A stretch of 64,000 nt of DNA. It comes from Zoogloea sp. Its GTDB lineage: Bacteria > Pseudomonadota > Gammaproteobacteria > Burkholderiales > Rhodocyclaceae. The notes under the pieces were generated by a model, which made no database searches, had not been told where the DNA came from, and worked only from the letters and a program-made list of their open reading frames with translations. The position numbers were made by a program, and so were the translations under genes. Positions 1 through 64,000 of the stretch are shown here, one piece after another (position 1 is the stretch's first letter; every line of letters starts with the position of its first letter). The stretch covers positions 83,213-147,212 of the forward strand of contig NZ_JAFLDT010000002.1 of the NCBI RefSeq assembly GCF_017302315.1, read 5' to 3'.

Positions 1-1378
1 GGGGCGTGACGGTCATCACCAGCCCGACGGAAACCGACTGGGGGGTTGTGGTGACCGTGGTGAGTGCGCCAGCGTTGGTTGTCTGGGTGGTATCGGCCTT
101 GACGCTGAAATAGACATACTCTTCCACCACCTTGATGGCAGCAGTCTGGTTGTTGAGCACCGAGAGCTTGGGGCTGGAGAGCACCTTCACCGTGCCGAAG
201 CTCTCCAGCAGCTTGACTGTGGAGTCGATACCGTCGGCGCTGTTGTAGGTGACACTGAATGGGGTGATGGCGTTGCCCGCGGTGCTGCCCAGGCCCGGGC
301 CGCTGATTCCGAAGCGCGTCCCGCTGGTGAGGATCCGGCTCCATTCGATTCCTTGCCGATAGGTGTCACCGAGGCTGACTTCGACGATGGTCGCTTCGAT
401 AAGCACCTGGCGCCGTGCCGCCGACGTCACCCGGTCGATGAACTCACTGACCTTCTCATGCTGACGCGCCGTGGCGCGGACAGTGAGAACGCCGGTTTCC
501 CGGTTGGCGATCACCGATGCGGCTTCGCGAAACGTGGACTTGTGGACCGTGGTGGTGGTGTTGCTCTGCATGGCGCCCGAGCCGATGGGCATGCTTGGCC
601 GGCCGGCGGTGCTCCGATTGCGCAGCGGCTTGCCCCCGCCCTGGGTGCCGAGGTCAGGCTTCACCCCTTGTCCGCTGCTGCTCGCCGTCTCCGTGTTCTC
701 GACGACGGTCTCGCTGGACCCCTCGGGCAGTATCTTGTCGGTCTCACGCAGGAGGTCGCGCAGGTTCTTTTCCAGGGACTCCCAAAGCTGGTTTCGCGAG
801 AGGTTTTCTATCCGTGTGGCTGAGGTGTTGCCACCGACGGCCTGCCCTACCGCCGTGCCCGCGCCGGCCAGCATGCTGCCGGTGCCGCCGGTCGCGATCT
901 GGGTGTTGGTGGAAACGGTGCCTGTCACCGTTCTGTTGAGGTTCACGTAGTCGAGGCGGTAGCTACGCAGGAAAGGGGTGTCCGGCATGACGGAGAGGTT
1001 CCTGCCATGGATCTCGTAGCGCATGTCCACCTGCCGTGTGAGACGGTCGAGGATCTGAGGCAGGGTCTGATCGACCGCGTTGAGGGTGACGTTTCCGGTC
1101 AGGCCAGGGTGGACGTCGAGGTTGATCCGGGCGTCGCGGGCCAGTGCAAAGAGCAGATCCTGGATATTTACTCCGGTGACGACCACCGAGTAGGTTTCCA
1201 GCCTGGAGGCTGCGACCGGTGCGGGTAAGGGCAGGACGTCCCGTAACAAGGGTGGCACGGGTGCGGTGGGCAGCGCAGTGGTTTCGGTTCGAAGATGCCC
1301 TGACGACGTAAGCTCAGGAGGGCGTGAGGCGCACGCAGCCAGCAGGAACGGCAGGAGCAGAAGAGAGCGGACCGGCAT
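1..1378 (-). CDS. mshL: MshL-like pilus secretin lipoprotein, 3' end outside window
   Basis: The reading frame from ATG at 1378 stays open to the window edge (459 codons), so the C-terminal beta-barrel lies outside. The N-terminus is a lipoprotein signal peptide with lipobox LLAAC (Cys about 16). A secretin/STN-like short domain follows (about residues 65-135, around VNIQDLLFALARDARINLD). Next come an NSF-type secretin N domain and a Gly/Ser-rich linker, then the start of the secretin core (RRQVLIEATIVEVSLGD). This order matches MshL/PilQ/PulD outer-membrane secretins, and the lipobox with a single short N domain fits the MSHA type best. The protein would form the outer-membrane pore for a type IVb-like pilus or pseudopilus. 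It is transcribed away from acs. Family is confident; the exact subfamily is inferred. Confidence 0.8.
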   Translation of the reverse strand, partial: MPVRSLLLLPFLLAACASRPPELTSSGHLRTETTALPTAPVPPLLRDVLPLPAPVAASRLETYSVVVTGVNIQDLLFALARDARINLDVHPGLTGNVTLNAVDQTLPQILDRLTRQVDMRYEIHGRNLSVMPDTPFLRSYRLDYVNLNRTVTGTVSTNTQIATGGTGSMLAGAGTAVGQAVGGNTSATRIENLSRNQLWESLEKNLRDLLRETDKILPEGSSETVVENTETASSSGQGVKPDLGTQGGGKPLRNRSTAGRPSMPIGSGAMQSNTTTTVHKSTFREAASVIANRETGVLTVRATARQHEKVSEFIDRVTSAARRQVLIEATIVEVSLGDTYRQGIEWSRILTSGTRFGISGPGLGSTAGNAITPFSVTYNSADGIDSTVKLLESFGTVKVLSSPKLSVLNNQTAAIKVVEEYVYFSVKADTTQTTNAGALTTVTTTPQSVSVGLVMTVTP

Positions 1379-1712
1379 CGCGACGTCGACAAATTTATCT
1401 CAATGGCATGCATTCTATTTCATTTAATGCATTATGAGTTTTCGTGCCGGCGTCTTGGGTACGTTCACCCCCGCTATGCACGAGAACGGTGCAGACCAAA
1501 CGCCCCATGCCCGGAACGGGTGCCGAAGCCATCTTGTGTAAGTCCTGTGTAAGATTGATCAACTTTAATGCTTGTCGGACCCAGGGCAGGTGCACCAATA
1601 AGCGCCACCACAAGGCGCAAGCATCCAAGAGGCATCAGCGGCCGGACTCCCCGCCAGCAAGGTTTCAGAGCTAACAACGTTGCACACTCATAACACGAGG
1701 AGAGGTGAAAAA
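1379..1712. other. Divergent intergenic region between mshL-like gene and acs
   Basis: This 334-bp stretch holds no convincing gene. The part next to the secretin gene (about 1387-1440) is AT-rich and probably carries its promoter. The middle holds the tandem GTAAG motif at 1535-1553, followed by an AT-rich TTTAAT (1564-1569) that could be a -10 element for acs. Short ORFs here overlap one another on both strands, lack good ribosome binding sites and resemble no family I know. Confidence 0.6.
1535..1553 (+). promoter_or_regulatory. Tandem TGTGTAAG operator upstream of acs
   Basis: TGTGTAAG occurs at 1535-1542 and again at 1546-1553, so the GTAAG cores start exactly 11 bp apart, one helical turn. 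A possible -10 (TTTAAT, 1564-1569) begins 15 bp after the start of the second core. The same motif and spacing occur upstream of yjcH-actP and, inverted, before the response regulator gene at 6540. Direct repeats with 10-11 bp spacing are typical binding sites of OmpR-family response regulators. The repeat is observed; the protein that binds it is inferred. Confidence 0.65.
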
Positions 1713-3671
1713 ATGACGAGCGAAACCACCCAGAAGTTCTACTATCCGTCTGAAGAGGTGGTAAAGAACGCGGCGGTGTCGGGCATGGATGCGTACAAAG
1801 CCCTGTGTGCCGAAGCCGAAAAGGATTACGAAGCTTTCTGGGGCACCCGTGCCAAGGAGCTGCTGGACTGGCAAACCCCCTTTACCCAGGTCCTGGATGA
1901 GAGCAATGCGCCGTTCTTCAAGTGGTTTGCCGATGGCAAGCTGAACGTTTCCTACAACTGTCTTGACCGTCAGGTCAAGAATGGTCTGGGCGACAAAGTT
2001 GCGCTGATTTTTGAAGGCGACAAGGGTGATGTAACCAAGGTCACCTACTCCGATCTCCTCAGCCGCGTCAGCAAGTTCGCCAACGCGCTGAAGGGTCAGG
2101 GCGTCAAGAAGGGTGATCGCGTCGTCATCTATCTGCCGATGTCCATTGAAGGTGTGGTTGCCATGCAGGCTTGCGCCCGTATCGGCGCAACCCACTCCAT
2201 CGTGTTCGGCGGCTTCTCCGCCCAGTCCCTGGCCGACCGCATCAACGATGCCGGCGCCGTTCTGCTGATCACCTCCGACGGTCAGAATCGTGGCGGCAAG
2301 GCGCTGCCCCTGAAGTCCATCGCCGACGAAGCGCTGGCCAGCGGCTGCCCGACCATCAAGAGCGTCATCGTGGTCAAGCGCACCGGCGCCGAAACCGCCA
2401 TGGTCGCCGGTCGTGACCTCTGGGCCGACGATCTGGTTGCCCAGCAGTCCGACGTCTGCGAGCCGGAATGGGTTGAGGCCGAGCATCCCCTGTTCCTTCT
2501 TTACACCTCCGGCTCCACGGGCAAGCCGAAGGGCGTTCAGCACTCCACTGGCGGCTATCTGCTGCACGCCGTGCTGACCATGAAGTACACCTTCGACATC
2601 AAGCCGAATGATGTCTTCTGGTGTACCGCCGATATCGGCTGGGTCACGGGCCACACCTATATCACCTACGGCCCTCTGGCCTGCGGTGCAACCGAAGTGG
2701 TGTTCGAAGGCGTGCCCACCTACCCGGACGCCGGCCGTTTCTGGAAGATGATCCAGGATCACAAGGTCTCCGTGTTCTACACCGCCCCGACCGCGATCCG
2801 TTCGCTGATCAAGTCGGCGGACAACACCCCGGCCGTGCATCCCAAGAACTACGACATGTCCAGCCTGCGCATCCTGGGTTCGGTCGGCGAGCCGATCAAC
2901 CCCGCAGCCTGGGAGTGGTACTACGAGAACGTTGGCGGCAGCCGCTGCCCGATCGTGGATACCTTCTGGCAGACCGAGACCGGCGGCCACATGATCACCC
3001 CGCTGCCTGGCGCCACCCCGCTGATCCCCGGTTCCTGCACGCTGCCCTTCCCGGGCATCCAGGCCGCCGTGGTTGACGAAACCGGTACCGAAGTTCCCTG
3101 GGGTCAGGGCGGCATCCTGGTTGTCAAGCGTCCGTGGCCGTCCATGATCCGCACCATCTGGGGCGATCCGGACCGTTTCGTGAAGTCCTACTACCCGGCT
3201 GACTTCCAGGGCAAGCTGTACCTGGCGGGCGACGGTGCCATCCGCGACAAGGACACCGGCTACTTCACCATCACCGGCCGTATCGATGATGTGCTGAACG
3301 TTTCCGGTCACCGTATGGGTACGATGGAAATCGAATCCGCCCTGGTCGCCCACGAGAAGGTTGCCGAGGCTGCTGTGGTTGGCCGTCCGGATGATCTGAC
3401 CGGTGAAGCAATCGTGGCCTTCGTGGTGCTCAAGGGTGCGCGTCCGACCGGCGATGCTGCCGTTGCGATGATCAAGGAGCTGCAGAACTGGGTTGGTCAG
3501 GAAATCGGGCCGATCGCCAAGCCGAAAGACATCCGTTTCGGTGAGAACCTGCCGAAGACCCGCTCCGGCAAGATCATGCGCCGTCTGCTCCGCCAGCTGG
3601 CCAAGGGCGAGGAAATCACCCAGGACACCTCGACGCTGGAGAACCCGGCGATCCTGGAACAGCTCAAGTAA
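1713..3671 (+). CDS. acs: Acetyl-CoA synthetase
   Basis: AMP-forming acetate:CoA ligase, 652 aa, the normal length for bacterial Acs. It turns acetate, ATP and CoA into acetyl-CoA through acetyl-AMP in the cytoplasm. The ATP-binding loop [11 protein letters not shown] lies at about residues 264-274. The C-terminal lysine that protein acetyltransferases usually modify is K620 in RSGKIMRR. The ATG at 1713 is chosen over an in-frame ATG 11 codons upstream because GAGGAGAGG sits just before it. The gene stands alone ahead of the yjcH-actP acetate-uptake operon, ends before a strong terminator, and carries the tandem GTAAG operator in its promoter region, so co-regulation with acetate uptake is likely. 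Confidence 0.97.
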
Positions 3672-3790
3672 GAAATCATTCCCCGGCCCAATGGCTGGGG
3701 CGATTTGCAGAAAACAATAAACACGGCAAATCGGAAAAAGAAAAAACAGGGGAGGAACCCGGTGCAGTCAGGCCGGGGGTAGAGGGGGGG

Positions 3791-3819
3791 AAAAAGGCGC
3801 GAATCTCGCGCCTTTTTTT
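3791..3819 (+). terminator. Rho-independent terminator after acs
   Basis: The stem GGCGCGA / TCGCGCC (3796-3802 and 3806-3812) has a three-base loop ATC and is followed by seven T residues. It lies about 120 bp after the acs stop. The A-run before the stem could let it work on the other strand too, but no gene faces it there. Confidence 0.9.
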
Positions 3820-3939
3820 CGTCCACTTTCCGGGCCGAGTTTCCGGTAATTGAGGTCGGCGACGCCTTCTTTTTTCTATGTGCTTGATCCTGATGGAGTT
3901 TCCTGTCTGCGATCAAGGCGGCCCGTTTCTTCCGTTAGC

Positions 3940-3956
3940 GTAAGTTGGATGTAAGT
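3940..3956 (+). promoter_or_regulatory. Tandem GTAAGT operator upstream of yjcH-actP
   Basis: GTAAGT at 3940-3945 and again at 3951-3956 gives the same 11-bp spacing as the element upstream of acs. A weaker third half-site, GTAACT, starts at 3965 and overlaps a possible -10 (TAACTT, 3966-3971). That -10 starts 15 bp after the second core, as in acs. This would place a bound activator over or just upstream of the -35 region. Binding by the neighbouring OmpR-type regulator is inferred. Confidence 0.65.
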
Positions 3957-4033
3957 GTCAGCCTGTAACTTGCACATACCCCTAAAGGAGTCCCTTTGGC
4001 TCCTGGCAGGTTTATTCGAAGAGGAGGAGAAAT

Positions 4034-4342
4034 ATGAAAGACGACCTCGGCGACCGCATCCGGGCAAATCCAAAATACCAGGAGCTGGTCTCGAAACGCA
4101 ATTCCTATGGCTGGATCATGACAGCGCTGATGATGATCGTTTACTACGGTTACATCCTGCTGGTGGCCTTCAACAAGGAGTTCCTGGCGCAGAAGACAGG
4201 CGCGGGTGTGATGTCGATTGGTATTCCCATTGGCGTTGGTGTGATTCTGTTCACCATCATCATCACCGGTATCTACATTCGTCGTGCCAATACCGAGTTT
4301 GACGATCTGAAGGCTCAGGTCATCAAGGAGGCCACCAAGTGA
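4034..4342 (+). CDS. yjcH: DUF485 membrane protein (YjcH family)
   Basis: A 102-aa inner-membrane protein with two hydrophobic segments at about residues 28-46 and 64-83 and charged ends. This is the DUF485/YjcH layout. Members are nearly always encoded just before the acetate symporter ActP and are thought to assist it, but the molecular role is not established. A strong Shine-Dalgarno (GAGGAG) precedes the ATG. The stop codon overlaps the actP start by one base (TGATG), so the two are translationally coupled. Confidence 0.93.
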
Positions 4343-6111
4343 TGCGCAATTCCAAACTCTTGCTCGGCCTTCTGGCCATGCTGGCCTCCGGCGCCGTCCT
4401 TGCTGCTGGCGCCGACCTTGGCCAGGCTGAGAAGCAGGCCACCAACTGGACGGCCATCATCATGTTCGGCATCTTCGTTGCCGGCACGATGTTCATCACC
4501 AAGTGGGCGGCCTCGAAGACCAAATCGGCTGCCGACTTCTACACCGCCGGCGGTGGCATCACCGGCTTCCAGAACGGCCTGGCGATCGCCGGTGACTACA
4601 TGTCCGCCGCGTCCTTCCTGGGTATTTCCGCTGCGGTGATGGCCAACGGTTACGACGGCCTGATCTTCGCGATCGGCTTCCTCGTGGGCTGGCCGGTCAT
4701 CACCTTCCTGATGGCAGAGCGTCTGCGCAACCTCGGCAAGTTCACCTTTGCTGACGTGGCCGGTTACCGCTTCCAGCAGACCCCGATCCGTGCCTTCGCC
4801 GCTTCCGGCACGCTGGTCGTGGTGGCCTTCTACCTCATCGCCCAGATGGTCGGTGCCGGTCAGCTGATCAAGCTGCTCTTCGGCCTCGAGTACTGGATGG
4901 CGGTGGTGATCGTTGGCGCGCTGATGATGGTTTATGTGCTCTTCGGTGGCATGACCGCCACCACCTGGGTGCAGATCATCAAGGCCGTGCTGCTGCTGGC
5001 CGGTGCTTCCTTCATGGCCTTCATGGTGCTCATCAAGTTCGGTTTCAGTCCGGAAGCGATGTTCGCCAAGGCTGTCGAGATCAAGACCGCCCTCGCTGCC
5101 AAGGATGCCAAGCTGATCGCTGATGCGGCGACCGCCGCTGCCGCGTCCGGCAAGGATGTGGCCGAAGTGACCGCTGCGATGGCTGCCAAGAAGGGCGACT
5201 CCATCATGGGCCCGGGCTCCTTCGTGAAGGATCCGATCTCCGCCATCTCCTTCGGTATGGCGCTGATGTTCGGTACCGCTGGTCTGCCCCACATCCTGAT
5301 GCGCTTCTTCACCGTGCCGGATGCCAAGGAAGCACGCAAGTCCGTGGGCTGGGCGACCGTCTGGATCGGCTACTTCTACATCCTGACCTTCGTGATCGGC
5401 TTTGGTGCCATCTGCTTCGTGCTGACCGACCCCACCTTCCTGGATGCCAAGGGCGCCCTGAAGGGCGGCGGCAACATGGCAGCTATCCACCTCGCCAATG
5501 CAGTCGGCGGCAATATCTTCCTCGGCTTCATCTCCGCGGTCGCATTTGCCACCATCCTGGCCGTGGTTGCCGGTCTGACCCTGTCCGGTGCTTCCGCCGT
5601 GTCCCATGACTTGTACGCCACGGTGTTCAAGAATGGCAATGCGGATTCCGCTTCCGAGCTGCGTGTTTCGCGCATCACCACCATCGTTCTCGGCGTGATC
5701 GCCGTGGTCCTGGGTATCGCCTTCGAAAAGCAGAACATCGCCTTCATGGTGTCCCTGGCCTTCGCCATCGCCGCATCCGCCAACTTCCCGGTGCTCTTCA
5801 TGAGCGTGCTGTGGAAGGACTGCACCACCAAGGGTGCCGTTATCGGTGGCTTCCTCGGCCTGCTGAGCGCCGTGGTGATGACCGTGCTGTCGGACTCCGT
5901 GTGGGTCGCCACCCTGGGCAACCCGAAGGGTTCCGCTCCGTTCCCCTATACCTCGCCGGCCCTGTTCTCCATGACCATCGGCTTCGTGGGTATCTGGATC
6001 TTCTCGCTGCTTGACCGCAGCCCGAATGCCCAGCAGGAACGTGCCGACTTCGCCGCCCAGCTGATCCGGTCCGAAACCGGTATCGGTGCCTCCGGTGCTT
6101 CGGGTCACTAA
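4342..6111 (+). CDS. actP: Cation/acetate symporter ActP (SSS family)
   Basis: Sodium:solute symporter of 589 aa with many membrane segments, the conserved N-terminal [10 protein letters not shown] motif and the [11 protein letters not shown] motif of the acetate/monocarboxylate branch. It probably imports acetate with a cation. A cleavable-looking N-terminus ([14 protein letters not shown]) is present, as in other ActP proteins. An alanine- and lysine-rich soluble insert around residues 240-290 separates core helices, as in the VC_2705-like subfamily. The ATG at 4342 is preferred to the GTG at 4339 because of its spacing from AAGGAGG (4325-4331). A strong terminator follows. Confidence 0.95.
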
Positions 6112-6155
6112 GTAGTTGTATTGCCGGCGGGCTTCGGCCCTGCCGGAAGTATTGG

Positions 6156-6192
6156 AAAACCCCGGCTTGCCGCAAGGCAGCCGGGGTTTTTT
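6156..6192 (+). terminator. Rho-independent terminator after actP
   Basis: A long stem, AAAACCCCGGCT with an inner TGCC-GCAA-GGCA tip and returning AGCCGGGGTTTT, ends in a run of T. It is among the strongest terminators in the window and closes the yjcH-actP operon. Confidence 0.93.
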
Positions 6193-6499
6193 CATGCATG
6201 TGCGGCTTTGCACCAGGCTCGTTACCGCCCGCGAAGACGCGCGATGGGCATGCGTGTGCGATGCTCGCACGGCCCTGTGCTAGACTCGGACGGATTGTTT
6301 TGGGAGCGTGCTGCCAGGGCCGAAAACCCCCGGATAGGGGTTGATCCGTGCAGCGGTCGATCGGGAATGGGCGAAAAAAGACGGCGGGGGAAGGTTCGTC
6401 GGGCGAACCAACCCCCGAGGCGTTGCCACTGCTCGCGCGGCGACTTTGCCCCCAAGACCGAGTAAAAGGAGAACAGCGGGTCGACTGTGCAATATTCCG

Positions 6500-6515
6500 C
6501 TTACTTCAAACTTAC
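6500..6515 (-). promoter_or_regulatory. Inverted copy of the tandem GTAAG operator before the response regulator
   Basis: Read on the minus strand, GTAAG occurs at 6515-6511 and 6504-6500. The cores are again 11 bp apart, with the same TGTAAGT flank on the first one. The element ends only 24 bp before the regulator ATG at 6540. An AT-rich AATATT (6491-6496) lies next to it, so bound regulator would probably repress or tune its own gene. Autoregulation is inferred from position; the repeat itself is direct sequence. Confidence 0.6.
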
Positions 6516-6539
6516 ACTTCTGGTTTCCAAGAAAACGCC

Positions 6540-7214
6540 ATGCGGATCCTGTTGGCCGAAGACGACCTGATTATTGCCGACGGCTTGTGCCGTGCGCTCA
6601 AAAAAGCCGGCTATGCCGTCGATCATGTCCCCAACGGGGCGGATGCCGACCTTGCTCTCATGAGTCAGACCTTTGATCTGCTGATTCTCGATCTTGGTCT
6701 CCCGCGCTTGTCCGGCATTGAAGTGTTGCGCCGCCTGCGCTCCCGAAAATGTGCGTTGCCGGTGCTGATCCTTACCGCCCAGGATGGCATCGAAGACCGT
6801 GTTCGGGGGTTGGACGCCGGCGCCGATGACTACCTGACCAAGCCCTTTGCCCTTCCCGAGCTTGAGGCGCGAGTCCGTGCCCTGACCCGGCGCGGTACCG
6901 GTCAGGCCCGTTGCATCGAGTACGCCCGCCTCGCCTACGACCAGGCCGATCGGGTGGTCAAGATCGACGGTCAGGTGGTGGAGCTCTCTGCCCGGGAGGT
7001 CGGCTTGCTCGAAGTGCTATTGCTGCGTGCCGGGAGGTTGGTGAGCAAGGAGCAACTTGTCGACCACCTGTGCGGCTGGGGCGAGGAGGTGTCCAACAAT
7101 GCCATCGAGGTGTATGTCCACCGCCTGCGCAAGAAGCTTGAGCAGAGTGGCGTGCAGATCGTGACCGTGAGAGGGCTGGGGTACTGCCTGGAAAAGCCCG
7201 ATGTGGTCGCCTAG
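6540..7214 (+). CDS. OmpR-family response regulator (TctD/QseB-like)
   Basis: A 224-aa two-component response regulator. The receiver domain (about 1-115) has the acidic pair at 8-9, the phospho-acceptor Asp51 (LLILDLGLP) and the conserved Lys101 (DYLTKPFA). A winged-helix OmpR/PhoB DNA-binding domain follows (about 125-220, ending in VRGLGYCLEK). The ATG at 6540 is chosen because it opens the receiver domain exactly. The gene overlaps the sensor kinase gene by 14 bp. It follows actP, and an inverted copy of the operator shared with acs and yjcH-actP sits before it. I infer control of acetate uptake and activation; homologues named TctD respond to tricarboxylates. Confidence 0.9.
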   Translation: MRILLAEDDLIIADGLCRALKKAGYAVDHVPNGADADLALMSQTFDLLILDLGLPRLSGIEVLRRLRSRKCALPVLILTAQDGIEDRVRGLDAGADDYLTKPFALPELEARVRALTRRGTGQARCIEYARLAYDQADRVVKIDGQVVELSAREVGLLEVLLLRAGRLVSKEQLVDHLCGWGEEVSNNAIEVYVHRLRKKLEQSGVQIVTVRGLGYCLEKPDVVA

Positions 7215-8697
7215 ATGGCGCAAGGTGGCGGACGATGAGGCCACCGACGGGAAGGCCTTCAATTCGCTCTTCGGGGAAATCCTCGACTGGATGTTGGCCC
7301 CCCTGCTGTTCCTGTGGCCCATCTCCATCATCGTCACGCACAACGTTGCCAACAGCATCGCCAACCAGCCCTATGACCAGGCGTTGGCCGTCAACGTCCG
7401 GGCCATCGCCCGGCTGGTGAAGCTTGAGAACGGTCAGGCCCGCGTGAACTTCCCCGCGCCGGCCCGCCTGATCCTGAGGGCCGACGAGGACGATACCGTC
7501 TACTACCAGGTACTCGGATTCAAGGGCGAGCTGCTTGCCGGCGACAAGGACATCCCGCCCATCGCAGCGCCGGAGAACGTCGTACCCGATCTGGTCATGT
7601 TCCGCGATGAATCCATCGCCGGCGAAGAGGTCCGCGTGGCCTACCAGTTTGTGCAGCCCATCGACAGCACACCCTCGCGCCTGGTGCTTCTCCAGGTGGC
7701 GGAGACACGCAACAAGCGCAGTACCCTCGCCTCGCGGGTGGTGACGGGCGTGCTGCTGCCCCAGTTTGCCATCATTCCCATTGCCGTGATCCTGGTGTGG
7801 TTGGGCCTCTCCCGCGGCATTGCCCCCCTCAATCAGCTCCAGCGCCTGATCCGCCGGCGGCGCCCTTCGGATCTGTCGCCGATCTCTGTGTCGGGCGTGC
7901 CGGAAGAAGTGCGGCCCCTGATCATCGCCTTCAATGAAATGATGGCCCGTCTTGAGGAGAACCTTCAGGCCCAGCAGCGGTTCATCGCCGATGCGGCCCA
8001 CCAGATGCGCACCCCGCTGACGGGGCTGCGCATGCAGACCGATCTTGCCATGATGGAGACCGACCCGGTCCAGGTCCATCGCTCGTTGATCCATATCTCC
8101 CAGAGTGCCGAACGCGCCGGGCACCTGATCAACCAGCTCCTTTCCCTGGCTCGGGCCGAGGCCAGCTACGAAAAGATCTACGCGGTGGAGCGGGTGGACC
8201 TCGAAACGCTCCTGCGCGCCATGCTCAGCGACTTCGTCCCCCGGGCCCGTCAGAAGAACATCGACTTCGGCCTGGAAACCACCGGGGAGCCGCTGCTCAT
8301 CGATGGCAATCCGGTGCTCCTGGGCGAGCTGGTCAAGAACCTGATCGACAACGCCATCAAGTACACCCCCGAAGGCGGCTGCGTCACCGTGCGCACCATC
8401 GCCACCGAGCGCGCCATCCTGGAGGTGGAGGATACGGGGATCGGGGTGCCCGACGTGGACCGGGAGCGCGTCTTCGAGCGTTTCTACCGGGTGCTCGGCA
8501 GCACTGAAAGCGGCTCCGGCCTGGGTCTTCCCATCGTTCGCGAGATTGCCGAACTCCATCGCGCCAAGGTCAGCCTCATCCCCAATCCCAGCGGCAAGGG
8601 CACCATCGCCCAGGTCGTCTTCCCCCGTAGCCGAGCGGGTGAAGAGGCGCCCACCCCCGAAACCCGAATCCCTGCGGATCAGTTTCCTCCCGCCTGA
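7201..8697 (+). CDS. TctE-like sensor histidine kinase
   Basis: A 498-aa membrane sensor kinase, partner of the upstream regulator. A first membrane segment (about residues 30-50) and a periplasmic region of roughly 130 residues match the 2CSK_N sensor domain of TctE/QseC-like kinases. A second membrane segment (about 180-205) and a HAMP-like linker follow. The phospho-accepting histidine is H267 in HQMRTPLTGL. The N box (LIDNAIKYTPEGG), G1 (EDTGIGVP) and G2 (GSGLGLPIV) are intact, so the kinase should be active. The ligand is unknown; acetate or a related carboxylate is inferred from context. Confidence 0.9.
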   Translation: MWSPRWRKVADDEATDGKAFNSLFGEILDWMLAPLLFLWPISIIVTHNVANSIANQPYDQALAVNVRAIARLVKLENGQARVNFPAPARLILRADEDDTVYYQVLGFKGELLAGDKDIPPIAAPENVVPDLVMFRDESIAGEEVRVAYQFVQPIDSTPSRLVLLQVAETRNKRSTLASRVVTGVLLPQFAIIPIAVILVWLGLSRGIAPLNQLQRLIRRRRPSDLSPISVSGVPEEVRPLIIAFNEMMARLEENLQAQQRFIADAAHQMRTPLTGLRMQTDLAMMETDPVQVHRSLIHISQSAERAGHLINQLLSLARAEASYEKIYAVERVDLETLLRAMLSDFVPRARQKNIDFGLETTGEPLLIDGNPVLLGELVKNLIDNAIKYTPEGGCVTVRTIATERAILEVEDTGIGVPDVDRERVFERFYRVLGSTESGSGLGLPIVREIAELHRAKVSLIPNPSGKGTIAQVVFPRSRAGEEAPTPETRIPADQFPPA

Positions 8698-8729
8698 ACA
8701 CACCCGGCCAGAAAAACATGATTTCCTGT

Positions 8730-8758
8730 TTGACGAAGTCGTAGGCCTTGCCTATAAT
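8730..8758 (+). promoter_or_regulatory. Sigma-70 promoter of tRNA-Phe
   Basis: The -35 TTGACG (8730-8735) and a perfect -10 TATAAT (8753-8758) are separated by 17 bp. The tRNA begins 12 bp after the -10. This is one of the best consensus promoters in the window. Confidence 0.9.
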
Positions 8759-8770
8759 GCGGTCCTCGTT

Positions 8771-8846
8771 GGCCAGTTAGCTCAGTTGGTAGAGCAGCGG
8801 ATTGAAAATCCGCGTGTCCGTGGTTCGATTCCGCGACTGGCCACCA
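8771..8846 (+). tRNA. tRNA-Phe (anticodon GAA)
   Basis: A 76-nt tRNA with acceptor stem GGCCAGT / ACTGGCC, a standard D arm, a T arm with GGTTCGATTCC, and an encoded CCA end. The anticodon loop TTGAAAA puts GAA at 8804-8806, which reads phenylalanine codons. It has its own promoter and a terminator 15 bp downstream, so it is a single-gene unit. Confidence 0.98.
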
Positions 8847-8860
8847 AGAACTTTTCAAGC

Positions 8861-8891
8861 AAAAACGCCGACCCTTGTGGTCGGCGTTTTT
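8861..8891 (+). terminator. Terminator after tRNA-Phe
   Basis: AAAAACGCCGACC and GGTCGGCGTTTTT form a near-perfect stem with a short CTTGT loop. A-runs and T-runs on both sides mean it could also stop transcription from the minus strand, where the small gene at 8952-9098 ends 61 bp away. Confidence 0.92.
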
Positions 8892-8951
8892 GCGTTCATG
8901 GGGACAAAGCCCCGTGTCTCTGGGCGGACGCGGGGAAGGGGCGATCCTCAA

Positions 8952-9098
8952 TCAGAGGATCTGGCCAGCGAAGACTTCCTTGAAGTAGGCGTCCACTTCC
9001 AGCGGTTCGGTGCTGTTGCCGGCAAGTGCGCGACCTTCGTGGGCAGCGCGCTCTTCGAGCGGGGGGGTGAGAAGTCGGCTGAGGTAGTCGAGGTTCAT
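8952..9098 (-). CDS. Small hypothetical protein, 48 aa
   Basis: A short ORF whose ATG at 9098 follows a clear Shine-Dalgarno (AAGGAG, then AGCAAA). The product starts MNLDYLSRLLTPPLEERA and ends in EVDAYFKEVFAGQIL. It has no signal peptide or membrane segment, is fairly acidic, and looks amphipathic and helical. I do not recognise a family. It is divergent from the LysR-type gene at 9271, with about 170 bp between the starts, so the regulator may control it. The good ribosome binding site and a non-random composition support a real gene, but function is unknown. Confidence 0.55.
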   Translation of the reverse strand: MNLDYLSRLLTPPLEERAAHEGRALAGNSTEPLEVDAYFKEVFAGQIL

Positions 9099-9270
9099 TT
9101 TGCTCTCCTTGTAGGTGATGCCAGGATGGCGCGGTCCGGTGCCGGGCAGAGGGGAGGGTGCCAAGTGCCGGACCTTGCAGGGCGCCTGTTGCCACTATAG
9201 ATTTCATGTTGCGGCGCAGCAAACTACGCTTTCTGATGCTACGATCAAGTTTTACTTAACCGATTGGGCA

Positions 9271-10245
9271 ATGCGCTATCGTTTGCCGCCTCTTCCTGCA
9301 CTGCGGGCCTTTGAGGCTTCGGCGCGTCATTTGAGCTTCAAGCGGGCAGCCGCGGAGTTGTTCGTGACGCCTGGGGCGGTCAGCCAGCAGATCAAGGTGC
9401 TGGAAGCGTATCTGGGGGTGTCCTTGTTTCGCCGTGTGCCGGGTGCGCTCGGGCTGACCGAAGCGGGGCGGGCAATGCTGCCCCGGGTTCGGGAAGGGCT
9501 GGATGCGCTGGCGGCGGCAGTGACGCTTGTGCAGGCTCCGCCGGAGAACGGGCTGACCGTGCATGCGCCACCGTCCTTTGCCCAGCGCTGGCTGGTGCCA
9601 CGCCTGTCGCGTTTTGCGGCCAAGCATCCCGACGTGGCGCTGAGGCTGGCCAGCGACGTGTGCAACATCGATGGGCCGGGGCATGGGCCGGAAGGTGTGC
9701 TGGCCAATCCGCGGGATGCAGGCAGCGCCGTTGCGATTCGCTTTGGCAAAGGGGCTTACCCGGGTTTCTGCAGCGATCTCCTGCTCCAGCCCGAGTATGT
9801 GCTGGTATGCAGCCCCGATCTCTTGGGGCGTTGCGGGCCGTTGAGCGCGCCGGTGGACCTGGGCCGGCAGATCCTCATCCACGACGAGTCCATCCCGGAT
9901 GAGACGATGCGACCGAGCTGGGCGGAGTGGTTTCGCCTGGCAGGCGTGGCGGACGTGGACTGCAGTCGGGGGCCGCGGTTTTCCAGTGCGGTGCTCGTTC
10001 TCGAGGCGGCCTTGGGTGGGCAGGGGGTGGCGCTGGCCTTGTGGCCCCTGGTGGAGGCCGATGTCAGGTCGGGGCGGTTGGTGGTGCCCTTCCCGTTGGC
10101 GCTACCGTCACGCTACGTTTACAGCCTGGTGGCGCATGATGCCGTGCAGGAGCGTCCGGTGGTCAGGGACTTTCGGGCCTGGTTGATGGCCGAGGCGGGG
10201 TTGGCCGCCGCCGGGCCCCTGGCGCCGATGGCGGGCCGAATCTGA
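9271..10245 (+). CDS. LysR-family regulator, GcvA-like
   Basis: A 324-aa LysR-type transcriptional regulator. The N-terminal winged helix-turn-helix includes ALRAFEASARHLSFKRAAAEL and VTPGAVSQQIKVLE, typical of the GcvA/AmpR branch. The C-terminal two thirds form the periplasmic-binding-protein-like effector domain. The ATG at 9271 is chosen because it opens the helix-turn-helix directly; a longer in-frame ORF upstream looks like non-coding sequence. Divergent from the 48-aa ORF at 9098. The target genes and the effector are unknown. LysR regulators often act on the divergent neighbour. Confidence 0.9.
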   Translation: MRYRLPPLPALRAFEASARHLSFKRAAAELFVTPGAVSQQIKVLEAYLGVSLFRRVPGALGLTEAGRAMLPRVREGLDALAAAVTLVQAPPENGLTVHAPPSFAQRWLVPRLSRFAAKHPDVALRLASDVCNIDGPGHGPEGVLANPRDAGSAVAIRFGKGAYPGFCSDLLLQPEYVLVCSPDLLGRCGPLSAPVDLGRQILIHDESIPDETMRPSWAEWFRLAGVADVDCSRGPRFSSAVLVLEAALGGQGVALALWPLVEADVRSGRLVVPFPLALPSRYVYSLVAHDAVQERPVVRDFRAWLMAEAGLAAAGPLAPMAGRI

Positions 10246-10296
10246 TCAGGCCGGAGCGTGCCTTGATCCAGGCCGTGCTGTGGGCAAAAGGTCGGG

Positions 10297-10305
10297 TGAT
10301 ATAAT
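10297..10305 (+). promoter_or_regulatory. Extended -10 promoter of hemA
   Basis: TG-A-TATAAT gives an extended -10 with a perfect hexamer at 10300-10305. The -35 region is weak, as is common for extended -10 promoters. The hemA ATG is 38 bp downstream. Confidence 0.65.
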
Positions 10306-10342
10306 CGCCGGCTAAAATTTCCGCCCCTGCCTGGCGCCACCC

Positions 10343-11596
10343 ATGCAGCTGTTTGCCCTCGGACTGAACCACCACACTGCACCGCTCGCCATCCGCGAGC
10401 AGGTGGCGTTTCGTCCTGAGCGGCTGGTTCAGGCGCTGGCGGACTTTGTCCGCGCCAAGCCGGTGAAGGAAGCGGCCATCCTGTCCACCTGCAATCGCAC
10501 CGAGCTCTACTTTGCCACCCAGCAGCCCCGCCATGCGGCCGACTGGTTCGCGGAGTATCACCGGGTGGCCTTGCAGGATCTGTCGCCCTATCTGTACACC
10601 CTGCCCCAGCGGGATGCCGTGCGGCACGTGTTCCGGGTGGCCAGCGGGCTGGACTCCATGGTGATCGGTGAGCCCCAGATCCTTGGGCAGATGAAGGATG
10701 CGGTACGCCAGGCGGAGGAGGCCGGTACCCTTGGTGCAACCATGCACAAGCTCTTCCAGCGCACCTTTTCGGTGGCCAAGGAAGTGCGATCCACCACCGC
10801 TATCGGTGCCAACATCGTGTCGATGGCCGCCGCCGCCGTGCATCTTTCCGAGCGCATCTTCGAGCGGGTCAGCGATCAGCGTGTGCTCTTCGTGGGGGCC
10901 GGCGAGATGATCGAGCTGTGCGCCGCCCACTTCGGCGGCGAGAAGCCGCGTCGCATCACCATTGCCAACCGTACTTTGTCTCGGGCCGAGGCGGTGGCGG
11001 GGCGCTTTGGCGCAGACGTCCTGCGCCTCGACCAGGTGGGTGATGCGCTGCCGGGCTACGACATCGTCGTCTCCTGCACGGGCAGTCCGTTGCCAGTGAT
11101 TGGTCTCGGCGTGGTCGAGCGGGCATTGAAGGCGCGTCGACGCCGCCCCATGGTGATGGTGGATCTGGCGGTGCCGCGGGATATCGAACCCGAGGTGGCA
11201 GAGCTGGACGACGTATTCCTCTATACCGTCGACGATCTGGCCCAGGTGGTGGATTCGGGGCTTGAGTCCCGGCAGGCTGCGGTGGTGGAGGCGGAGGGCA
11301 TCATCGACGAGCGGGTCGATGGCTTCCTTCACTGGCTGGACAGCCGTGATACTGTTCCCACCATTCGGGCCCTGCGCGAACATGCTGATCAGCTTCGTCA
11401 GGCCGAACTCGAACGGGCGCTGCGCATGCTGGCCCGGGGTGATGACCCGCAGAAAGTCCTGGAGTCCCTCAGTCAGGGGCTCACCAACAAACTGATGCAC
11501 GCGCCCACCCGCTTCCTCAACGATGCGCAGGGTGACCACCGGGGCGACTGCACCCAGCTGGTCCAGCGTCTCTTCAATCTTTCCCGGGACGACTAG
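10343..11596 (+). CDS. hemA: Glutamyl-tRNA reductase
   Basis: A 417-aa NADPH-dependent enzyme that reduces glutamyl-tRNA(Glu) to glutamate-1-semialdehyde, the first committed step of tetrapyrrole synthesis by the C5 route. The catalytic cysteine is C50 in STCNRTE. The N-terminal GLNHHTAP motif and a Rossmann-type NADPH site ([13 protein letters not shown]) are present, followed by the C-terminal dimerisation region. hemL, encoded at 56614, provides the next step. hemA heads a likely operon with prfA and prmC, an order conserved in many Proteobacteria. Confidence 0.97.
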
Positions 11597-11644
11597 CCTG
11601 TCGGGCCGGTGTCTTCATGCCTGCGCGCGCAGGCCGGTATCCCC

Positions 11645-12730
11645 ATGAAACAGCGTATCCGCGACAAGCTGGACAATCTTTCCGACCGCCTCCAGGAGCT
11701 CGACCGCCTGCTGGCCACCAGCGAAGCGGCCAGCGACATGGACAACTACCGTCGGTTGACCCGCGAGCACGCGGAGATCACGCCGGTGGTGGCCCTGTAC
11801 CAGGTCTATTGTCAGGCCGTTGCCGATGAAGTCACGGCAAAGGAACTCATTTCCGATCCGGAAATGAAGGAGCTGGCCGAGCTTGAACTGGCGTCGGCCC
11901 GGGAGACTCAGGCACGGATCGAGGTTGATCTGCAGACGGCACTCCTGCCCCGGGATCCGAACGACGAGCGCAACCTCTTTCTCGAGATCCGGGCCGGAAC
12001 GGGCGGCGACGAGGCGGCGCTGTTTGCCGGTGACCTGCTGCGCATGTACACGCGCTATGCGGAGCGCCAGGGCTGGCGGGTGGAGACCATGTCCGCCAGT
12101 GATTCGGAGCTCGGGGGGTTCAAGGAAGTGATCATCCGGGTCGCCGGCGCCGGGGCCTATTCGCGTCTCAAGTTCGAGTCGGGTGGCCATCGGGTGCAGC
12201 GGGTTCCGGCTACCGAAACCCAGGGGCGCATCCACACTTCAGCCTGTACCGTGGCGGTCATGCCCGAAGCCGATGAAGTCGGGGATGTGGAGCTCAACCC
12301 GGCCGATCTGCGCATCGACACCTTCCGGGCTTCCGGGGCCGGTGGCCAGCACATCAACAAGACCGACTCTGCGGTGCGCATCACCCACCTGCCTACCGGC
12401 ATCGTCGCAGAGTGCCAGGATGGGCGCTCCCAGCATCAGAACAAGGCCTCAGCCCTGCGTGTGCTGGCAGCCCGCATCAAGGACATCCAGGTGCGCGAAC
12501 AGCAGGCCCGGGAGGCCGCCACCCGCAAGAGCCTGGTGGGCAGCGGTGATCGCTCCGAGCGGATCCGCACCTACAACTACCCCCAGGGTCGGATCACCGA
12601 TCACCGCATCAACCTGACCCTGTACAAGCTTGATGCGGTGATGCAGGGCGAGCTGGATGAAGTGCTGGATGCCCTTACGGCGGAGCATCAGGCCGAGCTG
12701 CTGGCCGCGCTGGCTGACGAAGGTCATTGA
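11645..12730 (+). CDS. prfA: Peptide chain release factor 1
   Basis: A 361-aa class I release factor that recognises UAA and UAG and triggers peptidyl-tRNA hydrolysis. The universal GGQ motif is at residues 233-235 (GAGGQHINK). The codon-recognising PAT tripeptide lies in [10 protein letters not shown]. The ATG at 11645 gives the usual family length; the in-frame ATG 12 codons upstream adds an unconserved stretch. It lies 48 bp after hemA and almost touches prmC, whose product methylates the GGQ glutamine. Confidence 0.97.
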
Positions 12731-12732
12731 GG

Positions 12733-13563
12733 GTGATCGCCAGCATTGGTGAAGCCCTGGCGGCGGCACGTGGGCGCATTCCGGCGAGTGAGGCGCGTCT
12801 CCTTCTGGGGGCGCTGCTGGGCTGCTCCACGGCCCAGATCGCGGCCTATCCGGAGCGCGCGCTTACCCCCGGGCTTGCCGCCCGTTTCGCCGACTTGCTG
12901 GAGCGTCGTGCGGCCGGGGAGCCGGTGGCCTATCTGCTGGGGACGAGAGAGTTTTTCGGGCGCGACTTCCGTGTGACGCCGGCGGTGCTGATTCCACGCC
13001 CCGAAACCGAACTGATCGTTGAGCTTGTGCTCGCCCGGGTCGCGACGAACGACGGCGCCCCCCGAATTCTCGACCTGGGAACCGGCAGTGGTGTCCTCGC
13101 GGTGACCCTTGCCCTGGAGCTGCCCGGTGCGCGGCTGACGGCGCTTGATCGGTCGGCGGAGGCCCTGGACATTGCCCGGGTCAATGCGGCAGCACTGGGC
13201 GCCCAGGTGGATTTCATCGAGAGTGACTGGTTCGCTGCCGTGGACGGCGGGGGGTTTGATTTCATCGTCAGCAACCCGCCCTATATCGCGGCGGATGACC
13301 CGCATCTGGCGGAAGGGGATGTGCGTTTCGAGCCCACGGGGGCACTGGCGTCCGGGCAGGCGGGTCTGGATGATCTCGCCCGGATTGTCGCAGGGGCGCC
13401 GGCATTTCTGATGCCGGGGGGCTGGCTGATGATGGAGCATGGCTATGATCAAGCCGCTTCGGTGCGCGCGCTGCTGGCCGGGGCAGGTTTCGACGCGGTG
13501 GCGTCGGCCCGGGATCTGGCAGGGATCGAGCGGGTCAGCTATGGATGCTGGCGCGCTTCTTGA
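12733..13563 (+). CDS. prmC: Release factor glutamine N5-methyltransferase
   Basis: A 276-aa SAM-dependent methyltransferase that methylates the glutamine of the GGQ motif in release factors. The SAM-binding motif (ILDLGTGSGVLA) and the catalytic NPPY tetrapeptide (residues 181-184) are intact. The GTG at 12733 is preferred to the TTG at 12727 because it is better spaced from GAAGG; the TTG would overlap the prfA stop. Either start keeps it coupled to prfA, its substrate. Confidence 0.95.
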   Translation: MIASIGEALAAARGRIPASEARLLLGALLGCSTAQIAAYPERALTPGLAARFADLLERRAAGEPVAYLLGTREFFGRDFRVTPAVLIPRPETELIVELVLARVATNDGAPRILDLGTGSGVLAVTLALELPGARLTALDRSAEALDIARVNAAALGAQVDFIESDWFAAVDGGGFDFIVSNPPYIAADDPHLAEGDVRFEPTGALASGQAGLDDLARIVAGAPAFLMPGGWLMMEHGYDQAASVRALLAGAGFDAVASARDLAGIERVSYGCWRAS

Positions 13564-13588
13564 CGTGTCGCCCGTGCAGGCCTAGACT
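13560..13588 (+). promoter_or_regulatory. Sigma-70 promoter of grxD
   Basis: TTGACG at 13560-13565 and TAGACT at 13583-13588 are separated by exactly 17 bp. The -35 overlaps the last bases of prmC. The grxD ATG lies 37 bp after the -10, so the glutaredoxin gene can be expressed apart from hemA-prfA-prmC. Confidence 0.7.
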
Positions 13589-13624
13589 TTCCCGACTGAA
13601 TTGCTCAACTATTGCGAGGCTACC

Positions 13625-13939
13625 ATGGACGTCCAAAAGATCATTCACGACCAAGTCACTTCCAACCCGGTGGTTCTGTACATGAAGGGTTCCCCGGCCA
13701 TGCCGCGCTGCGGCTTCTCCTCCAATGCCGCGCAGATCCTGCGCGCCTGCGGTGTAAAGGAGTTCTTTGCAGTGGATGTGCTGGCTGACGAAGCCATCCG
13801 TCAGGGCATCAAGGAATACGCCAGTTGGCCCACCATCCCCCAGCTTTACGTCAAGGGTGAGTTCGTGGGGGGCTCCGACATCATGCGCGAAATGTACGAG
13901 TCCGGCGAACTGAAGAAGCTCCTCGACGGGGTGGCCTGA
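13625..13939 (+). CDS. grxD: Monothiol glutaredoxin (Grx4 family)
   Basis: A 104-aa monothiol glutaredoxin with the CGFS active site (Cys29 in PRCGFSS) and the WPTIPQLYVKGEFVGG glutathione-binding region. Proteins of this family bind [2Fe-2S] clusters with glutathione and take part in iron-sulfur trafficking. The ATG at 13625 is chosen since eight upstream in-frame residues are not conserved. It is followed by a shared terminator and a convergent kinase gene. Confidence 0.96.
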   Translation: MDVQKIIHDQVTSNPVVLYMKGSPAMPRCGFSSNAAQILRACGVKEFFAVDVLADEAIRQGIKEYASWPTIPQLYVKGEFVGGSDIMREMYESGELKKLLDGVA

Positions 13940-13954
13940 ACGGCGCTGCGCAAC

Positions 13955-13981
13955 AAAAAGGCGGCTCAGGCCGCCTTTTTG
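13955..13981. terminator. Bidirectional terminator between grxD and the kinase gene
   Basis: AAAAAGGCGGC and GCCGCCTTTTT flank a TCAG loop. A-tracts and T-tracts on both sides allow termination of grxD (+) and of the argH-kinase unit (-), whose stop is at 14001. Confidence 0.92.
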
Positions 13982-14000
13982 TCGTCCATCGCCGGTCGGG

Positions 14001-15281
14001 TCAGAGGCTGGCGATCCGGTTGTTGGCGAGGGACAGTCTTGAAGACAGGACTTCGAGGAAGCCCTTGTAGAAATGCATCTGGCACAGGGCCGATGCCCGT
14101 AGCAGTGCCGGTGCCCGAATGGTGAGGATGCGTGTTTCCGAGGTGGCTTCGACCGAGGCCGTACGGGCACCGCGTCCTGCTGCGAAGAGGGCCATTTCAC
14201 CGAAACAGTCGCCAACGCTGAGTACATTCAGCAGGTGTCCGTTCTTGACGATGCGCAGATCTCCTTCGATCACGAAGCAGAAATAATTGCCCGGCTCCCC
14301 TTCCTTCATCACCAGCGTGCCAGGCGGGATGAGCTTCCATTCGGCGAAGCGGACGATCTCCCAGATCTCGATGTCGCTGAACTCGCGAAAGAAGCGGAAG
14401 GCACGCAGGCGTTCGAACTTCTCGCTGTCTGGCGGCTCGCCGCGGTCTGCCGTGAGGCTGCGGTTACGATAGGCTTGGGCGAGATCGTGGGAGAACTCCA
14501 TCCAGGTGCCATAGCGTTCGGAAATCTCCCGCCGCATGGCCCGGTCGACAACGGCACTGAGTTCAGCCGGTATCTCGGGCCGGATGCTGAATGGCGGCGG
14601 CGCCACATGGTGGGCGATCTGGTACACCATGTTCACGTTGGTGGTGGCGTCGAAGGGCAGGCGGCCCGTAAGTAGCTGGTACATCACCACGCCAAGGGAG
14701 TAGATGTCGGTGCGGTGATCCACCGGCATCTCGCGGACCTGTTCCGGCGACATGTAGGCCGGTGAGCCGAATCCGCTGACCTGGGTGGTTTCACTGGCGG
14801 TGAGCAGGGCTGCACCAAAATCGGAGATCTTGATGTCCTGGCCGCCCGGGGTGGTCAGCAGGATGTTGGCCGGTTTGATGTCCCGGTGAGTCACACCGTG
14901 GAGGTAGGCGTAGTCGAGTGCACGGGTGCACTTGAAGATGATTTCGATCAAACGCTCGAAAGGCAGCAGGTTGTCTGCCCGGGTGAAGGCCTCCAGGGTG
15001 CCCCCCGGCACATACTCCATGACCACATAGGCATCCTTGTCATCAATAACCGCGTCGTGGATCTGGATGATGTGGGGGTGCTGGAGCTTTCCGGCAAGCG
15101 AGGCTTCGTTGAGAAGCAGGTGGCGGTAGAGCATGCTGCGCTCGCTGCCGCGCAGGGTTTCCGGGTGGAGGCGCTTGATGGCGACTTCCCGCTGGGTGAA
15201 CGGATCGAAGCCAAGATAGACACTGCTGGTGGCGCCTTCACCCAGCAGACGGCTGACCTCGTACTTGCCTATCCTGTCCAT
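14001..15281 (-). CDS. Ser/Thr protein kinase fused to a cyclic-nucleotide-binding domain
   Basis: A 426-aa soluble protein. The N-terminal Hanks-type kinase domain (about 5-275) has the glycine loop GEGATSSVYLG, ATP-anchoring Lys36, the catalytic HRDIKPANI (Asp134), DFG at 154-156 and SPAYMSPEQ, so it should be active. The C-terminal domain (about 298-410) is a CAP/Crp-type cyclic-nucleotide domain with a complete phosphate-binding cassette (GEMAL at 361-365, Arg373 in RTASV). Catalysis may respond to cAMP, cGMP or another ligand. There is no membrane anchor. The frame runs upstream into argH, but the start at 15281, 12 bp after the argH stop, matches the domain boundary. Targets are unknown. 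Confidence 0.93.
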   Translation of the reverse strand: MDRIGKYEVSRLLGEGATSSVYLGFDPFTQREVAIKRLHPETLRGSERSMLYRHLLLNEASLAGKLQHPHIIQIHDAVIDDKDAYVVMEYVPGGTLEAFTRADNLLPFERLIEIIFKCTRALDYAYLHGVTHRDIKPANILLTTPGGQDIKISDFGAALLTASETTQVSGFGSPAYMSPEQVREMPVDHRTDIYSLGVVMYQLLTGRLPFDATTNVNMVYQIAHHVAPPPFSIRPEIPAELSAVVDRAMRREISERYGTWMEFSHDLAQAYRNRSLTADRGEPPDSEKFERLRAFRFFREFSDIEIWEIVRFAEWKLIPPGTLVMKEGEPGNYFCFVIEGDLRIVKNGHLLNVLSVGDCFGEMALFAAGRGARTASVEATSETRILTIRAPALLRASALCQMHFYKGFLEVLSSRLSLANNRIASL

Positions 15282-15292
15282 GTGCAGAGTCC

Positions 15293-16753
15293 TCAAGCAA
15301 TTCGACTGCGGGCGCGGGCAATGGCGGCGCGGACCTGGGCCGGGGCAGTGCCGCCGATGTGGTTGCGGGATGCCAGGGAGCCTTCCACGGTCAAGACTTG
15401 GAACACATCCTGATCCAGACGTTCGACGGCGCCGGGCACGTGGCTCATGGCGGCGCGCAGTTCGTCCAGGGGGATGAGCGGCAGGTCGACACCCTTGAGG
15501 TCGGCGGCGCGCACGGCCAGGGCCACGGCCTCGTGGGCATCGCGGAAGGGCAGGCCCTTCTTGACCAGATAGTCGGCCAAGTCGGTGGCAGTGGCGTAGC
15601 CCTGGGTCAGGGCGGCCTGCATGGCTTCGTGCTTCACGCGGACGTTGAAGACCTTCTCGCCGGTGGCGGCAACGATACGGCTGCCCATCATGTCGGCGTA
15701 GATGCGCAGGGTGTCGATGGCGGTGTCGGCGGAGTCGAAGAGGGGTTCCTTGTCTTCCTGGTTGTCCTTGTTGTAGGCCAGGGGCTGGCCCTTCATCAGG
15801 GTCAGCAGGGAGACCAGGTTGCCGTTGGCGCGGCCGGTCTTGCCGCGCACCAGCTCGGGTACGTCGGGGTTTTTCTTTTGCGGCATGATCGAGCTGCCGG
15901 TGCAGAAGCGGTCGGCCAGGTCGATGAAGCCGACCCGTGGGCTCATCCATAGGATCAGCTCTTCGGACAGGCGCGACAGGTGGGTCATCAGCAGGGACAC
16001 GGCGGCGCAGAACTCGATGGCGAAGTCGCGATCGGAGACGGCGTCCAGCGAGTTGAAGCACACTTCCTCGAAGCCCAGCAGCTCGGCCACGTATTCCCGG
16101 TCGATGGGGAAGGTGGTGCCGGCCAGGGCGGCGGAGCCCAGGGGCAGGCGATTGACGCGCTTGCGGCAGTCGGCAAAGCGCTCCGCGTCGCGGCGGGTCA
16201 TCTCGAAATAGGCCATCAGGTGGTGGCCGAAGGTGACCGGCTGGGCCACTTGCAGGTGGGTGAAGCCGGGCAGCGGGGTGTCAGCGTGGTGTTCGGCCAG
16301 GTCGAGCACGGCCAGCTGGAATTCGCGGATCAGGCCGAGAATGGTGTCGATGGCATCGCGCAGCCACAGGCGGATGTCGGTGGCCACCTGATCGTTGCGG
16401 CTGCGGCCGGTGTGCAGGCGCTTGCCAGCGTCGCCCACCAGGGCGGTCAGGCGCTTCTCGATGTTGAGGTGAACGTCTTCGTCGTCCAGGTTCCAGTTGA
16501 ACTCGCCGCGTTCGATCTCACCGGCGATCTGCGTCATGCCGCGTTCGATGTCGGCCAGATCGGTGGCCCCGATGATGCCCTGGCGGGCCAGCATGGTGGC
16601 ATGGGCGAGCGAACCACGGATGTCCTGGGCGGCCATGCGGTTGTCGAAGAACACGCTGGCGGTGTAGCGCTTGACCAGATCGGAGACGGGTTCGGTGAAA
16701 CGACCGGACCAGGCCTTGGCGGTGCCGTCCTGGGTTGCGGAGTGATCTGCCAT
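15293..16753 (-). CDS. argH: Argininosuccinate lyase
   Basis: A 486-aa enzyme of the fumarase/aspartase superfamily that cleaves argininosuccinate to arginine and fumarate, the last step of arginine synthesis. The family signature [11 protein letters not shown] is present, as are HTGRSRNDQ and the [14 protein letters not shown]-like C-terminal segment (here [14 protein letters not shown]). The ATG at 16753 is chosen over an upstream GTG because it has a GAGAG box and a conserved start. It is divergent from algZ, as in pseudomonads, and is followed at once by the kinase-cNMP gene. Confidence 0.96.
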
Positions 16754-16838
16754 AATTATTGATGCTCTCAGCGATAAGAGGGCCTGTGCCACGGAGAGAA
16801 GCCCGTGGATTCAAGGTTTTGGCCCGTTTTTTTGACCC

Positions 16839-17858
16839 ATGAGTATAAAGCAAAACCCGCGCCGCGCCGGCCGTGGCTGCTATGAAGGAACCCTGCCGGA
16901 TTTTCGGAACTTGGGCGTCGTGCTGCGCATTTTGCTTCTGGTGAACGGGCTTGCCCTGGTGGGGGGGCTGATCCGCAACCGCGAGTCGGCCCTGCTCGGC
17001 GAGGAAATCCTTGAAATGGCCGTGCGTGTCGAGTTTCCGCTGATCCTGTCGGTGGCGGCCCTGTTCCTGCTGCGCACGCCCTTGCAACGCCTGCCTTACC
17101 CTGTGGGGCTGGCCGGGACGGGCGCCGTGGTGTTGGGTGTGGTGGTGGTGGTTCAGAGCCTGCTGGCACCGCTCGGCTACGGTGGTGTGCTGCGTCCGCT
17201 GTTGTGGTCACTGGTGACGGCGGCTTGCGTCCTGACATACTTCCACCTGCGGGGGGCCGCCCAGGCACCGGTGTTGGCGGAAGCGCGGCTGCTGGCCCTG
17301 ACGGCCCGCATCCGCCCGCATTTCCTGTTCAACAGCCTCAACGGCGTGCTCGGGGTGTTGCGTTCCAACCCACGTCGCGCCGAGGAGGGACTGGAGGAGC
17401 TGGCGGACCTTTTTCGTGCGCTGATGCAGGACAACCGCGAGCTGGTGCCCTTGGTCGATGAGATCGTGCTGTGCGAGCGCTATCTCAATCTGGAGCGCCT
17501 GCGGCTTGGCGATCGGCTGGAGGTGGTGTGGCAACGGGATGCGGCAGCGGATGAATCCCTGGTGCCGCCGCTGTTCCTTCAGCCCCTGGTCGAGAACGCG
17601 GTCTATCACGGCATCGAGCCCGGCGCCGAGCCAGGCCGGGTGTCGATCCTGATTGCCCGGCGGGGGCCGGAGGTGATCATCGAGATCGCCAACCCGGTGC
17701 TCGATGCCGAACGTCATCATGCCGGCAACCGCATGGCTGTCGACAACATCCGCGAACGCCTGATGCTGTTTTATGACCTTGAGGCGGCCCTCGACACCGA
17801 GCAGACGGATGACGCCTACCGGGTGCGCATTCGCCTGCCTTTTCGGAGAGAGCGATGA
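16839..17858 (+). CDS. algZ: LytS/AlgZ-type sensor histidine kinase
   Basis: A 339-aa sensor kinase of the AlgZ/FimS type. Four membrane segments (about 27-47, 62-80, 88-112, 117-138) come before the His_kinase domain with H161 in RIRPHFLFNSLNG. The ATPase N box is LVENAVYHGIEP. This family lacks the classic H-box order. It is divergent from argH and overlaps algR by 4 bp (ATGA). The argH / algZ-algR arrangement supports the name. In Pseudomonas, AlgZR controls type IV pili minor pilins and exopolysaccharide; the same role here is inferred. Confidence 0.9.
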   Translation: MSIKQNPRRAGRGCYEGTLPDFRNLGVVLRILLLVNGLALVGGLIRNRESALLGEEILEMAVRVEFPLILSVAALFLLRTPLQRLPYPVGLAGTGAVVLGVVVVVQSLLAPLGYGGVLRPLLWSLVTAACVLTYFHLRGAAQAPVLAEARLLALTARIRPHFLFNSLNGVLGVLRSNPRRAEEGLEELADLFRALMQDNRELVPLVDEIVLCERYLNLERLRLGDRLEVVWQRDAAADESLVPPLFLQPLVENAVYHGIEPGAEPGRVSILIARRGPEVIIEIANPVLDAERHHAGNRMAVDNIRERLMLFYDLEAALDTEQTDDAYRVRIRLPFRRER

Positions 17859-18631
17859 GTGACGATGTGTCCCTGCCCGCCCTGGCGGTGCTCCTGGTCG
17901 ATGATGAGGCGCCGGCCCGGGAGCGGCTTCGTGATCTGCTGGGGGATCTGGCTGATCGTCAGCCCACCCGCATCGTCGGGATGGCGGCCAACGGGGTTGA
18001 GGCTCTTGCCCTGCTGGAGGCCGAGCCGGCCGATCTGGTGATCACCGACATCCGCATGCCGGTGATGGACGGTGTCGAGCTGGCCCGCCACCTGGGGCGG
18101 CTCGACCCGGCGCCGGCGGTGATCTTTTCGACAGCTTACGACGAGTATGCGGTGCGCGCCTTTGAGCTGGCCGCCGTTGACTACCTGCTCAAGCCCGTGC
18201 GAGCCACCCGCCTGGCTGATGCGCTGGCCAAGGCCCGCCGCCTGCGGCCCCAGGCCGACGAGGTGCTGCGGCGGATGGCACCGGCCACCCGTAGTCATTT
18301 CAGCATCAGTGAGCGTGGGCGCATTCTGCTGGTGCCGGTGTCAGGGGTGCTGTTCCTGAAAGCCGAACAGAAATACGTGGTGGCGAGAACCCGGGAGCGG
18401 GAGTATTTGCTCGATGAGTCCCTCGTGCAATTGGAAGAAGAGTTTCCCGAGCGTTTTTTGCGCATCCACCGCAACTGCCTGATCACCCGTTCCGCGGTCC
18501 GTGGCGTGGCTCGGGCGACCACCGGCGAGGATGGCGAGGCCCATTGGGTGATTCTGCTCGATGGCTTGGTCGAGCAGTTGCCGGTCAGTCGTCGCCAGTG
18601 GCCGGCGGTCAAGGAGGCGCTGGGTCTGTGA
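17855..18631 (+). CDS. algR: LytTR-family response regulator AlgR
   Basis: A 258-aa response regulator. The receiver domain (about 10-125) has phospho-acceptor Asp65 (LVITDIRMP) and conserved Lys (DYLLKPVRA). The C-terminal LytTR DNA-binding domain (about 150-258) includes FLKAEQKYVVART and FLRIHRNCLITR. The start overlaps the algZ stop. In Pseudomonas, hemC follows algR directly, whereas here hemC lies about 11.6 kb away beyond ygiQ and other genes. Confidence 0.92.
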   Translation: MSDDVSLPALAVLLVDDEAPARERLRDLLGDLADRQPTRIVGMAANGVEALALLEAEPADLVITDIRMPVMDGVELARHLGRLDPAPAVIFSTAYDEYAVRAFELAAVDYLLKPVRATRLADALAKARRLRPQADEVLRRMAPATRSHFSISERGRILLVPVSGVLFLKAEQKYVVARTREREYLLDESLVQLEEEFPERFLRIHRNCLITRSAVRGVARATTGEDGEAHWVILLDGLVEQLPVSRRQWPAVKEALGL

Positions 18632-18694
18632 GGCAAGGGCGGAACATCCGTTTTGACGGGTGTTCCAAGGAGGGCTCCCGTACAATTCGCCCCC

Positions 18695-20893
<2,199 letters not shown>

Positions 20894-21114
20894 CGCCCGG
20901 GGTGGATCGACGTTCGAAGCGGACTTGCTCCACAGATGGCGGGGGACTTTCCGGTTATCATCGGCGCCCGATGCCGGGCGGGTTTTCCCCCGTCTAGCCC
21001 TGGGCGACACCTTTCGCAACCAGGCCGGTTCCCGAAATCTGAAATACTGCGGCACTAGTATCTGCGTGTGGCGTCAGCGACACCCAGGATCCCTGGCCAG
21101 GTTGTGGTGGAAGA
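20894..21114. other. Intergenic region between ygiQ and the PTP cluster
   Basis: These 221 bp contain a GC hairpin followed by GGTTTTC (CGCCCG / CGGGCG, 20965-20980), which may end ygiQ transcription. An AT-richer stretch (about 21035-21065) may hold the promoter of the four-gene cluster. I see no ORF with support. Confidence 0.4.
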
Positions 21115-21726
21115 GTGGAAAATTTTGTCTATCGTGCGAGCCTTACCGGACGAATCGCGTCACTGATTGACGTTGGTTTCGGCACCTTCCGTGGTTTTGT
21201 GCGGTTTGTCCTGGGTGAGATGGCCTTTGTCGGCGGCAATCTGGCGCCTTTTGTCCAGCTCCAGCCCGAGCGGGTCCGGCGGCTGGTCTTTGTGTGCCTC
21301 GGCAATATCAACCGGAGTGCCTTTGGGCATGCCGTGGCGGCGGGGTTGGGCGTGCGGGTGATCTCCATCGGCTTGTCCACCACGACCGGGGCTCCCGCCT
21401 TTGAGAAGGCCCTCAGTACGGCCCCGGTTTATGGGGCCAGCCTCGCCGAACACCGCGCAACCGACTTCACGGATTACGCCTACCAGCCCGGCGATCTGCT
21501 GCTGGCCATGGAGGTTCGTCACGCCCATGAGCTGGTGCGCCGCGGGATTCCGGCCGATGCGGTTCTGCTCCTCGGCCACTGGTCACGCCCTCACCGGATT
21601 CACATCCACGATCCGCACCTGCACACCGACCAGTATTTCCGGACGTGTTTTGCGATCATCCATTCGGCGGTGGTGAACCTCGTCGAGGAACTGCGTCAGG
21701 CGGAAAGCCCATGTCTCATGTCATGA
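21115..21726 (+). CDS. Low-molecular-weight phosphotyrosine phosphatase-like protein
   Basis: A 203-aa protein whose core matches LMW-PTPs. The P-loop CLGNINRS contains catalytic Cys61 and Arg67, and the general acid is Asp166 in HDPH. About 55 residues precede the catalytic domain, partly amphipathic (FGTFRGFVRFVLGEMAFVGG), which is unusual for LMW-PTPs and may tether the enzyme to the membrane. LMW-PTPs often act on tyrosine kinases of polysaccharide export, but no such kinase is visible here. The GTG start at 21115 follows GGTGGAAGA. The gene overlaps the deacetylase gene by 16 bp. It is the first gene of the four-gene cluster. Confidence 0.8.
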   Translation: MENFVYRASLTGRIASLIDVGFGTFRGFVRFVLGEMAFVGGNLAPFVQLQPERVRRLVFVCLGNINRSAFGHAVAAGLGVRVISIGLSTTTGAPAFEKALSTAPVYGASLAEHRATDFTDYAYQPGDLLLAMEVRHAHELVRRGIPADAVLLLGHWSRPHRIHIHDPHLHTDQYFRTCFAIIHSAVVNLVEELRQAESPCLMS

Positions 21727-22685
21727 ACGTTTACCTGAGCTTCGATATCGAGGTCTGGTGCGGTAGCTGGGACGACCTTGATGGCCGGTTTCCGGCAAGC
21801 TTCGAACGCTATGTTTATGGTCGTTCGCCAAAGGGCGACTACGCCTTGCCCAAGACCCTGGAAATCCTTGCGAAGAACGGTCTCAAGGGGGTGTTCTTCG
21901 TCGAGCCACTGTTTGCTGCGCGCTTTGGAGTCGACAAGCTGGCGACCATCGTGGAGCTGATCCGCAGTGGCGGCCACGACATTCAGCTACATCTGCACCC
22001 CGAATGGTCGGATGAACTGCGGCCCCTCCCTTTTCCGGGGGCCAGCAGGAAGCGTCAGCACCTGGCCTATTACACGCTCGAAGAGCAGATCACGCTGGTC
22101 CGGCTGGGCCTTGATCTGCTGGCTCAAGTCGGCTGCACCGGGGTCAGCGCTTTTCGTGCCGGCAGCTTCGCCTGCAATGCGGATACCTACCGGGCGCTTT
22201 ACGCCTGCGGCATCGGTATCGACAGCAGTCTCAACGAGGTCGCCGCCAACAGCGGGCCCGACCTCCGCGGCACGCTCGATTTCACCCGCCCGCAGGCGTT
22301 CGAAGGCGTGGCCATCTTGCCCATGACGGTCTTTCGCGATGGTACCGGGCGTCTGCGGCCGGCCCAGCTGGGCGCCTGCAGCTTTGCGGAACTGAGCGAG
22401 GCTCTGGAGTCCGCGTATGAGTCCGGTACCGAGCACTTCGTCCTGCTGTCCCACAACTTCGAAATGCTCCGGCAGGACAGCCGCGTGCCCGATGGCATCG
22501 TCGTAGGGCGTTTCGAGGCCTTGTGCCGCTACCTCGGCATGCATGCGGAGCGTTTTCGGGTTGGGGCCATGGATACCCCTCTGGTGATTCGTCGGGCCGA
22601 TGGGGCGCGCGAGCTGGCAAAGGTCTCCATGGGCGCCACGCTCAGACGACATGGCGAGCAACTGGCCCGCCGCATCCTCGGGTAA
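21711..22685 (+). CDS. Polysaccharide deacetylase-family protein (WalW-like)
   Basis: A 324-aa protein of the NodB/carbohydrate-esterase 4 superfamily. The metal-binding motif 1 is the variant SFDIE (Asp12, Glu14). Motif 2 is HDIQLHLHPEW (His89, His94, His96). Motif 3 is FRAGSF (Arg149), and LLSHNFE near the C-terminus supplies the last histidine. This pattern resembles WalW-type deacetylases of LPS or exopolysaccharide clusters. There is no signal peptide, so it may act on a cytoplasmic precursor. ATG 21711 has GGAAAG before it; ATG 21723 is possible. Substrate unknown. Confidence 0.82.
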   Translation: MSHVMNVYLSFDIEVWCGSWDDLDGRFPASFERYVYGRSPKGDYALPKTLEILAKNGLKGVFFVEPLFAARFGVDKLATIVELIRSGGHDIQLHLHPEWSDELRPLPFPGASRKRQHLAYYTLEEQITLVRLGLDLLAQVGCTGVSAFRAGSFACNADTYRALYACGIGIDSSLNEVAANSGPDLRGTLDFTRPQAFEGVAILPMTVFRDGTGRLRPAQLGACSFAELSEALESAYESGTEHFVLLSHNFEMLRQDSRVPDGIVVGRFEALCRYLGMHAERFRVGAMDTPLVIRRADGARELAKVSMGATLRRHGEQLARRILG

Positions 22686-22775
22686 GCAGGGGCTGGGTAT
22701 GCCGCCTGTGTGCCTTTCCTCCTGCCGCGAGGGCCGCTGGCAGCCTGATCCGGTCAATGCTCCCGTGATGCCATC

Positions 22776-23882
22776 ATGAACCGTTCTTTCTCGGTCTATC
22801 TCGACGTCGTCCGTTTCACTGCGGCTTTCCTCGTCTATCTTTACCACTCGAATCAGCGTTTTCTTTCCGAAGCCATCCTGCCGGCCAGCCACTACGGTCA
22901 CAGTTCGGTGATCGTCTTCTTCGTGCTGTCGGGCTTCGTGATCGCCTTTGTCACCGATACCAAGGAGTCCCGGCTGCCGGCCTATGCGGCTAGCCGGATC
23001 TCCCGGGTGTTTTCCGTGACGGTGCCGGCCATCGTTCTGACCGTACTCCTCGATGCCATTGGTCGCCAACTGGTGCCGGAGATCTACTCCGGCTATCCCT
23101 TCGACCAGTTCGTCGCGCGCATCGGCGGCAGCCTCTTGCTGCTCAACGAGGTGTGGTTCATCTCCATTACCAGTTTCTCCAACGTTCCCTACTGGTCGAT
23201 CTGCTTCGAGTTCTGGTACTACGTGACCTTTGCCCTGGTGGTCTTCATGCCGAAGCGTCGCGGCCTCATCGCGGCGCTGCTCGTCGCGGTCGCACTCGGG
23301 CCTAAGTTCATGCTCCTTGCCCCCCTGTGGTGGCTGGGGGTGCTGCTCTACCGCTGGCGCGCCACCCAGGACTGGTCGGGTTCCGTGTCGCTGACGCTGG
23401 CGGTGCTGTCTTCCGTCGGCATCGTGGCCTTCCATGCCTTTGGTATCAGTGAGTGGTGTTCCGACTGGCTGATGGGGGTGATCGGCAAGGAGAACCACCG
23501 CCAGCTCACCTTTGCCAAGTTCTTCATTGGCGACTACATCCTGGGTGTACTGGTGTTTCTGAATTTCGCCAGCATGCGCAATGTGCTGGCGCACCATGGC
23601 CAGTCCTTGTTGCTGGTCGAGCGGCCGGTGCGCTTGGTGGCCAACTACACATTCACGCTCTACCTGCTGCACCAGCCCCTGTTTCTGTTCTGGGGGGCAG
23701 TCGTCCAGGGGGATCCGGCAGGGCCCGGCTTCTGGTTGACCGTCACGGCGCTGATGTTCATGACCGTCGGGGTGGTGGGGCACCTCACCGAGAACCGGCG
23801 CTACATCCTGCGCGATTTCCTGTTCCGCCTCATCTCCCGCATTCCTCTGGTGCGATCTGCGGAAGTTGCCCGCCATGACTGA
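22776..23882 (+). CDS. Membrane acyltransferase, OafA/YrhL (acyltransferase 3) family
   Basis: A 368-aa multi-pass membrane protein. It starts with the family motif LDVVRFTAAFLVYLYHS, carrying the conserved Arg and His, followed by HSSVIVFFVLSGFVIAF. These proteins O-acylate sugars in LPS O-antigen, exopolysaccharide, peptidoglycan or small molecules. About ten hydrophobic segments are visible. The stop overlaps the start of the ATP-grasp gene. The position after PTP and deacetylase genes suggests modification of the same glycan or glycoconjugate. Confidence 0.88.
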   Translation: MNRSFSVYLDVVRFTAAFLVYLYHSNQRFLSEAILPASHYGHSSVIVFFVLSGFVIAFVTDTKESRLPAYAASRISRVFSVTVPAIVLTVLLDAIGRQLVPEIYSGYPFDQFVARIGGSLLLLNEVWFISITSFSNVPYWSICFEFWYYVTFALVVFMPKRRGLIAALLVAVALGPKFMLLAPLWWLGVLLYRWRATQDWSGSVSLTLAVLSSVGIVAFHAFGISEWCSDWLMGVIGKENHRQLTFAKFFIGDYILGVLVFLNFASMRNVLAHHGQSLLLVERPVRLVANYTFTLYLLHQPLFLFWGAVVQGDPAGPGFWLTVTALMFMTVGVVGHLTENRRYILRDFLFRLISRIPLVRSAEVARHD

Positions 23883-25086
23883 CATGCAAAATGCGGCCCC
23901 CTGCTACGTGCTGGGCATCGAGACGCAGATCGGACTGAGCCTGATCCGCGAGCTGGGCGAGGCGGGCATTCCGGTGATCGGCATTGCCACCGACGCGAAC
24001 GCCATCGGTTTGCAGTCCCGCTATCTCGCCCATGGGGAGATCCTGCGCAAACCCCGCACGGACGAGGGCCTGGCGGAGCTGCGGTCCTTCGGGGAACGCC
24101 ATGGGCGCGGCTACCTGCTGACCGTTTCCGAGGCCAATACCAGCTGGCTGATTGACAACCGCGAGCACCTGGGGCTGATCACCCCCTTGCTGCCATCAAA
24201 GGATGCCTTTGCCCTCGTCCTCGACAAGGCCCGCACCCTGGAGGCAGCCGAGGCTGTCGGCATTGATGTGCCCCGAAGCGCCAGCCCGGCCGATTGGGCA
24301 GCGGTTGAGGCGCTGGCCCGGGACTTCCGCTTTCCTGCGGTGCTCAAGTGGTCGGACCCCAACGCCGTCGCGGCTGCCCTGGGTGCGCAGGGCATCGATC
24401 TGGTGAAGGCCGAGTATGTCTATACCGCGGGCGAGTTCCTGAAGGTTGCCGAGCGCTATCGGAAAGTGGGCCAGTGGCCCCTGGTCCAGGAGTATTGTGC
24501 GGGGGTCGGCCTCGGGCAGTTCTTCTTCATGCACCGTGGTCAGGCGGTACGGCGCTTCCAGCACCTGCGCATCGCCGAGTGGCCGCCGGAGGGCGGGTTT
24601 TCGAGCGTCTGCGATGCGGTGCCGCTGGAGCAGTTCGTCCCATTGCAGGAGAAATCCATCCGCCTGCTGCAGCACATCGGCTGGGACGGCGTGGCGATGG
24701 TTGAATACCGCTACGACCCGGCCAGCGGGCGTGCCGTGCTGATGGAAGTGAATGGCCGTTTCTGGGGCAGTTTTCCCCTGGCAATGTACTGCGGGGCCGG
24801 GTTCGGCTTGCTTGCCTACAGTCTGCAGGGGCAGGGGCGGATGCCCGACCTGCCGCCGCAGGACGACACCTTGCGCTGCCGGATGGTGGCCACCGAATTG
24901 AAGCGCCTGAGGCGCATCCTGTTGCAGCCCGGCCAGATCCGCGACCGGACTTTCCAGGTGCGTCCGCTGCATGAGGTGCTGCGCTTTGTCGGAGACTTCC
25001 TGCGCCCGTCGGTGCGCTACTACGTGTGGAGTCTGAAGGACATCAAGCCCTTCATCCGCGATGTCAGGAACATGCTGGGCATTTGA
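23875..25086 (+). CDS. ATP-grasp family ligase (predicted carboligase)
   Basis: A 403-aa soluble ATP-grasp protein similar to predicted carboligases of COG3919. The N-terminal pre-ATP-grasp region (GIETQIGLSLIRELGEAGIPVIG) is followed by the ATP-binding domain, with LKWSDPNA, LVQEYCAGVG and the metal-binding VLMEVNGRFWGSF. Such enzymes join a carboxylate to an amine or similar nucleophile through an acyl-phosphate. The exact substrates are unknown. ATG 23875 overlaps the acyltransferase stop and follows GGAAG. It is the last gene of the cluster and may add an amino acid or other acyl group to a surface glycan or soluble metabolite. Confidence 0.85.
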   Translation: MTDMQNAAPCYVLGIETQIGLSLIRELGEAGIPVIGIATDANAIGLQSRYLAHGEILRKPRTDEGLAELRSFGERHGRGYLLTVSEANTSWLIDNREHLGLITPLLPSKDAFALVLDKARTLEAAEAVGIDVPRSASPADWAAVEALARDFRFPAVLKWSDPNAVAAALGAQGIDLVKAEYVYTAGEFLKVAERYRKVGQWPLVQEYCAGVGLGQFFFMHRGQAVRRFQHLRIAEWPPEGGFSSVCDAVPLEQFVPLQEKSIRLLQHIGWDGVAMVEYRYDPASGRAVLMEVNGRFWGSFPLAMYCGAGFGLLAYSLQGQGRMPDLPPQDDTLRCRMVATELKRLRRILLQPGQIRDRTFQVRPLHEVLRFVGDFLRPSVRYYVWSLKDIKPFIRDVRNMLGI

Positions 25087-25175
25087 GATCGGTTCCCGCG
25101 GGTCGTCTCACGGCCCCATTGACCTTACCCCGCGGCTGATGCACCTTTCCCCTACAAGAACACGGGGGAGACACC

Positions 25176-26234
25176 ATGAGCATCCACAGGAAGCCCATCG
25201 GCGAACGTATCGACTGGCTTTACGATGTGGCGCGCCGGTATTCGGCGGCCTACTGTGACCCGGAGGCCAGTATGGCCCGGGAGCGTCACCGGGCGCGGCA
25301 CCCCACCGCCATTGCCGTGCTCAAGTGCATGGACGGGCGCATCAACATTCCCATCGCCACCAACACGCCGCCGGGCATCATCCAGCCCTTCCGCAACCTG
25401 GGGGGCTTCTTCGATCTGGGCTGGCCCCACCTGGGCGAGGTACTCGAACACTACGTCCATGACCGGGTGCGCAGCGGTCAGCGGGTGCTGATGTTCATTA
25501 CCTACCACTATTCCCGTGGTGAGCCTCACCGCTGCTGTGCCGGCTTCAACTATCACACGGACCAGGCCATCGCCCATGTGTTCGGGGTCAAGGGGCAGGT
25601 GGAGCACGTGTTCGGGCGCGGGCACGCCACGGTTTATCCCCTGGTCTGCGGTTTCGAAACCGACGAGGACGCGCTGGTGCTGCACGGGGCCGGCGGCGCC
25701 ACCCTGGATGTGTCCACCCTGGCGGCAGATGAAACCGAGGCCAGCCTGCGGGCGCGCCTGCAACCCCTGTTTCCCGACATGCCGGGGGTGATGCTGGCCG
25801 ATCTGGCGCGACTGGTGGCGGGCAACATCGCTCATGTGGCGGAGGTGCGCAAGCTGGACAGGCAGCTCGACATCGAGCACCGGGAATGGATGATCTGCGT
25901 GGGGCGGGGCTTCGACTTCCTGCACGCCCCCAACCTGGCGCTGATCATCGGCCCCTACAGCCCCGATCTCGCCGATCCCATCCGCAAGGCTGGCGCCATC
26001 ATCGCCTCCAACATGAAGGGGGGGCGCATTCCGGATGACGGCTTCCTGCTGCTGGCCTCCTCGCCCTACCAGGACATCGGCTCGGACCGGGCCCGGGCTG
26101 AGCTGAAGGCGCGCTTCATGGCGCACTTTGCTGCCGAGGTGATCCGCCGCGACCTGCCCGATCTGGCCCCCCGGATGACGGTGCATGCGGCCGTACTGAA
26201 CTGGGCCACCCGGGGGCTGGAAGCGCTGGATTGA
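25176..26234 (+). CDS. Beta-carbonic-anhydrase-like zinc protein
   Basis: A 352-aa soluble protein that I do not recognise as a named family. It has a beta-carbonic-anhydrase signature: CMDGR (Cys51, Asp53, Arg55) and PHRCCAG (His118, Cys121), matching the CxDxR and HxxC zinc-ligand motifs at similar spacing. It is longer than classic beta-CAs (about 200-230 aa), and the rest looks different, somewhat as in the carboxysomal CsoSCA branch. It could hydrate CO2 or be a non-enzymatic relative. ppc, whose enzyme uses bicarbonate, lies close by on the other strand. A GGGGGAG box precedes the ATG. Function is inferred from the motifs only. Confidence 0.5.
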   Translation: MSIHRKPIGERIDWLYDVARRYSAAYCDPEASMARERHRARHPTAIAVLKCMDGRINIPIATNTPPGIIQPFRNLGGFFDLGWPHLGEVLEHYVHDRVRSGQRVLMFITYHYSRGEPHRCCAGFNYHTDQAIAHVFGVKGQVEHVFGRGHATVYPLVCGFETDEDALVLHGAGGATLDVSTLAADETEASLRARLQPLFPDMPGVMLADLARLVAGNIAHVAEVRKLDRQLDIEHREWMICVGRGFDFLHAPNLALIIGPYSPDLADPIRKAGAIIASNMKGGRIPDDGFLLLASSPYQDIGSDRARAELKARFMAHFAAEVIRRDLPDLAPRMTVHAAVLNWATRGLEALD

Positions 26235-26236
26235 AG

Positions 26237-27160
26237 CTAGCGGAAGTAGTCGGGTACGAACATCTCGGGCGGAACTTCGTGGCGCACGTAGTCGGGGTTT
26301 CGAACGCGGGCCGGCAGATCAACCAGGGGGCGCTCCACCTCCGCGTAGGGGATCTCGCCCAGCAGATGGTGGATGCAATTGAGGCGGGCGGCCTTCTTGT
26401 CGTCGGCCTGGACGATCCACCAGGGGGCTTCGGGGATGTGAGTGCGTTCCAGCATGATCTCCTTGGCCTCGGTGTATTTTTCCCAGCGGGCGCGGGACTC
26501 CAGGTCCATGGGGCTCAGCTTCCATTGCTTCAGGGGGTCGTGGATGCGTGACAGGAAGCGGAAGTGCTGCTCTTCGTCGGTGATCGAGAACCAGTACTTG
26601 ATCAACTGGATGCCCGAACGCACGAGCATGCGCTCGAACTCGGGTACCGAGCGGAAGAATTCTTCGTAATCCTCATCCGAGCAGAAGCCCATGACCCGTT
26701 CGACGCCCGCCCGGTTGTACCAGCTCCGGTCGAACAGCACGATCTCGCCGGCGGCCGGCAGGTGCGGGACGTAGCGCTGGAAGTACCACTGGGTGCGCTC
26801 CCGGTCGTTGGGGGCGGGCAGGGCCACCACCCGGCACACCCGGGGGTTGAGGCGCTGGGTGATGCGCTTGATGACGCCACCCTTGCCGGCCGCATCGCGG
26901 CCTTCGAACAGGATCACCACCCGGTGCTTGGTGGTGGCCACCCAATCCTGCAGTTTCACCAGTTCACCCTGCAGGCGCAGCAGCTCCTTGAAGTAGCGCT
27001 GGCGCTGGGCCTTCTCTTCGTCGGTCGGCGGATGGGCTGCGCCGCTGCCGATTTCCTCGAAACGACGGTCGTCGAGTTCCAGCTCGAGTTCTTCGTCGTA
27101 GCTGTCAAGGAGTTCGCGTTCCAGGCGACGGTGCAGGTCGCCGATTTCCTGATTGTCCAT
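26237..27160 (-). CDS. ppk2: Polyphosphate kinase 2
   Basis: A 307-aa PPK2-family enzyme that transfers phosphate between polyphosphate and nucleotides, usually making GTP or ATP. Walker A is GRDAAGKGG (about 87-95). Walker B lies in VLFDRSWYNRAG (about 141-152), and the lid region is rich in Arg. The acidic N-terminal stretch is typical of class I members. The ATG at 27160 follows a GGAGACC box. It lies downstream of ppc on the same strand, 85 bp away, with no strong terminator between. Confidence 0.93.
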   Translation of the reverse strand: MDNQEIGDLHRRLERELLDSYDEELELELDDRRFEEIGSGAAHPPTDEEKAQRQRYFKELLRLQGELVKLQDWVATTKHRVVILFEGRDAAGKGGVIKRITQRLNPRVCRVVALPAPNDRERTQWYFQRYVPHLPAAGEIVLFDRSWYNRAGVERVMGFCSDEDYEEFFRSVPEFERMLVRSGIQLIKYWFSITDEEQHFRFLSRIHDPLKQWKLSPMDLESRARWEKYTEAKEIMLERTHIPEAPWWIVQADDKKAARLNCIHHLLGEIPYAEVERPLVDLPARVRNPDYVRHEVPPEMFVPDYFR

Positions 27161-27245
27161 GGGGTCTCCGGTCGGGGGGGAAGAAAAAGCCGGTTGCAGG
27201 GGGCTAGCCTGCACCGGCTGTGTTGCACCTTGTCGACCGGGGCGC

Positions 27246-30008
27246 TCAGCCGCTGTTGCGCAGCCCCGCGGCAATGCCGTTGATGGAAAGGTGGATGCCG
27301 CGCCGGACGCGCTCGTCCTGGTGGCCTTCCCGGTAGCGGTGCAGCAGTTCGACCTGCACGTGGTTGAGCGGGTCCAGGTAGGGAAAGCGGTTGCGGATGG
27401 AGCGCTTGAGCAGGGGGTTGGCGTCAAGCAGCTCGGCCTGTCCGGTGATGGAGAGGAGCATCTCGATGGTGCTGGCGTGCTCCTTGGCTATGCGCGGGAA
27501 GATGGCTTCGCGCAGGGCGCTGTCCTTGACCAGTTCGGCATAGCGGCTGGCGATGGCGATGTCGCTCTTGGCCAGTACCATGTCCATGTTGGAGAGCAGG
27601 GTGGCGAAGAAGGACCACTCCTTGTGCATGGCTTGCAGGCGCGCCAGGCCGGCGTCGCCGTGCTTCTTCAGGTAGGCGTGGACGGCAGAGCCGAAGCCAT
27701 ACCAGCCCGGCAGCATGATGCGGCACTGGGCCCAGCTGAATACCCACGGGATGGCGCGCAGATCCTCGATGGCAGTGGATTTCTTGCGGGAGGCGGGGCG
27801 GCTGCCGATGTTCAGCGCGGCGATCTCCGAGATCACGGTGGATTCCCAGAAATACTGCTCGAAGCCGTCGGTCTCGTAGACCAGGTTGCGGTAAGCCTGG
27901 AAAGCCGCTTCGGACAGCTCGTCCATGGCCTCCAAGTACTCGGGGCGGGGGGCCGGGTCGCGGGGGGCAAAGAGGGTGGCCTCCATGGTGGCGGCCGCCA
28001 GCACCTCTAGGTTGCGCCGGCCGACTTCCGGGTTGGCGTACTTGGAGGCGATCACCTCGCCCTGTTCGGTCAGGCGGATCTGGCCCTGCACGGCGCCGCC
28101 CGGCTGGGCCAGGATGGCCTGATAGCTGGGGCCGCCACCGCGGCCGACGGAGCCGCCGCGGCCGTGGAACAGGCGCAGGCGCACACCATGGCGGGCAAAG
28201 GTGTCCACCAGGCCGATCTCGGCCTTGTAGAGTTCCCAGCCCGAGGTGAGGAAGCCGCCGTCCTTGTTGCTGTCGGAGTAGCCGAGCATCACCTCCTGCT
28301 CCTTGCGGCGGGACGCCAGCAGGGCCATGTAGGCGGGCAGGGCGAACAGGCGGTCCATGACCCCGGCGGCGTTCTGCAGGTCGCCGATGGTCTCGAACAG
28401 CGGAATGATGTTCACGTCGAGGGCGCCTTCCAGGGGGCGCAGCAGGCCGGTCTCCTTGGCCAGCACGGCCACTTCGAGGATGTCGGAGACGTCGTCGGTC
28501 TTGGAGATGATGCAGTTGGGCACGGCGGCCTTGCCGTAGCGCAGGTGGGCGGCGCGGGCGGCGCGGAAGATCGCCAGTTCGCCCTGGCTCTCTTCGGAGT
28601 AGTCGATCCACGGGGACGCCAGGGGACGGGGTGTGGCCAGTTCCTCGAGCAGCATCTCGATGCGGCCGGCTTCGTCCAGGGCCAGGTAGTCGCGGCTCGG
28701 GTCAATGGACTTGATCAGTTCGGCGACGACGCGCTCGTGGACGTCGGAGTTTTGGCGCAGGTCGATGGGCGCCAGGTGAAAGCCGAACACCGACACGGCG
28801 CGGCGCAGGTGGCGCAGACGCCCCCGGGCCAGGGCGCCGAGGCCGTTGGCGGTGAGGGAGCGGTGCACGACCTCCAGTTCGTCAGCCAGCTCGTCGGGGC
28901 CGGCGTAGGGCGCAGCGGCGGCCACCGCATGGCGCGGGGGTTGATGGCCGAGGAGTTGCGCGTAGGTGGCCGCGAGGCGGGCATAGACGCCGGTCAGGGC
29001 GCGGCGGTAGGGCTCGTCGCTGCGGTGGGGCGAGCCATCCGGCGAGGCGCCGGCCAGACGCAGCAGGGCATCCGAGGCGCTGACCAGGCCCTGGGCCACC
29101 GAAAGCTGGGAGCCCAGGGTGTGCACTTCATCCATGTAATAGGTGAGGACCTTCTCGGCCTGGGTGGCCAGGGCTTTCTCAAGGATCTCGGCGGTGACGA
29201 AGGGGTTGCCGTCCCGGTCGCCGCCGATCCAGCTGCCAACACGCAGGAAGTTGGGCAGCTCCATGGCGCCCCAGGTCCGGTCACGGCTGGCGAGGCGGTC
29301 TTCAAGGCCCGCGTATAGGCGTGGCAGCTCACGCAGGAAGGTGTAGTCGAAGTAGGACAGGCCGTTGCTCACCTCGTCCATCACCGACAGCTTTTCGGTG
29401 CGCAGCATGCGGGTCTGCCACAGGGTAAGCACGGCGCGGCGCAGGGCCTCGAAATTGGCGTCCTGCTCCTCGGGGGTCAGCTGCATGCGGTCGCGCTCGT
29501 CGAGCAGGCGGGAGATGACCATCTGACAGTTTAGGATGCTCTTGCGCTGGACTTCGGTGGGGTGGGCGGTGAGCACCGGCACCACGTTGGCCGTGTCGAA
29601 GAAGGCGGCCAGTTCGGTGCTGCCCATGCCGGCATCGAAAGCGCGCTGCAGGGCATGGGCCAGGCTGCCTTCCCGGGGCGCCGAGCCGGCGATCTGGTGG
29701 GCGCGGGAGCGGCGGATGTGATGCTGGTCCTCGGCGATGTTGCAGAGATGCGAGAAGTAACTGAAGGCGCGTACCACGTCGATGGTCTGGTCACGGGACA
29801 GGGAGTCGAGGGTGGCCTCCAGCTCGCGGCGGGCGCCATGATCCTCGTGGCGGCGAAAGCGGATGGAGCTCTGGCGGATGGTCTCCACCAGATCGAACAC
29901 CGCCTCGCCCTCCTGGGCGCGCACAGTGTCACCCAGCACGCGGCCGAGCAGGCGGATATCGTCGCGGAGGGGGAGGTCTTTGTCTTCGCTCGTGTTCGTG
30001 TCGCTCAT
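27246..30008 (-). CDS. ppc: Phosphoenolpyruvate carboxylase
   Basis: A 920-aa enzyme that carboxylates PEP with bicarbonate to oxaloacetate to refill the TCA cycle. The catalytic His is in [12 protein letters not shown] (about residue 149), and the arginine-glycine loop [13 protein letters not shown] is at about 617. The C-terminus is RNSG instead of the common QNTG, a conservative variation. The ATG at 30008 is the first sensible start; an in-frame upstream ATG lies inside the divergent promoter region. Divergent from hemC. Acetate and other C2 growth may depend on its balance with the glyoxylate cycle. Confidence 0.96.
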
Positions 30009-30062
30009 CGTGGCGGATCCTGTCCTGTCGGTTGTCGGCGCGGAAGGCGCATCGGGGCCCCA

Positions 30063-30071
30063 TGCTAGAAT
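30063..30071 (+). promoter_or_regulatory. Extended -10 promoter candidate of hemC
   Basis: TG-C-TAGAAT, an extended -10 element, lies in the ppc-hemC divergent region. The -35 is poor. Transcripts would have a leader of roughly 130 nt before the GTG start at 30209. Confidence 0.5.
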
Positions 30072-30208
30072 CCCGACCCGAATGGCCGCCATAGGTGCCT
30101 ACCCTGATGCTGCACTGCGCAAGCATGCAGATTGCCCCGGTTAGCCCGTGTTTGTCCATATCGCCGCGTCAGCCCGATCATCCTTTCAGCCATCCGAGCC
30201 CGAATACC

Positions 30209-31138
30209 GTGAGCGCACCTACGCCCGACCGCATCGTCATCGCCACCCGTGAAAGCCGCCTCGCCCTGTGGCAGGCCGAGCACGTCAAGGCCCGTCTTGA
30301 AGCCCTCTATCCGTCCTGCAAAGTGGAATTGCTGGGCATGACCACGCGCGGCGACCAGATTCTGGATCGGCCCCTGGCCAAGGTGGGCGGCAAGGGCTTG
30401 TTCGTGAAGGAACTCGAAACCGCCTTGCTCGACCGGGCCGCCGACATCGCCGTGCATTCCATGAAGGATGTGCCGATGACCCTGGCGCCCGAGTTCGCGC
30501 TGGTGGCCATCGCCGAGCGGGAGGTGCCGCTGGATGCCTTTGTGTCCAACAAGTACGACAGCCTCGACGACATGCCGCCGGGCGCCGTGGTCGGCACTTC
30601 CAGCCTGCGCCGCGAATCCCAGATCCACGCCCAATACCCGATGCTGGCGGTGAGCAGCCTGCGCGGCAATCTTGATACCCGCCTGCGCAAGCTCGATGAG
30701 GGCCAGTACGACGCGATCATCCTCGCTGCCGCCGGCCTGACCCGCCTGGGCCTGGCCAGCCGCATCCGCTCCACTCTGCCCACTGAAGTGTCTCTGCCGG
30801 CTGCGGGTCAGGGCGCCCTGGGCATCGAGGCCCTGGCGGATCGCCCCGAAGTGGCGGCCTGGATCGCTCCGCTCGCAGACGTCCGCTCTGCCGCCTGCGT
30901 GCGTGCCGAACGGGCAACCTCCCGGGCCCTGGCCGGTAGCTGCGAAGTACCGCTGGGCGCCTATGCCGAGGTGCAGGAAGGCGAGCTGTGGCTGCGCGGC
31001 TTTGTCGCCCTGCCCGATGGCTCGCGCATTGCCCGGGCCGAACGCCGTGGTCCCATCGACCAGCCGGAAGCCCTGGGCCTGGCCGTGGCCGACGACCTGC
31101 GGGCTGATGGCGCCGACGAGATCCTCGCCAGTCTGTAA
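30209..31138 (+). CDS. hemC: Porphobilinogen deaminase (hydroxymethylbilane synthase)
   Basis: A 309-aa enzyme that links four porphobilinogen molecules into hydroxymethylbilane. The dipyrromethane cofactor is attached to Cys248 ([11 protein letters not shown]), and [11 protein letters not shown] opens the protein. The GTG at 30209 gives family length; the ATG at 30095 would add 38 unconserved residues. First gene of hemC-hemD-hemX-hemY and divergent from ppc. Confidence 0.95.
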
Positions 31139-31149
31139 GCGTCACCGGA

Positions 31150-31941
31150 ATGGGTGAGCAGCCCCTGGCCGGGCGTTCCATCGTCATCACCCGCCCCGCC
31201 GGGCAGGCCGACAGCCTCTGCGCGGCCCTCGCGGCTCTGGGTGCCGAGCCCCTGCGCTTTCCGCTGCTGACCATCTCGCCGGTACGCGACACGGCCCCGC
31301 TGGAAGCGGTGGCGCGGCGCTTGGGCGAGTTCTCCCTGGCCTTCTTCGTCAGCCCCAACGCCGTCAATTTTGGCCTTGATGCGCTGTTGCGCGTGGGCCC
31401 GTGGCCGGCCGGGCTGGCTGTCTCAACCGTGGGGAAGGGCAGTGAAGCGGCCCTGGCAGCCCGGGGGTTCCCGGACGTCATCGCGCCCTCCGGCGGTTTT
31501 GACAGCGAGTCTGTCCTGGCGCTGCCCGCCTTTCAGTCATCTGCGGTGGCGGGGCAGCGTGTGCTGATCCTGCGTGGCGACGGTGGTCGCGACCTGCTTG
31601 GCGATACCTTGCGGGTCCGGGGGGCGGAGGTTGAATACCTTACCTGTTATCACCGCAGTGGTCCCACGGATGATCCCGTGCTCCTGCTGGATCGCGCCAG
31701 GGCGGGACAGCTTGACGCGCTGACGCTGACCAGCAGCGAAGGGCTGAGCTATCTCCAGGCGTTGCCCGGGGGAGAAGCCTTGCGTGGTGTGCCGGTCTTC
31801 GCCCCTCATCCGCGTATCGGTGAGCGTGCCCGGGCCGCCGGGTTTGCCACGGTGATCACGACCGCCGCGGGGGATTCAGGGCTGATCGAAGGACTTGTCA
31901 CCCATTTTTCCACGCGCAACCACAACACGTATCCGGGTTAA
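31150..31941 (+). CDS. hemD: Uroporphyrinogen-III synthase
   Basis: A 263-aa enzyme that cyclises hydroxymethylbilane with inversion of ring D to give uroporphyrinogen III. The family is poorly conserved. The ITRPAGQAD start, the SPNAV motif and the TLTSSEGLSYL segment are the recognisable marks, along with a two-lobed pattern. It lies 11 bp after hemC, and hemX starts 10 bp after its stop, so one operon is very likely. Confidence 0.93.
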   Translation: MGEQPLAGRSIVITRPAGQADSLCAALAALGAEPLRFPLLTISPVRDTAPLEAVARRLGEFSLAFFVSPNAVNFGLDALLRVGPWPAGLAVSTVGKGSEAALAARGFPDVIAPSGGFDSESVLALPAFQSSAVAGQRVLILRGDGGRDLLGDTLRVRGAEVEYLTCYHRSGPTDDPVLLLDRARAGQLDALTLTSSEGLSYLQALPGGEALRGVPVFAPHPRIGERARAAGFATVITTAAGDSGLIEGLVTHFSTRNHNTYPG

Positions 31942-31951
31942 ACTCACGTCC

Positions 31952-33067
31952 ATGAGCAGCGAAATCCCAAGCCTTCCGCCCCTTGAGGCGGCCCAGCCCG
32001 CCGCGCCGGCGCAGGCGGTCTCTTCAGCCTGGCGACGTCCTTCCGCCGTGATTGCCGCCATCGCGCTTGCCTTGCTCGGTTGGCAGTGGATGGAGACCCG
32101 AGGCCGGCTGGCAGAACTGCATGAGGAGCTTGCGCGGCGTCTCTCCGAGGGTGACTCGGTGGCCCGTGAGGCTCTGGCCCTGACCCGGAAGAATCAGGAA
32201 AACCTGCAGGATCTGCAGAACAAGCTGAGTGTGCTCGATGCCCGCTTTTCTGAAACCCAGGGCCAGCAATTGGCCCTGGAGGCGATGTACCAGGAGTTTT
32301 CGCGGACCCGGGACGACCGGGTGCTGTCCGAGGTGGAGCAGGCCGTGACCATCGCAGCCCAGCAACTGCAGCTGGCCGGCAACATTCAGAACGCGCTGGC
32401 CGCCCTGCAGACGGCCGATGCCCGTCTGGCCAGCGTCGACCGCCCCCAGTGGCTGTCGGTACGAAAGGCACTGGCCGAGGATATCGAGTCCCTGAGGGCG
32501 CTGCCCCAGGTGGATTCAGCCGGTGTGGCGCTCCGGCTCGAAACCCTGATGGGACGCCTCGACGGCTTACCGCTGGCGTTCGAGGCCCGCCCCAAGGTGC
32601 TTCCCCCGCCGAGGGAGAGCGAGCCGGGATGGCTTTCGGCCCTGTGGCTGGACTTCTGGAATGAGTTCAGCCAGCTCGTCCGCATCGAGCGCATGGATCG
32701 TCCCGATCCGGCCCTGTTGGCACCCAGCAATGCCGTTTTCCTGCGCGAAAACCTCAAGCTGCGCCTCATGAATGCCCGGTTGGCACTGCTTACCCGTGAC
32801 GGAAACACCTTCCGCGAAGACATGCGGCTTTCGGCAAGCTGGCTGGATCGCTATTTCGATGTGCGTAATGCCGCGGTGGCGGCTGCGCGGGATGAGCTTC
32901 TGGCGCTGCAGAAGTCTCCCGTCGGTGCGGATCTGCCCCCACTGTTGGCCAGCCAGAACGCCCTGCGCGCCGTGCTGTCGCGCCTCGAGCGTCGGGTCGA
33001 TGCGCTACCGGCAGCGCCGGCCGCTCCGGCACCCAAGGCGGCAACCCGCCCTGCGAGGAAGAACTGA
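31952..33067 (+). CDS. hemX: HemX-family membrane protein
   Basis: A 371-aa inner-membrane protein of the proteobacterial HemX family, often named as a uroporphyrinogen-III C-methyltransferase although it lacks a SAM-binding motif. A short Pro/Ala-rich cytoplasmic tail precedes one membrane helix (about 32-48). A long coiled-coil region (about 50-130) and a periplasmic domain follow. The C-terminal tail is Ala/Pro/Lys-rich. The ATG at 31952 is chosen since upstream in-frame residues overlap hemD. Function in heme synthesis is not proven; the context suggests a scaffold role with HemY. Confidence 0.9.
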   Translation: MSSEIPSLPPLEAAQPAAPAQAVSSAWRRPSAVIAAIALALLGWQWMETRGRLAELHEELARRLSEGDSVAREALALTRKNQENLQDLQNKLSVLDARFSETQGQQLALEAMYQEFSRTRDDRVLSEVEQAVTIAAQQLQLAGNIQNALAALQTADARLASVDRPQWLSVRKALAEDIESLRALPQVDSAGVALRLETLMGRLDGLPLAFEARPKVLPPPRESEPGWLSALWLDFWNEFSQLVRIERMDRPDPALLAPSNAVFLRENLKLRLMNARLALLTRDGNTFREDMRLSASWLDRYFDVRNAAVAAARDELLALQKSPVGADLPPLLASQNALRAVLSRLERRVDALPAAPAAPAPKAATRPARKN

Positions 33068-33075
33068 GGCCGGTC

Positions 33076-34251
33076 ATGCGTGGATTGATGTGGTTGATCG
33101 GCCTTTTCGCCCTGGCCGCAGGACTGGCGGTTGCCGGGCGCTACAACGAGGGCTATGCCCTGCTGGTGTGGCCGCCTTACCGTATCCAGATTTCAATGAA
33201 TCTCCTGCTCCTGCTGCTGATCGGGGGTTTTGCCGCGCTCTATGCCCTGTCGCGGCTGGTCGCCCGGACAGCAGCCTTGCCACGGGCGGTGCAGCGTTTT
33301 CGTGCGCGCAAGAATCGCGACAGGGCATCGCAGGCCCTCTACGATGCAGCTCGGCTGCGTATAGAGGGGCGTTTCGGGCAGGCCCTCAAGCAGGCCGCGC
33401 TGGCGTATGAAGCGAAGGAATCGCCCGGTTTGGCTGCCTTGCTGGCCGCCCGGGCCGCCCATTCGCTGCGGGACGAGGAGCGCTACCGCGAATGGCTGGC
33501 CAAGGCTGCAGCCCACGATGAAGAGGTGCGTGTGGCGCGCCTGATGACCGAGGCTGAGCTTGCCGTGGAGGGACGGCGTTTCGATGAGGCTGCCGAGTGC
33601 ATCGCCGCCTTGCAGGCCGGTGGTCAACGTCACATTGCGGCCCTTCGTCTGGCGCTTCGCACGGCCCAGGCCAAGGGGAACTGGGTGGAAGCGGTTCGTC
33701 TGGTACGCCAGTTGGTCAAGGTCAAGGCGCTTACGGCCGAGCAGGCGGACCCGGTCAAGCGTCGTGCTCACCAGGAGGGCTTGCGCCAGAAGGCTGGCGA
33801 TGCCCAGGCGCTGCTGGCCTACTGGCATGACGTGCCGCGGGATGAACAGAAGGATGCCCGCCTGGTGGGTGAGTTGGCCCGAGCCCTTCTTGCCTCGGGT
33901 GAGACGGCGGCGGCCCAGAAAGCCATCGAGACCCAGCTGGCCTTGGCGTGGGATTCGAACCTCGCCGACATTTACGGGCGTTGTGAAGGCGGTGAGGTGC
34001 GCAGTCGTCTTGCCAACGCGGAGGAATGGTTGAAACGCCATCCACGTGATCCGCAATTGCTGCTCAGTCTCGGGCGTCTGTGTGTCCAGTCCCAGCTATG
34101 GGGAAAGGCCGAGAGCTACCTCGACGCGTCGCTGGCCATTGAGCCGGGCTGGGAAGCCCATGTCGAGCTGGCCCGGCTTGCTGAACGGATTGGACGCACG
34201 GATGACGCCAACCGCCACTATCGTGCGGCAGCGGAGTTGTCCCGGCGCTGA
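33076..34251 (+). CDS. hemY: HemY protein with TPR repeats
   Basis: A 391-aa inner-membrane protein. Two membrane helices (about 4-22 and 40-62) are followed by a cytoplasmic or periplasmic array of TPR-like helical repeats, for example in the C-terminal LGRLCVQSQLWGKAESYLDASL. Despite the symbol, it is not the Bacillus coproporphyrinogen oxidase HemY; it is the proteobacterial protein of unknown biochemical role encoded with hemCDX. It lies 8 bp after hemX. Confidence 0.92.
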   Translation: MRGLMWLIGLFALAAGLAVAGRYNEGYALLVWPPYRIQISMNLLLLLLIGGFAALYALSRLVARTAALPRAVQRFRARKNRDRASQALYDAARLRIEGRFGQALKQAALAYEAKESPGLAALLAARAAHSLRDEERYREWLAKAAAHDEEVRVARLMTEAELAVEGRRFDEAAECIAALQAGGQRHIAALRLALRTAQAKGNWVEAVRLVRQLVKVKALTAEQADPVKRRAHQEGLRQKAGDAQALLAYWHDVPRDEQKDARLVGELARALLASGETAAAQKAIETQLALAWDSNLADIYGRCEGGEVRSRLANAEEWLKRHPRDPQLLLSLGRLCVQSQLWGKAESYLDASLAIEPGWEAHVELARLAERIGRTDDANRHYRAAAELSRR

Positions 34252-34340
34252 TGTGTCCGCCGGTAACGCCCTGACTTCAATCGTTCAAGTTTACGGCATA
34301 CCATATGAGTTTCCGGATGGTGGTTCCTGTTGGCTGTTCG

Positions 34341-34377
34341 ATAGTTTTTTCCAATTCGGATCATTTCATCAATCAAT
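34341..34377 (+). promoter_or_regulatory. OxyR-like binding site of ahpC
   Basis: The four quarter sites ATAG-N7-CAAT-N7-ATTT-N7-CAAT fit the OxyR spacing (ATAG/CTAT quarters, N7 between) with partial matches in three of the four. The element is 37 bp long and ends exactly where the ahpC -35 begins, the position expected for activation by OxyR. The spacing is exact; the sequence match is moderate. Confidence 0.45.
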
Positions 34378-34406
34378 TTGAGCGATGCGGCCGTCCGGCC
34401 TATTAT
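34378..34406 (+). promoter_or_regulatory. Sigma-70 promoter of ahpC
   Basis: TTGAGC (34378-34383) and TATTAT (34401-34406) have a 17-bp spacer. The ahpC ATG follows 38 bp downstream. Confidence 0.7.
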
Positions 34407-34444
34407 GTGATTCCCAACTCTTATCAACCAGTGAAGGAAACGCA

Positions 34445-35008
34445 ATGTCCCTGATCAATACCGAAATCAAGCCGTTCAAGGCCACCGCTTACAGCAATGG
34501 CAAGTTCGTTCCGGTCACCGACGCCGACCTGAAGGGCAAGTGGTCCGTGGTTTTCTTCTATCCCGCCGACTTCACCTTTGTCTGCCCGACCGAGCTGGGC
34601 GATCTGGCTGACGTCTATCCCGAATTCCAGAAGCTGGGCGTTGAGTGCTACTCCGTTTCCACCGACACCCACTTCACCCACAAGGCTTGGCACGACGCCT
34701 CCGACACCATCAAGAGGATCAACTACCCGATGATCGGCGACCCGACTGGCGCCATCACCCGCAACTTCGACGTGATGATCGAGGAAGAGGGCCTGGCCCT
34801 GCGCGGCACCTTCGTGATCAACCCCGAAGGCGTGATCAAGGTCGCCGAGATTCACGACCTGGGCATCGGCCGTGACGCCAAGGAGCTGCTGCGCAAGGTG
34901 CAGGCTGCCCAGTACGTGGCCTCCCACCCGGGTGAAGTCTGCCCCGCCAAGTGGACCCCGGGCGAAGCCACCCTGTCCCCGTCCCTGGACCTGGTTGGCA
35001 AGATCTGA
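34445..35008 (+). CDS. ahpC: Alkyl hydroperoxide reductase subunit C (2-Cys peroxiredoxin)
   Basis: A 187-aa typical 2-Cys peroxiredoxin that reduces hydrogen peroxide and organic peroxides. The peroxidatic Cys47 is in FTFVCPTE and the resolving Cys166 in GEVCPAKW. The ATG at 34445 follows GTGAAGGAAACGCA. ahpF is not next to it, so electrons come from a reductase encoded elsewhere. A sigma-70 promoter and an OxyR-like site precede it, and a terminator follows, so it is probably a single-gene stress unit. Confidence 0.97.
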
Positions 35009-35041
35009 GGTATCGACACACAGCCCTCCGGGCTGTCGTGG

Positions 35042-35077
35042 AACGCCCGGGCGCCGTCAGGCGTGCCGGGCGTTTTT
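35042..35077 (+). terminator. Terminator after ahpC
   Basis: AACGCCCGG...CCGGGCGTT forms a stem with an inner GCGCC/GGCGT tip and is followed by a T-run. It lies 34 bp past the ahpC stop. Confidence 0.9.
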
Positions 35078-35091
35078 ACGTCTGCCGCAGC

Positions 35092-35122
35092 AAAAAGGCC
35101 GCGGGATCACTCCGGCGGCCTT
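35092..35122 (-). terminator. Terminator after hemF
   Basis: On the minus strand, AAGGCCGC and GCGGCCTT enclose a 12-base loop and are followed by TTT. This closes the minus-strand operon that ends with hemF. It sits back to back with the ahpC terminator. Confidence 0.8.
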
Positions 35123-35152
35123 GTCTGGCTTGAGGGTTGTGCCGTGCGAGCC

Positions 35153-36061
35153 TCAGGCCCACTCCCGCGCGACCAGGAAATCCGTGTACAGGCGGGCCTC
35201 CGGGCTGCCGGCTTCCGGGTGCCAGTCGTAGCGCCATTTGACGATGGGCGGCATGGACATCAGGATGGACTCGGTACGGCCGCCCGACTGCAGGCCGAAG
35301 AGGGTGCCCCGGTCGAAGACCAGGTTGAACTCAACGTAGCGGCCCCGGCGGTAGGCCTGGAAGTCGCGCTCGCGTTCGCCATAGGGCGTGTCCCGACGGC
35401 GTTCGACGATGGGCAGGTAGGCCGGCACGAAGGCGTCGCCGACGCTGCGGGTCATGGCGAAGGCTGCATGGAAGTCCACCTTGCCATCGGTGCCGTGGTC
35501 ATCGAAGAACAGACCGCCGACACCCCGTGGTTCATTGCGGTGCTTGAGGAAGAAATAGCGGTCGCACCAGTCCTTCAGGCGGGTGTATTCGGCTTCGCCC
35601 CAGGTCAGCACCGCCGCCTTGCAGGTGGAGTGGAAGTGGCGGACGTCCTCTTCGAAGGGGTAGTAGGGGGTCAGGTCCATGCCGCCGCCGAACCACCACA
35701 CGTCGTCTTTGCCCTCGCTACTTGCAATGAAGAAGCGCACGTTCATGTGTACCGTCGGGCAATAGGGGTTGCGCGGATGCAGGACCAGCGAGACACCCAT
35801 GGCTTCATAGCTGCGGCCGGCGAGCTCCGGCCGTGCGGCGGTGGCGGAGGGAGGCAGGCCTTCGCCCATGACGTGGGAGAAGTTGCAGCCACCCCTTTCG
35901 AAGAAGTTGCCGTCCTCGATCAGGCGGGTCAGACCGCCGCCGCCGGCCGGCCGGGTCCAGCTATCGGTGACAAAGGGCTTGCCGTCAAACTGCTCAAGGG
36001 CGGAGATGATGCGGGCTTGCAGGTCGAGGAGATAGGCTTTGACGGCGGCGCGGTCGGGCAT
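35153..36061 (-). CDS. hemF: Oxygen-dependent coproporphyrinogen-III oxidase
   Basis: A 302-aa aerobic enzyme that decarboxylates coproporphyrinogen III to protoporphyrinogen IX with O2. Marks include [28 protein letters not shown] and [13 protein letters not shown], the core of the family. The ATG at 36061 is preferred because GGAAG is well spaced from it; the ATG at 36067 is almost on top of that box. It lies 49 bp after the CHMI-family gene and is the last gene of the minus-strand unit. Confidence 0.96.
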
Positions 36062-36110
36062 GGGCATTCTTCCGGGGGGCGAAACCAGCTCCTGGGGAGC
36101 CAGGGGCGGG

Positions 36111-36476
36111 TCAGGTGACTGGCAGCAAGCGCTTGGCGTAGACGTCCCGGTCCATGTCGCGGGCATCGGCGGTGATCTGCACGATGCGGGCGCCCGGGCC
36201 GATGCAGCTACCCATGGCCAGCACCAGGGCTTCGGTGAGGCGTTGCTTGGTGGGCTTGTCGCGACCCGACAACATGGACAGCTCGGCGTGCACGAAGCCA
36301 TGGTCGGCGCCGCTGCCGACACGGAAGTGCTGTACCGGAATCAGCCGGACCTTGATGGAGTCAGGTGGATTGAAGACGCCGCTGGAGAGCAGGGCGTCAC
36401 ATGCCGCCTGGGCCAGGGCGGCCCCGTCGAAGCGGCCTGCCATGTTCTCGCTGTATTCGATGCGCAGATGCGGCAT
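36111..36476 (-). CDS. CHMI-family isomerase (5-carboxymethyl-2-hydroxymuconate isomerase-like)
   Basis: A 121-aa protein of the CHMI branch of the tautomerase superfamily, starting [12 protein letters not shown]. In this superfamily the proline after Met is the catalytic base, which fixes the start at 36476. An upstream in-frame ATG would bury that proline and is rejected. The homologue in homoprotocatechuate breakdown isomerises 5-carboxymethyl-2-hydroxymuconate, but no other genes of that pathway are present. The position between purD and hemF suggests a different or general tautomerase role. Confidence 0.85.
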
Positions 36477-36500
36477 GTCAGTACGCGCCAAGTTGCCTAA

Positions 36501-36536
36501 AGCGTACTGCTGCCCCCCTGGGGGGCTGCGAACGCT
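36501..36536. repeat. Imperfect palindrome between purD and the CHMI-like gene
   Basis: AGCGT at 36501-36505 and ACGCT at 36532-36536 bracket GCCCCCC-T-GGGGGGC, giving a 36-bp inverted repeat with short mismatched bulges. No T-tract follows on the minus strand, so it is a weak terminator at best. It may belong to a dispersed palindromic repeat family. Confidence 0.4.
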
Positions 36537-36566
36537 GTGGGCGTGGGGGGAGTTTCATCATCGCAT

Positions 36567-37856
36567 TCAGCCCTTGCGCCCGACGGCCCGGTAGCCGATG
36601 TCGCGACGACACTGCATGCCGTCGAAGTGGATCTGGTCCACCAGCTCGTAGGCGCGTTTCTGGGCGCTCTTCACGTTGTCGCCGAGGGCCGTGACGCACA
36701 GCACACGACCACCGCTGGTACGGATCTCAGCATCGACTTCGGTGGTCCCGGCGTGGAAGACATGGGCATCTTCCGTGGCCGCGGCAGGCAGACCATGGAT
36801 AGCGTCACCCTTGCGGGGGCTGTCCGGGTAACCGGCAGCCGCCATCACCACGCCGAGGGCAAAGCGGCGGTCCCACTCGGCTTCGACCTTGTCGAGCTTG
36901 CCGGCGACAGCCGCCTCGACCAGGTCCACCAGGTCGGACTTGAGGCGCATCATGATCGGCTGGGTTTCCGGGTCGCCCATGCGGCAGTTGAACTCGACCA
37001 CCCGGGGGGCACCCTTGGCATCGATCATCAGGCCGGCATAAAGGAAACCGGTGTAGGGCAGGCCCTCGGCGCTCATGCCGGCCAGGGTCGGCATGATGAC
37101 CTCGCGCATGGCGCGGGCATGGACTTCCGGGGTCACGACGGGGGCGGGCGAGTAGGCACCCATGCCGCCGGTGTTGGGGCCCAGGTCGGCGTCCTTGAGG
37201 CGCTTGTGGTCTTGCGAGGTGGCCAGGGGCAGGGCGTGACGGCCGTCGGCCATGACGATGAAGCTGGCTTCCTCGCCTTCCATGAATTCTTCGATCACCA
37301 CTCGCGGGCCGCGCTCGTCGTACTGCACCCCCAGGGTGTTGTGGGTGAGCATGGCGTCGATGGCGGCGTGGGCTTCCTCAAGCGTCATGGCCACCACCAC
37401 TCCCTTGCCGGCGGCAAGGCCATCGGCCTTGATGACGATGGGGGCACCCTCGGCGTCCACGTAGGCGTGGGCCGCGGTGGCGTCGGAGAAGGTCTGGTAG
37501 CGGGCGGTGGGGATCTTGTGGCGCTGCAGAAACTGCTTGGCGAAGTCCTTGGAGCTTTCGAGCTGGGCGGCGAGCCGGGTCGGCCCGAAGATGGGCAGGC
37601 CGGCGGCACGGAAGGCGTCCACAACACCTGCGGCGAGGGGCGCCTCGGGACCGACCACGGTCAGGCCGATCTGCTCCTTGCGGACGAAGGCGATCAGATC
37701 GGGAATGGCCGTGATGGCCACGTTCTCGATGCCGGGTTCGCGGGCCGTGCCCGGGTTGCCCGGGGCGACGCAGACTTTATGGACCCGCGGTGAGCGGGCC
37801 AGCTTCCAGGCCAGCGCGTGTTCGCGCCCGCCGGAGCCGATGACGAGGATCTTCAT
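36567..37856 (-). CDS. purD: Phosphoribosylamine-glycine ligase
   Basis: A 429-aa ATP-grasp enzyme, the second step of purine synthesis: 5-phosphoribosylamine + glycine + ATP to GAR. It opens with MKILVIGSGGREHALAWKL and contains the ATP-grasp core (VIKADGLAAGKGVVVA) and the metal-binding EFNCRMGDPE. It follows purH by 13 bp, so both are co-transcribed. Confidence 0.97.
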   Translation of the reverse strand: MKILVIGSGGREHALAWKLARSPRVHKVCVAPGNPGTAREPGIENVAITAIPDLIAFVRKEQIGLTVVGPEAPLAAGVVDAFRAAGLPIFGPTRLAAQLESSKDFAKQFLQRHKIPTARYQTFSDATAAHAYVDAEGAPIVIKADGLAAGKGVVVAMTLEEAHAAIDAMLTHNTLGVQYDERGPRVVIEEFMEGEEASFIVMADGRHALPLATSQDHKRLKDADLGPNTGGMGAYSPAPVVTPEVHARAMREVIMPTLAGMSAEGLPYTGFLYAGLMIDAKGAPRVVEFNCRMGDPETQPIMMRLKSDLVDLVEAAVAGKLDKVEAEWDRRFALGVVMAAAGYPDSPRKGDAIHGLPAAATEDAHVFHAGTTEVDAEIRTSGGRVLCVTALGDNVKSAQKRAYELVDQIHFDGMQCRRDIGYRAVGRKG

Positions 37857-37869
37857 GGGAGGGCGCGGA

Positions 37870-39438
37870 TCAGTGGCGGAAATGACGGAAGCCGGTCAGG
37901 ACCATGGCGATGCCCTGCTCGTCGGCGGCGGCGATGACCTCGGCGTCGCGCATGGAGCCACCCGGCTGGATGACCGCGGTGGCGCCCGCCTGGGCCAGCA
38001 CGTCGAGGCCGTCACGGAAGGGGAAGAAGGCATCGGAGGCCACCACGCAGCCGGGGATGACGAGGCCGGCGTTCTCGGCCTTGATCTTGGCGATGCGGGC
38101 GGAGTCCACCCGGCTCATCTGGCCGGCGCCGACCCCGATGGTCATGCCGTCCTTGCAGTAGACGATGGCGTTGGACTTGACGTACTTGGCCACGCGCCAA
38201 GCGAACAGCAGGTCGCCGAGCTCCTGCTCGGTGGGGGCGCGCTTGGTGACGACCTTCAGGTCGGCCGCAGTGATCGGGGCAAAGTCGGCGCTCTGCACCA
38301 GCAGGCCGCCGCCGACGCGCTTGTAGTCGGGCTGCTTGACGGCGCCCAGGGGGACGATCAGCACGCGGACGTTCTGCTTGGCCTTGAGCAGTTCAAGGGC
38401 TTCTTCGGTGTAGGCGGGGGCGATGAGCACTTCCAGGAACTGGGCGCTGATCGCCTCGGCGGCGGCGCGATCAACCGTGGTGTTGAAGGCGATGATGCCA
38501 CCGAAGGCGGAGGTGGGGTCGGTGGAGAAGGCCTTCTTGTAGGCTTCGAGCGGGCTGGCGGCCACGGCCACGCCACACGGGTTGGCGTGCTTGACGATCA
38601 CGCAGGCGACGCCGTCAAAGGCCTTGACGCACTCCCAAGCCGCGTCGGAGTCGGCGATGTTGTTGTAGGAGAGCTCCTTGCCCTGCACCTGGATGTAGGC
38701 GGCGATGGCGCCGGCCGGGGCGCTGGACTCGCGGTAGAAGGCGGCGGACTGGTGGGGGTTCTCGCCGTAGCGGAGGTCCTGCACCTTGTCGAAGGCCAGC
38801 TGGAAGCGCTCCGGGTAGGCCATCTTGCTGCCGTCTTCCGCCAGGGCGGTCAGGTGGTTGGAGATGGCCGAGTCGTAACGGGCCGTGTGGGTGAAGGCCT
38901 TGCGGGCCAGATCGAAGCGGGTTTTGTAGCTGAGGGCGCCACCGCCTGCCTTGAGCTCGGCGATGATGGCCGCGTAGTCTTCGGGATCGGTCACGATGCC
39001 GACACCGCCGGCCTCATTGCCGTGGTTTTTGGCCGCGGCGCGGACCATGGTGGGGCCGCCGATGTCGATGTTCTCGATGGCGTCTTCCAGGGTGCAGTCG
39101 GCCTTGGCGACGGTGGCCTGGAAGGGGTAGAGGTTGACCACCACCAGATCGATGCGGGGGATGCTGTGCTCCTCCAGCTTTGCCAGGTGCTCGGGCAGGT
39201 CGCGACGGGCCAGGATGCCACCGTGCACCTTGGGGTGCAGGGTCTTGACGCGGCCATCGAGCATCTCGGGGAAGCCGGTGTAGTCGGAAACGTCGGTCAC
39301 CGGCAGGCCGGCATCACGCAGGGACTTGGCGGTGCCGCCGGTGGACAGCAGCTTGATGCCGAGGGCGGACAGCTCGCGGGCAAATTCGATGACGCCGGTC
39401 TTGTCGGAGACGCTGAGCAGGGCTTGGGTGACTTTCAT
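37870..39438 (-). CDS. purH: Bifunctional AICAR transformylase/IMP cyclohydrolase
   Basis: A 522-aa bifunctional enzyme of the last two steps of IMP synthesis. The N-terminal MGS-like cyclohydrolase domain ([24 protein letters not shown]) is followed by the AICAR transformylase domain with KHANPCGVA and [10 protein letters not shown]. Length is normal. It is upstream of purD and downstream of fis, with a 53-bp gap after fis that may hold a promoter. Confidence 0.97.
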
Positions 39439-39491
39439 GGGCTTCTCGGGAAAGCCGCGAGGATTCGCGGCGCAAAATAACGGGAAAACGA

Positions 39492-39731
39492 TTAGAGGAG
39501 TTCGTGCTCGGAGAGCTTGCGACGCAAGGTGTTGCGGTTGATGCCGAGCATCTCTGCACAGAGGGTCTGGTTGCCGCCGGCTTGCTTGAGAACGAACTCA
39601 AGCATCGGGCGCTCGACGTTCTTGATGACCATCTCGTACAGGGCGTTGGGTTTTTCGCCGTCCAGATCCCGGAAATAGGTATCCAGCGCGCGACAGACGG
39701 AGTCGGCGATGTCATTGCTGGTGCTGCTCAT
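39492..39731 (-). CDS. fis: DNA-binding protein Fis
   Basis: A 79-aa nucleoid-associated protein. The C-terminal helix-turn-helix ([21 protein letters not shown]) is typical of Fis, and its N-terminus is shorter than in E. coli, as usual in Betaproteobacteria. The start overlaps the dusB stop by 4 bp. dusB-fis is a conserved operon; Fis typically peaks in early growth and tunes rRNA and many other promoters. Confidence 0.95.
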
Positions 39732-40756
39732 GCGGCAAGCTCCTGAGGAAATTCTTCGGGGTCTGCATAGACCAGTCGGCTGTCTCTGTCAGCGAGCCGG
39801 CCGAAGAACTCGTCAATGGCGGCAATTTGTTCTTGTACTGTCGGCAGGGTGTTCATGGTCTTGCGGAACTGGGCCGAGCCGACCAGACCCTTGGTATACC
39901 AGCTGATGTGCTTGCGGGCGATCTTCACGCCGGTGTCTTCACCATAGAAAGCGTAAAGGTCGGCGAGGTGTTCCTTGCACACCTGCAGGATCTCCGAGAC
40001 CAGGGGCGGGGGGAGCTCTTCCCCGGTCTTCAGGAAGTGTTCGATCTCGCGGAAGATCCAGGGGCGACCCTGGGCGGCGCGGCCGACCATGATGCCGTCC
40101 GCGCCGGTGTAGTCGAGCACGAATTTCGCCTTCTGGGGCGTGGTGATGTCGCCGTTGGCGATGACCGGGATGCGTACCCGCGTCTTCACGTCGGCGATGG
40201 TGTCGTACTCGGCCTCGCCGGTGTATTGGCAGGCACGGGTGCGACCGTGGATGGCGATCAGCTGGATGCCGGACTCCTCGGCGATGCGGGCAATCATCGG
40301 CGCGTTCTTGTTGGCCTTGTTCCAGCCGGTACGGAACTTGAGGGTCACGGGGATGTTGCCCGCGGCGCCCACCACGGCCTCGAGGATGCGGGCCACCAGG
40401 GGCTCGTCCTGCATCAGCGCGGAGCCGGCCATCACATTGCAGACCTTTTTGGCCGGGCAGCCCATGTTGATGTCGATGATCTGTGCGCCGCGATCAATAT
40501 TGTGGCGTGCCGCCTCGGCCATCATGGCGGGATCTGCGCCGGCGATCTGTACCGAGATGGGGTCAACCTCGCCGTCATGGTTGGCGCGCCGCTGGGTCTT
40601 GGCGCTGCCGTAGAGGAGGGAGTTGGAGGTGACCATCTCGGAGACGGCGACACCCGCCCCCATCTTCTTGCAAAGCTGGCGGAAGGGACGGTCCGTGACG
40701 CCGGCCATGGGCGCAACGAACAGATTGTTTCGCAAGGTAAATCCGGCGAATTGCAT
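39728..40756 (-). CDS. dusB: tRNA-dihydrouridine synthase B
   Basis: A 342-aa flavoenzyme that reduces uridines in the tRNA D-loop. The FMN-binding TIM barrel contains APMAGVTDRPFR, the catalytic Cys100 in NMGCPAKKVCN, and VIANGDI near the phosphate site. The ATG at 40756 matches the family start; an upstream ATG would add 11 residues. Overlaps fis, which it usually precedes. Confidence 0.95.
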   Translation of the reverse strand: MQFAGFTLRNNLFVAPMAGVTDRPFRQLCKKMGAGVAVSEMVTSNSLLYGSAKTQRRANHDGEVDPISVQIAGADPAMMAEAARHNIDRGAQIIDINMGCPAKKVCNVMAGSALMQDEPLVARILEAVVGAAGNIPVTLKFRTGWNKANKNAPMIARIAEESGIQLIAIHGRTRACQYTGEAEYDTIADVKTRVRIPVIANGDITTPQKAKFVLDYTGADGIMVGRAAQGRPWIFREIEHFLKTGEELPPPLVSEILQVCKEHLADLYAFYGEDTGVKIARKHISWYTKGLVGSAQFRKTMNTLPTVQEQIAAIDEFFGRLADRDSRLVYADPEEFPQELAA

Positions 40757-40867
40757 CGAGGGAGGCGCGACTGGGGAAAAGCAGGGCATTCTACCCCAAG
40801 GGCCTTTCCGAGGGCAGGGGCTGAAGTACTCGAAGGGTGTGCGGAAATACCGGACCGGCGGGTGTGA

Positions 40868-41560
40868 TCAGGGGACTTCCGAATGGTGCATGCGTCCCTG
40901 GATGCGTGCCGCGTGGGCCGCCAGACGGGGGCCGAAGTTTGTTTCGTACTTGCGGGGGTTGGGCAGCATCACCGCCAGCCGGGCGGCCTGGGGCGGGCTG
41001 AGGCGTGCGGCGGAGGTCTTGTAGTAGCGCTGGGCCGCCGCTTCGCAGCCGAAGATGCCGTTGCCCCACTCGACGACATTGAGATACACCTCAAGGATGC
41101 GGCGTTTGTCCCAGAGTGATTCAATCATGACGGTGATGATCGCCTCTTCCGCCTTGCGGAAATAACTGCGGGATGGGGACAGGAAAAGGTTCTTGGCCAG
41201 TTGCTGGCTGATGGTGGAGCCACCCGCGACGGCCTTGCCCTTCTTCTGGTTCTTTTCGATGGCTTTTTGAATGCCATCCCAGTCAAAGCCCTCGTGATCG
41301 ACGAACTTGTCGTCCTCGGCGGCGACGACCGCACGCTTCAGGTGCAGGGAGATCTGTTCGTAGGGCACCCAGCGGTAACGCAGTTCGGCATCGGGCTTCT
41401 TCTCGTTGAGTTCGTCCAGACGCAGGCTCATGAAACTGGTTTCGGAGGGGGGCACCCATTTCCACCACAGCACCTGCCCGAGCAGCCAGACATGCCATGC
41501 GACGAAGACCAGGACCAGGGCCAGCAGCGCGCGCCGGGTCCAGCGCCAGAGGGTTTGCAT
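40868..41560 (-). CDS. mtgA: Monofunctional biosynthetic peptidoglycan transglycosylase
   Basis: A 230-aa inner-membrane glycosyltransferase (GT51) that polymerises lipid II without a transpeptidase domain. One N-terminal membrane helix (about 9-30) anchors it. The catalytic Glu82 lies in AAEDDKFVDHEG, followed by GGSTISQQLAKNLFL and EVYLNVVEWGNGIFG. It follows aroE by 10 bp and ends the rnb-tonB-aroE-mtgA group. Confidence 0.95.
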   Translation of the reverse strand: MQTLWRWTRRALLALVLVFVAWHVWLLGQVLWWKWVPPSETSFMSLRLDELNEKKPDAELRYRWVPYEQISLHLKRAVVAAEDDKFVDHEGFDWDGIQKAIEKNQKKGKAVAGGSTISQQLAKNLFLSPSRSYFRKAEEAIITVMIESLWDKRRILEVYLNVVEWGNGIFGCEAAAQRYYKTSAARLSPPQAARLAVMLPNPRKYETNFGPRLAAHAARIQGRMHHSEVP

Positions 41561-41570
41561 GGGGGAGGGG

Positions 41571-42392
41571 TCAGAGGCTGGCGCGAAGCTGCGCCAGCAC
41601 GGGGGCGGTTTCGGGGCGGATGCCGCGCCATAGCTGGAAGCTCTCGGCAGCTTGTTCGACCAGCATGCCCAGGCCGTCGCAGAGGTGGGCTGCGCCTTGT
41701 GCCCGGGCGGCGCGCATGAAGGGGGTGTCACCCCTGCCATACATCATGTCGTAGGCCAGGCTGCCCGGGGCGTAGAGGCCGACGGGCAGGTCGGGGGCTG
41801 CGTCGGAAAGGCTGGCACTGGTGGCATTGATAATGACGTCGAAACGCTGCCCTGCAAGTTCTGCGAAGCCGCAGCCCAGGGGGGGCATCAGGCCTGCGCT
41901 GGAAAACTCTTCGGCCAGCTCGGCGGCCTTGCTGGCCGTGCGGTTGGCGATCACAAGGGTCGCCGGGGCGGCTTCAAGCAATGGCAGCACGGTTCCCCGT
42001 GCGGCGCCACCAGCGCCGAGGAGGAGAACCCGGCGGCCTTCGACGGGGCAGCCCTGATTGATGGTGATGTCGCGCAGGATGCCGGCCCCATCGGTGTTGT
42101 CGCCGAGGATGCCGTCGGAGCCGAAGGCCAGGGTGTTCACCGCACCGGCAGCCCGCGCGCGCGGCGTGTGGTGATCCGCCAGATCGAAGGCCTCCAGCTT
42201 GAAGGGGACGGTGACGTTGAGCCCGCGTCCGCCGGCGGCACGAAAGGCCTGCACGGTGGCCGCGAAAGCGTCGAGGGGGCCAAGGAGGGCCTCGTAGACG
42301 AGGGTCTGGCCGGTCTGGGCAGCAAAGAGGCCATGAATGCGGGGTGACTTGCTGTGGGAGATCGGGTTGCCGATCACTGCGTAGCGGTCCAT
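41571..42392 (-). CDS. aroE: Shikimate dehydrogenase
   Basis: A 273-aa NADP-dependent enzyme of aromatic amino acid synthesis (3-dehydroshikimate to shikimate). The shikimate-binding NPISHSKSP, catalytic Lys65 in NVTVPFKLEAF, and the NADP motif LLLGAGGAARG with NRT are all present. It is 13 bp after the TonB-like gene. Expected single-domain length. Confidence 0.96.
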   Translation of the reverse strand: MDRYAVIGNPISHSKSPRIHGLFAAQTGQTLVYEALLGPLDAFAATVQAFRAAGGRGLNVTVPFKLEAFDLADHHTPRARAAGAVNTLAFGSDGILGDNTDGAGILRDITINQGCPVEGRRVLLLGAGGAARGTVLPLLEAAPATLVIANRTASKAAELAEEFSSAGLMPPLGCGFAELAGQRFDVIINATSASLSDAAPDLPVGLYAPGSLAYDMMYGRGDTPFMRAARAQGAAHLCDGLGMLVEQAAESFQLWRGIRPETAPVLAQLRASL

Positions 42393-42405
42393 GGGGCGTG
42401 CTCGC

Positions 42406-43344
42406 TTAGGGTTGTTCGGAATTGTCCGTCTTGACCATGTCGGCGTTGGTGAATTTCCACGTGCGGGTGATCACGATCTCATCCGTGTCCTTGCGGATGT
42501 TCTCCGGAAAGGCCGGGAATGGAGACGCCAGTTGAACGATGCGGATCGCCGCGTCATCCAGGATCTTGTTGCCCGACGAGCGCTGGATCTCCACATGGCG
42601 GACGTGGCCATTGGCGCCGATGCTGATGGACAGCAGCAGGCTGCCGTACATCTTGCCGCGGGCGGCCGGCGGGTAGTTGAGGGTGCCGACGCGCTCAATC
42701 TTCTGGCGCCAGTCCTCGACATACTGGGCGAAACGATACTCGCCGGCGCGGGCACCGATGAATTTCTTCCGGGGGCGTGCAGCGTAGTCCACCAGATCCT
42801 TGTCGATCTGGGCCTCGATGCGCGCTACCGCGGCCGAACTGTCGAGGAGGTCATAGCCGGAGACGGGATTGGGTGACTCGGTGGGATTGACCTGTTGGGC
42901 ATCCACTTGAATGGGTTTGCCCTTGGTTCCCGCCATGATCTGCATCTGGGGTGCCTGCTGCTGTTCGCTGCGGCGCTGGGCCTCGACCAGGCCGTCACCG
43001 ACCCGGGTGCGCTCCTGGGGTGGCAGTGGCGTGGCCATGCGCCCCGATTTGTCTCCTGTGCCGCCAGCGTCGAGATGGGTCTGGGCCAGCACGTCCACCT
43101 TGTCCGGACGCTGGGCGTGGCGGGAATTGACCAGCACCACTTCGAGCCCCTTGTCCTGCCGCTTGAACTTACTGACATCCGGCATCACGAAGTGAATGGA
43201 CAGGATGAGGGCGTGCAGGCTGAGGGACAAGCCTACGCCCCATTCAAGGGCGTAACGCGCAGTCGTCCCCGTGAAAACCGGCCATGGATCGGTCGGTGGT
43301 TTCGAAGAGGACGCCCATACGCGGTGGCGGAGTGCCTGCAACAT
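42406..43344 (-). CDS. TonB-family energy transducer-like protein
   Basis: A 312-aa protein with one membrane helix (about 35-52), a Pro/Gln/Arg-rich periplasmic spacer and a TonB C-terminal domain (about 210-300, including LNYPPAARGKMYGSLLLSISIGANG). It would link inner-membrane energy to outer-membrane receptors. ExbB/ExbD are not nearby, so a TolA-like or structural role is also possible. It lies 6 bp after the RNase gene, an arrangement seen in related Betaproteobacteria. Confidence 0.83.
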   Translation of the reverse strand: MLQALRHRVWASSSKPPTDPWPVFTGTTARYALEWGVGLSLSLHALILSIHFVMPDVSKFKRQDKGLEVVLVNSRHAQRPDKVDVLAQTHLDAGGTGDKSGRMATPLPPQERTRVGDGLVEAQRRSEQQQAPQMQIMAGTKGKPIQVDAQQVNPTESPNPVSGYDLLDSSAAVARIEAQIDKDLVDYAARPRKKFIGARAGEYRFAQYVEDWRQKIERVGTLNYPPAARGKMYGSLLLSISIGANGHVRHVEIQRSSGNKILDDAAIRIVQLASPFPAFPENIRKDTDEIVITRTWKFTNADMVKTDNSEQP

Positions 43345-43350
43345 CGGGGC

Positions 43351-45339
43351 TCAGGCGGCCGGGTTGGGAGATGGGTCAGTGGCGACCGGAGCGGGGACGG
43401 TTTCGACGGGCCCCTCCGATGCTACGGCGAGGGCCGGGGGCAGTTCCTCCTCATCCAGCTCAATGGGCTCACCACTGGATGCTGCCAGGGTTTCCAGATA
43501 GGTGGCGCGCACTTCGACGTCGATGAGGTCCGTACTGTCGATGCCGAGGCGGACCCGCGTGCCCGGGGGAAGGGTGGGCATTGACGGCACCTTGAAGATC
43601 AGGGGAATGTCTTCAAGACGCACCAAGCTTTCCCGCAGCACCCGCGCATTCATGTTCGGATGGCCGGCCTGGCGCAGCCAGCGCAGACACCAGTAGCGCT
43701 CCATGCCGCGCTGGAAGTCAGCGTAGGCGGCGTAGGTCAGTTCGAAATCGCGCATGGCGGCGATCAACTCGGGTGACTTGGGGGGAAAGGCCGGCTCGGT
43801 ACCCTGCAGCCAGGCGATGAGCTGCCATTGATTGACCAGATCCACATAGCGGCGCAAGGGGGAGCTGGACCATGCATAGCAGTCCACACCCAAGCCCTCG
43901 TGGGGCGCCGCGGCCGTGGTCATGCGGACCTTGCCGCCGGTCTGGGCGCGATACAGGGCCGGGATGCCGGCGTCAGCCAAGGCCTTGCCCCAGGTGCTGT
44001 TGGCCGCAATCATCAGTTCGGCAACGAGCTTGTCGAGGGGCGAGCCACGGGCGCGGCGGCCGATTTCGATGCGCCCGGGGCCGTCCGGGGTGATCTCGCT
44101 CCAATCCACGCCGAAGTTGTAATCCACCAGATTCTGGTTGGCGGCGGGCTTGCCCCGGCCGGCCTCAAGCACGGTGGCGAGTTCCCACAGCAGCGTCAGT
44201 TCGACCTTCCACGGGAAGTCCGGCCCGCCGTTGGTGAGGGTGGTTTCGTTGAATACTGGCTCAATGTCGTGGTGGCGCAGGTTGGCCACCACCGGGACAC
44301 GCTCGATGCAGGAGTGCTTGCCGCTGATGATCAGGTCGCGGCTCACGTCTAGGTACAGGGAGAGGGCGGGGCAGTCGCGGCCTTCGCCGAGGGTGAAGCG
44401 CCCGACAATGCCCTCGGGCAGCATGGTGATCTTGTTGCCCGGCATGTACACGGTGGACAGGCGCTGGCGGGCGATGCCGTCCAGACCCGATGTGCGGCCG
44501 AAGCCAAGGCCCGGGGCTGCAATATGGATTCCGATGCGCCAGCCGGCGGGGGTGGGCGTGACCGAGAAGGCGTCGTCGATCTCGGTGGTGGCCGCGTCGT
44601 CGATGGAGAAGGCACGCACGGTGGCAAGGGGGAGTTCGCCGGGCTCCACGGGTTCGTCAACTGGCGGAAAATCGGTGCCGTCGGGGAAGTGTTCGAACAG
44701 GAAGCGGTCGAAGTGCAGGTCGTGGGAGGTCGCGAGGGCGCCGCAGGCAAGCATCAGCCGGGCCGGCGACTGCCCACTCTCGGCGCACGCGGCCTCCAGG
44801 GCCTTGGTTTCCAGGCGATTGCGGTCGGGCTTGTACAGCAATTGCCGGACCAGGGGCTTGAGCTCCTCGGGCAGGTGGCCGGCGAGCAGCTCGTCGCGCA
44901 TGCGTTCGATGGCTGCCGCCTGAAGGCGCTTCTTCTCGAGGCCGGCCAGGGCAGCCTGGAGGATCTCGGCGGGGGCCTTGCGGAAGCGTCCCCTTCCCTT
45001 GCGGTGGAAGTAGATGGGAGAGGCATGGAGGCGCAGCAGGATGGCCGCGGATTCCACCGGGGTGGGCACATGGCCGAAGTACTCCCGGGCGAACTCGGTG
45101 AAGGCAAACTCCTCGTCACCACAGGCTTCCCACAGGAATTCCGTGTCGAAGCCCTCGGCCTCGGTTTCGGCCTGGTCGAGCAGGTCGCCGGCTGAAGGCT
45201 GCGCGAAACGCATCAGCACGTCCTTGCTCTTCAGTTTGAGGCGCTTGCCGTGGGGTGTTTCCACCTGCAGGGAGGCGTCGTTGTCGGTCAGGATGGTGCC
45301 GGTTTTGAAGGCACCATCCTCTTCGAAGAGCAGATTCAT
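43351..45339 (-). CDS. RNase II-family ribonuclease (RNB domain)
   Basis: A 662-aa 3'-5' exoribonuclease. The RNB catalytic core carries FSIDDAATTEIDDAFSV, with the conserved acidic residues that bind metal. An S1-like region follows the core. The N-terminus is not a classic cold-shock pair, as in the short RNase II-like branch common in Betaproteobacteria. Whether it is a true RNase II or RNase R equivalent is uncertain. First gene of the unit with the TonB-like gene and aroE. Confidence 0.88.
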   Translation of the reverse strand: MNLLFEEDGAFKTGTILTDNDASLQVETPHGKRLKLKSKDVLMRFAQPSAGDLLDQAETEAEGFDTEFLWEACGDEEFAFTEFAREYFGHVPTPVESAAILLRLHASPIYFHRKGRGRFRKAPAEILQAALAGLEKKRLQAAAIERMRDELLAGHLPEELKPLVRQLLYKPDRNRLETKALEAACAESGQSPARLMLACGALATSHDLHFDRFLFEHFPDGTDFPPVDEPVEPGELPLATVRAFSIDDAATTEIDDAFSVTPTPAGWRIGIHIAAPGLGFGRTSGLDGIARQRLSTVYMPGNKITMLPEGIVGRFTLGEGRDCPALSLYLDVSRDLIISGKHSCIERVPVVANLRHHDIEPVFNETTLTNGGPDFPWKVELTLLWELATVLEAGRGKPAANQNLVDYNFGVDWSEITPDGPGRIEIGRRARGSPLDKLVAELMIAANSTWGKALADAGIPALYRAQTGGKVRMTTAAAPHEGLGVDCYAWSSSPLRRYVDLVNQWQLIAWLQGTEPAFPPKSPELIAAMRDFELTYAAYADFQRGMERYWCLRWLRQAGHPNMNARVLRESLVRLEDIPLIFKVPSMPTLPPGTRVRLGIDSTDLIDVEVRATYLETLAASSGEPIELDEEELPPALAVASEGPVETVPAPVATDPSPNPAA

Positions 45340-45417
45340 GGGACGGTCGGGCTGGAAAACACCCGATTATAGCCAAGCCGGCTGCCACCCCGGATGAAAG
45401 CGCTGTCTGACTGAGCC

Positions 45418-48400
45418 TCAGGCCTCTGTGACCGGGGCGAATCCGCGGATCAGTCCGATCAGGATTTCCTCGTCGTAGGGCTTGCCAAGGTAGTGATTGA
45501 CGCCGATTTCTTCCGCATAGCGCTTGTGCTTGTCGGCTGTCCGGGAGGTGATCATGATGATCGGCACGCCCTTGAGCTTGCTGTCGGCGCGGACGTTGCG
45601 GGTCAGGTCGAAGCCGTCCATGCGTGGCATCTCGATGTCGGCGATGATCACATCCGGCCGGACAGTCAGCAATTGTTCGAGGGCGTCCACGCCATCCTTC
45701 GCAGTGATCACGCGGTAGCCTTCCCTTTCGAGCAGTCGACCGGTGATCTTGCGGACGGTGAGGGAGTCGTCCACCACCATCACGGTGGGGTGACTCGGCG
45801 CCTGAACCGCGGTCTGCAGCGTGACCTCGTCGCCGGCAGCCGGGCTTCGGGCGGCCAGGGCCACCGGGTTGAGGATGAGCACGATCTCGCCATCGCCAAG
45901 CACCGTGGCACCGGAGTAACCCACCATCCGGGCGTACTGGGGCCCCGCGTTCTTGACCACCACTTCCTGGTTGCCGCGCAGGGCGTCCACATGCAGGGCG
46001 ACGGTTTCACTGCCGGCGCGCAGAAGCAATACCCAGTTGAAGCGCTCGACCTGGGGCATGGATTCGAAATCCCCCAGCAGGCGCGGCAGGTAGCGGTAGC
46101 CGAAATGCTCGCCGAGCCACTCGGTACCCTGATCCGCCCTCAGCTTTTCCAGGGCTGCCGCCTTGAGTTCGAGCACCTGGGCCACCATTGAGGACGGAAT
46201 GGCGAAGGTGCGGTTGCCCGCACGCACGAGCAAAGCCTGGGTGACTGCGAGGGTGAGGGGCAGGTGGATACGGAAGCATGTCCCCTGGCCGGGCGTGGTG
46301 TCGACGCTGATGCGGCCGCCCACCGCCGCGGTCTCGCTCTTGACCACATCCATGCCGACACCCCGGCCGGCCAGACTGGACAGGCTGGCGGTGGTGAAGC
46401 CCGGAACGAAGATCAGGTTGGTCAGGCGCTTGTCGTCGGCTTCCTCTCCGGGCCCCAGCAGGCCGGTTTCGATGGCCTGGGCACGGATGCGGCCGAAATC
46501 GAGTCCCGCTCCGTCATCGCGGAACTCCATCACCACCTCGTTGCCCTCGTGGGACACCCGCAGATTGATCTGACCAATCTCGGGCTTGCCGGCGGCACGC
46601 CGTGCGTCGGGCGGCTCGATACCGTGGGCCACGGCGTTGCGGACAAGGTGGCCAAGGGGCGCCGTCATCGCGTCGAGCACGCTGCGGTCGATTTCGATCT
46701 GGCCACCAATGATGTCCAGGTTGGCTCGGCGGCCAACTTCCTTGGCGGTCTGCCGCACCAGCCGGTAGAGACGTTCGGCCAGGCTGTCGAAGGGCACCAT
46801 GCGCACATGCATCAGGGACTGCTGCAGTTCGCGCGCCATGCGGGACTGGGCGTGGAGCGCCGATTCAGCGCCGTCGAGATTCTTGAGCAGGTTCTGCTGC
46901 ACCGTGGTGACGTCGCCGACGCTCTCCGCCATCATCCGGGTCAGCTCCTGGAGGCGGGTGTAGCGGTCCATCTCCAGGGGGTCGAACTCGGTGTGCTGGG
47001 TCTCGACCTGGGAAAGTCGGGACTGCATCTGAGTGTCGGCCTGGATCTCCACTTCGCGTAACTGGTTGCGCAGGCGGATGACGTTCTCGGTGAGGTCGAG
47101 CAGGGAACGGCGCAGGGTGCGCAGTTCGCCCTCGATGCGAGTGCGCGCGATGCTGATTTCGCCCGCTTCATTGACGAATTGGTCGATCCGGCTGGCTTCG
47201 ACCCGTAGCTGGACCCGGGCACCCGGCGCGGCCACATCGCCAGACTGAACTGGCGCAGTCTCTTCGTTTGTCGTACCAGCCGCCGGACTTTCGGTGACTA
47301 CCGGGGGGGGCTGTTGCAGGCCCTCGAGGGACTGACGGGCCTGATCCAGCGCGCTCTCGAGTTCATCGATGATGCCCTGCCCGGACGGATCCTGGCTGCG
47401 TGCCCGCTCGAGCCGTGTTTCCAGTTCGTGCAGGCTCTGTCCCAGGCTCATGGCCCCGACCATGCGCGCGCTGCCCTTCAGGGTGTGGAGGAGGCGGGCG
47501 ACACCGCTGGGGTGACCGGCCTCGGCCGGGTTGTCGCGCCAGCTACGAAGAGCTGCGTCGAGGCTGTCGAAGAGTTCGTTGCCTTCATCGAGGAAGATCG
47601 GCAGCAATTCCGGGTCAAGCTCGTCGCGCAGGGGTGCGCTGATCACTGCCGGGGTGTCGACGGTGCGGGGAGGCGCGGGCTCAATGCGGCCCGATGGCTC
47701 AGTGGGCGCTGCCGGATGAAGCGCAATCACCTGCGCCAGGTGAGGCTCGAGAATGCCATCGAGTTGATCGGCAAGATCGGGGGCGGGCTCGGGTAGCTGG
47801 CGGCTGGCCAGTTGGACAAGCATGCTTTCGAGGGCCGAGGCGGCAGCATTGAGCGTGCCCGACTGGGGGACGCTAGGGGCCTGATCGTGGTCGGCCAGTC
47901 GCTGCTGAGCCAGTTCGAGGGCCTTGGCGAGTTGTTGGGGGGCCGTAAAGTGGGCCGTGCCCGAAATGCCTGCCAGGGTATGGGCGGCGCGGATGGCGCT
48001 GCTGGTGGGGATCAGGCTGGGGTTGACCGACAGGCGGGCAAGCTCGTGCCGCAGGGTGGCCACATGCTGGCGGGCTTCGGCGAGGTAGAGGTCGAACAGG
48101 GGGCGGGACAGGGTGACGTTGCCCAGGCGAATCTCGTCCGGGTCAAGCACTTCGTCCTGCAGGGAGCTGTCGTCCGGAGTTTCATCGAGCTCGATGAGCT
48201 CGGCGTCGTCTCCCGGCACCCCATCGTCGCCCCCGATGTCATGGGGGTGGTCTGCGGAGTCGATCCTGTTAAGCGGAGGCTCCGGCTCGGCGATTTCGAT
48301 CGTCTCGATATCATCGATCGCGTCGATGACGACAGGGGACATGGGCTCCGTGGGGGCGGAAAAACTACGCTGTTCCGCCTCGTCAGGCGCCTCTGCCATT

Positions 48401-51243
48401 TCTTCGCCGATCCCTGCCGGTAGTGCGATCTCCGCAAGCTCGGGGGGCAGGTTTGCGGTGACGTCCGTGGCCGCCATGGTGAGGCTCGGGTCGTCGACGG
48501 GGCTTGGGGTGGGTTCGGTGCCGGGGGCCGGGGGCAGATCGAAGCTCAGTTCCAGAGCGGCATCCAGCTCGTCCGGCAAGGGAGCTGCAACGGCACTCGT
48601 GTCGTGGGCGGCGCCCTCGGGCTCGGCGGGCACCGGGGAATCGACAAAGGACAGTTCCGGGAAGTTGATGTCGAGGACTTCTTCGGGACTCGCTTCCGCG
48701 CTTTCGACGGGCAGGTTCAGGCTGGTGGCGGCGAGGTCATATTCGGAGAGGACGACTGTCGCTTCGAGGTCGACCTCCTGGGCGTCATTGATGGGGGCAT
48801 GGCCAGCAGGCTCATTTCCCGCCCAGTGGCCATCGGCAAGTGCCGGAATGTCGATGACATCCGGCGTGGTGGGTGCGCTTGCAGGTGCAGGCGGCTGATC
48901 TGCTTCTTCGTCACCACGCAGGCTGGCCGATTCGGCGAGCAGGTCGGTGACGTCGCGCTGCGTGCCTGCGCCTGACTGGAGCTGCTCGATCCACCCGGAA
49001 AACTCGGCAAGCGCCCTGCCGATCAGCCCGAAAAGCTCGGGCGTGACGGGCAGTTCAAGGCGGAGCCAGTGATTGAGCGTCTGCTCGATGCTCCACGCAG
49101 CTTCGCCAAAGTCTTTCAGACCGACCATGCGGCCGCTGCCCTTGAGGGTATGGAAGCTGCGCCGGATGGTGGTCAGGACTTCGTGATCGTCAGGACGCTC
49201 GTCAAGGAGGAGCAGGTTGCTGGCGATGGCCGCCCGGACGTCCACAGCTTCCTCGATGAAGATGTCCAGCAGTTCGGCGTCGATCTCGGCCTCGCTGGCG
49301 TCGAGCAGGCGCGTCGCTTCCGCTGACAGGGCAGGTGCTTCGGGGTTGGCCGACAGGGGGACTGCGGCGCTGAAAAGCTCGCCGGCATCGAGCATGGTGA
49401 GGGCCTGGCGGGCCTGCTTCTCGAGTTCCGAATTGGCGGTGAGGGAGGCATCCTGACGGAGGTTCTCCAGGTTGAGCTGCAGCTCGGTACGGAGTCCGAA
49501 GTCATCCGGATTGTCCTGGAGGGCGGCGGCGAGGGCTGCGGTGTCACGCCTCTGTTGGTCGAGTTCGGCTTCGATGCTTGCGCTCGATAGCGTCTCAGCG
49601 GCTTGATCCGGGCGCAGGATGCGCTCAAGGTCGGCGGGGCCATGCTGCAGGGCTTCGATATAGACACCCAGCGCCGAAAGGCGATGGGCAATCTCTTCAA
49701 AAGCGGCGGTGCCGGGCTCTTCACCGACCGCGGACAGCGCGGCAATGCGGGCTGCGGCATCCTGCAGCAGGCGTACCGCGCCGTCCTCGTTCATCACCGA
49801 GAGGGCGCCCTCGATCTGCTTGAGGGGCGCTCGTACGGCACCCAATACGTCCGTCTGGCTCGGGGCGCGGAAGAAGGTGTCGAGGCTTTGCTCAACCTCC
49901 CCAAGGCTCGTGAGGATCTCGTGGGCAAGCTGTCGGCTGACCTGCTTGTCTTCGGATTCGGGCTTGAGGATGGTCAGCGGGGGCAGGCGTTCTCCCCGCC
50001 GATGGGCACCCAGGCGGTCGACCAGGGTCTGGAAGGGGGCACCTTCCGGTAGCGGCTGTCCGTGGGCATCAAGCTGGGTGTCGACCAGTAAAAGCAGGGT
50101 CGCCACGTCCATGGACATGGCTTCGGTGAACAGTAGGGGATCCTGGCGCAACCATAGGGCCAGGTCGACAAGCGTGTCCAGGACATGGGCGATCTCGGGC
50201 TGATCGAGTTCGCGGGCCTGCTCCGCCAGTGGCGAAATGGCTTCCTGGAAACGCGGCAGGCCGATGGCGCCGCCCTTCGAGAACTGGGTCCAGGCGTCCC
50301 GGGCGTCGCCAAGCCCTTCGCGAAACTTGCGCAGCATCGGCGCCAGTGGCGTGTCGCTGATCTGGCGGTTGCTGGCGGGGAGCAGTCGCGCGAGCCCATA
50401 GGTTTCGCGCACGGCACAGATGGTGGAAGACTGGGCCGAGGTGGTCGCGACATGGTAGAGCACGTCGCGCATCAGACGCTCGGCAACCATGCTGGAGCCT
50501 TCCATGACCCGGCGCATCTGGGCATCAATGCGTCCGCACAGACGCTTGGTCGCAGGATCAGCGGGAGCGTCGGGATGTTCCAGGGCTTCGAAGAAGGCGG
50601 TCGCGGCATACCAGAAGGCGCGCGACGTCGGCACGCCCTGGAGGCTTTCGATCCCTGCCACGGCTTCCCGCATCTCCTGCGGTCCGGCGGGATCCTGGGC
50701 ATTGCGGAACCACTTCAGGAGACCCCGTTCGAAGCGCCCCCGCAACGCACGCAGTCGCTTGGGATCCTCCGTGGTGTCCGCGGGGCAGGCAAAGGCCGGG
50801 CGGAGCGTCAGATCGGGGAAAAACAACTCTCCCGGGGTCGGGGCTTCCTGTCCGCGGGCTTCGGCAAGTTCGGTGTAGAGGTCGAGCAGCTTGAGGGCCT
50901 GATCTGGCTGGCCACGGGTCAGTTCGTCAAGATAGTTGCCGATGGCGGCGATGCAGCGGGTGGCCAGTCGGGCCACTTCCGGGGTGTAGGACACCTGTCC
51001 GCTGGCCATTTCGCCGAGCAGGCGATCCAGTTGCTCCGAGAACTGGGTCAGTCCGTCCAGCCCCACAATGGAGAGGGCGCCGTGGGCCTGGTGCAGGTGG
51101 GTCTGGGCGAACTTGATCCGACCCAGGCGGTCCGGGGCTGAGCCGGCTTCGGCAAGCGCCGTGGCCGACCGTTCGAGGGCCAGGTCGATTTCGCCTTTGA
51201 CCCAGGTCAGCGGACCGAGGTCGAATTCATTTGCGGAGCTCAT
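45418..51243 (-). CDS. chpA: Chemotaxis-type hybrid kinase ChpA/PilL
   Basis: A 1941-aa hybrid CheA-like kinase of the Pil-Chp twitching system. A degenerate N-terminal Hpt-like repeat (AHGALSIVG, His54) is followed by three clear Hpt domains with phospho-accepting His698 (HTLKGSGRM), His1088 (HTLAGISGT) and His1253 (HTLKGSARM). The dimerisation and ATPase domains (NAVAHGIEPPDARR, GRGVGMDVV), a CheW-like domain and a C-terminal receiver with Asp1869 complete it. It is shorter than the Pseudomonas protein (about 2470 aa), with fewer Hpt repeats. Last gene of pilG-H-I-J-chpA. Confidence 0.95.
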   Translation of the reverse strand: MSSANEFDLGPLTWVKGEIDLALERSATALAEAGSAPDRLGRIKFAQTHLHQAHGALSIVGLDGLTQFSEQLDRLLGEMASGQVSYTPEVARLATRCIAAIGNYLDELTRGQPDQALKLLDLYTELAEARGQEAPTPGELFFPDLTLRPAFACPADTTEDPKRLRALRGRFERGLLKWFRNAQDPAGPQEMREAVAGIESLQGVPTSRAFWYAATAFFEALEHPDAPADPATKRLCGRIDAQMRRVMEGSSMVAERLMRDVLYHVATTSAQSSTICAVRETYGLARLLPASNRQISDTPLAPMLRKFREGLGDARDAWTQFSKGGAIGLPRFQEAISPLAEQARELDQPEIAHVLDTLVDLALWLRQDPLLFTEAMSMDVATLLLLVDTQLDAHGQPLPEGAPFQTLVDRLGAHRRGERLPPLTILKPESEDKQVSRQLAHEILTSLGEVEQSLDTFFRAPSQTDVLGAVRAPLKQIEGALSVMNEDGAVRLLQDAAARIAALSAVGEEPGTAAFEEIAHRLSALGVYIEALQHGPADLERILRPDQAAETLSSASIEAELDQQRRDTAALAAALQDNPDDFGLRTELQLNLENLRQDASLTANSELEKQARQALTMLDAGELFSAAVPLSANPEAPALSAEATRLLDASEAEIDAELLDIFIEEAVDVRAAIASNLLLLDERPDDHEVLTTIRRSFHTLKGSGRMVGLKDFGEAAWSIEQTLNHWLRLELPVTPELFGLIGRALAEFSGWIEQLQSGAGTQRDVTDLLAESASLRGDEEADQPPAPASAPTTPDVIDIPALADGHWAGNEPAGHAPINDAQEVDLEATVVLSEYDLAATSLNLPVESAEASPEEVLDINFPELSFVDSPVPAEPEGAAHDTSAVAAPLPDELDAALELSFDLPPAPGTEPTPSPVDDPSLTMAATDVTANLPPELAEIALPAGIGEEMAEAPDEAEQRSFSAPTEPMSPVVIDAIDDIETIEIAEPEPPLNRIDSADHPHDIGGDDGVPGDDAELIELDETPDDSSLQDEVLDPDEIRLGNVTLSRPLFDLYLAEARQHVATLRHELARLSVNPSLIPTSSAIRAAHTLAGISGTAHFTAPQQLAKALELAQQRLADHDQAPSVPQSGTLNAAASALESMLVQLASRQLPEPAPDLADQLDGILEPHLAQVIALHPAAPTEPSGRIEPAPPRTVDTPAVISAPLRDELDPELLPIFLDEGNELFDSLDAALRSWRDNPAEAGHPSGVARLLHTLKGSARMVGAMSLGQSLHELETRLERARSQDPSGQGIIDELESALDQARQSLEGLQQPPPVVTESPAAGTTNEETAPVQSGDVAAPGARVQLRVEASRIDQFVNEAGEISIARTRIEGELRTLRRSLLDLTENVIRLRNQLREVEIQADTQMQSRLSQVETQHTEFDPLEMDRYTRLQELTRMMAESVGDVTTVQQNLLKNLDGAESALHAQSRMARELQQSLMHVRMVPFDSLAERLYRLVRQTAKEVGRRANLDIIGGQIEIDRSVLDAMTAPLGHLVRNAVAHGIEPPDARRAAGKPEIGQINLRVSHEGNEVVMEFRDDGAGLDFGRIRAQAIETGLLGPGEEADDKRLTNLIFVPGFTTASLSSLAGRGVGMDVVKSETAAVGGRISVDTTPGQGTCFRIHLPLTLAVTQALLVRAGNRTFAIPSSMVAQVLELKAAALEKLRADQGTEWLGEHFGYRYLPRLLGDFESMPQVERFNWVLLLRAGSETVALHVDALRGNQEVVVKNAGPQYARMVGYSGATVLGDGEIVLILNPVALAARSPAAGDEVTLQTAVQAPSHPTVMVVDDSLTVRKITGRLLEREGYRVITAKDGVDALEQLLTVRPDVIIADIEMPRMDGFDLTRNVRADSKLKGVPIIMITSRTADKHKRYAEEIGVNHYLGKPYDEEILIGLIRGFAPVTEA

Positions 51244-51289
51244 CGATGGGTCTTGGTCGGTTTCCGTTCCAGGAGGGATGCGGCGTGGC

Positions 51290-53413
51290 TCAGACCTTGA
51301 AGCCCGAGACAGAGCCTTTCAGTTCGACAGCCAGATCAGCCAGCTCACCAATGGAGACCGCCGTCTGCTGAGTGCCGGTGGTGGTACGGTCGGTGATGGC
51401 AAGGATGCTCTTCATCTTCTCTGCCACCTGGGTTGCGGCCTTGGCCTGGATTTCAGTACTGACCGAGATGCGCTCAATGAGCTCGGCCGTTTCGGCGGAT
51501 ACTCGTTCGATCTCGGCAAGTTCCTGGCCCGCCGTCTCGGAGAGGTGAGCGCCGTCCACCACGTCACGGGTGGCATTCTCCATGGCCGCCACGGCATCGC
51601 CGGTGTCGGTCTGAATCGTCTTCACAATGGCGCCGATCTGCTTGGTGGCTTCGGCGGAGCGTTCTGCGAGGCGCTGCACTTCTTCTGCCACCACCGAGAA
51701 GCCTCGACCCGCTTCACCGGCCGAGGCGGCCTGGATGGCGGCATTGAGGGCCAGTACGTTGGTCTGTTCGGTAATGTCGGAGATCAGTTCCACGATTTCA
51801 CCGATCTCCTGGGACGACTCACCCAGGCGCTTGATGCGCTTGGAGGTTTCCTGGATCTTTTCGCGGATGTCGTTCATGCCCTTGATGGTGTCTTCCACCG
51901 CGGCGGCGCCCTTCTGGGCTGCCTCAAGGGAACGGCGGGCCACCTGGGCGGACTGCAGGGCGTCTTCGGACGCTGCACTCATGGAACTGGCCATGGTCTG
52001 CGCCGTTTCGCCCGCGAGACGCAGTTCCTGGGCCTGGCGCTCGGTGGCGGCGATCAGTTCATCCGAAGTCAGCTGCGCGGATTCGGTGGCGGTGGTCACG
52101 CGGATGGCGGCATCGTTGATGCGGCGTACCAGCACGGAGAGTTCTTCAATGGTGTAGTTGACGGAGTCGGCAATGGCGCCGGTGATGTCCTCCGTGACCG
52201 TGGCGCGCACGGTGAGGTCACCGTCGGCAAGGTCACCCATTTCGTTCATCAGGCGCAGGATGGCCTGCTGGGTGCTGTTACGTTCCGCTTCCGCGGCTTC
52301 CTTCAGGTGTTCGGCGGCAAGGCGGCGGCGCGCAATGTCATCGTTGTAGGTCTTGGCCATCAGAACGAGGCAGGCCAGCGTGGCCAGGGCACAGAGCACG
52401 ATGGCCAGGCTCACCCAGGTGAAGAAGCCGGTATAGGCGCGGCTGTAGCCTTCGGCCAGGGCTGTGGTCTTCTCGAGCAGCTGGCCCGAGTTCTGGAAGA
52501 TCTGGCTGCCTGCCTGCTTGGCCTGCACCAGGCGCTGGATGCTGCCCAGGATGGCGGTGACGGAGGCCAGATTGTCCTTGCCGACACTCTCCAGTTCGGC
52601 CAGCTTGCCTTTCGCGTCGTTGCCGTCGGCGGTCATTTTCTGGAGCTGCTCGATCTGCTCGCGGAAGGTGTTGGTGTCCTTGCCCAGCAGGAAGGCCACT
52701 TCCGGATCGATGGCGTTGGCAACCAGCAGTGCATTGGCATTCTTGGCGATCCGCTGGGTCAACATCACCACCTGGTTGGCCACGGCGATTTCCCGGGCCG
52801 ATGCGCCACCCTGCAGTTTCAGCGCGGCGACCTGCTCGGACAGTTCGAGCAGTTGGGGATTCTTGGTGTTGATGGTGTTCACCGCCTTGCCCAGACTGGC
52901 CAGGTTCTTCTCCTGCTCAATCAGGCTGCCGGCGTCCTTGTCGGTCTTTTGCCACAGCTCGGTAACCGCGGCCAGTTCGTCAGTCACGGCGCTGCTGCCG
53001 CCGGGAACCGAGGAGCCTTCCACTTCGCCGCCGTCGGTGACGGCACTGAGCAGCGCGGTGAATTGCTGCCGACTGTCCTTCAGTTCGGCAAACGCGGCGG
53101 GCTCGCCCTGCAGGGCAAGCTGGCTGGCTTTTGCAAGCTGTTGAGAGAGGGTGCGCATCTGGCCGGCGGCCGTCACGTAGGCAGTGCCGAAGCCGCTGAC
53201 GCGAATCTGGTAGAGCACGAAGCCGATGGTGAGTGCCGCAAAGATCAGGAAGGGGATGCGCAGCAGGCGTAACTGTTCTGCGGCGCTCTTGCCGGCCAGG
53301 AATGGCAGGGAGGTCGTGGCATGCGCCGGATCGCCGGATTCAAGGATCGTATCTGCGTTGAGTGATGCTTTTTGGCTGCCGCTTCGCGACAGACCCGGTA
53401 GCTTGAATGCCAT
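51290..53413 (-). CDS. pilJ: Methyl-accepting chemotaxis protein PilJ
   Basis: A 707-aa transducer. A membrane helix (about 48-66) and a periplasmic region with two PilJ-type N-terminal repeats are followed by a second helix (about 325-350). A HAMP-like stretch and the cytoplasmic signalling domain ([21 protein letters not shown]) follow. There is no C-terminal CheR-docking pentapeptide. It senses pilus-related surface contact or a chemical cue and passes it to ChpA through PilI. Confidence 0.95.
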
Positions 53414-53468
53414 GGTCTTCCTTTTCAGCAGGCGAGGCCTGCTGCTCCTCCCGAATGGATATTCATGA

Positions 53469-53984
53469 TCATGATTGTGCTGCGTCCAGAAAGCGCGGGT
53501 GATTCAGCAGATCGGCCACCTTCAGCCGTGTCCAGGAGGTGCCCCGGGCGTCCCGGAGCTGATCGCCTATCCAGGGGCGTTCGCTATCCGGGGGCGAGGG
53601 CTGCGGCTCGAAATCTTCGATAGAGCGCAGGCCCAGGGCTCGGGTGACGAGGAGCGCGCAGTTGAGGTCGTGCTTCACACCGACCAGCAGCAACCGGGCG
53701 TGCCCGACGGCTGCAATCGGCTGGTCCCCGTGGAAGGCCGCAAAGTCGACCACGCCGAAGATATTGCCACGCACGCTGGCGAGACCACGAAACCAGTGCT
53801 CGGTGAGGGGAACCGGGGCAAGCGCAGGGACCGCCAGGATTTCACCCGCTTCGGTGAGGTCCACCAGCCAATGACGCTTGCCGGCCTGGATGCCCAGAAA
53901 GGCCGCGGCGCGGGTGTCCCGCGCTTCGGCAAGGCGCCGGGCCAGCCCGGCCTGGAATTCGTGAAGACTGATCCGCTTTGCCAT
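53469..53984 (-). CDS. pilI: CheW-like adaptor PilI
   Basis: A 171-aa CheW-domain protein that couples PilJ to ChpA. Typical segments include the [12 protein letters not shown]-like strand (here [12 protein letters not shown]) and [19 protein letters not shown]. The gene is 11 bp after pilH. Its position between pilH and pilJ identifies it, since CheW-like proteins alone are hard to assign. Confidence 0.93.
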
Positions 53985-53995
53985 GCCGCCGTGTC

Positions 53996-54361
53996 CTAGC
54001 CGAACGCCCGGATCTTCTCGAGCAGTACCGCGTGGTCGAGAGGTTTGACCATGTAATCGAAGGCGCCTTGGCGCATGCCCCAGATCTTGTCGGTTTCAAG
54101 GCCCTTGCTGGTGCAGATGATGACCGGGATGTTGCGGGTGAGTTCGTCCCGGACGATGGTACGGGTGGCCTGGTAGCCGTTGGTGCCCGGCATGACCACA
54201 TCCATCAGGATGAGGTCGGGGTGCTCGGTCTTGCTCTTGATCACGGCTTCGTCGCCGCTGTCGGCGGTGACGACCTGGTAACCGCTCTTCACCAGCATTT
54301 CCGAGAGGGCCAGTCTTTCAGTTGGGGAGTCATCTACGACGAGGATTTTCTTGATCGGCAT
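53996..54361 (-). CDS. pilH: Response regulator PilH
   Basis: A 121-aa single-domain receiver with Asp54 (LILMDVVMPG) and Lys in DYMVKPLD. PilH modulates the retraction of type IV pili. ATG 54361 lies 20 bp downstream of pilG. Confidence 0.94.
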   Translation of the reverse strand: MPIKKILVVDDSPTERLALSEMLVKSGYQVVTADSGDEAVIKSKTEHPDLILMDVVMPGTNGYQATRTIVRDELTRNIPVIICTSKGLETDKIWGMRQGAFDYMVKPLDHAVLLEKIRAFG

Positions 54362-54381
54362 GTAGGCGCGTCTCCGGGAGG

Positions 54382-54783
54382 TCAGTCTTTGGCGGCGGCC
54401 TGGCGTGCGGCGCCGGTGTGGCAGGCCACCGAGCGCAGCAGGCTTTCCTTCGTGAAGGGCTTGGTGAGGTACTCGTCCGAGCCGGCGAGGCGTCCGCGGG
54501 CCCGGTCGAACAGGCCGTCCTTGGATGACAGCATCACGACTGGCGTGGACTTCAGCCGCGCGTTCTTCTTGATCAGGGCACAGGTCTGGTAGCCGTCGAG
54601 GCGCGGCATCATGATATCCACGAATATGAGGTCGGGGGCGTGGTCGGCGATTTTTGCGAGGGCGTCGAAGCCGTCCTCCGCCAGCACCACCTTGCATCCG
54701 GCCTGGGCGAGAAAGATCTCGGCACTGCGGCGGATGGTGTTGCTGTCATCAATGACCATGACCTTGATTCCGCTGAGATTCAC
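54382..54783 (-). CDS. pilG: Response regulator PilG
   Basis: A 133-aa single-domain receiver with Asp56 (LIFVDIMMP) and Lys in EYLTKPFTK. The GTG at 54783 is chosen because a strong GGAGGAG box is correctly spaced before it; the longer frame upstream has no such box and overlaps the rubredoxin gene. PilG promotes pilus extension. First pil gene after rubredoxin. Confidence 0.94.
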   Translation of the reverse strand: MNLSGIKVMVIDDSNTIRRSAEIFLAQAGCKVVLAEDGFDALAKIADHAPDLIFVDIMMPRLDGYQTCALIKKNARLKSTPVVMLSSKDGLFDRARGRLAGSDEYLTKPFTKESLLRSVACHTGAARQAAAKD

Positions 54784-54856
54784 CTTGCTCCTCCGGTGTC
54801 CGTAAAGATGGGCTTGCGGACGTGCGTTGTCATGCTGTCTGAGGGACGACGGGCCT

Positions 54857-55036
54857 TCAGATTTCCACCATTTCGAAGTCGTCCTTGCGGGCCCCACACT
54901 CGGGGCAGGTCCAGTTGGGCGGAATGTCCTCCCAGCGGGTGCCCGGTGCGATGCCCTCGTCTGGGGAGCCGGTTTCCTCGTCGTAGATATAACCGCAGAT
55001 CAGACACATCCAGGTCCGGTAGTGGGGATTTGCCAT
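54857..55036 (-). CDS. Rubredoxin
   Basis: A 59-aa electron-transfer protein with a single Fe(Cys)4 centre: CLICGYIYDE and CPECGARKDDF supply the four cysteines, with the typical aromatic core. It is just upstream of pilG, an arrangement common in Betaproteobacteria although no functional link to pili is known. Divergent from thiD. Confidence 0.95.
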   Translation of the reverse strand: MANPHYRTWMCLICGYIYDEETGSPDEGIAPGTRWEDIPPNWTCPECGARKDDFEMVEI

Positions 55037-55127
55037 GGGGGTGCGTTGCGATGATTTCGGCTAGAATCTTCTGGATCGTGAATGGTAGCGCAGTCGCAGT
55101 TAAATTTGTGCGTCCTCGGTTCTCCCA

Positions 55128-55976
55128 ATGACTATAAACCGCAACGATCCCAATCCCCCGCTGGTTCTTGTTTTCGCCGCTGCCGATCCCACCGGCGGCG
55201 CAGGCATTCAGGCCGACATCATGACGCTGGCCGGCATGGGATGCCATGCCCTGACGGTCATCACCGCGCTGACGGTTCAGGATACCGCCGGCGTGGAGGA
55301 CGTCCTGGCCATTGATGCCGATTTCGTTGCCGAGCAGGCCCGTGCGGTCCTGGAGGACATGCCGGTTCAGGCCTTCAAGCTGGGTGTGCTGGGCAGCGTG
55401 GACAACATTGCCGTGATCGCCGAGATCATCGCTGATTATCCCCATATTCCCGTGATCGTCGATCCGGTGGTGGCGTCCGGTCGAGGCGATGAGCTGGCCT
55501 CGGATGCCATGCTCGAGACGCTTTGCGAACTCATCCTTCCCCAGGCCACGGTCATCACCCCGAACACCATGGAAGCGCGCCGTCTGGCGGCCTGCCGTGC
55601 TCCGGCCCATGCGGATCCGGAGGCGGGAACCCAGTCGGATTGTGCCGCGGTGCTGATGGAGACGGGGTGTGAGTACGTGCTCATCACTGGTTCCCACGCC
55701 CATACGCCGCAGGTGGTGAATACCCTGTACGGCAGTGGCGGAGTGATCCGTGCGGATACCTGGGAGCGTCTGGGGGGCAGCTACCACGGCTCGGGGTGTA
55801 CCCTGGCCTCGGCGGTGGCGGCTGCGCTGGCCCATGGGCTCGACATGCCCCAGGCCGTTTACGAGGCCCAGGACTTCACCTGGCATTCCCTTGCCCACGC
55901 CTTTCGGCCAGGGATGGGTCAGCACATTCCCAATCGCTTCTTCTGGGCATGTCCTCCAGACGAGACCGGGGCCTGA
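55128..55976 (+). CDS. thiD: HMP/HMP-phosphate kinase
   Basis: A 282-aa ribokinase-like enzyme that phosphorylates hydroxymethylpyrimidine and its phosphate for thiamine synthesis. FAAADPTGGAGIQADI and GSYHGSGCTLASA (anion hole and catalytic region) mark the family. Stop and thiE start are 3 bp apart. No TPP riboswitch is visible in the 91 bp upstream. Confidence 0.95.
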   Translation: MTINRNDPNPPLVLVFAAADPTGGAGIQADIMTLAGMGCHALTVITALTVQDTAGVEDVLAIDADFVAEQARAVLEDMPVQAFKLGVLGSVDNIAVIAEIIADYPHIPVIVDPVVASGRGDELASDAMLETLCELILPQATVITPNTMEARRLAACRAPAHADPEAGTQSDCAAVLMETGCEYVLITGSHAHTPQVVNTLYGSGGVIRADTWERLGGSYHGSGCTLASAVAAALAHGLDMPQAVYEAQDFTWHSLAHAFRPGMGQHIPNRFFWACPPDETGA

Positions 55977-55979
55977 CCC

Positions 55980-56594
55980 ATGAGCCTGCGCGGTTTGTAT
56001 CTCGTGACGCCTGAACTGGCGGATACCGGCGCCTTGTTGGGCGCGGTGGCCCGTGTGCTGTCGGCCCGCCCGGCCATCGTCCAGTATCGCAGCAAGCTGG
56101 TTGATCCGGCCTTGCGCGGGGAGCAGGCCTGCCGCCTGCTTGCGCTGTGCCGACAGGCCCGGATTCCATTGGTGATCAATGACGATCTTGCCCTCGCCCT
56201 GGAGATCGGTGCCGACGGTGCCCATCTGGGGCGGGACGATGGCGATCTGGCTGGCGCCCGGAAGGCGCTGGGCCCGGCCCGGATCCTGGGTGCCAGTTGT
56301 TACGGCGAGTGGGCGCGTGCCGAAGTCGCCGTGGCCGCAGGCGTGGATTATGTTGCCTTCGGGGCCATGTTTCCCTCGTCCACCAAGCCGCAGGCGCCCC
56401 TTGCCCCCCTTGAAATGCTGACCCGCGCCAAGGCCGAGTTCGGCCTGCCGGTGGCGGCCATTGGCGGCATCACCCTCGACAACGCGCCATCGCTGATCGC
56501 TGCCGGTGCTGATTTGCCCGCCGTGATCAGTGACGTGTTTTCAGCGCCCGACCCGGCTGCCCGTGCGGCGGCCTATGCCGGGCTGTTCGATTGA
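55980..56594 (+). CDS. thiE: Thiamine-phosphate synthase
   Basis: A 204-aa TIM-barrel enzyme that joins HMP-PP and thiazole phosphate to thiamine phosphate. [30 protein letters not shown] and GASCYGE are typical, as is the GAMFPSSTK loop. It lies between thiD and hemL; together with thiD it forms a thiamine pair. Confidence 0.95.
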
Positions 56595-56613
56595 CCTCTC
56601 AGGAAGCTCCCGC

Positions 56614-57900
56614 ATGACCAGTCGCAACGAAGAACTCTTTGCCCGCGCCCAGCGCACCATCCCGGGGGGCGTCAATTCGCCGGTCCGGGCCTTCCGCTCG
56701 GTGGGCGGCACGCCGCGCTTCCTCAAGAAGGCCCTGGGTGCCCGGGTGTGGGATGCGGATGGCAAGGAATACCTTGATTACGTGGGTTCCTGGGGGCCGG
56801 CGATTTTGGGGCATGCCGACCCGGTGGTGGTGGAGGCGGTGCGGGAGGCCGCCCTGGAGGGGCTGTCCTTTGGTGCGCCCACCGAGCGCGAGATCGAGAT
56901 GGCCGAGCGCCTGTGCGAGCTTCTGCCCAGCCTGGAGATGGTGCGCCTTGTGTCCAGTGGCACCGAGGCCACCATGAGCGCCATCCGCCTGGCCCGGGGC
57001 TTCACGGGGCGGGATGCTATTGTCAAGTTCGAGGGCTGCTACCACGGCCATGCCGACAGCCTGCTGGTCAAGGCCGGCTCCGGCCTGCTGACCTTCGGCA
57101 ACCCTTCGTCGGCCGGTGTGCCGGAAGACTTTGCCAAGCACACCATCGTGCTCGACTACAACAATCCGGCTCAGCTTGAAGAAACTTTCCGGGAGAAGGG
57201 CGACGCCATCGCCTGCGTGATCATCGAGCCCATCGCCGGCAACATGAACCTGGTCAAGCCGTCGGCCGAGTTCATGCACCTGCTGCGCCGCCTGTGCACC
57301 GCGCATGGTACGGTGCTGATCTTCGATGAGGTGATGACCGGTTTCCGCGTCGGGCCGCGGGGGGTTCAGGGCCTGTTCGGCATCACCCCCGACCTCACCA
57401 CCCTGGGCAAGGTCATCGGTGGCGGCATGCCGGTGGGGGCCTTTGGCGGGCGTCGCGACATCATGCAGAAGATCGCTCCCCTGGGGGGCGTCTATCAGGC
57501 CGGCACCCTGTCCGGCAGCCCGGTGGCGGTGGCGGCGGGGCTGGCCAGCCTCAACCAGATCGCCCGACCGGGCTTCTATGAAGTGCTCACGGCCCGCACC
57601 GAGCGCCTGGTGACGGGCCTCAATGCTGCCGCCGAGAAGCACGGCGTGCGCTTCGTGGCGGATTCGGTGGGCGGGATGTTCGGACTCTACTTTGCTGCCG
57701 GTGTGCCTGCCAGCTATGCCGACGTGATGGCCTCCGACAAGGACAGCTTCAACCGCTTCTTCCACGCCATGCTGGAAGCGGGGCATTACTTTGCGCCGTC
57801 GGCCTTCGAGGCGGGCTTCGTCTCGGCAGCCCATTCGGAAACAGACATCGACTCCACCGTCGCGGCGGCGGATGCCTGGTTCGCCGCCCATCGGGGCTGA
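56614..57900 (+). CDS. hemL: Glutamate-1-semialdehyde 2,1-aminomutase
   Basis: A 428-aa PLP enzyme that converts glutamate-1-semialdehyde to ALA, the step after HemA. The PLP-binding lysine is K266 in [11 protein letters not shown], with [14 protein letters not shown] and [10 protein letters not shown] nearby. The ATG at 56614 follows AGGAAG and opens the family start; a longer frame overlaps thiE. It converges with mgtE, 21 bp apart. Confidence 0.96.
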
Positions 57901-57921
57901 TGCAAAGGGGCGGCGGCGGGC

Positions 57922-59364
57922 TTACATCAGGAAGATCGTCGCCAGCCCGAGGAAGATGAAGAAGCCGCCCGAGTCGGTGACGGCGGTGATGATCACGCTG
58001 GAGCCGACCGCCGGATCCTGACCCAGGCGGTTGCGTATCATCGGCGCCATGACCCCCACGAAGGCCGCCACCAGCAGGTTGAGGGTCATGGCGGCGGTCA
58101 TGACCGCGCCGAGCTTGCCGCTGCCGTAGAGTATCCACGACAGCACGCCGAGCAGGCCGCCCCACACGATGCCGTTGATCAGGGCCACGCCCATCTCCTT
58201 CTTGATCAGCCGGCTCAGGGCGTCGTCCTGGACCTGACCCATGGCAATGCCGCGCACGATCATGGTGATGGTCTGATTGCCCGAGTTGCCGCCGATGCCC
58301 GCCACGATGGGCATCAGTGCCGCCAGGGCCACCAGCTTTTCAATGGAGTCCTCGAAGGCGCCGATCACCCGGCTGGCGATGAAGGCCGTGACCAGATTGA
58401 CGGCCAGCCAGGCCCAGCGGTTCTTCACCGAGTCCCACACTGGCGCAAAGATGTCTTCGCCCTCCCGCAGACCGGCCTGATTGAGCAGCTCGTTCTCGGT
58501 TTCTTCGCGGATGAAGTCCACCACCGTGGCCACCGTCACCCGGCCGACCAGTTTGCGGTGATAGTCCACCACCGGCGCCGACACCAGGTCGTAACGCTCG
58601 AAGGCCTGGGCAGCGGTCTCGGCTTCGTCTGACGGTTCAAGGGTGAGGGTGTCGGTGAGCATGATCTCGCTCACCTCGATTTCCGGGTCGTTGATGAGCA
58701 GCCGGTTGATGGGCAGCACGCCACGCAGGTGTTCGTCCCGGTCCACCACGAAGAGCTGGTCGGTATGGTCGGGCAGTTCGTCAAAGCGGCGCAGGTAACG
58801 CAGCACCACCTCCAGCGTCACATCCTCGCGGACGGTGACCATCTCGAAGTCCATCAGCGCGCCGACGGAGTCTTCGGGGTAGGACATGGCAGCACGCAGT
58901 TGCTCGCGCTCTTCCGGGTCGAGGCCCTGGTAGACCGCCTCCATCACCTCCCGGGGCAGGTCGGGGGCCAGGTCGGCGAGCTCGTCGGCGTCGAGCTGTT
59001 CGGCCGCGGCCCGCAGGGAGGCCGAATCCATGGCCTCGATGAGGGACTCCCGCACCGCGTCGGAGACTTCCAGCAGGATCTCGCCGTCCCGCTCGGCCTT
59101 GACCAGATCCCAGACGAACAGGCGTGCGTCCAGGGGCAGGGCTTCGAGGATGTGGGCGACGTCAGCCGAGTGCAGGCTTTCGAGCTTGTGGGTCAGCTCG
59201 TGGATGTGCTGCTTGTGCACCAGGCTTTCCACCAGATCATGCTTGGGCATGTCCTGGCGGTGAACGAGATCTTCCACCAGCTTGTGGCGGGCAAGCAGGT
59301 GCTGCACCTCGCGCAGGTGAATGTCGAGGTCATCGTGTTGCTGGAGATCGTCGGCTTCGGCCAT
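57922..59364 (-). CDS. mgtE: Magnesium transporter MgtE
   Basis: A 480-aa Mg2+ channel/transporter. An N-terminal helical domain (superhelical MgtE_N) is followed by two CBS domains (about 140-270) and five membrane helices. The pore region contains the GGNSGNQ motif. A His-rich N-terminal duplication (LVEDLVHRQDM then LVESLVHKQHI) precedes the MgtE_N domain; this is a lineage extension. It has its own start, 123 bp after the ubiH gene. Confidence 0.95.
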   Translation of the reverse strand: MAEADDLQQHDDLDIHLREVQHLLARHKLVEDLVHRQDMPKHDLVESLVHKQHIHELTHKLESLHSADVAHILEALPLDARLFVWDLVKAERDGEILLEVSDAVRESLIEAMDSASLRAAAEQLDADELADLAPDLPREVMEAVYQGLDPEEREQLRAAMSYPEDSVGALMDFEMVTVREDVTLEVVLRYLRRFDELPDHTDQLFVVDRDEHLRGVLPINRLLINDPEIEVSEIMLTDTLTLEPSDEAETAAQAFERYDLVSAPVVDYHRKLVGRVTVATVVDFIREETENELLNQAGLREGEDIFAPVWDSVKNRWAWLAVNLVTAFIASRVIGAFEDSIEKLVALAALMPIVAGIGGNSGNQTITMIVRGIAMGQVQDDALSRLIKKEMGVALINGIVWGGLLGVLSWILYGSGKLGAVMTAAMTLNLLVAAFVGVMAPMIRNRLGQDPAVGSSVIITAVTDSGGFFIFLGLATIFLM

Positions 59365-59487
59365 GGTGCAGGTCCCGTGGGCGGCGGGGCGCCGGGCGGC
59401 GCGCAGGCTGCGGATTCTACGGCGTTTGCTGCGCCGCCGCGACGGGCATTTTCATCGTTGGACCGAGCGCCGCGCAGCGGGGGGTGT

Positions 59488-60630
59488 TCAGGGCCAGGCG
59501 CGGGCGCCGAACATCATGCGCTTGGCCACGAAATGGCGGGCCGGGGGGAGCAGGTCAAGGGCGAACAGGCCGGCACCCCGGGCATGCCGGAGGGGCGCTG
59601 CCGCGGTGCTGAAGAGTCGAACCAGGCCATCGGTGAAGCGGATCGTGCCCTGGCGGTCGAGGCGGCGTTCGCGGGCGTAGGCCTCCAGGTTGGCGGCGGC
59701 GCCAGGGTCGCCACCGGCCCGCAGCAGGATCCGGGCGCAGGTCCAGACGTCGCGGAGGGCCAGGTTGTAGCCCTGGCCGGCGACGGGGTGGAGGGTCTGG
59801 GCCGCATTGCCCAGCCACACGGTGCGCTGGCCGACGGGGTCGGGCCGGTAACGCAGCAGCAGCGGGTAGCGGGCACGTGGCCCGACCTTGGCAAAGCGCA
59901 GGCGGGTGCCGAAGTGGGCCTGCAGGCGGGCCAGGTAGGCCGCGTCGTCAAGGGCCATCAGGGCATCGGCTTCGGCCGGATCGGCGGTATGCACGATGGC
60001 GCAGTCGCTTCCGCAGGGCAGCACGGCCAGGGGGCCCTGGGGCGTGAAGCGCTCCCAGGCGCGGTTGCCATGGTGTTCCGCCGGGCTTACGACGGAGATC
60101 ACGGCGTGCTGGCCGTAGTCCCGTTCCACCAGGCTGCTGTCGTCTACACCCTGGATGCTGCCCTCCGCGCAGGCCGCGAGCCGGGCAGCAAGGGGCGGGG
60201 CGTCGGCAAGGCTGAGGATCACGTCGTCGGCGCCGGCGGCCAGGCTGGTGACGGTGGCCTGGTCCAGGATCGGGATGCCGGCAGCAGCGAGGGCGTCATC
60301 CAGCGCGGCGGCCAGGTCGCCGGCGCCGGCCACGTAGCCTAGGGCAGGCTGACCGTATTCGCTGGCCTGCAACACCGTTCGACCGAGGCCGCCCTGATGG
60401 GAGACATGGATGGTCTCGATGGGCGTCGCCGGCAGGCGTGTCCAGATGCCGAGGCGCTCCAGGGTCAGGCGGGTGCCGTGGGACAGGGCCAGGATGCGCG
60501 GATCCTTGCGCGCGGCGCCACGGGGGCGGGCATCCACCAGCACGATGTCGAGGCCGGCATCCTTGAGGGCCAGGGCGAGGGTCATGCCCACCGGGCCGGC
60601 GCCGATGATGGCGATATCGTGGCGTTTCAT
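59488..60630 (-). CDS. ubiH: UbiH/UbiF-family FAD monooxygenase
   Basis: A 380-aa flavoprotein hydroxylase of ubiquinone synthesis. The FAD GxGxxG motif is IIGAGPVGMTLALAL, and the DG motif with the second FAD segment is WLGNAAQTLHPVAGQGYNLAL. Which ring position it hydroxylates cannot be told from sequence. It lies 23 bp after pepP, the usual pepP-ubiH neighbour pair. Confidence 0.9.
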   Translation of the reverse strand: MKRHDIAIIGAGPVGMTLALALKDAGLDIVLVDARPRGAARKDPRILALSHGTRLTLERLGIWTRLPATPIETIHVSHQGGLGRTVLQASEYGQPALGYVAGAGDLAAALDDALAAAGIPILDQATVTSLAAGADDVILSLADAPPLAARLAACAEGSIQGVDDSSLVERDYGQHAVISVVSPAEHHGNRAWERFTPQGPLAVLPCGSDCAIVHTADPAEADALMALDDAAYLARLQAHFGTRLRFAKVGPRARYPLLLRYRPDPVGQRTVWLGNAAQTLHPVAGQGYNLALRDVWTCARILLRAGGDPGAAANLEAYARERRLDRQGTIRFTDGLVRLFSTAAAPLRHARGAGLFALDLLPPARHFVAKRMMFGARAWP

Positions 60631-60653
60631 GGGGTCGGGTTCCGGGGCATGGG

Positions 60654-61973
60654 TCAGGCAGGTTCGGCCATCAGGGCCTCGATGTCGGCCACGCTCTTGG
60701 GGGTGCCGGCGGTGAGGATGTCACAGCCGCTGTCGGTGACGAGGGCGTCGTCCTCGATGCGGATGCCGATGTTCCAGAAGGCTTCAGGCACGCCGTCGGC
60801 GGGGCGGATGTAGCAGCCGGGCTCGACGGTGAGCACATTGCCGGGGACCAGCGGCCGCCATTCGCCGGCGATCTTGTACTCGCCGGCGTCGTGCACGTCC
60901 AGGCCCAGCCAGTGGCCGGTGCGATGCATGTAGAACTGGCGGTAGCTGCCGGATTCAAGCACACCATCGAGGCTGCCCTGGAGCAGGCCCAGGTCGATGA
61001 AGCCCTGGGCCAGCACCCGGGTGGCGGCGTCGTGGGGGTCGTTCCAGCTGGCCCCGGGGCGGGTGACGGCGATGGCCGCGGCCTGGGCCGCCAGCACCAG
61101 CTCGTAGGCGGCCTTCTGGGGGCCGCTGAAGCGGCCGCTGACGGGGAAGGTGCGGGTGATGTCCGAGGCGTAGCCGTCGAGTTCACAGCCGGCGTCGATG
61201 AGCAGCAGGTCACCGTCCCGCAGCAGGCCGTCATTCTCCACGTAATGCAGCACGCAGGCGTTGGCGCCACCGGCGACGATGGAGCCATAGGCCGGTGCCT
61301 GGCTGCCGTGGCGGCGGAACTCGTGGATGAGCTCGGCTTCGATCTCGTACTCCCGGGCGCCGGGGCGGGTGGCGCGCATGGCACGGCGGTGGGCGCCGCC
61401 GGAAATGTCGGCGGCGCGGCGCAGGGTGGCGATCTCGCTGGCGTCCTTGATGAGGCGCATCTCGTCGATCAGGCTGCGCACGTCGCGGATCTGCGCCGGA
61501 GCCACGCAGCCCGTGCGCGTCTGGGCACGGACCCGGTTGAGGGCCTCGGTGACCCGGTTGTCCCAGGCCGGCTCGTAACCCATGGAGTGGAAGATGGCGG
61601 GCTGGTTGGCGAGCAGTATTGCGAGCTGGGCGTCCAGTTCGGCGATGGGGTGGGCCTCGTCGAAGCCGAAGGTCTCACGGGCTGCCTCGGGGCCGAAGCG
61701 GTAGCCGTCCCAGATCTCCCGTTCCATGTCCTTGCTGCGGCAGAACAGCAGGCTGCGTGGCGTGTCGCCGGCCACCAGCACCAGCACCGCCTCGGGCTCA
61801 CGTAAGCCGGTGAGGTAGTAGAAGTAGCTGTCGAAGCGGTAGCCGTAGTGGGTGTCGCGGTTGCGTAGCTGCTCCGGCGCGGTGGGGATGATGGCGACGC
61901 CGCCGCCGGCGGCCTGCATGGTGGCCAGCAAGCGGGTGCGGCGGGCCTGGAAGGGGGCGATGTCGAGGGGCAT
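60654..61973 (-). CDS. pepP: Xaa-Pro aminopeptidase
   Basis: A 439-aa M24 metallopeptidase that removes N-terminal residues before proline. An N-terminal creatinase-like domain is followed by the catalytic pita-bread domain with metal ligands in LLIDAGCELDGYASDITRTFPV, HRTGHWLGLDVHD and TVEPGCYI. ATG 61973 opens the protein; the longer frame overlaps murU. Conserved beside ubiH. Confidence 0.95.
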   Translation of the reverse strand: MPLDIAPFQARRTRLLATMQAAGGGVAIIPTAPEQLRNRDTHYGYRFDSYFYYLTGLREPEAVLVLVAGDTPRSLLFCRSKDMEREIWDGYRFGPEAARETFGFDEAHPIAELDAQLAILLANQPAIFHSMGYEPAWDNRVTEALNRVRAQTRTGCVAPAQIRDVRSLIDEMRLIKDASEIATLRRAADISGGAHRRAMRATRPGAREYEIEAELIHEFRRHGSQAPAYGSIVAGGANACVLHYVENDGLLRDGDLLLIDAGCELDGYASDITRTFPVSGRFSGPQKAAYELVLAAQAAAIAVTRPGASWNDPHDAATRVLAQGFIDLGLLQGSLDGVLESGSYRQFYMHRTGHWLGLDVHDAGEYKIAGEWRPLVPGNVLTVEPGCYIRPADGVPEAFWNIGIRIEDDALVTDSGCDILTAGTPKSVADIEALMAEPA

Positions 61974-62031
61974 GGCGGTGTCCGGTGGCGGTATGGGGGA
62001 TGGACCGTGGAGGCGCGGGAATGTTGCGCGA

Positions 62032-63724
<1,693 letters not shown>

Positions 63725-63805
63725 GGGAGTCTGAGATGCGTTCGTGTAAAATCACGCAGTTTATCAAACCATGCGGTCGGCTCGCCGGCTGGTTCCTGCC
63801 CCGGG

Positions 63806-64000
63806 ATGAAACCTCACACCCAGTTGCGCTTCCTGTCCATCGCCCTGTTCGCCCTGTGGGGACGAGCCGGTGCGGAAGACCTTCCGCCCTTCGTGGTCTC
63901 TCCGGCCCTGCTCGGCAAGCCGGCGGCGGCGCGTCCGGTGCCCCGTGCCCCCGGCACACCCACTGCGGCGCCCGCTGCCCGCTCGGTGCCGGTGCCGGCG
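63806..64000 (+). CDS. lptD: LPS-assembly protein LptD, 5' end only
   Basis: The first 65 codons are inside the window. They give a signal peptide (MKPHTQLRFLSIALFALWGRAGA) and a Pro/Ala-rich start of the mature protein. The frame is open to the edge. Identification rests mainly on synteny: lptD is usually divergent from amgK/murU in these bacteria. LptD is the outer-membrane barrel that inserts LPS with LptE. Confidence 0.7.
   Translation, partial: MKPHTQLRFLSIALFALWGRAGAEDLPPFVVSPALLGKPAAARPVPRAPGTPTAAPAARSVPVPA

Follow-up and report, generated by a model that had tools for sequence, protein, structure and literature searches.

Three pairs of GTAAG cores lie in a 64-kb stretch of the Zoogloea sp. 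genome (64,000 nucleotides, hereafter the window), two of them ahead of acetate genes and the third, inverted, just before the gene of a response regulator. What do these pairs control, and what does the inverted one serve? The initial annotation had read the locus as an acetate regulon run by the adjacent OmpR-type two-component system, which would also regulate itself. The protein genes concerned are the following.

1713..3671, plus strand: acs, acetate--CoA ligase, 652 aa (TIGR02188, 981 bits, cut-off 724.95)
4034..4342, plus strand: yjcH, DUF485 protein
4342..6111, plus strand: actP, cation/acetate symporter (NF006903, 942.8 bits, cut-off 750)
6540..7214, plus strand: response regulator, OmpR/PhoB type (TctD is the nearest named model, with a score under its cut-off)
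7201..8697, plus strand: sensor histidine kinase (2CSK_N input domain, HisKA, HATPase_c)

The regulator combines a receiver domain (PF00072) with a Trans_reg_C winged helix (PF00486), both above cut-off, and thus belongs to the OmpR/PhoB type. Its score against the TctD equivalog NF012023 (235.5 bits) falls under the cut-off of 337 and does not place it in TctD; TctD/TctE remains the best NCBIfam model, yet the gene set here is one of acetate. The nearest solved structure is that of PmrA (8jo2, 4s04; E about 1e-48). Two-component control of acs and actP is likewise exerted by CrbS/CrbR (MxtR/ErdR). However, CrbR is described as a LuxR-type protein whose ACTU motif is an inverted repeat, and CrbS as carrying an SLC5 domain (PMC5715377), whereas the present system has an OmpR-type regulator, a direct repeat and a 2CSK_N kinase without SSF domain. 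A domain search of the kinase returned no PF00474 (SLC5/SSF), and CrbSR-type control is ruled out on domain grounds (Trans_reg_C instead of a LuxR-type domain; no PF00474 in the kinase).

All three pairs described initially were found, in the form GTAAG-N6-GTAAG. They are given here with the elements that accompany them.

1538..1553, plus strand: operator GTAAGTCCTGTGTAAG, putative site upstream of acs, kept in congeners (L035, L037, L038, L041)
1564-1569, plus strand: -10-like TTTAAT of the acs promoter, a poor hexamer
3940..3955, plus strand: operator GTAAGTTGGATGTAAG, putative site upstream of yjcH-actP
3966-3971, plus strand: -10-like TAACTT of the yjcH-actP promoter
6500..6515, minus strand: operator GTAAGTTTGAAGTAAG, the inverted site, predicted small RNA promoter directed away from the regulator
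6484..6489, minus strand: -10-like CACAGT, 10 nt past the second core
6374..6477, minus strand: predicted small RNA gene, about 104 nt, with predicted 5' end at 6477, tail GCUGUUCUCCUUUUA, three-way junction and U-rich 3' end

The estimate that far fewer than one such pair should occur by chance in 64 kb proved sound, no match being obtained in 100 dinucleotide shuffles of the window; base composition predicts about 0.04. A genome-wide search, also proposed at the outset, gave four matches in 4.5 Mb, three of them the window sites; elsewhere the bare motif was at background (about 2.8 matches expected from composition; three for the reversed pattern), so it is the clustering that counts. The fourth site, on contig C20, was judged by reading to have no -10-like hexamer at the expected position. 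The PmrA (BasR) box, CTTAAT-N5-CCTAAG, has tandem half-sites with an 11-bp period (PMC3973317), and the other strand of the present site similarly reads CTTAC-N6-CTTAC; the half-site letters differ from those of PmrA, and polymyxin genes are absent among the sites.

The -10-like hexamer begins 10 nt past the second core, that is, 15 nt from that core's start. Among 67 sites from 61 stretches, TAnnnT was found at this offset in 34, and at other offsets in 0-2 sites each. A -10 at 15 nt had been claimed for the first two window sites; this is borne out at actP, but TTTAAT at acs does not fit YAnnnT. In the third site, followed along the minus strand, the -10 spacing is identical, and the site is therefore directed away from the response regulator. 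Orientation and spacing fit a promoter leading into the conserved small RNA, and the self-regulation deduced from the inverted site was not supported, although the site may still affect the regulator's own expression somewhat. Judged from sequence, GTAAG-N6-GTAAG behaves as a fixed-geometry activator site.

A search for the operator-plus-hexamer pattern yielded 38 matches in 20 family genomes, against two for the reversed pattern. All could be assigned: 16 to the small RNA, 11 to yjcH-actP, five to gltA and one to acs, the rest being two MFS genes (one identified by eye), one other sodium:solute symporter, one DUF294/CBS gene and one DctP. The DUF294/CBS-type gene, under the operator in genome G136, resembles (at a guess) the "putative signal-transduction protein" PFLU5625 controlled by CrbR (PMC5715377). 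In a panel of 297 family genomes, geometry-matching sites were present in 198 of the 223 with a TctD-like regulator and in 15 of the 74 without (18 matches, several of these genomes being incomplete); the Fisher tests applied to such co-occurrence ignore shared ancestry. The gene set and this distribution uphold the claim of an acetate regulon with an adjacent OmpR-type regulator, and lend good support to the motif as a mark of that regulon, tied to the regulator's presence. The regulator would bind the sites, with acetate as the presumed signal.

The small RNA has a near-invariant 5' tail, GCUGUUCUCC; its first 13 positions are identical in 96-100 of 100 copies, the tail being part of the search model. 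This tail is unpaired in most single-sequence folds, as befits a conserved single-stranded seed, and the closing helix is missing in three of 27 such folds (L054, L056, L067). In alignment A4, which was fitted to the proposed structure, 85.8% of cells are paired compared to 73.3% in shuffles, both sides change in 15 of 20 pairs and the covariation score is 0.421 as opposed to 0.148 or less with slid partners; the outer stem of the terminal hairpin is paired in only 66.7% of cells. Lengths range from 84 to 144 nt, and the middle helix is variable in length. Taken singly, the window RNA (122 nt with flank) does not fold with unusual stability (z -1.49; 18 of 200 shuffles equal or better), and a simple promoter/terminator scan of 6100-6600 detected neither element. 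Rfam at gathering score matched only tRNAs in the window, and at E up to 5 the sole match overlapping the small RNA was bxd_2, at 11.2 bits versus 80. A protein-coding or riboswitch reading of 6374-6477 was set aside on the Rfam result and the length spread. Transcription would start at 6477 on the minus strand.

The RNA was found in 146 of the 297 family genomes: 146 of the 223 with the regulator (not found in the other 77) and none of the 74 without. Every one of the 100 aligned loci has the operator (96 perfect, four with one mismatch), which lay outside the search model. It stands 32-39 nt upstream of the RNA (38-39 nt in 98 loci), and YAnnnT occupies the -10 position in 97. By tblastn, the regulator is divergent from the RNA and 46-193 nt away in 96 loci; coordinates give 63 nt in the window. 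Genomes G136 and G181 each hold a copy distant from the regulator with the operator retained, in one case with a mismatch. When 31 of at least 80 related loci, mostly with other regulators, were searched, a single one matched the RNA model, from an Azovibrio restrictus MAG, where the operator has one mismatch as judged by reading.

The interpretation that we favor, with a probability of about 0.8, is that the pair at 6540-8697 activates the acetate regulon and that the third site is the promoter of a divergent, mRNA-blocking small RNA. The genomes compared show directly that the sites and their geometry are conserved, which genes they precede, that they occur together with the regulator, and how the RNA is structured and linked to the operator; activation rather than repression, and acetate or another organic acid as the signal, are presumed. 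The pair would act as an OmpR/PhoB-type two-component system whose phosphorylated regulator sits as a head-to-tail dimer, probably on GTAAG-N6-GTAAG just upstream of the -10, with cores starting 26 and 15 nt before it, at the position expected for a -35 element. Bound regulator would recruit RNA polymerase to acs and yjcH-actP, and in relatives also to citrate synthase, promoting acetate uptake, activation and entry into the TCA cycle. From the third site, only the small RNA divergent from the regulator would be expressed, and no protein gene. The single-stranded tail is complementary to ribosome-binding sites rich in purines; by pairing with them it would most likely prevent other mRNAs from being translated while the system is active.

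Because the tail resembles an anti-Shine-Dalgarno sequence, the RNA probably represses mRNAs in that manner. The target pattern AAGGAGAACA before ATG gave 76 matches in 16 genomes against four when reversed, a weak control, as purine-rich stretches upstream of ATG are common anyway; the 70 downstream frames that were read included, by eye, several catabolic genes. A stricter comparison of true and rearranged sites gave 355 and 91 matches (rows transcribed by hand), counts that include a few matches to the small RNA's own complementary strand. The ratio was 241:55 in genomes with the small RNA and 114:36 in the others; the enrichment is not significant (p = 0.21), and no target is therefore claimed.

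A real but cis-acting RNA, serving the regulator mRNA as antisense or attenuator, would account for the RNA's position next to the regulator in 96 of the 100 stretches. We consider this unlikely in view of the distant G136 and G181 copies and of the distribution of constraint, which is strongest in the 5' tail whereas the length of the middle helix varies, as in trans-acting RNAs. Slightly less probable again is that the operators belong to another regulator, the two-component pair being nearby by coincidence. Sites in 15 of the 74 regulator-less genomes point that way, as do orthologues (67-71% identity) without a perfect repeat ahead (L069, L070, L139-L144), but the site is far more frequent where the regulator is present (198/223), adjoins it at 96 of the 100 small RNA loci and precedes orthologues in other families (e.g., L078, L082). 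Least credible is an autoregulatory operator preceded by the regulator's 5' leader or plain promoter DNA. In its favor, the inverted site stops 24 bp short of the regulator ATG and, in 96 of the 100 stretches, separates regulator and RNA. Against it, the -10-like hexamer belongs to the opposite strand and lies on the far side of the site, and tail, helices and U-run are coherent when read on the minus strand. In G136, moreover, operator and RNA stand together about 5 kb away from the regulator, and G181 has a second such unit about 18 kb from the first. Autoregulation as the site's main role was rejected on orientation and distant copies.

The predicted RNA has likenesses among known riboregulators. 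Neisseria NmsR and NgncR_162-163 are described as metabolic sibling RNAs of Betaproteobacteria with three stem-loops and UC-rich anti-Shine-Dalgarno stretches between and in the loops; they are RelA-linked, lie between dsbB and lrp, and have gltA among their targets (PMC5362039, PMC9973317). By these descriptions, the 5' tail and operator-driven promoter set the present RNA apart. S17/bdhR1 (RF02278), of Betaproteobacteria including a Rhodocyclaceae species, shares a conserved C/U-rich 5' end (PMC11722255), but its sequence is different, and the RF02278 model matches two copies in the Zoogloea genome itself (contigs C76 and C85) and none at the locus; this identity was rejected. Carbon-preference control by a two-component system is described for AccSR of Azoarcus sp. 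CIB, where acetate is among the repressing substrates and AccR is a repressor of aromatic catabolism (PMC6456745); the comparison with the present pair was made by description.

The analysis names a concrete candidate acetate switch, with its sites, gene set and predicted small RNA output, and a predicted small RNA family without counterpart in Rfam 15 within the searches made. The bacterial family concerned includes major acetate consumers of wastewater. It is conceivable, albeit doubtful, that acetate preference in this bacterial family is RNA-based, with the small RNA as its repressing arm. If so, plentiful acetate would lead the regulator to switch on acetate uptake and use directly, while the RNA would shut off translation of competing routes that degrade aromatics, fatty acids and amino acids. 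A single two-component system with a single RNA would then do the job of Crc/CrcZ-type systems elsewhere.

GTAAG-N6-GTAAG pairs are present at all three places claimed for them in the initial annotation (1538 and 3940 on the plus strand, before acs and yjcH-actP, and 6500-6515 on the minus strand, before the response regulator gene). None arose in 100 shuffles of the window. In the proposed whole-genome search, three of the four pairs in the organism's own genome are those of the window, and elsewhere the bare motif is at background (4 pairs in 4,516,272 bases on 165 contigs; 3 for the reversed pattern; about 2.8 expected). The fourth pair, GTAAGAATCTCGTAAG (stretch L001), has no -10-like hexamer at the right place. 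The features of the locus are as follows.

1713-3671, acs, identity upheld by family models
4034-4342, yjcH, identity upheld by family models
4342-6111, actP, identity upheld by family models
6477-6374, minus strand, putative small RNA of about 104 nt, 5' end predicted
6540-7214, response regulator, receiver and Trans_reg_C domains
7201-8697, sensor kinase, 2CSK_N, HisKA and HATPase_c domains, HAMP below cut-off

The top named model for the regulator was TctD, at 235.5 bits and thus below its cut-off of 337, and the family-model search found no SSF domain in the kinase. A tRNA gene (8771-8843; anticodon GAA by eye) lies directly 3' of the kinase gene. A short inverted repeat (AGGAGTCCCTTTGGCTCCT, 3978-4012) separates the yjcH promoter from its gene; stretches resembling it also occur in the leaders of several congeners.

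Operator geometry was assessed in 60 stretches around regulator relatives, the lowest-ranked of which (47-57% identity to the regulator) are probably not orthologous, together with the window's first 20 kb. A TAnnnT hexamer begins exactly 10 nt past the second core in 34 of the 67 perfect pairs, any other offset accounting for at most 2. In some family members, for example in L053 (5262-5300) and L057 (11777-11837), more than two GTAAG/GTCAG cores follow one another in 11-bp steps before a symporter gene. The nearest solved relative of the regulator is PmrA, whose box likewise has a period of 11 bp (PMC3973317) and in whose complex the first half-site holds the -35 element (PMC4660055). The spacing from operator to putative -10 fits activation of the PmrA kind.

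Read on its own strand, the inverted site before the regulator obeys the 10-nt rule and so points away from that gene. The DNA downstream, starting with GCTGTTCTCCTTTT, recurs almost unchanged; this start is found divergent from the regulator in 27 of 61 stretches. In an alignment of the small RNA (A2), the 5' end is invariant, the middle variable in length and the 3' end U-rich. In 24 of 27 single-sequence folds the 5' tail stays unpaired and a three-way junction is closed by a short helix, the exceptions being L054, L056 and L067; the closing helix has C-G in most sequences and U-A in others. In another alignment (A4), whose figures are favoured because it was fitted to the structure, double-sided changes occupied 311 cells against 120 in shuffles, the covariation score was 0.421 (slid partners scored no higher than 0.148), and 97.2, 84.2, 99.6 and 66.7% of cells were paired in the respective helices.

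The operator constitutes independent evidence, as the RNA model included nothing upstream of the small RNA's 5' end. It lies upstream of all 100 small RNA loci aligned, which were picked for spread from the covariance-model matches (96 perfect, 4 with one mismatch), at 38 nt (49 loci), 39 nt (49) or 32 nt (2); the hexamer at the right place reads YAnnnT in 97 and TAnnnT in 76. By tblastn, a divergent regulator lies 46-193 nt off in 96 loci; the gap in the window is 63 nt by coordinates. The regulator was not within the fetched stretch for L132, L234 and L252. L234 (genome G136) holds a small RNA about 5 kb from the regulator, its operator kept with a mismatch; L252 holds a second copy in genome G181, separated by about 18 kb from the other one (L251), its operator also kept. 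Two small RNAs (L254, L255) and two regulators occur in genome G104.

The covariance model found the small RNA in 27 of 80 relatives, all 27 within the Rhodocyclaceae, and gave no match in 32 genomes from other families of the order. Family-wide, it is present in 146 of 297 genomes (41 of 68 genera), all 146 of which have the regulator, itself found (E up to 1e-82) in 223 genomes and 57 genera; absences are lower-quality evidence because searches over more than 40 genomes use stricter filters. In genome G087 (contig C267:6334-6383), the operator and the complement of the small RNA's 5' end adjoin the regulator, uncalled by the RNA model; absences are therefore overstated.

The pattern GTAAG-N6-GTAAG-N10-YAnnnT matched 38 times in 20 chosen family genomes (19 genera), against 2 for its reverse. 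They were assigned to the small RNA (16), yjcH-actP (11), citrate synthase (5) and acs (1); the others were two MFS transporters (recognised by Pfam in G029 and by eye in G136), another sodium:solute symporter (G041), a DUF294/CBS protein (G136) and a DctP (G027). Twenty further stretches, not a random sample (4 remaining from the 20-genome set and 16 hand-picked among the matches listed family-wide; 4 overlap with the 38), gave 7 gltA, 6 yjcH-actP, 4 acs, 1 MFS and 2 without a recognised gene. The pattern occurs at least once in 213 of the 297 genomes, the reverse matching 21 times by hand count: 198 of 223 genomes with the regulator have it, against 15 of 74 without (18 matches; Fisher p = 4e-28, ancestry ignored).

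In two stretches from other families (L078, L082) the repeat precedes the regulator and points away from it, and the divergent genes in L078 are those of a small membrane protein and of a symporter resembling ActP. This arrangement suggests that a transporter may formerly have stood at the place now occupied by the small RNA. No perfect repeat was found in front of the regulator in L069, L070 and L139-L144.

The small RNA's 5' tail could pair with its complement AAGGAGAACAGC, a sequence overlapping a Shine-Dalgarno sequence. A block of translation would be the likeliest action of the RNA, as shown for NmsR of Neisseria (PMC5362039); a target-site enrichment test did not prove targets. The own genome also carries two copies (L095, L096; contigs C76, C85) of an RF02278 (S17/bdhR1-type) small RNA. 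Among the matches listed, the open-access literature yielded neither an OmpR-type acetate regulator for the family nor the present small RNA. Small RNAs driven by two-component systems are already known as a kind; the present set of genes, site and small RNA appears to be a new form of it.
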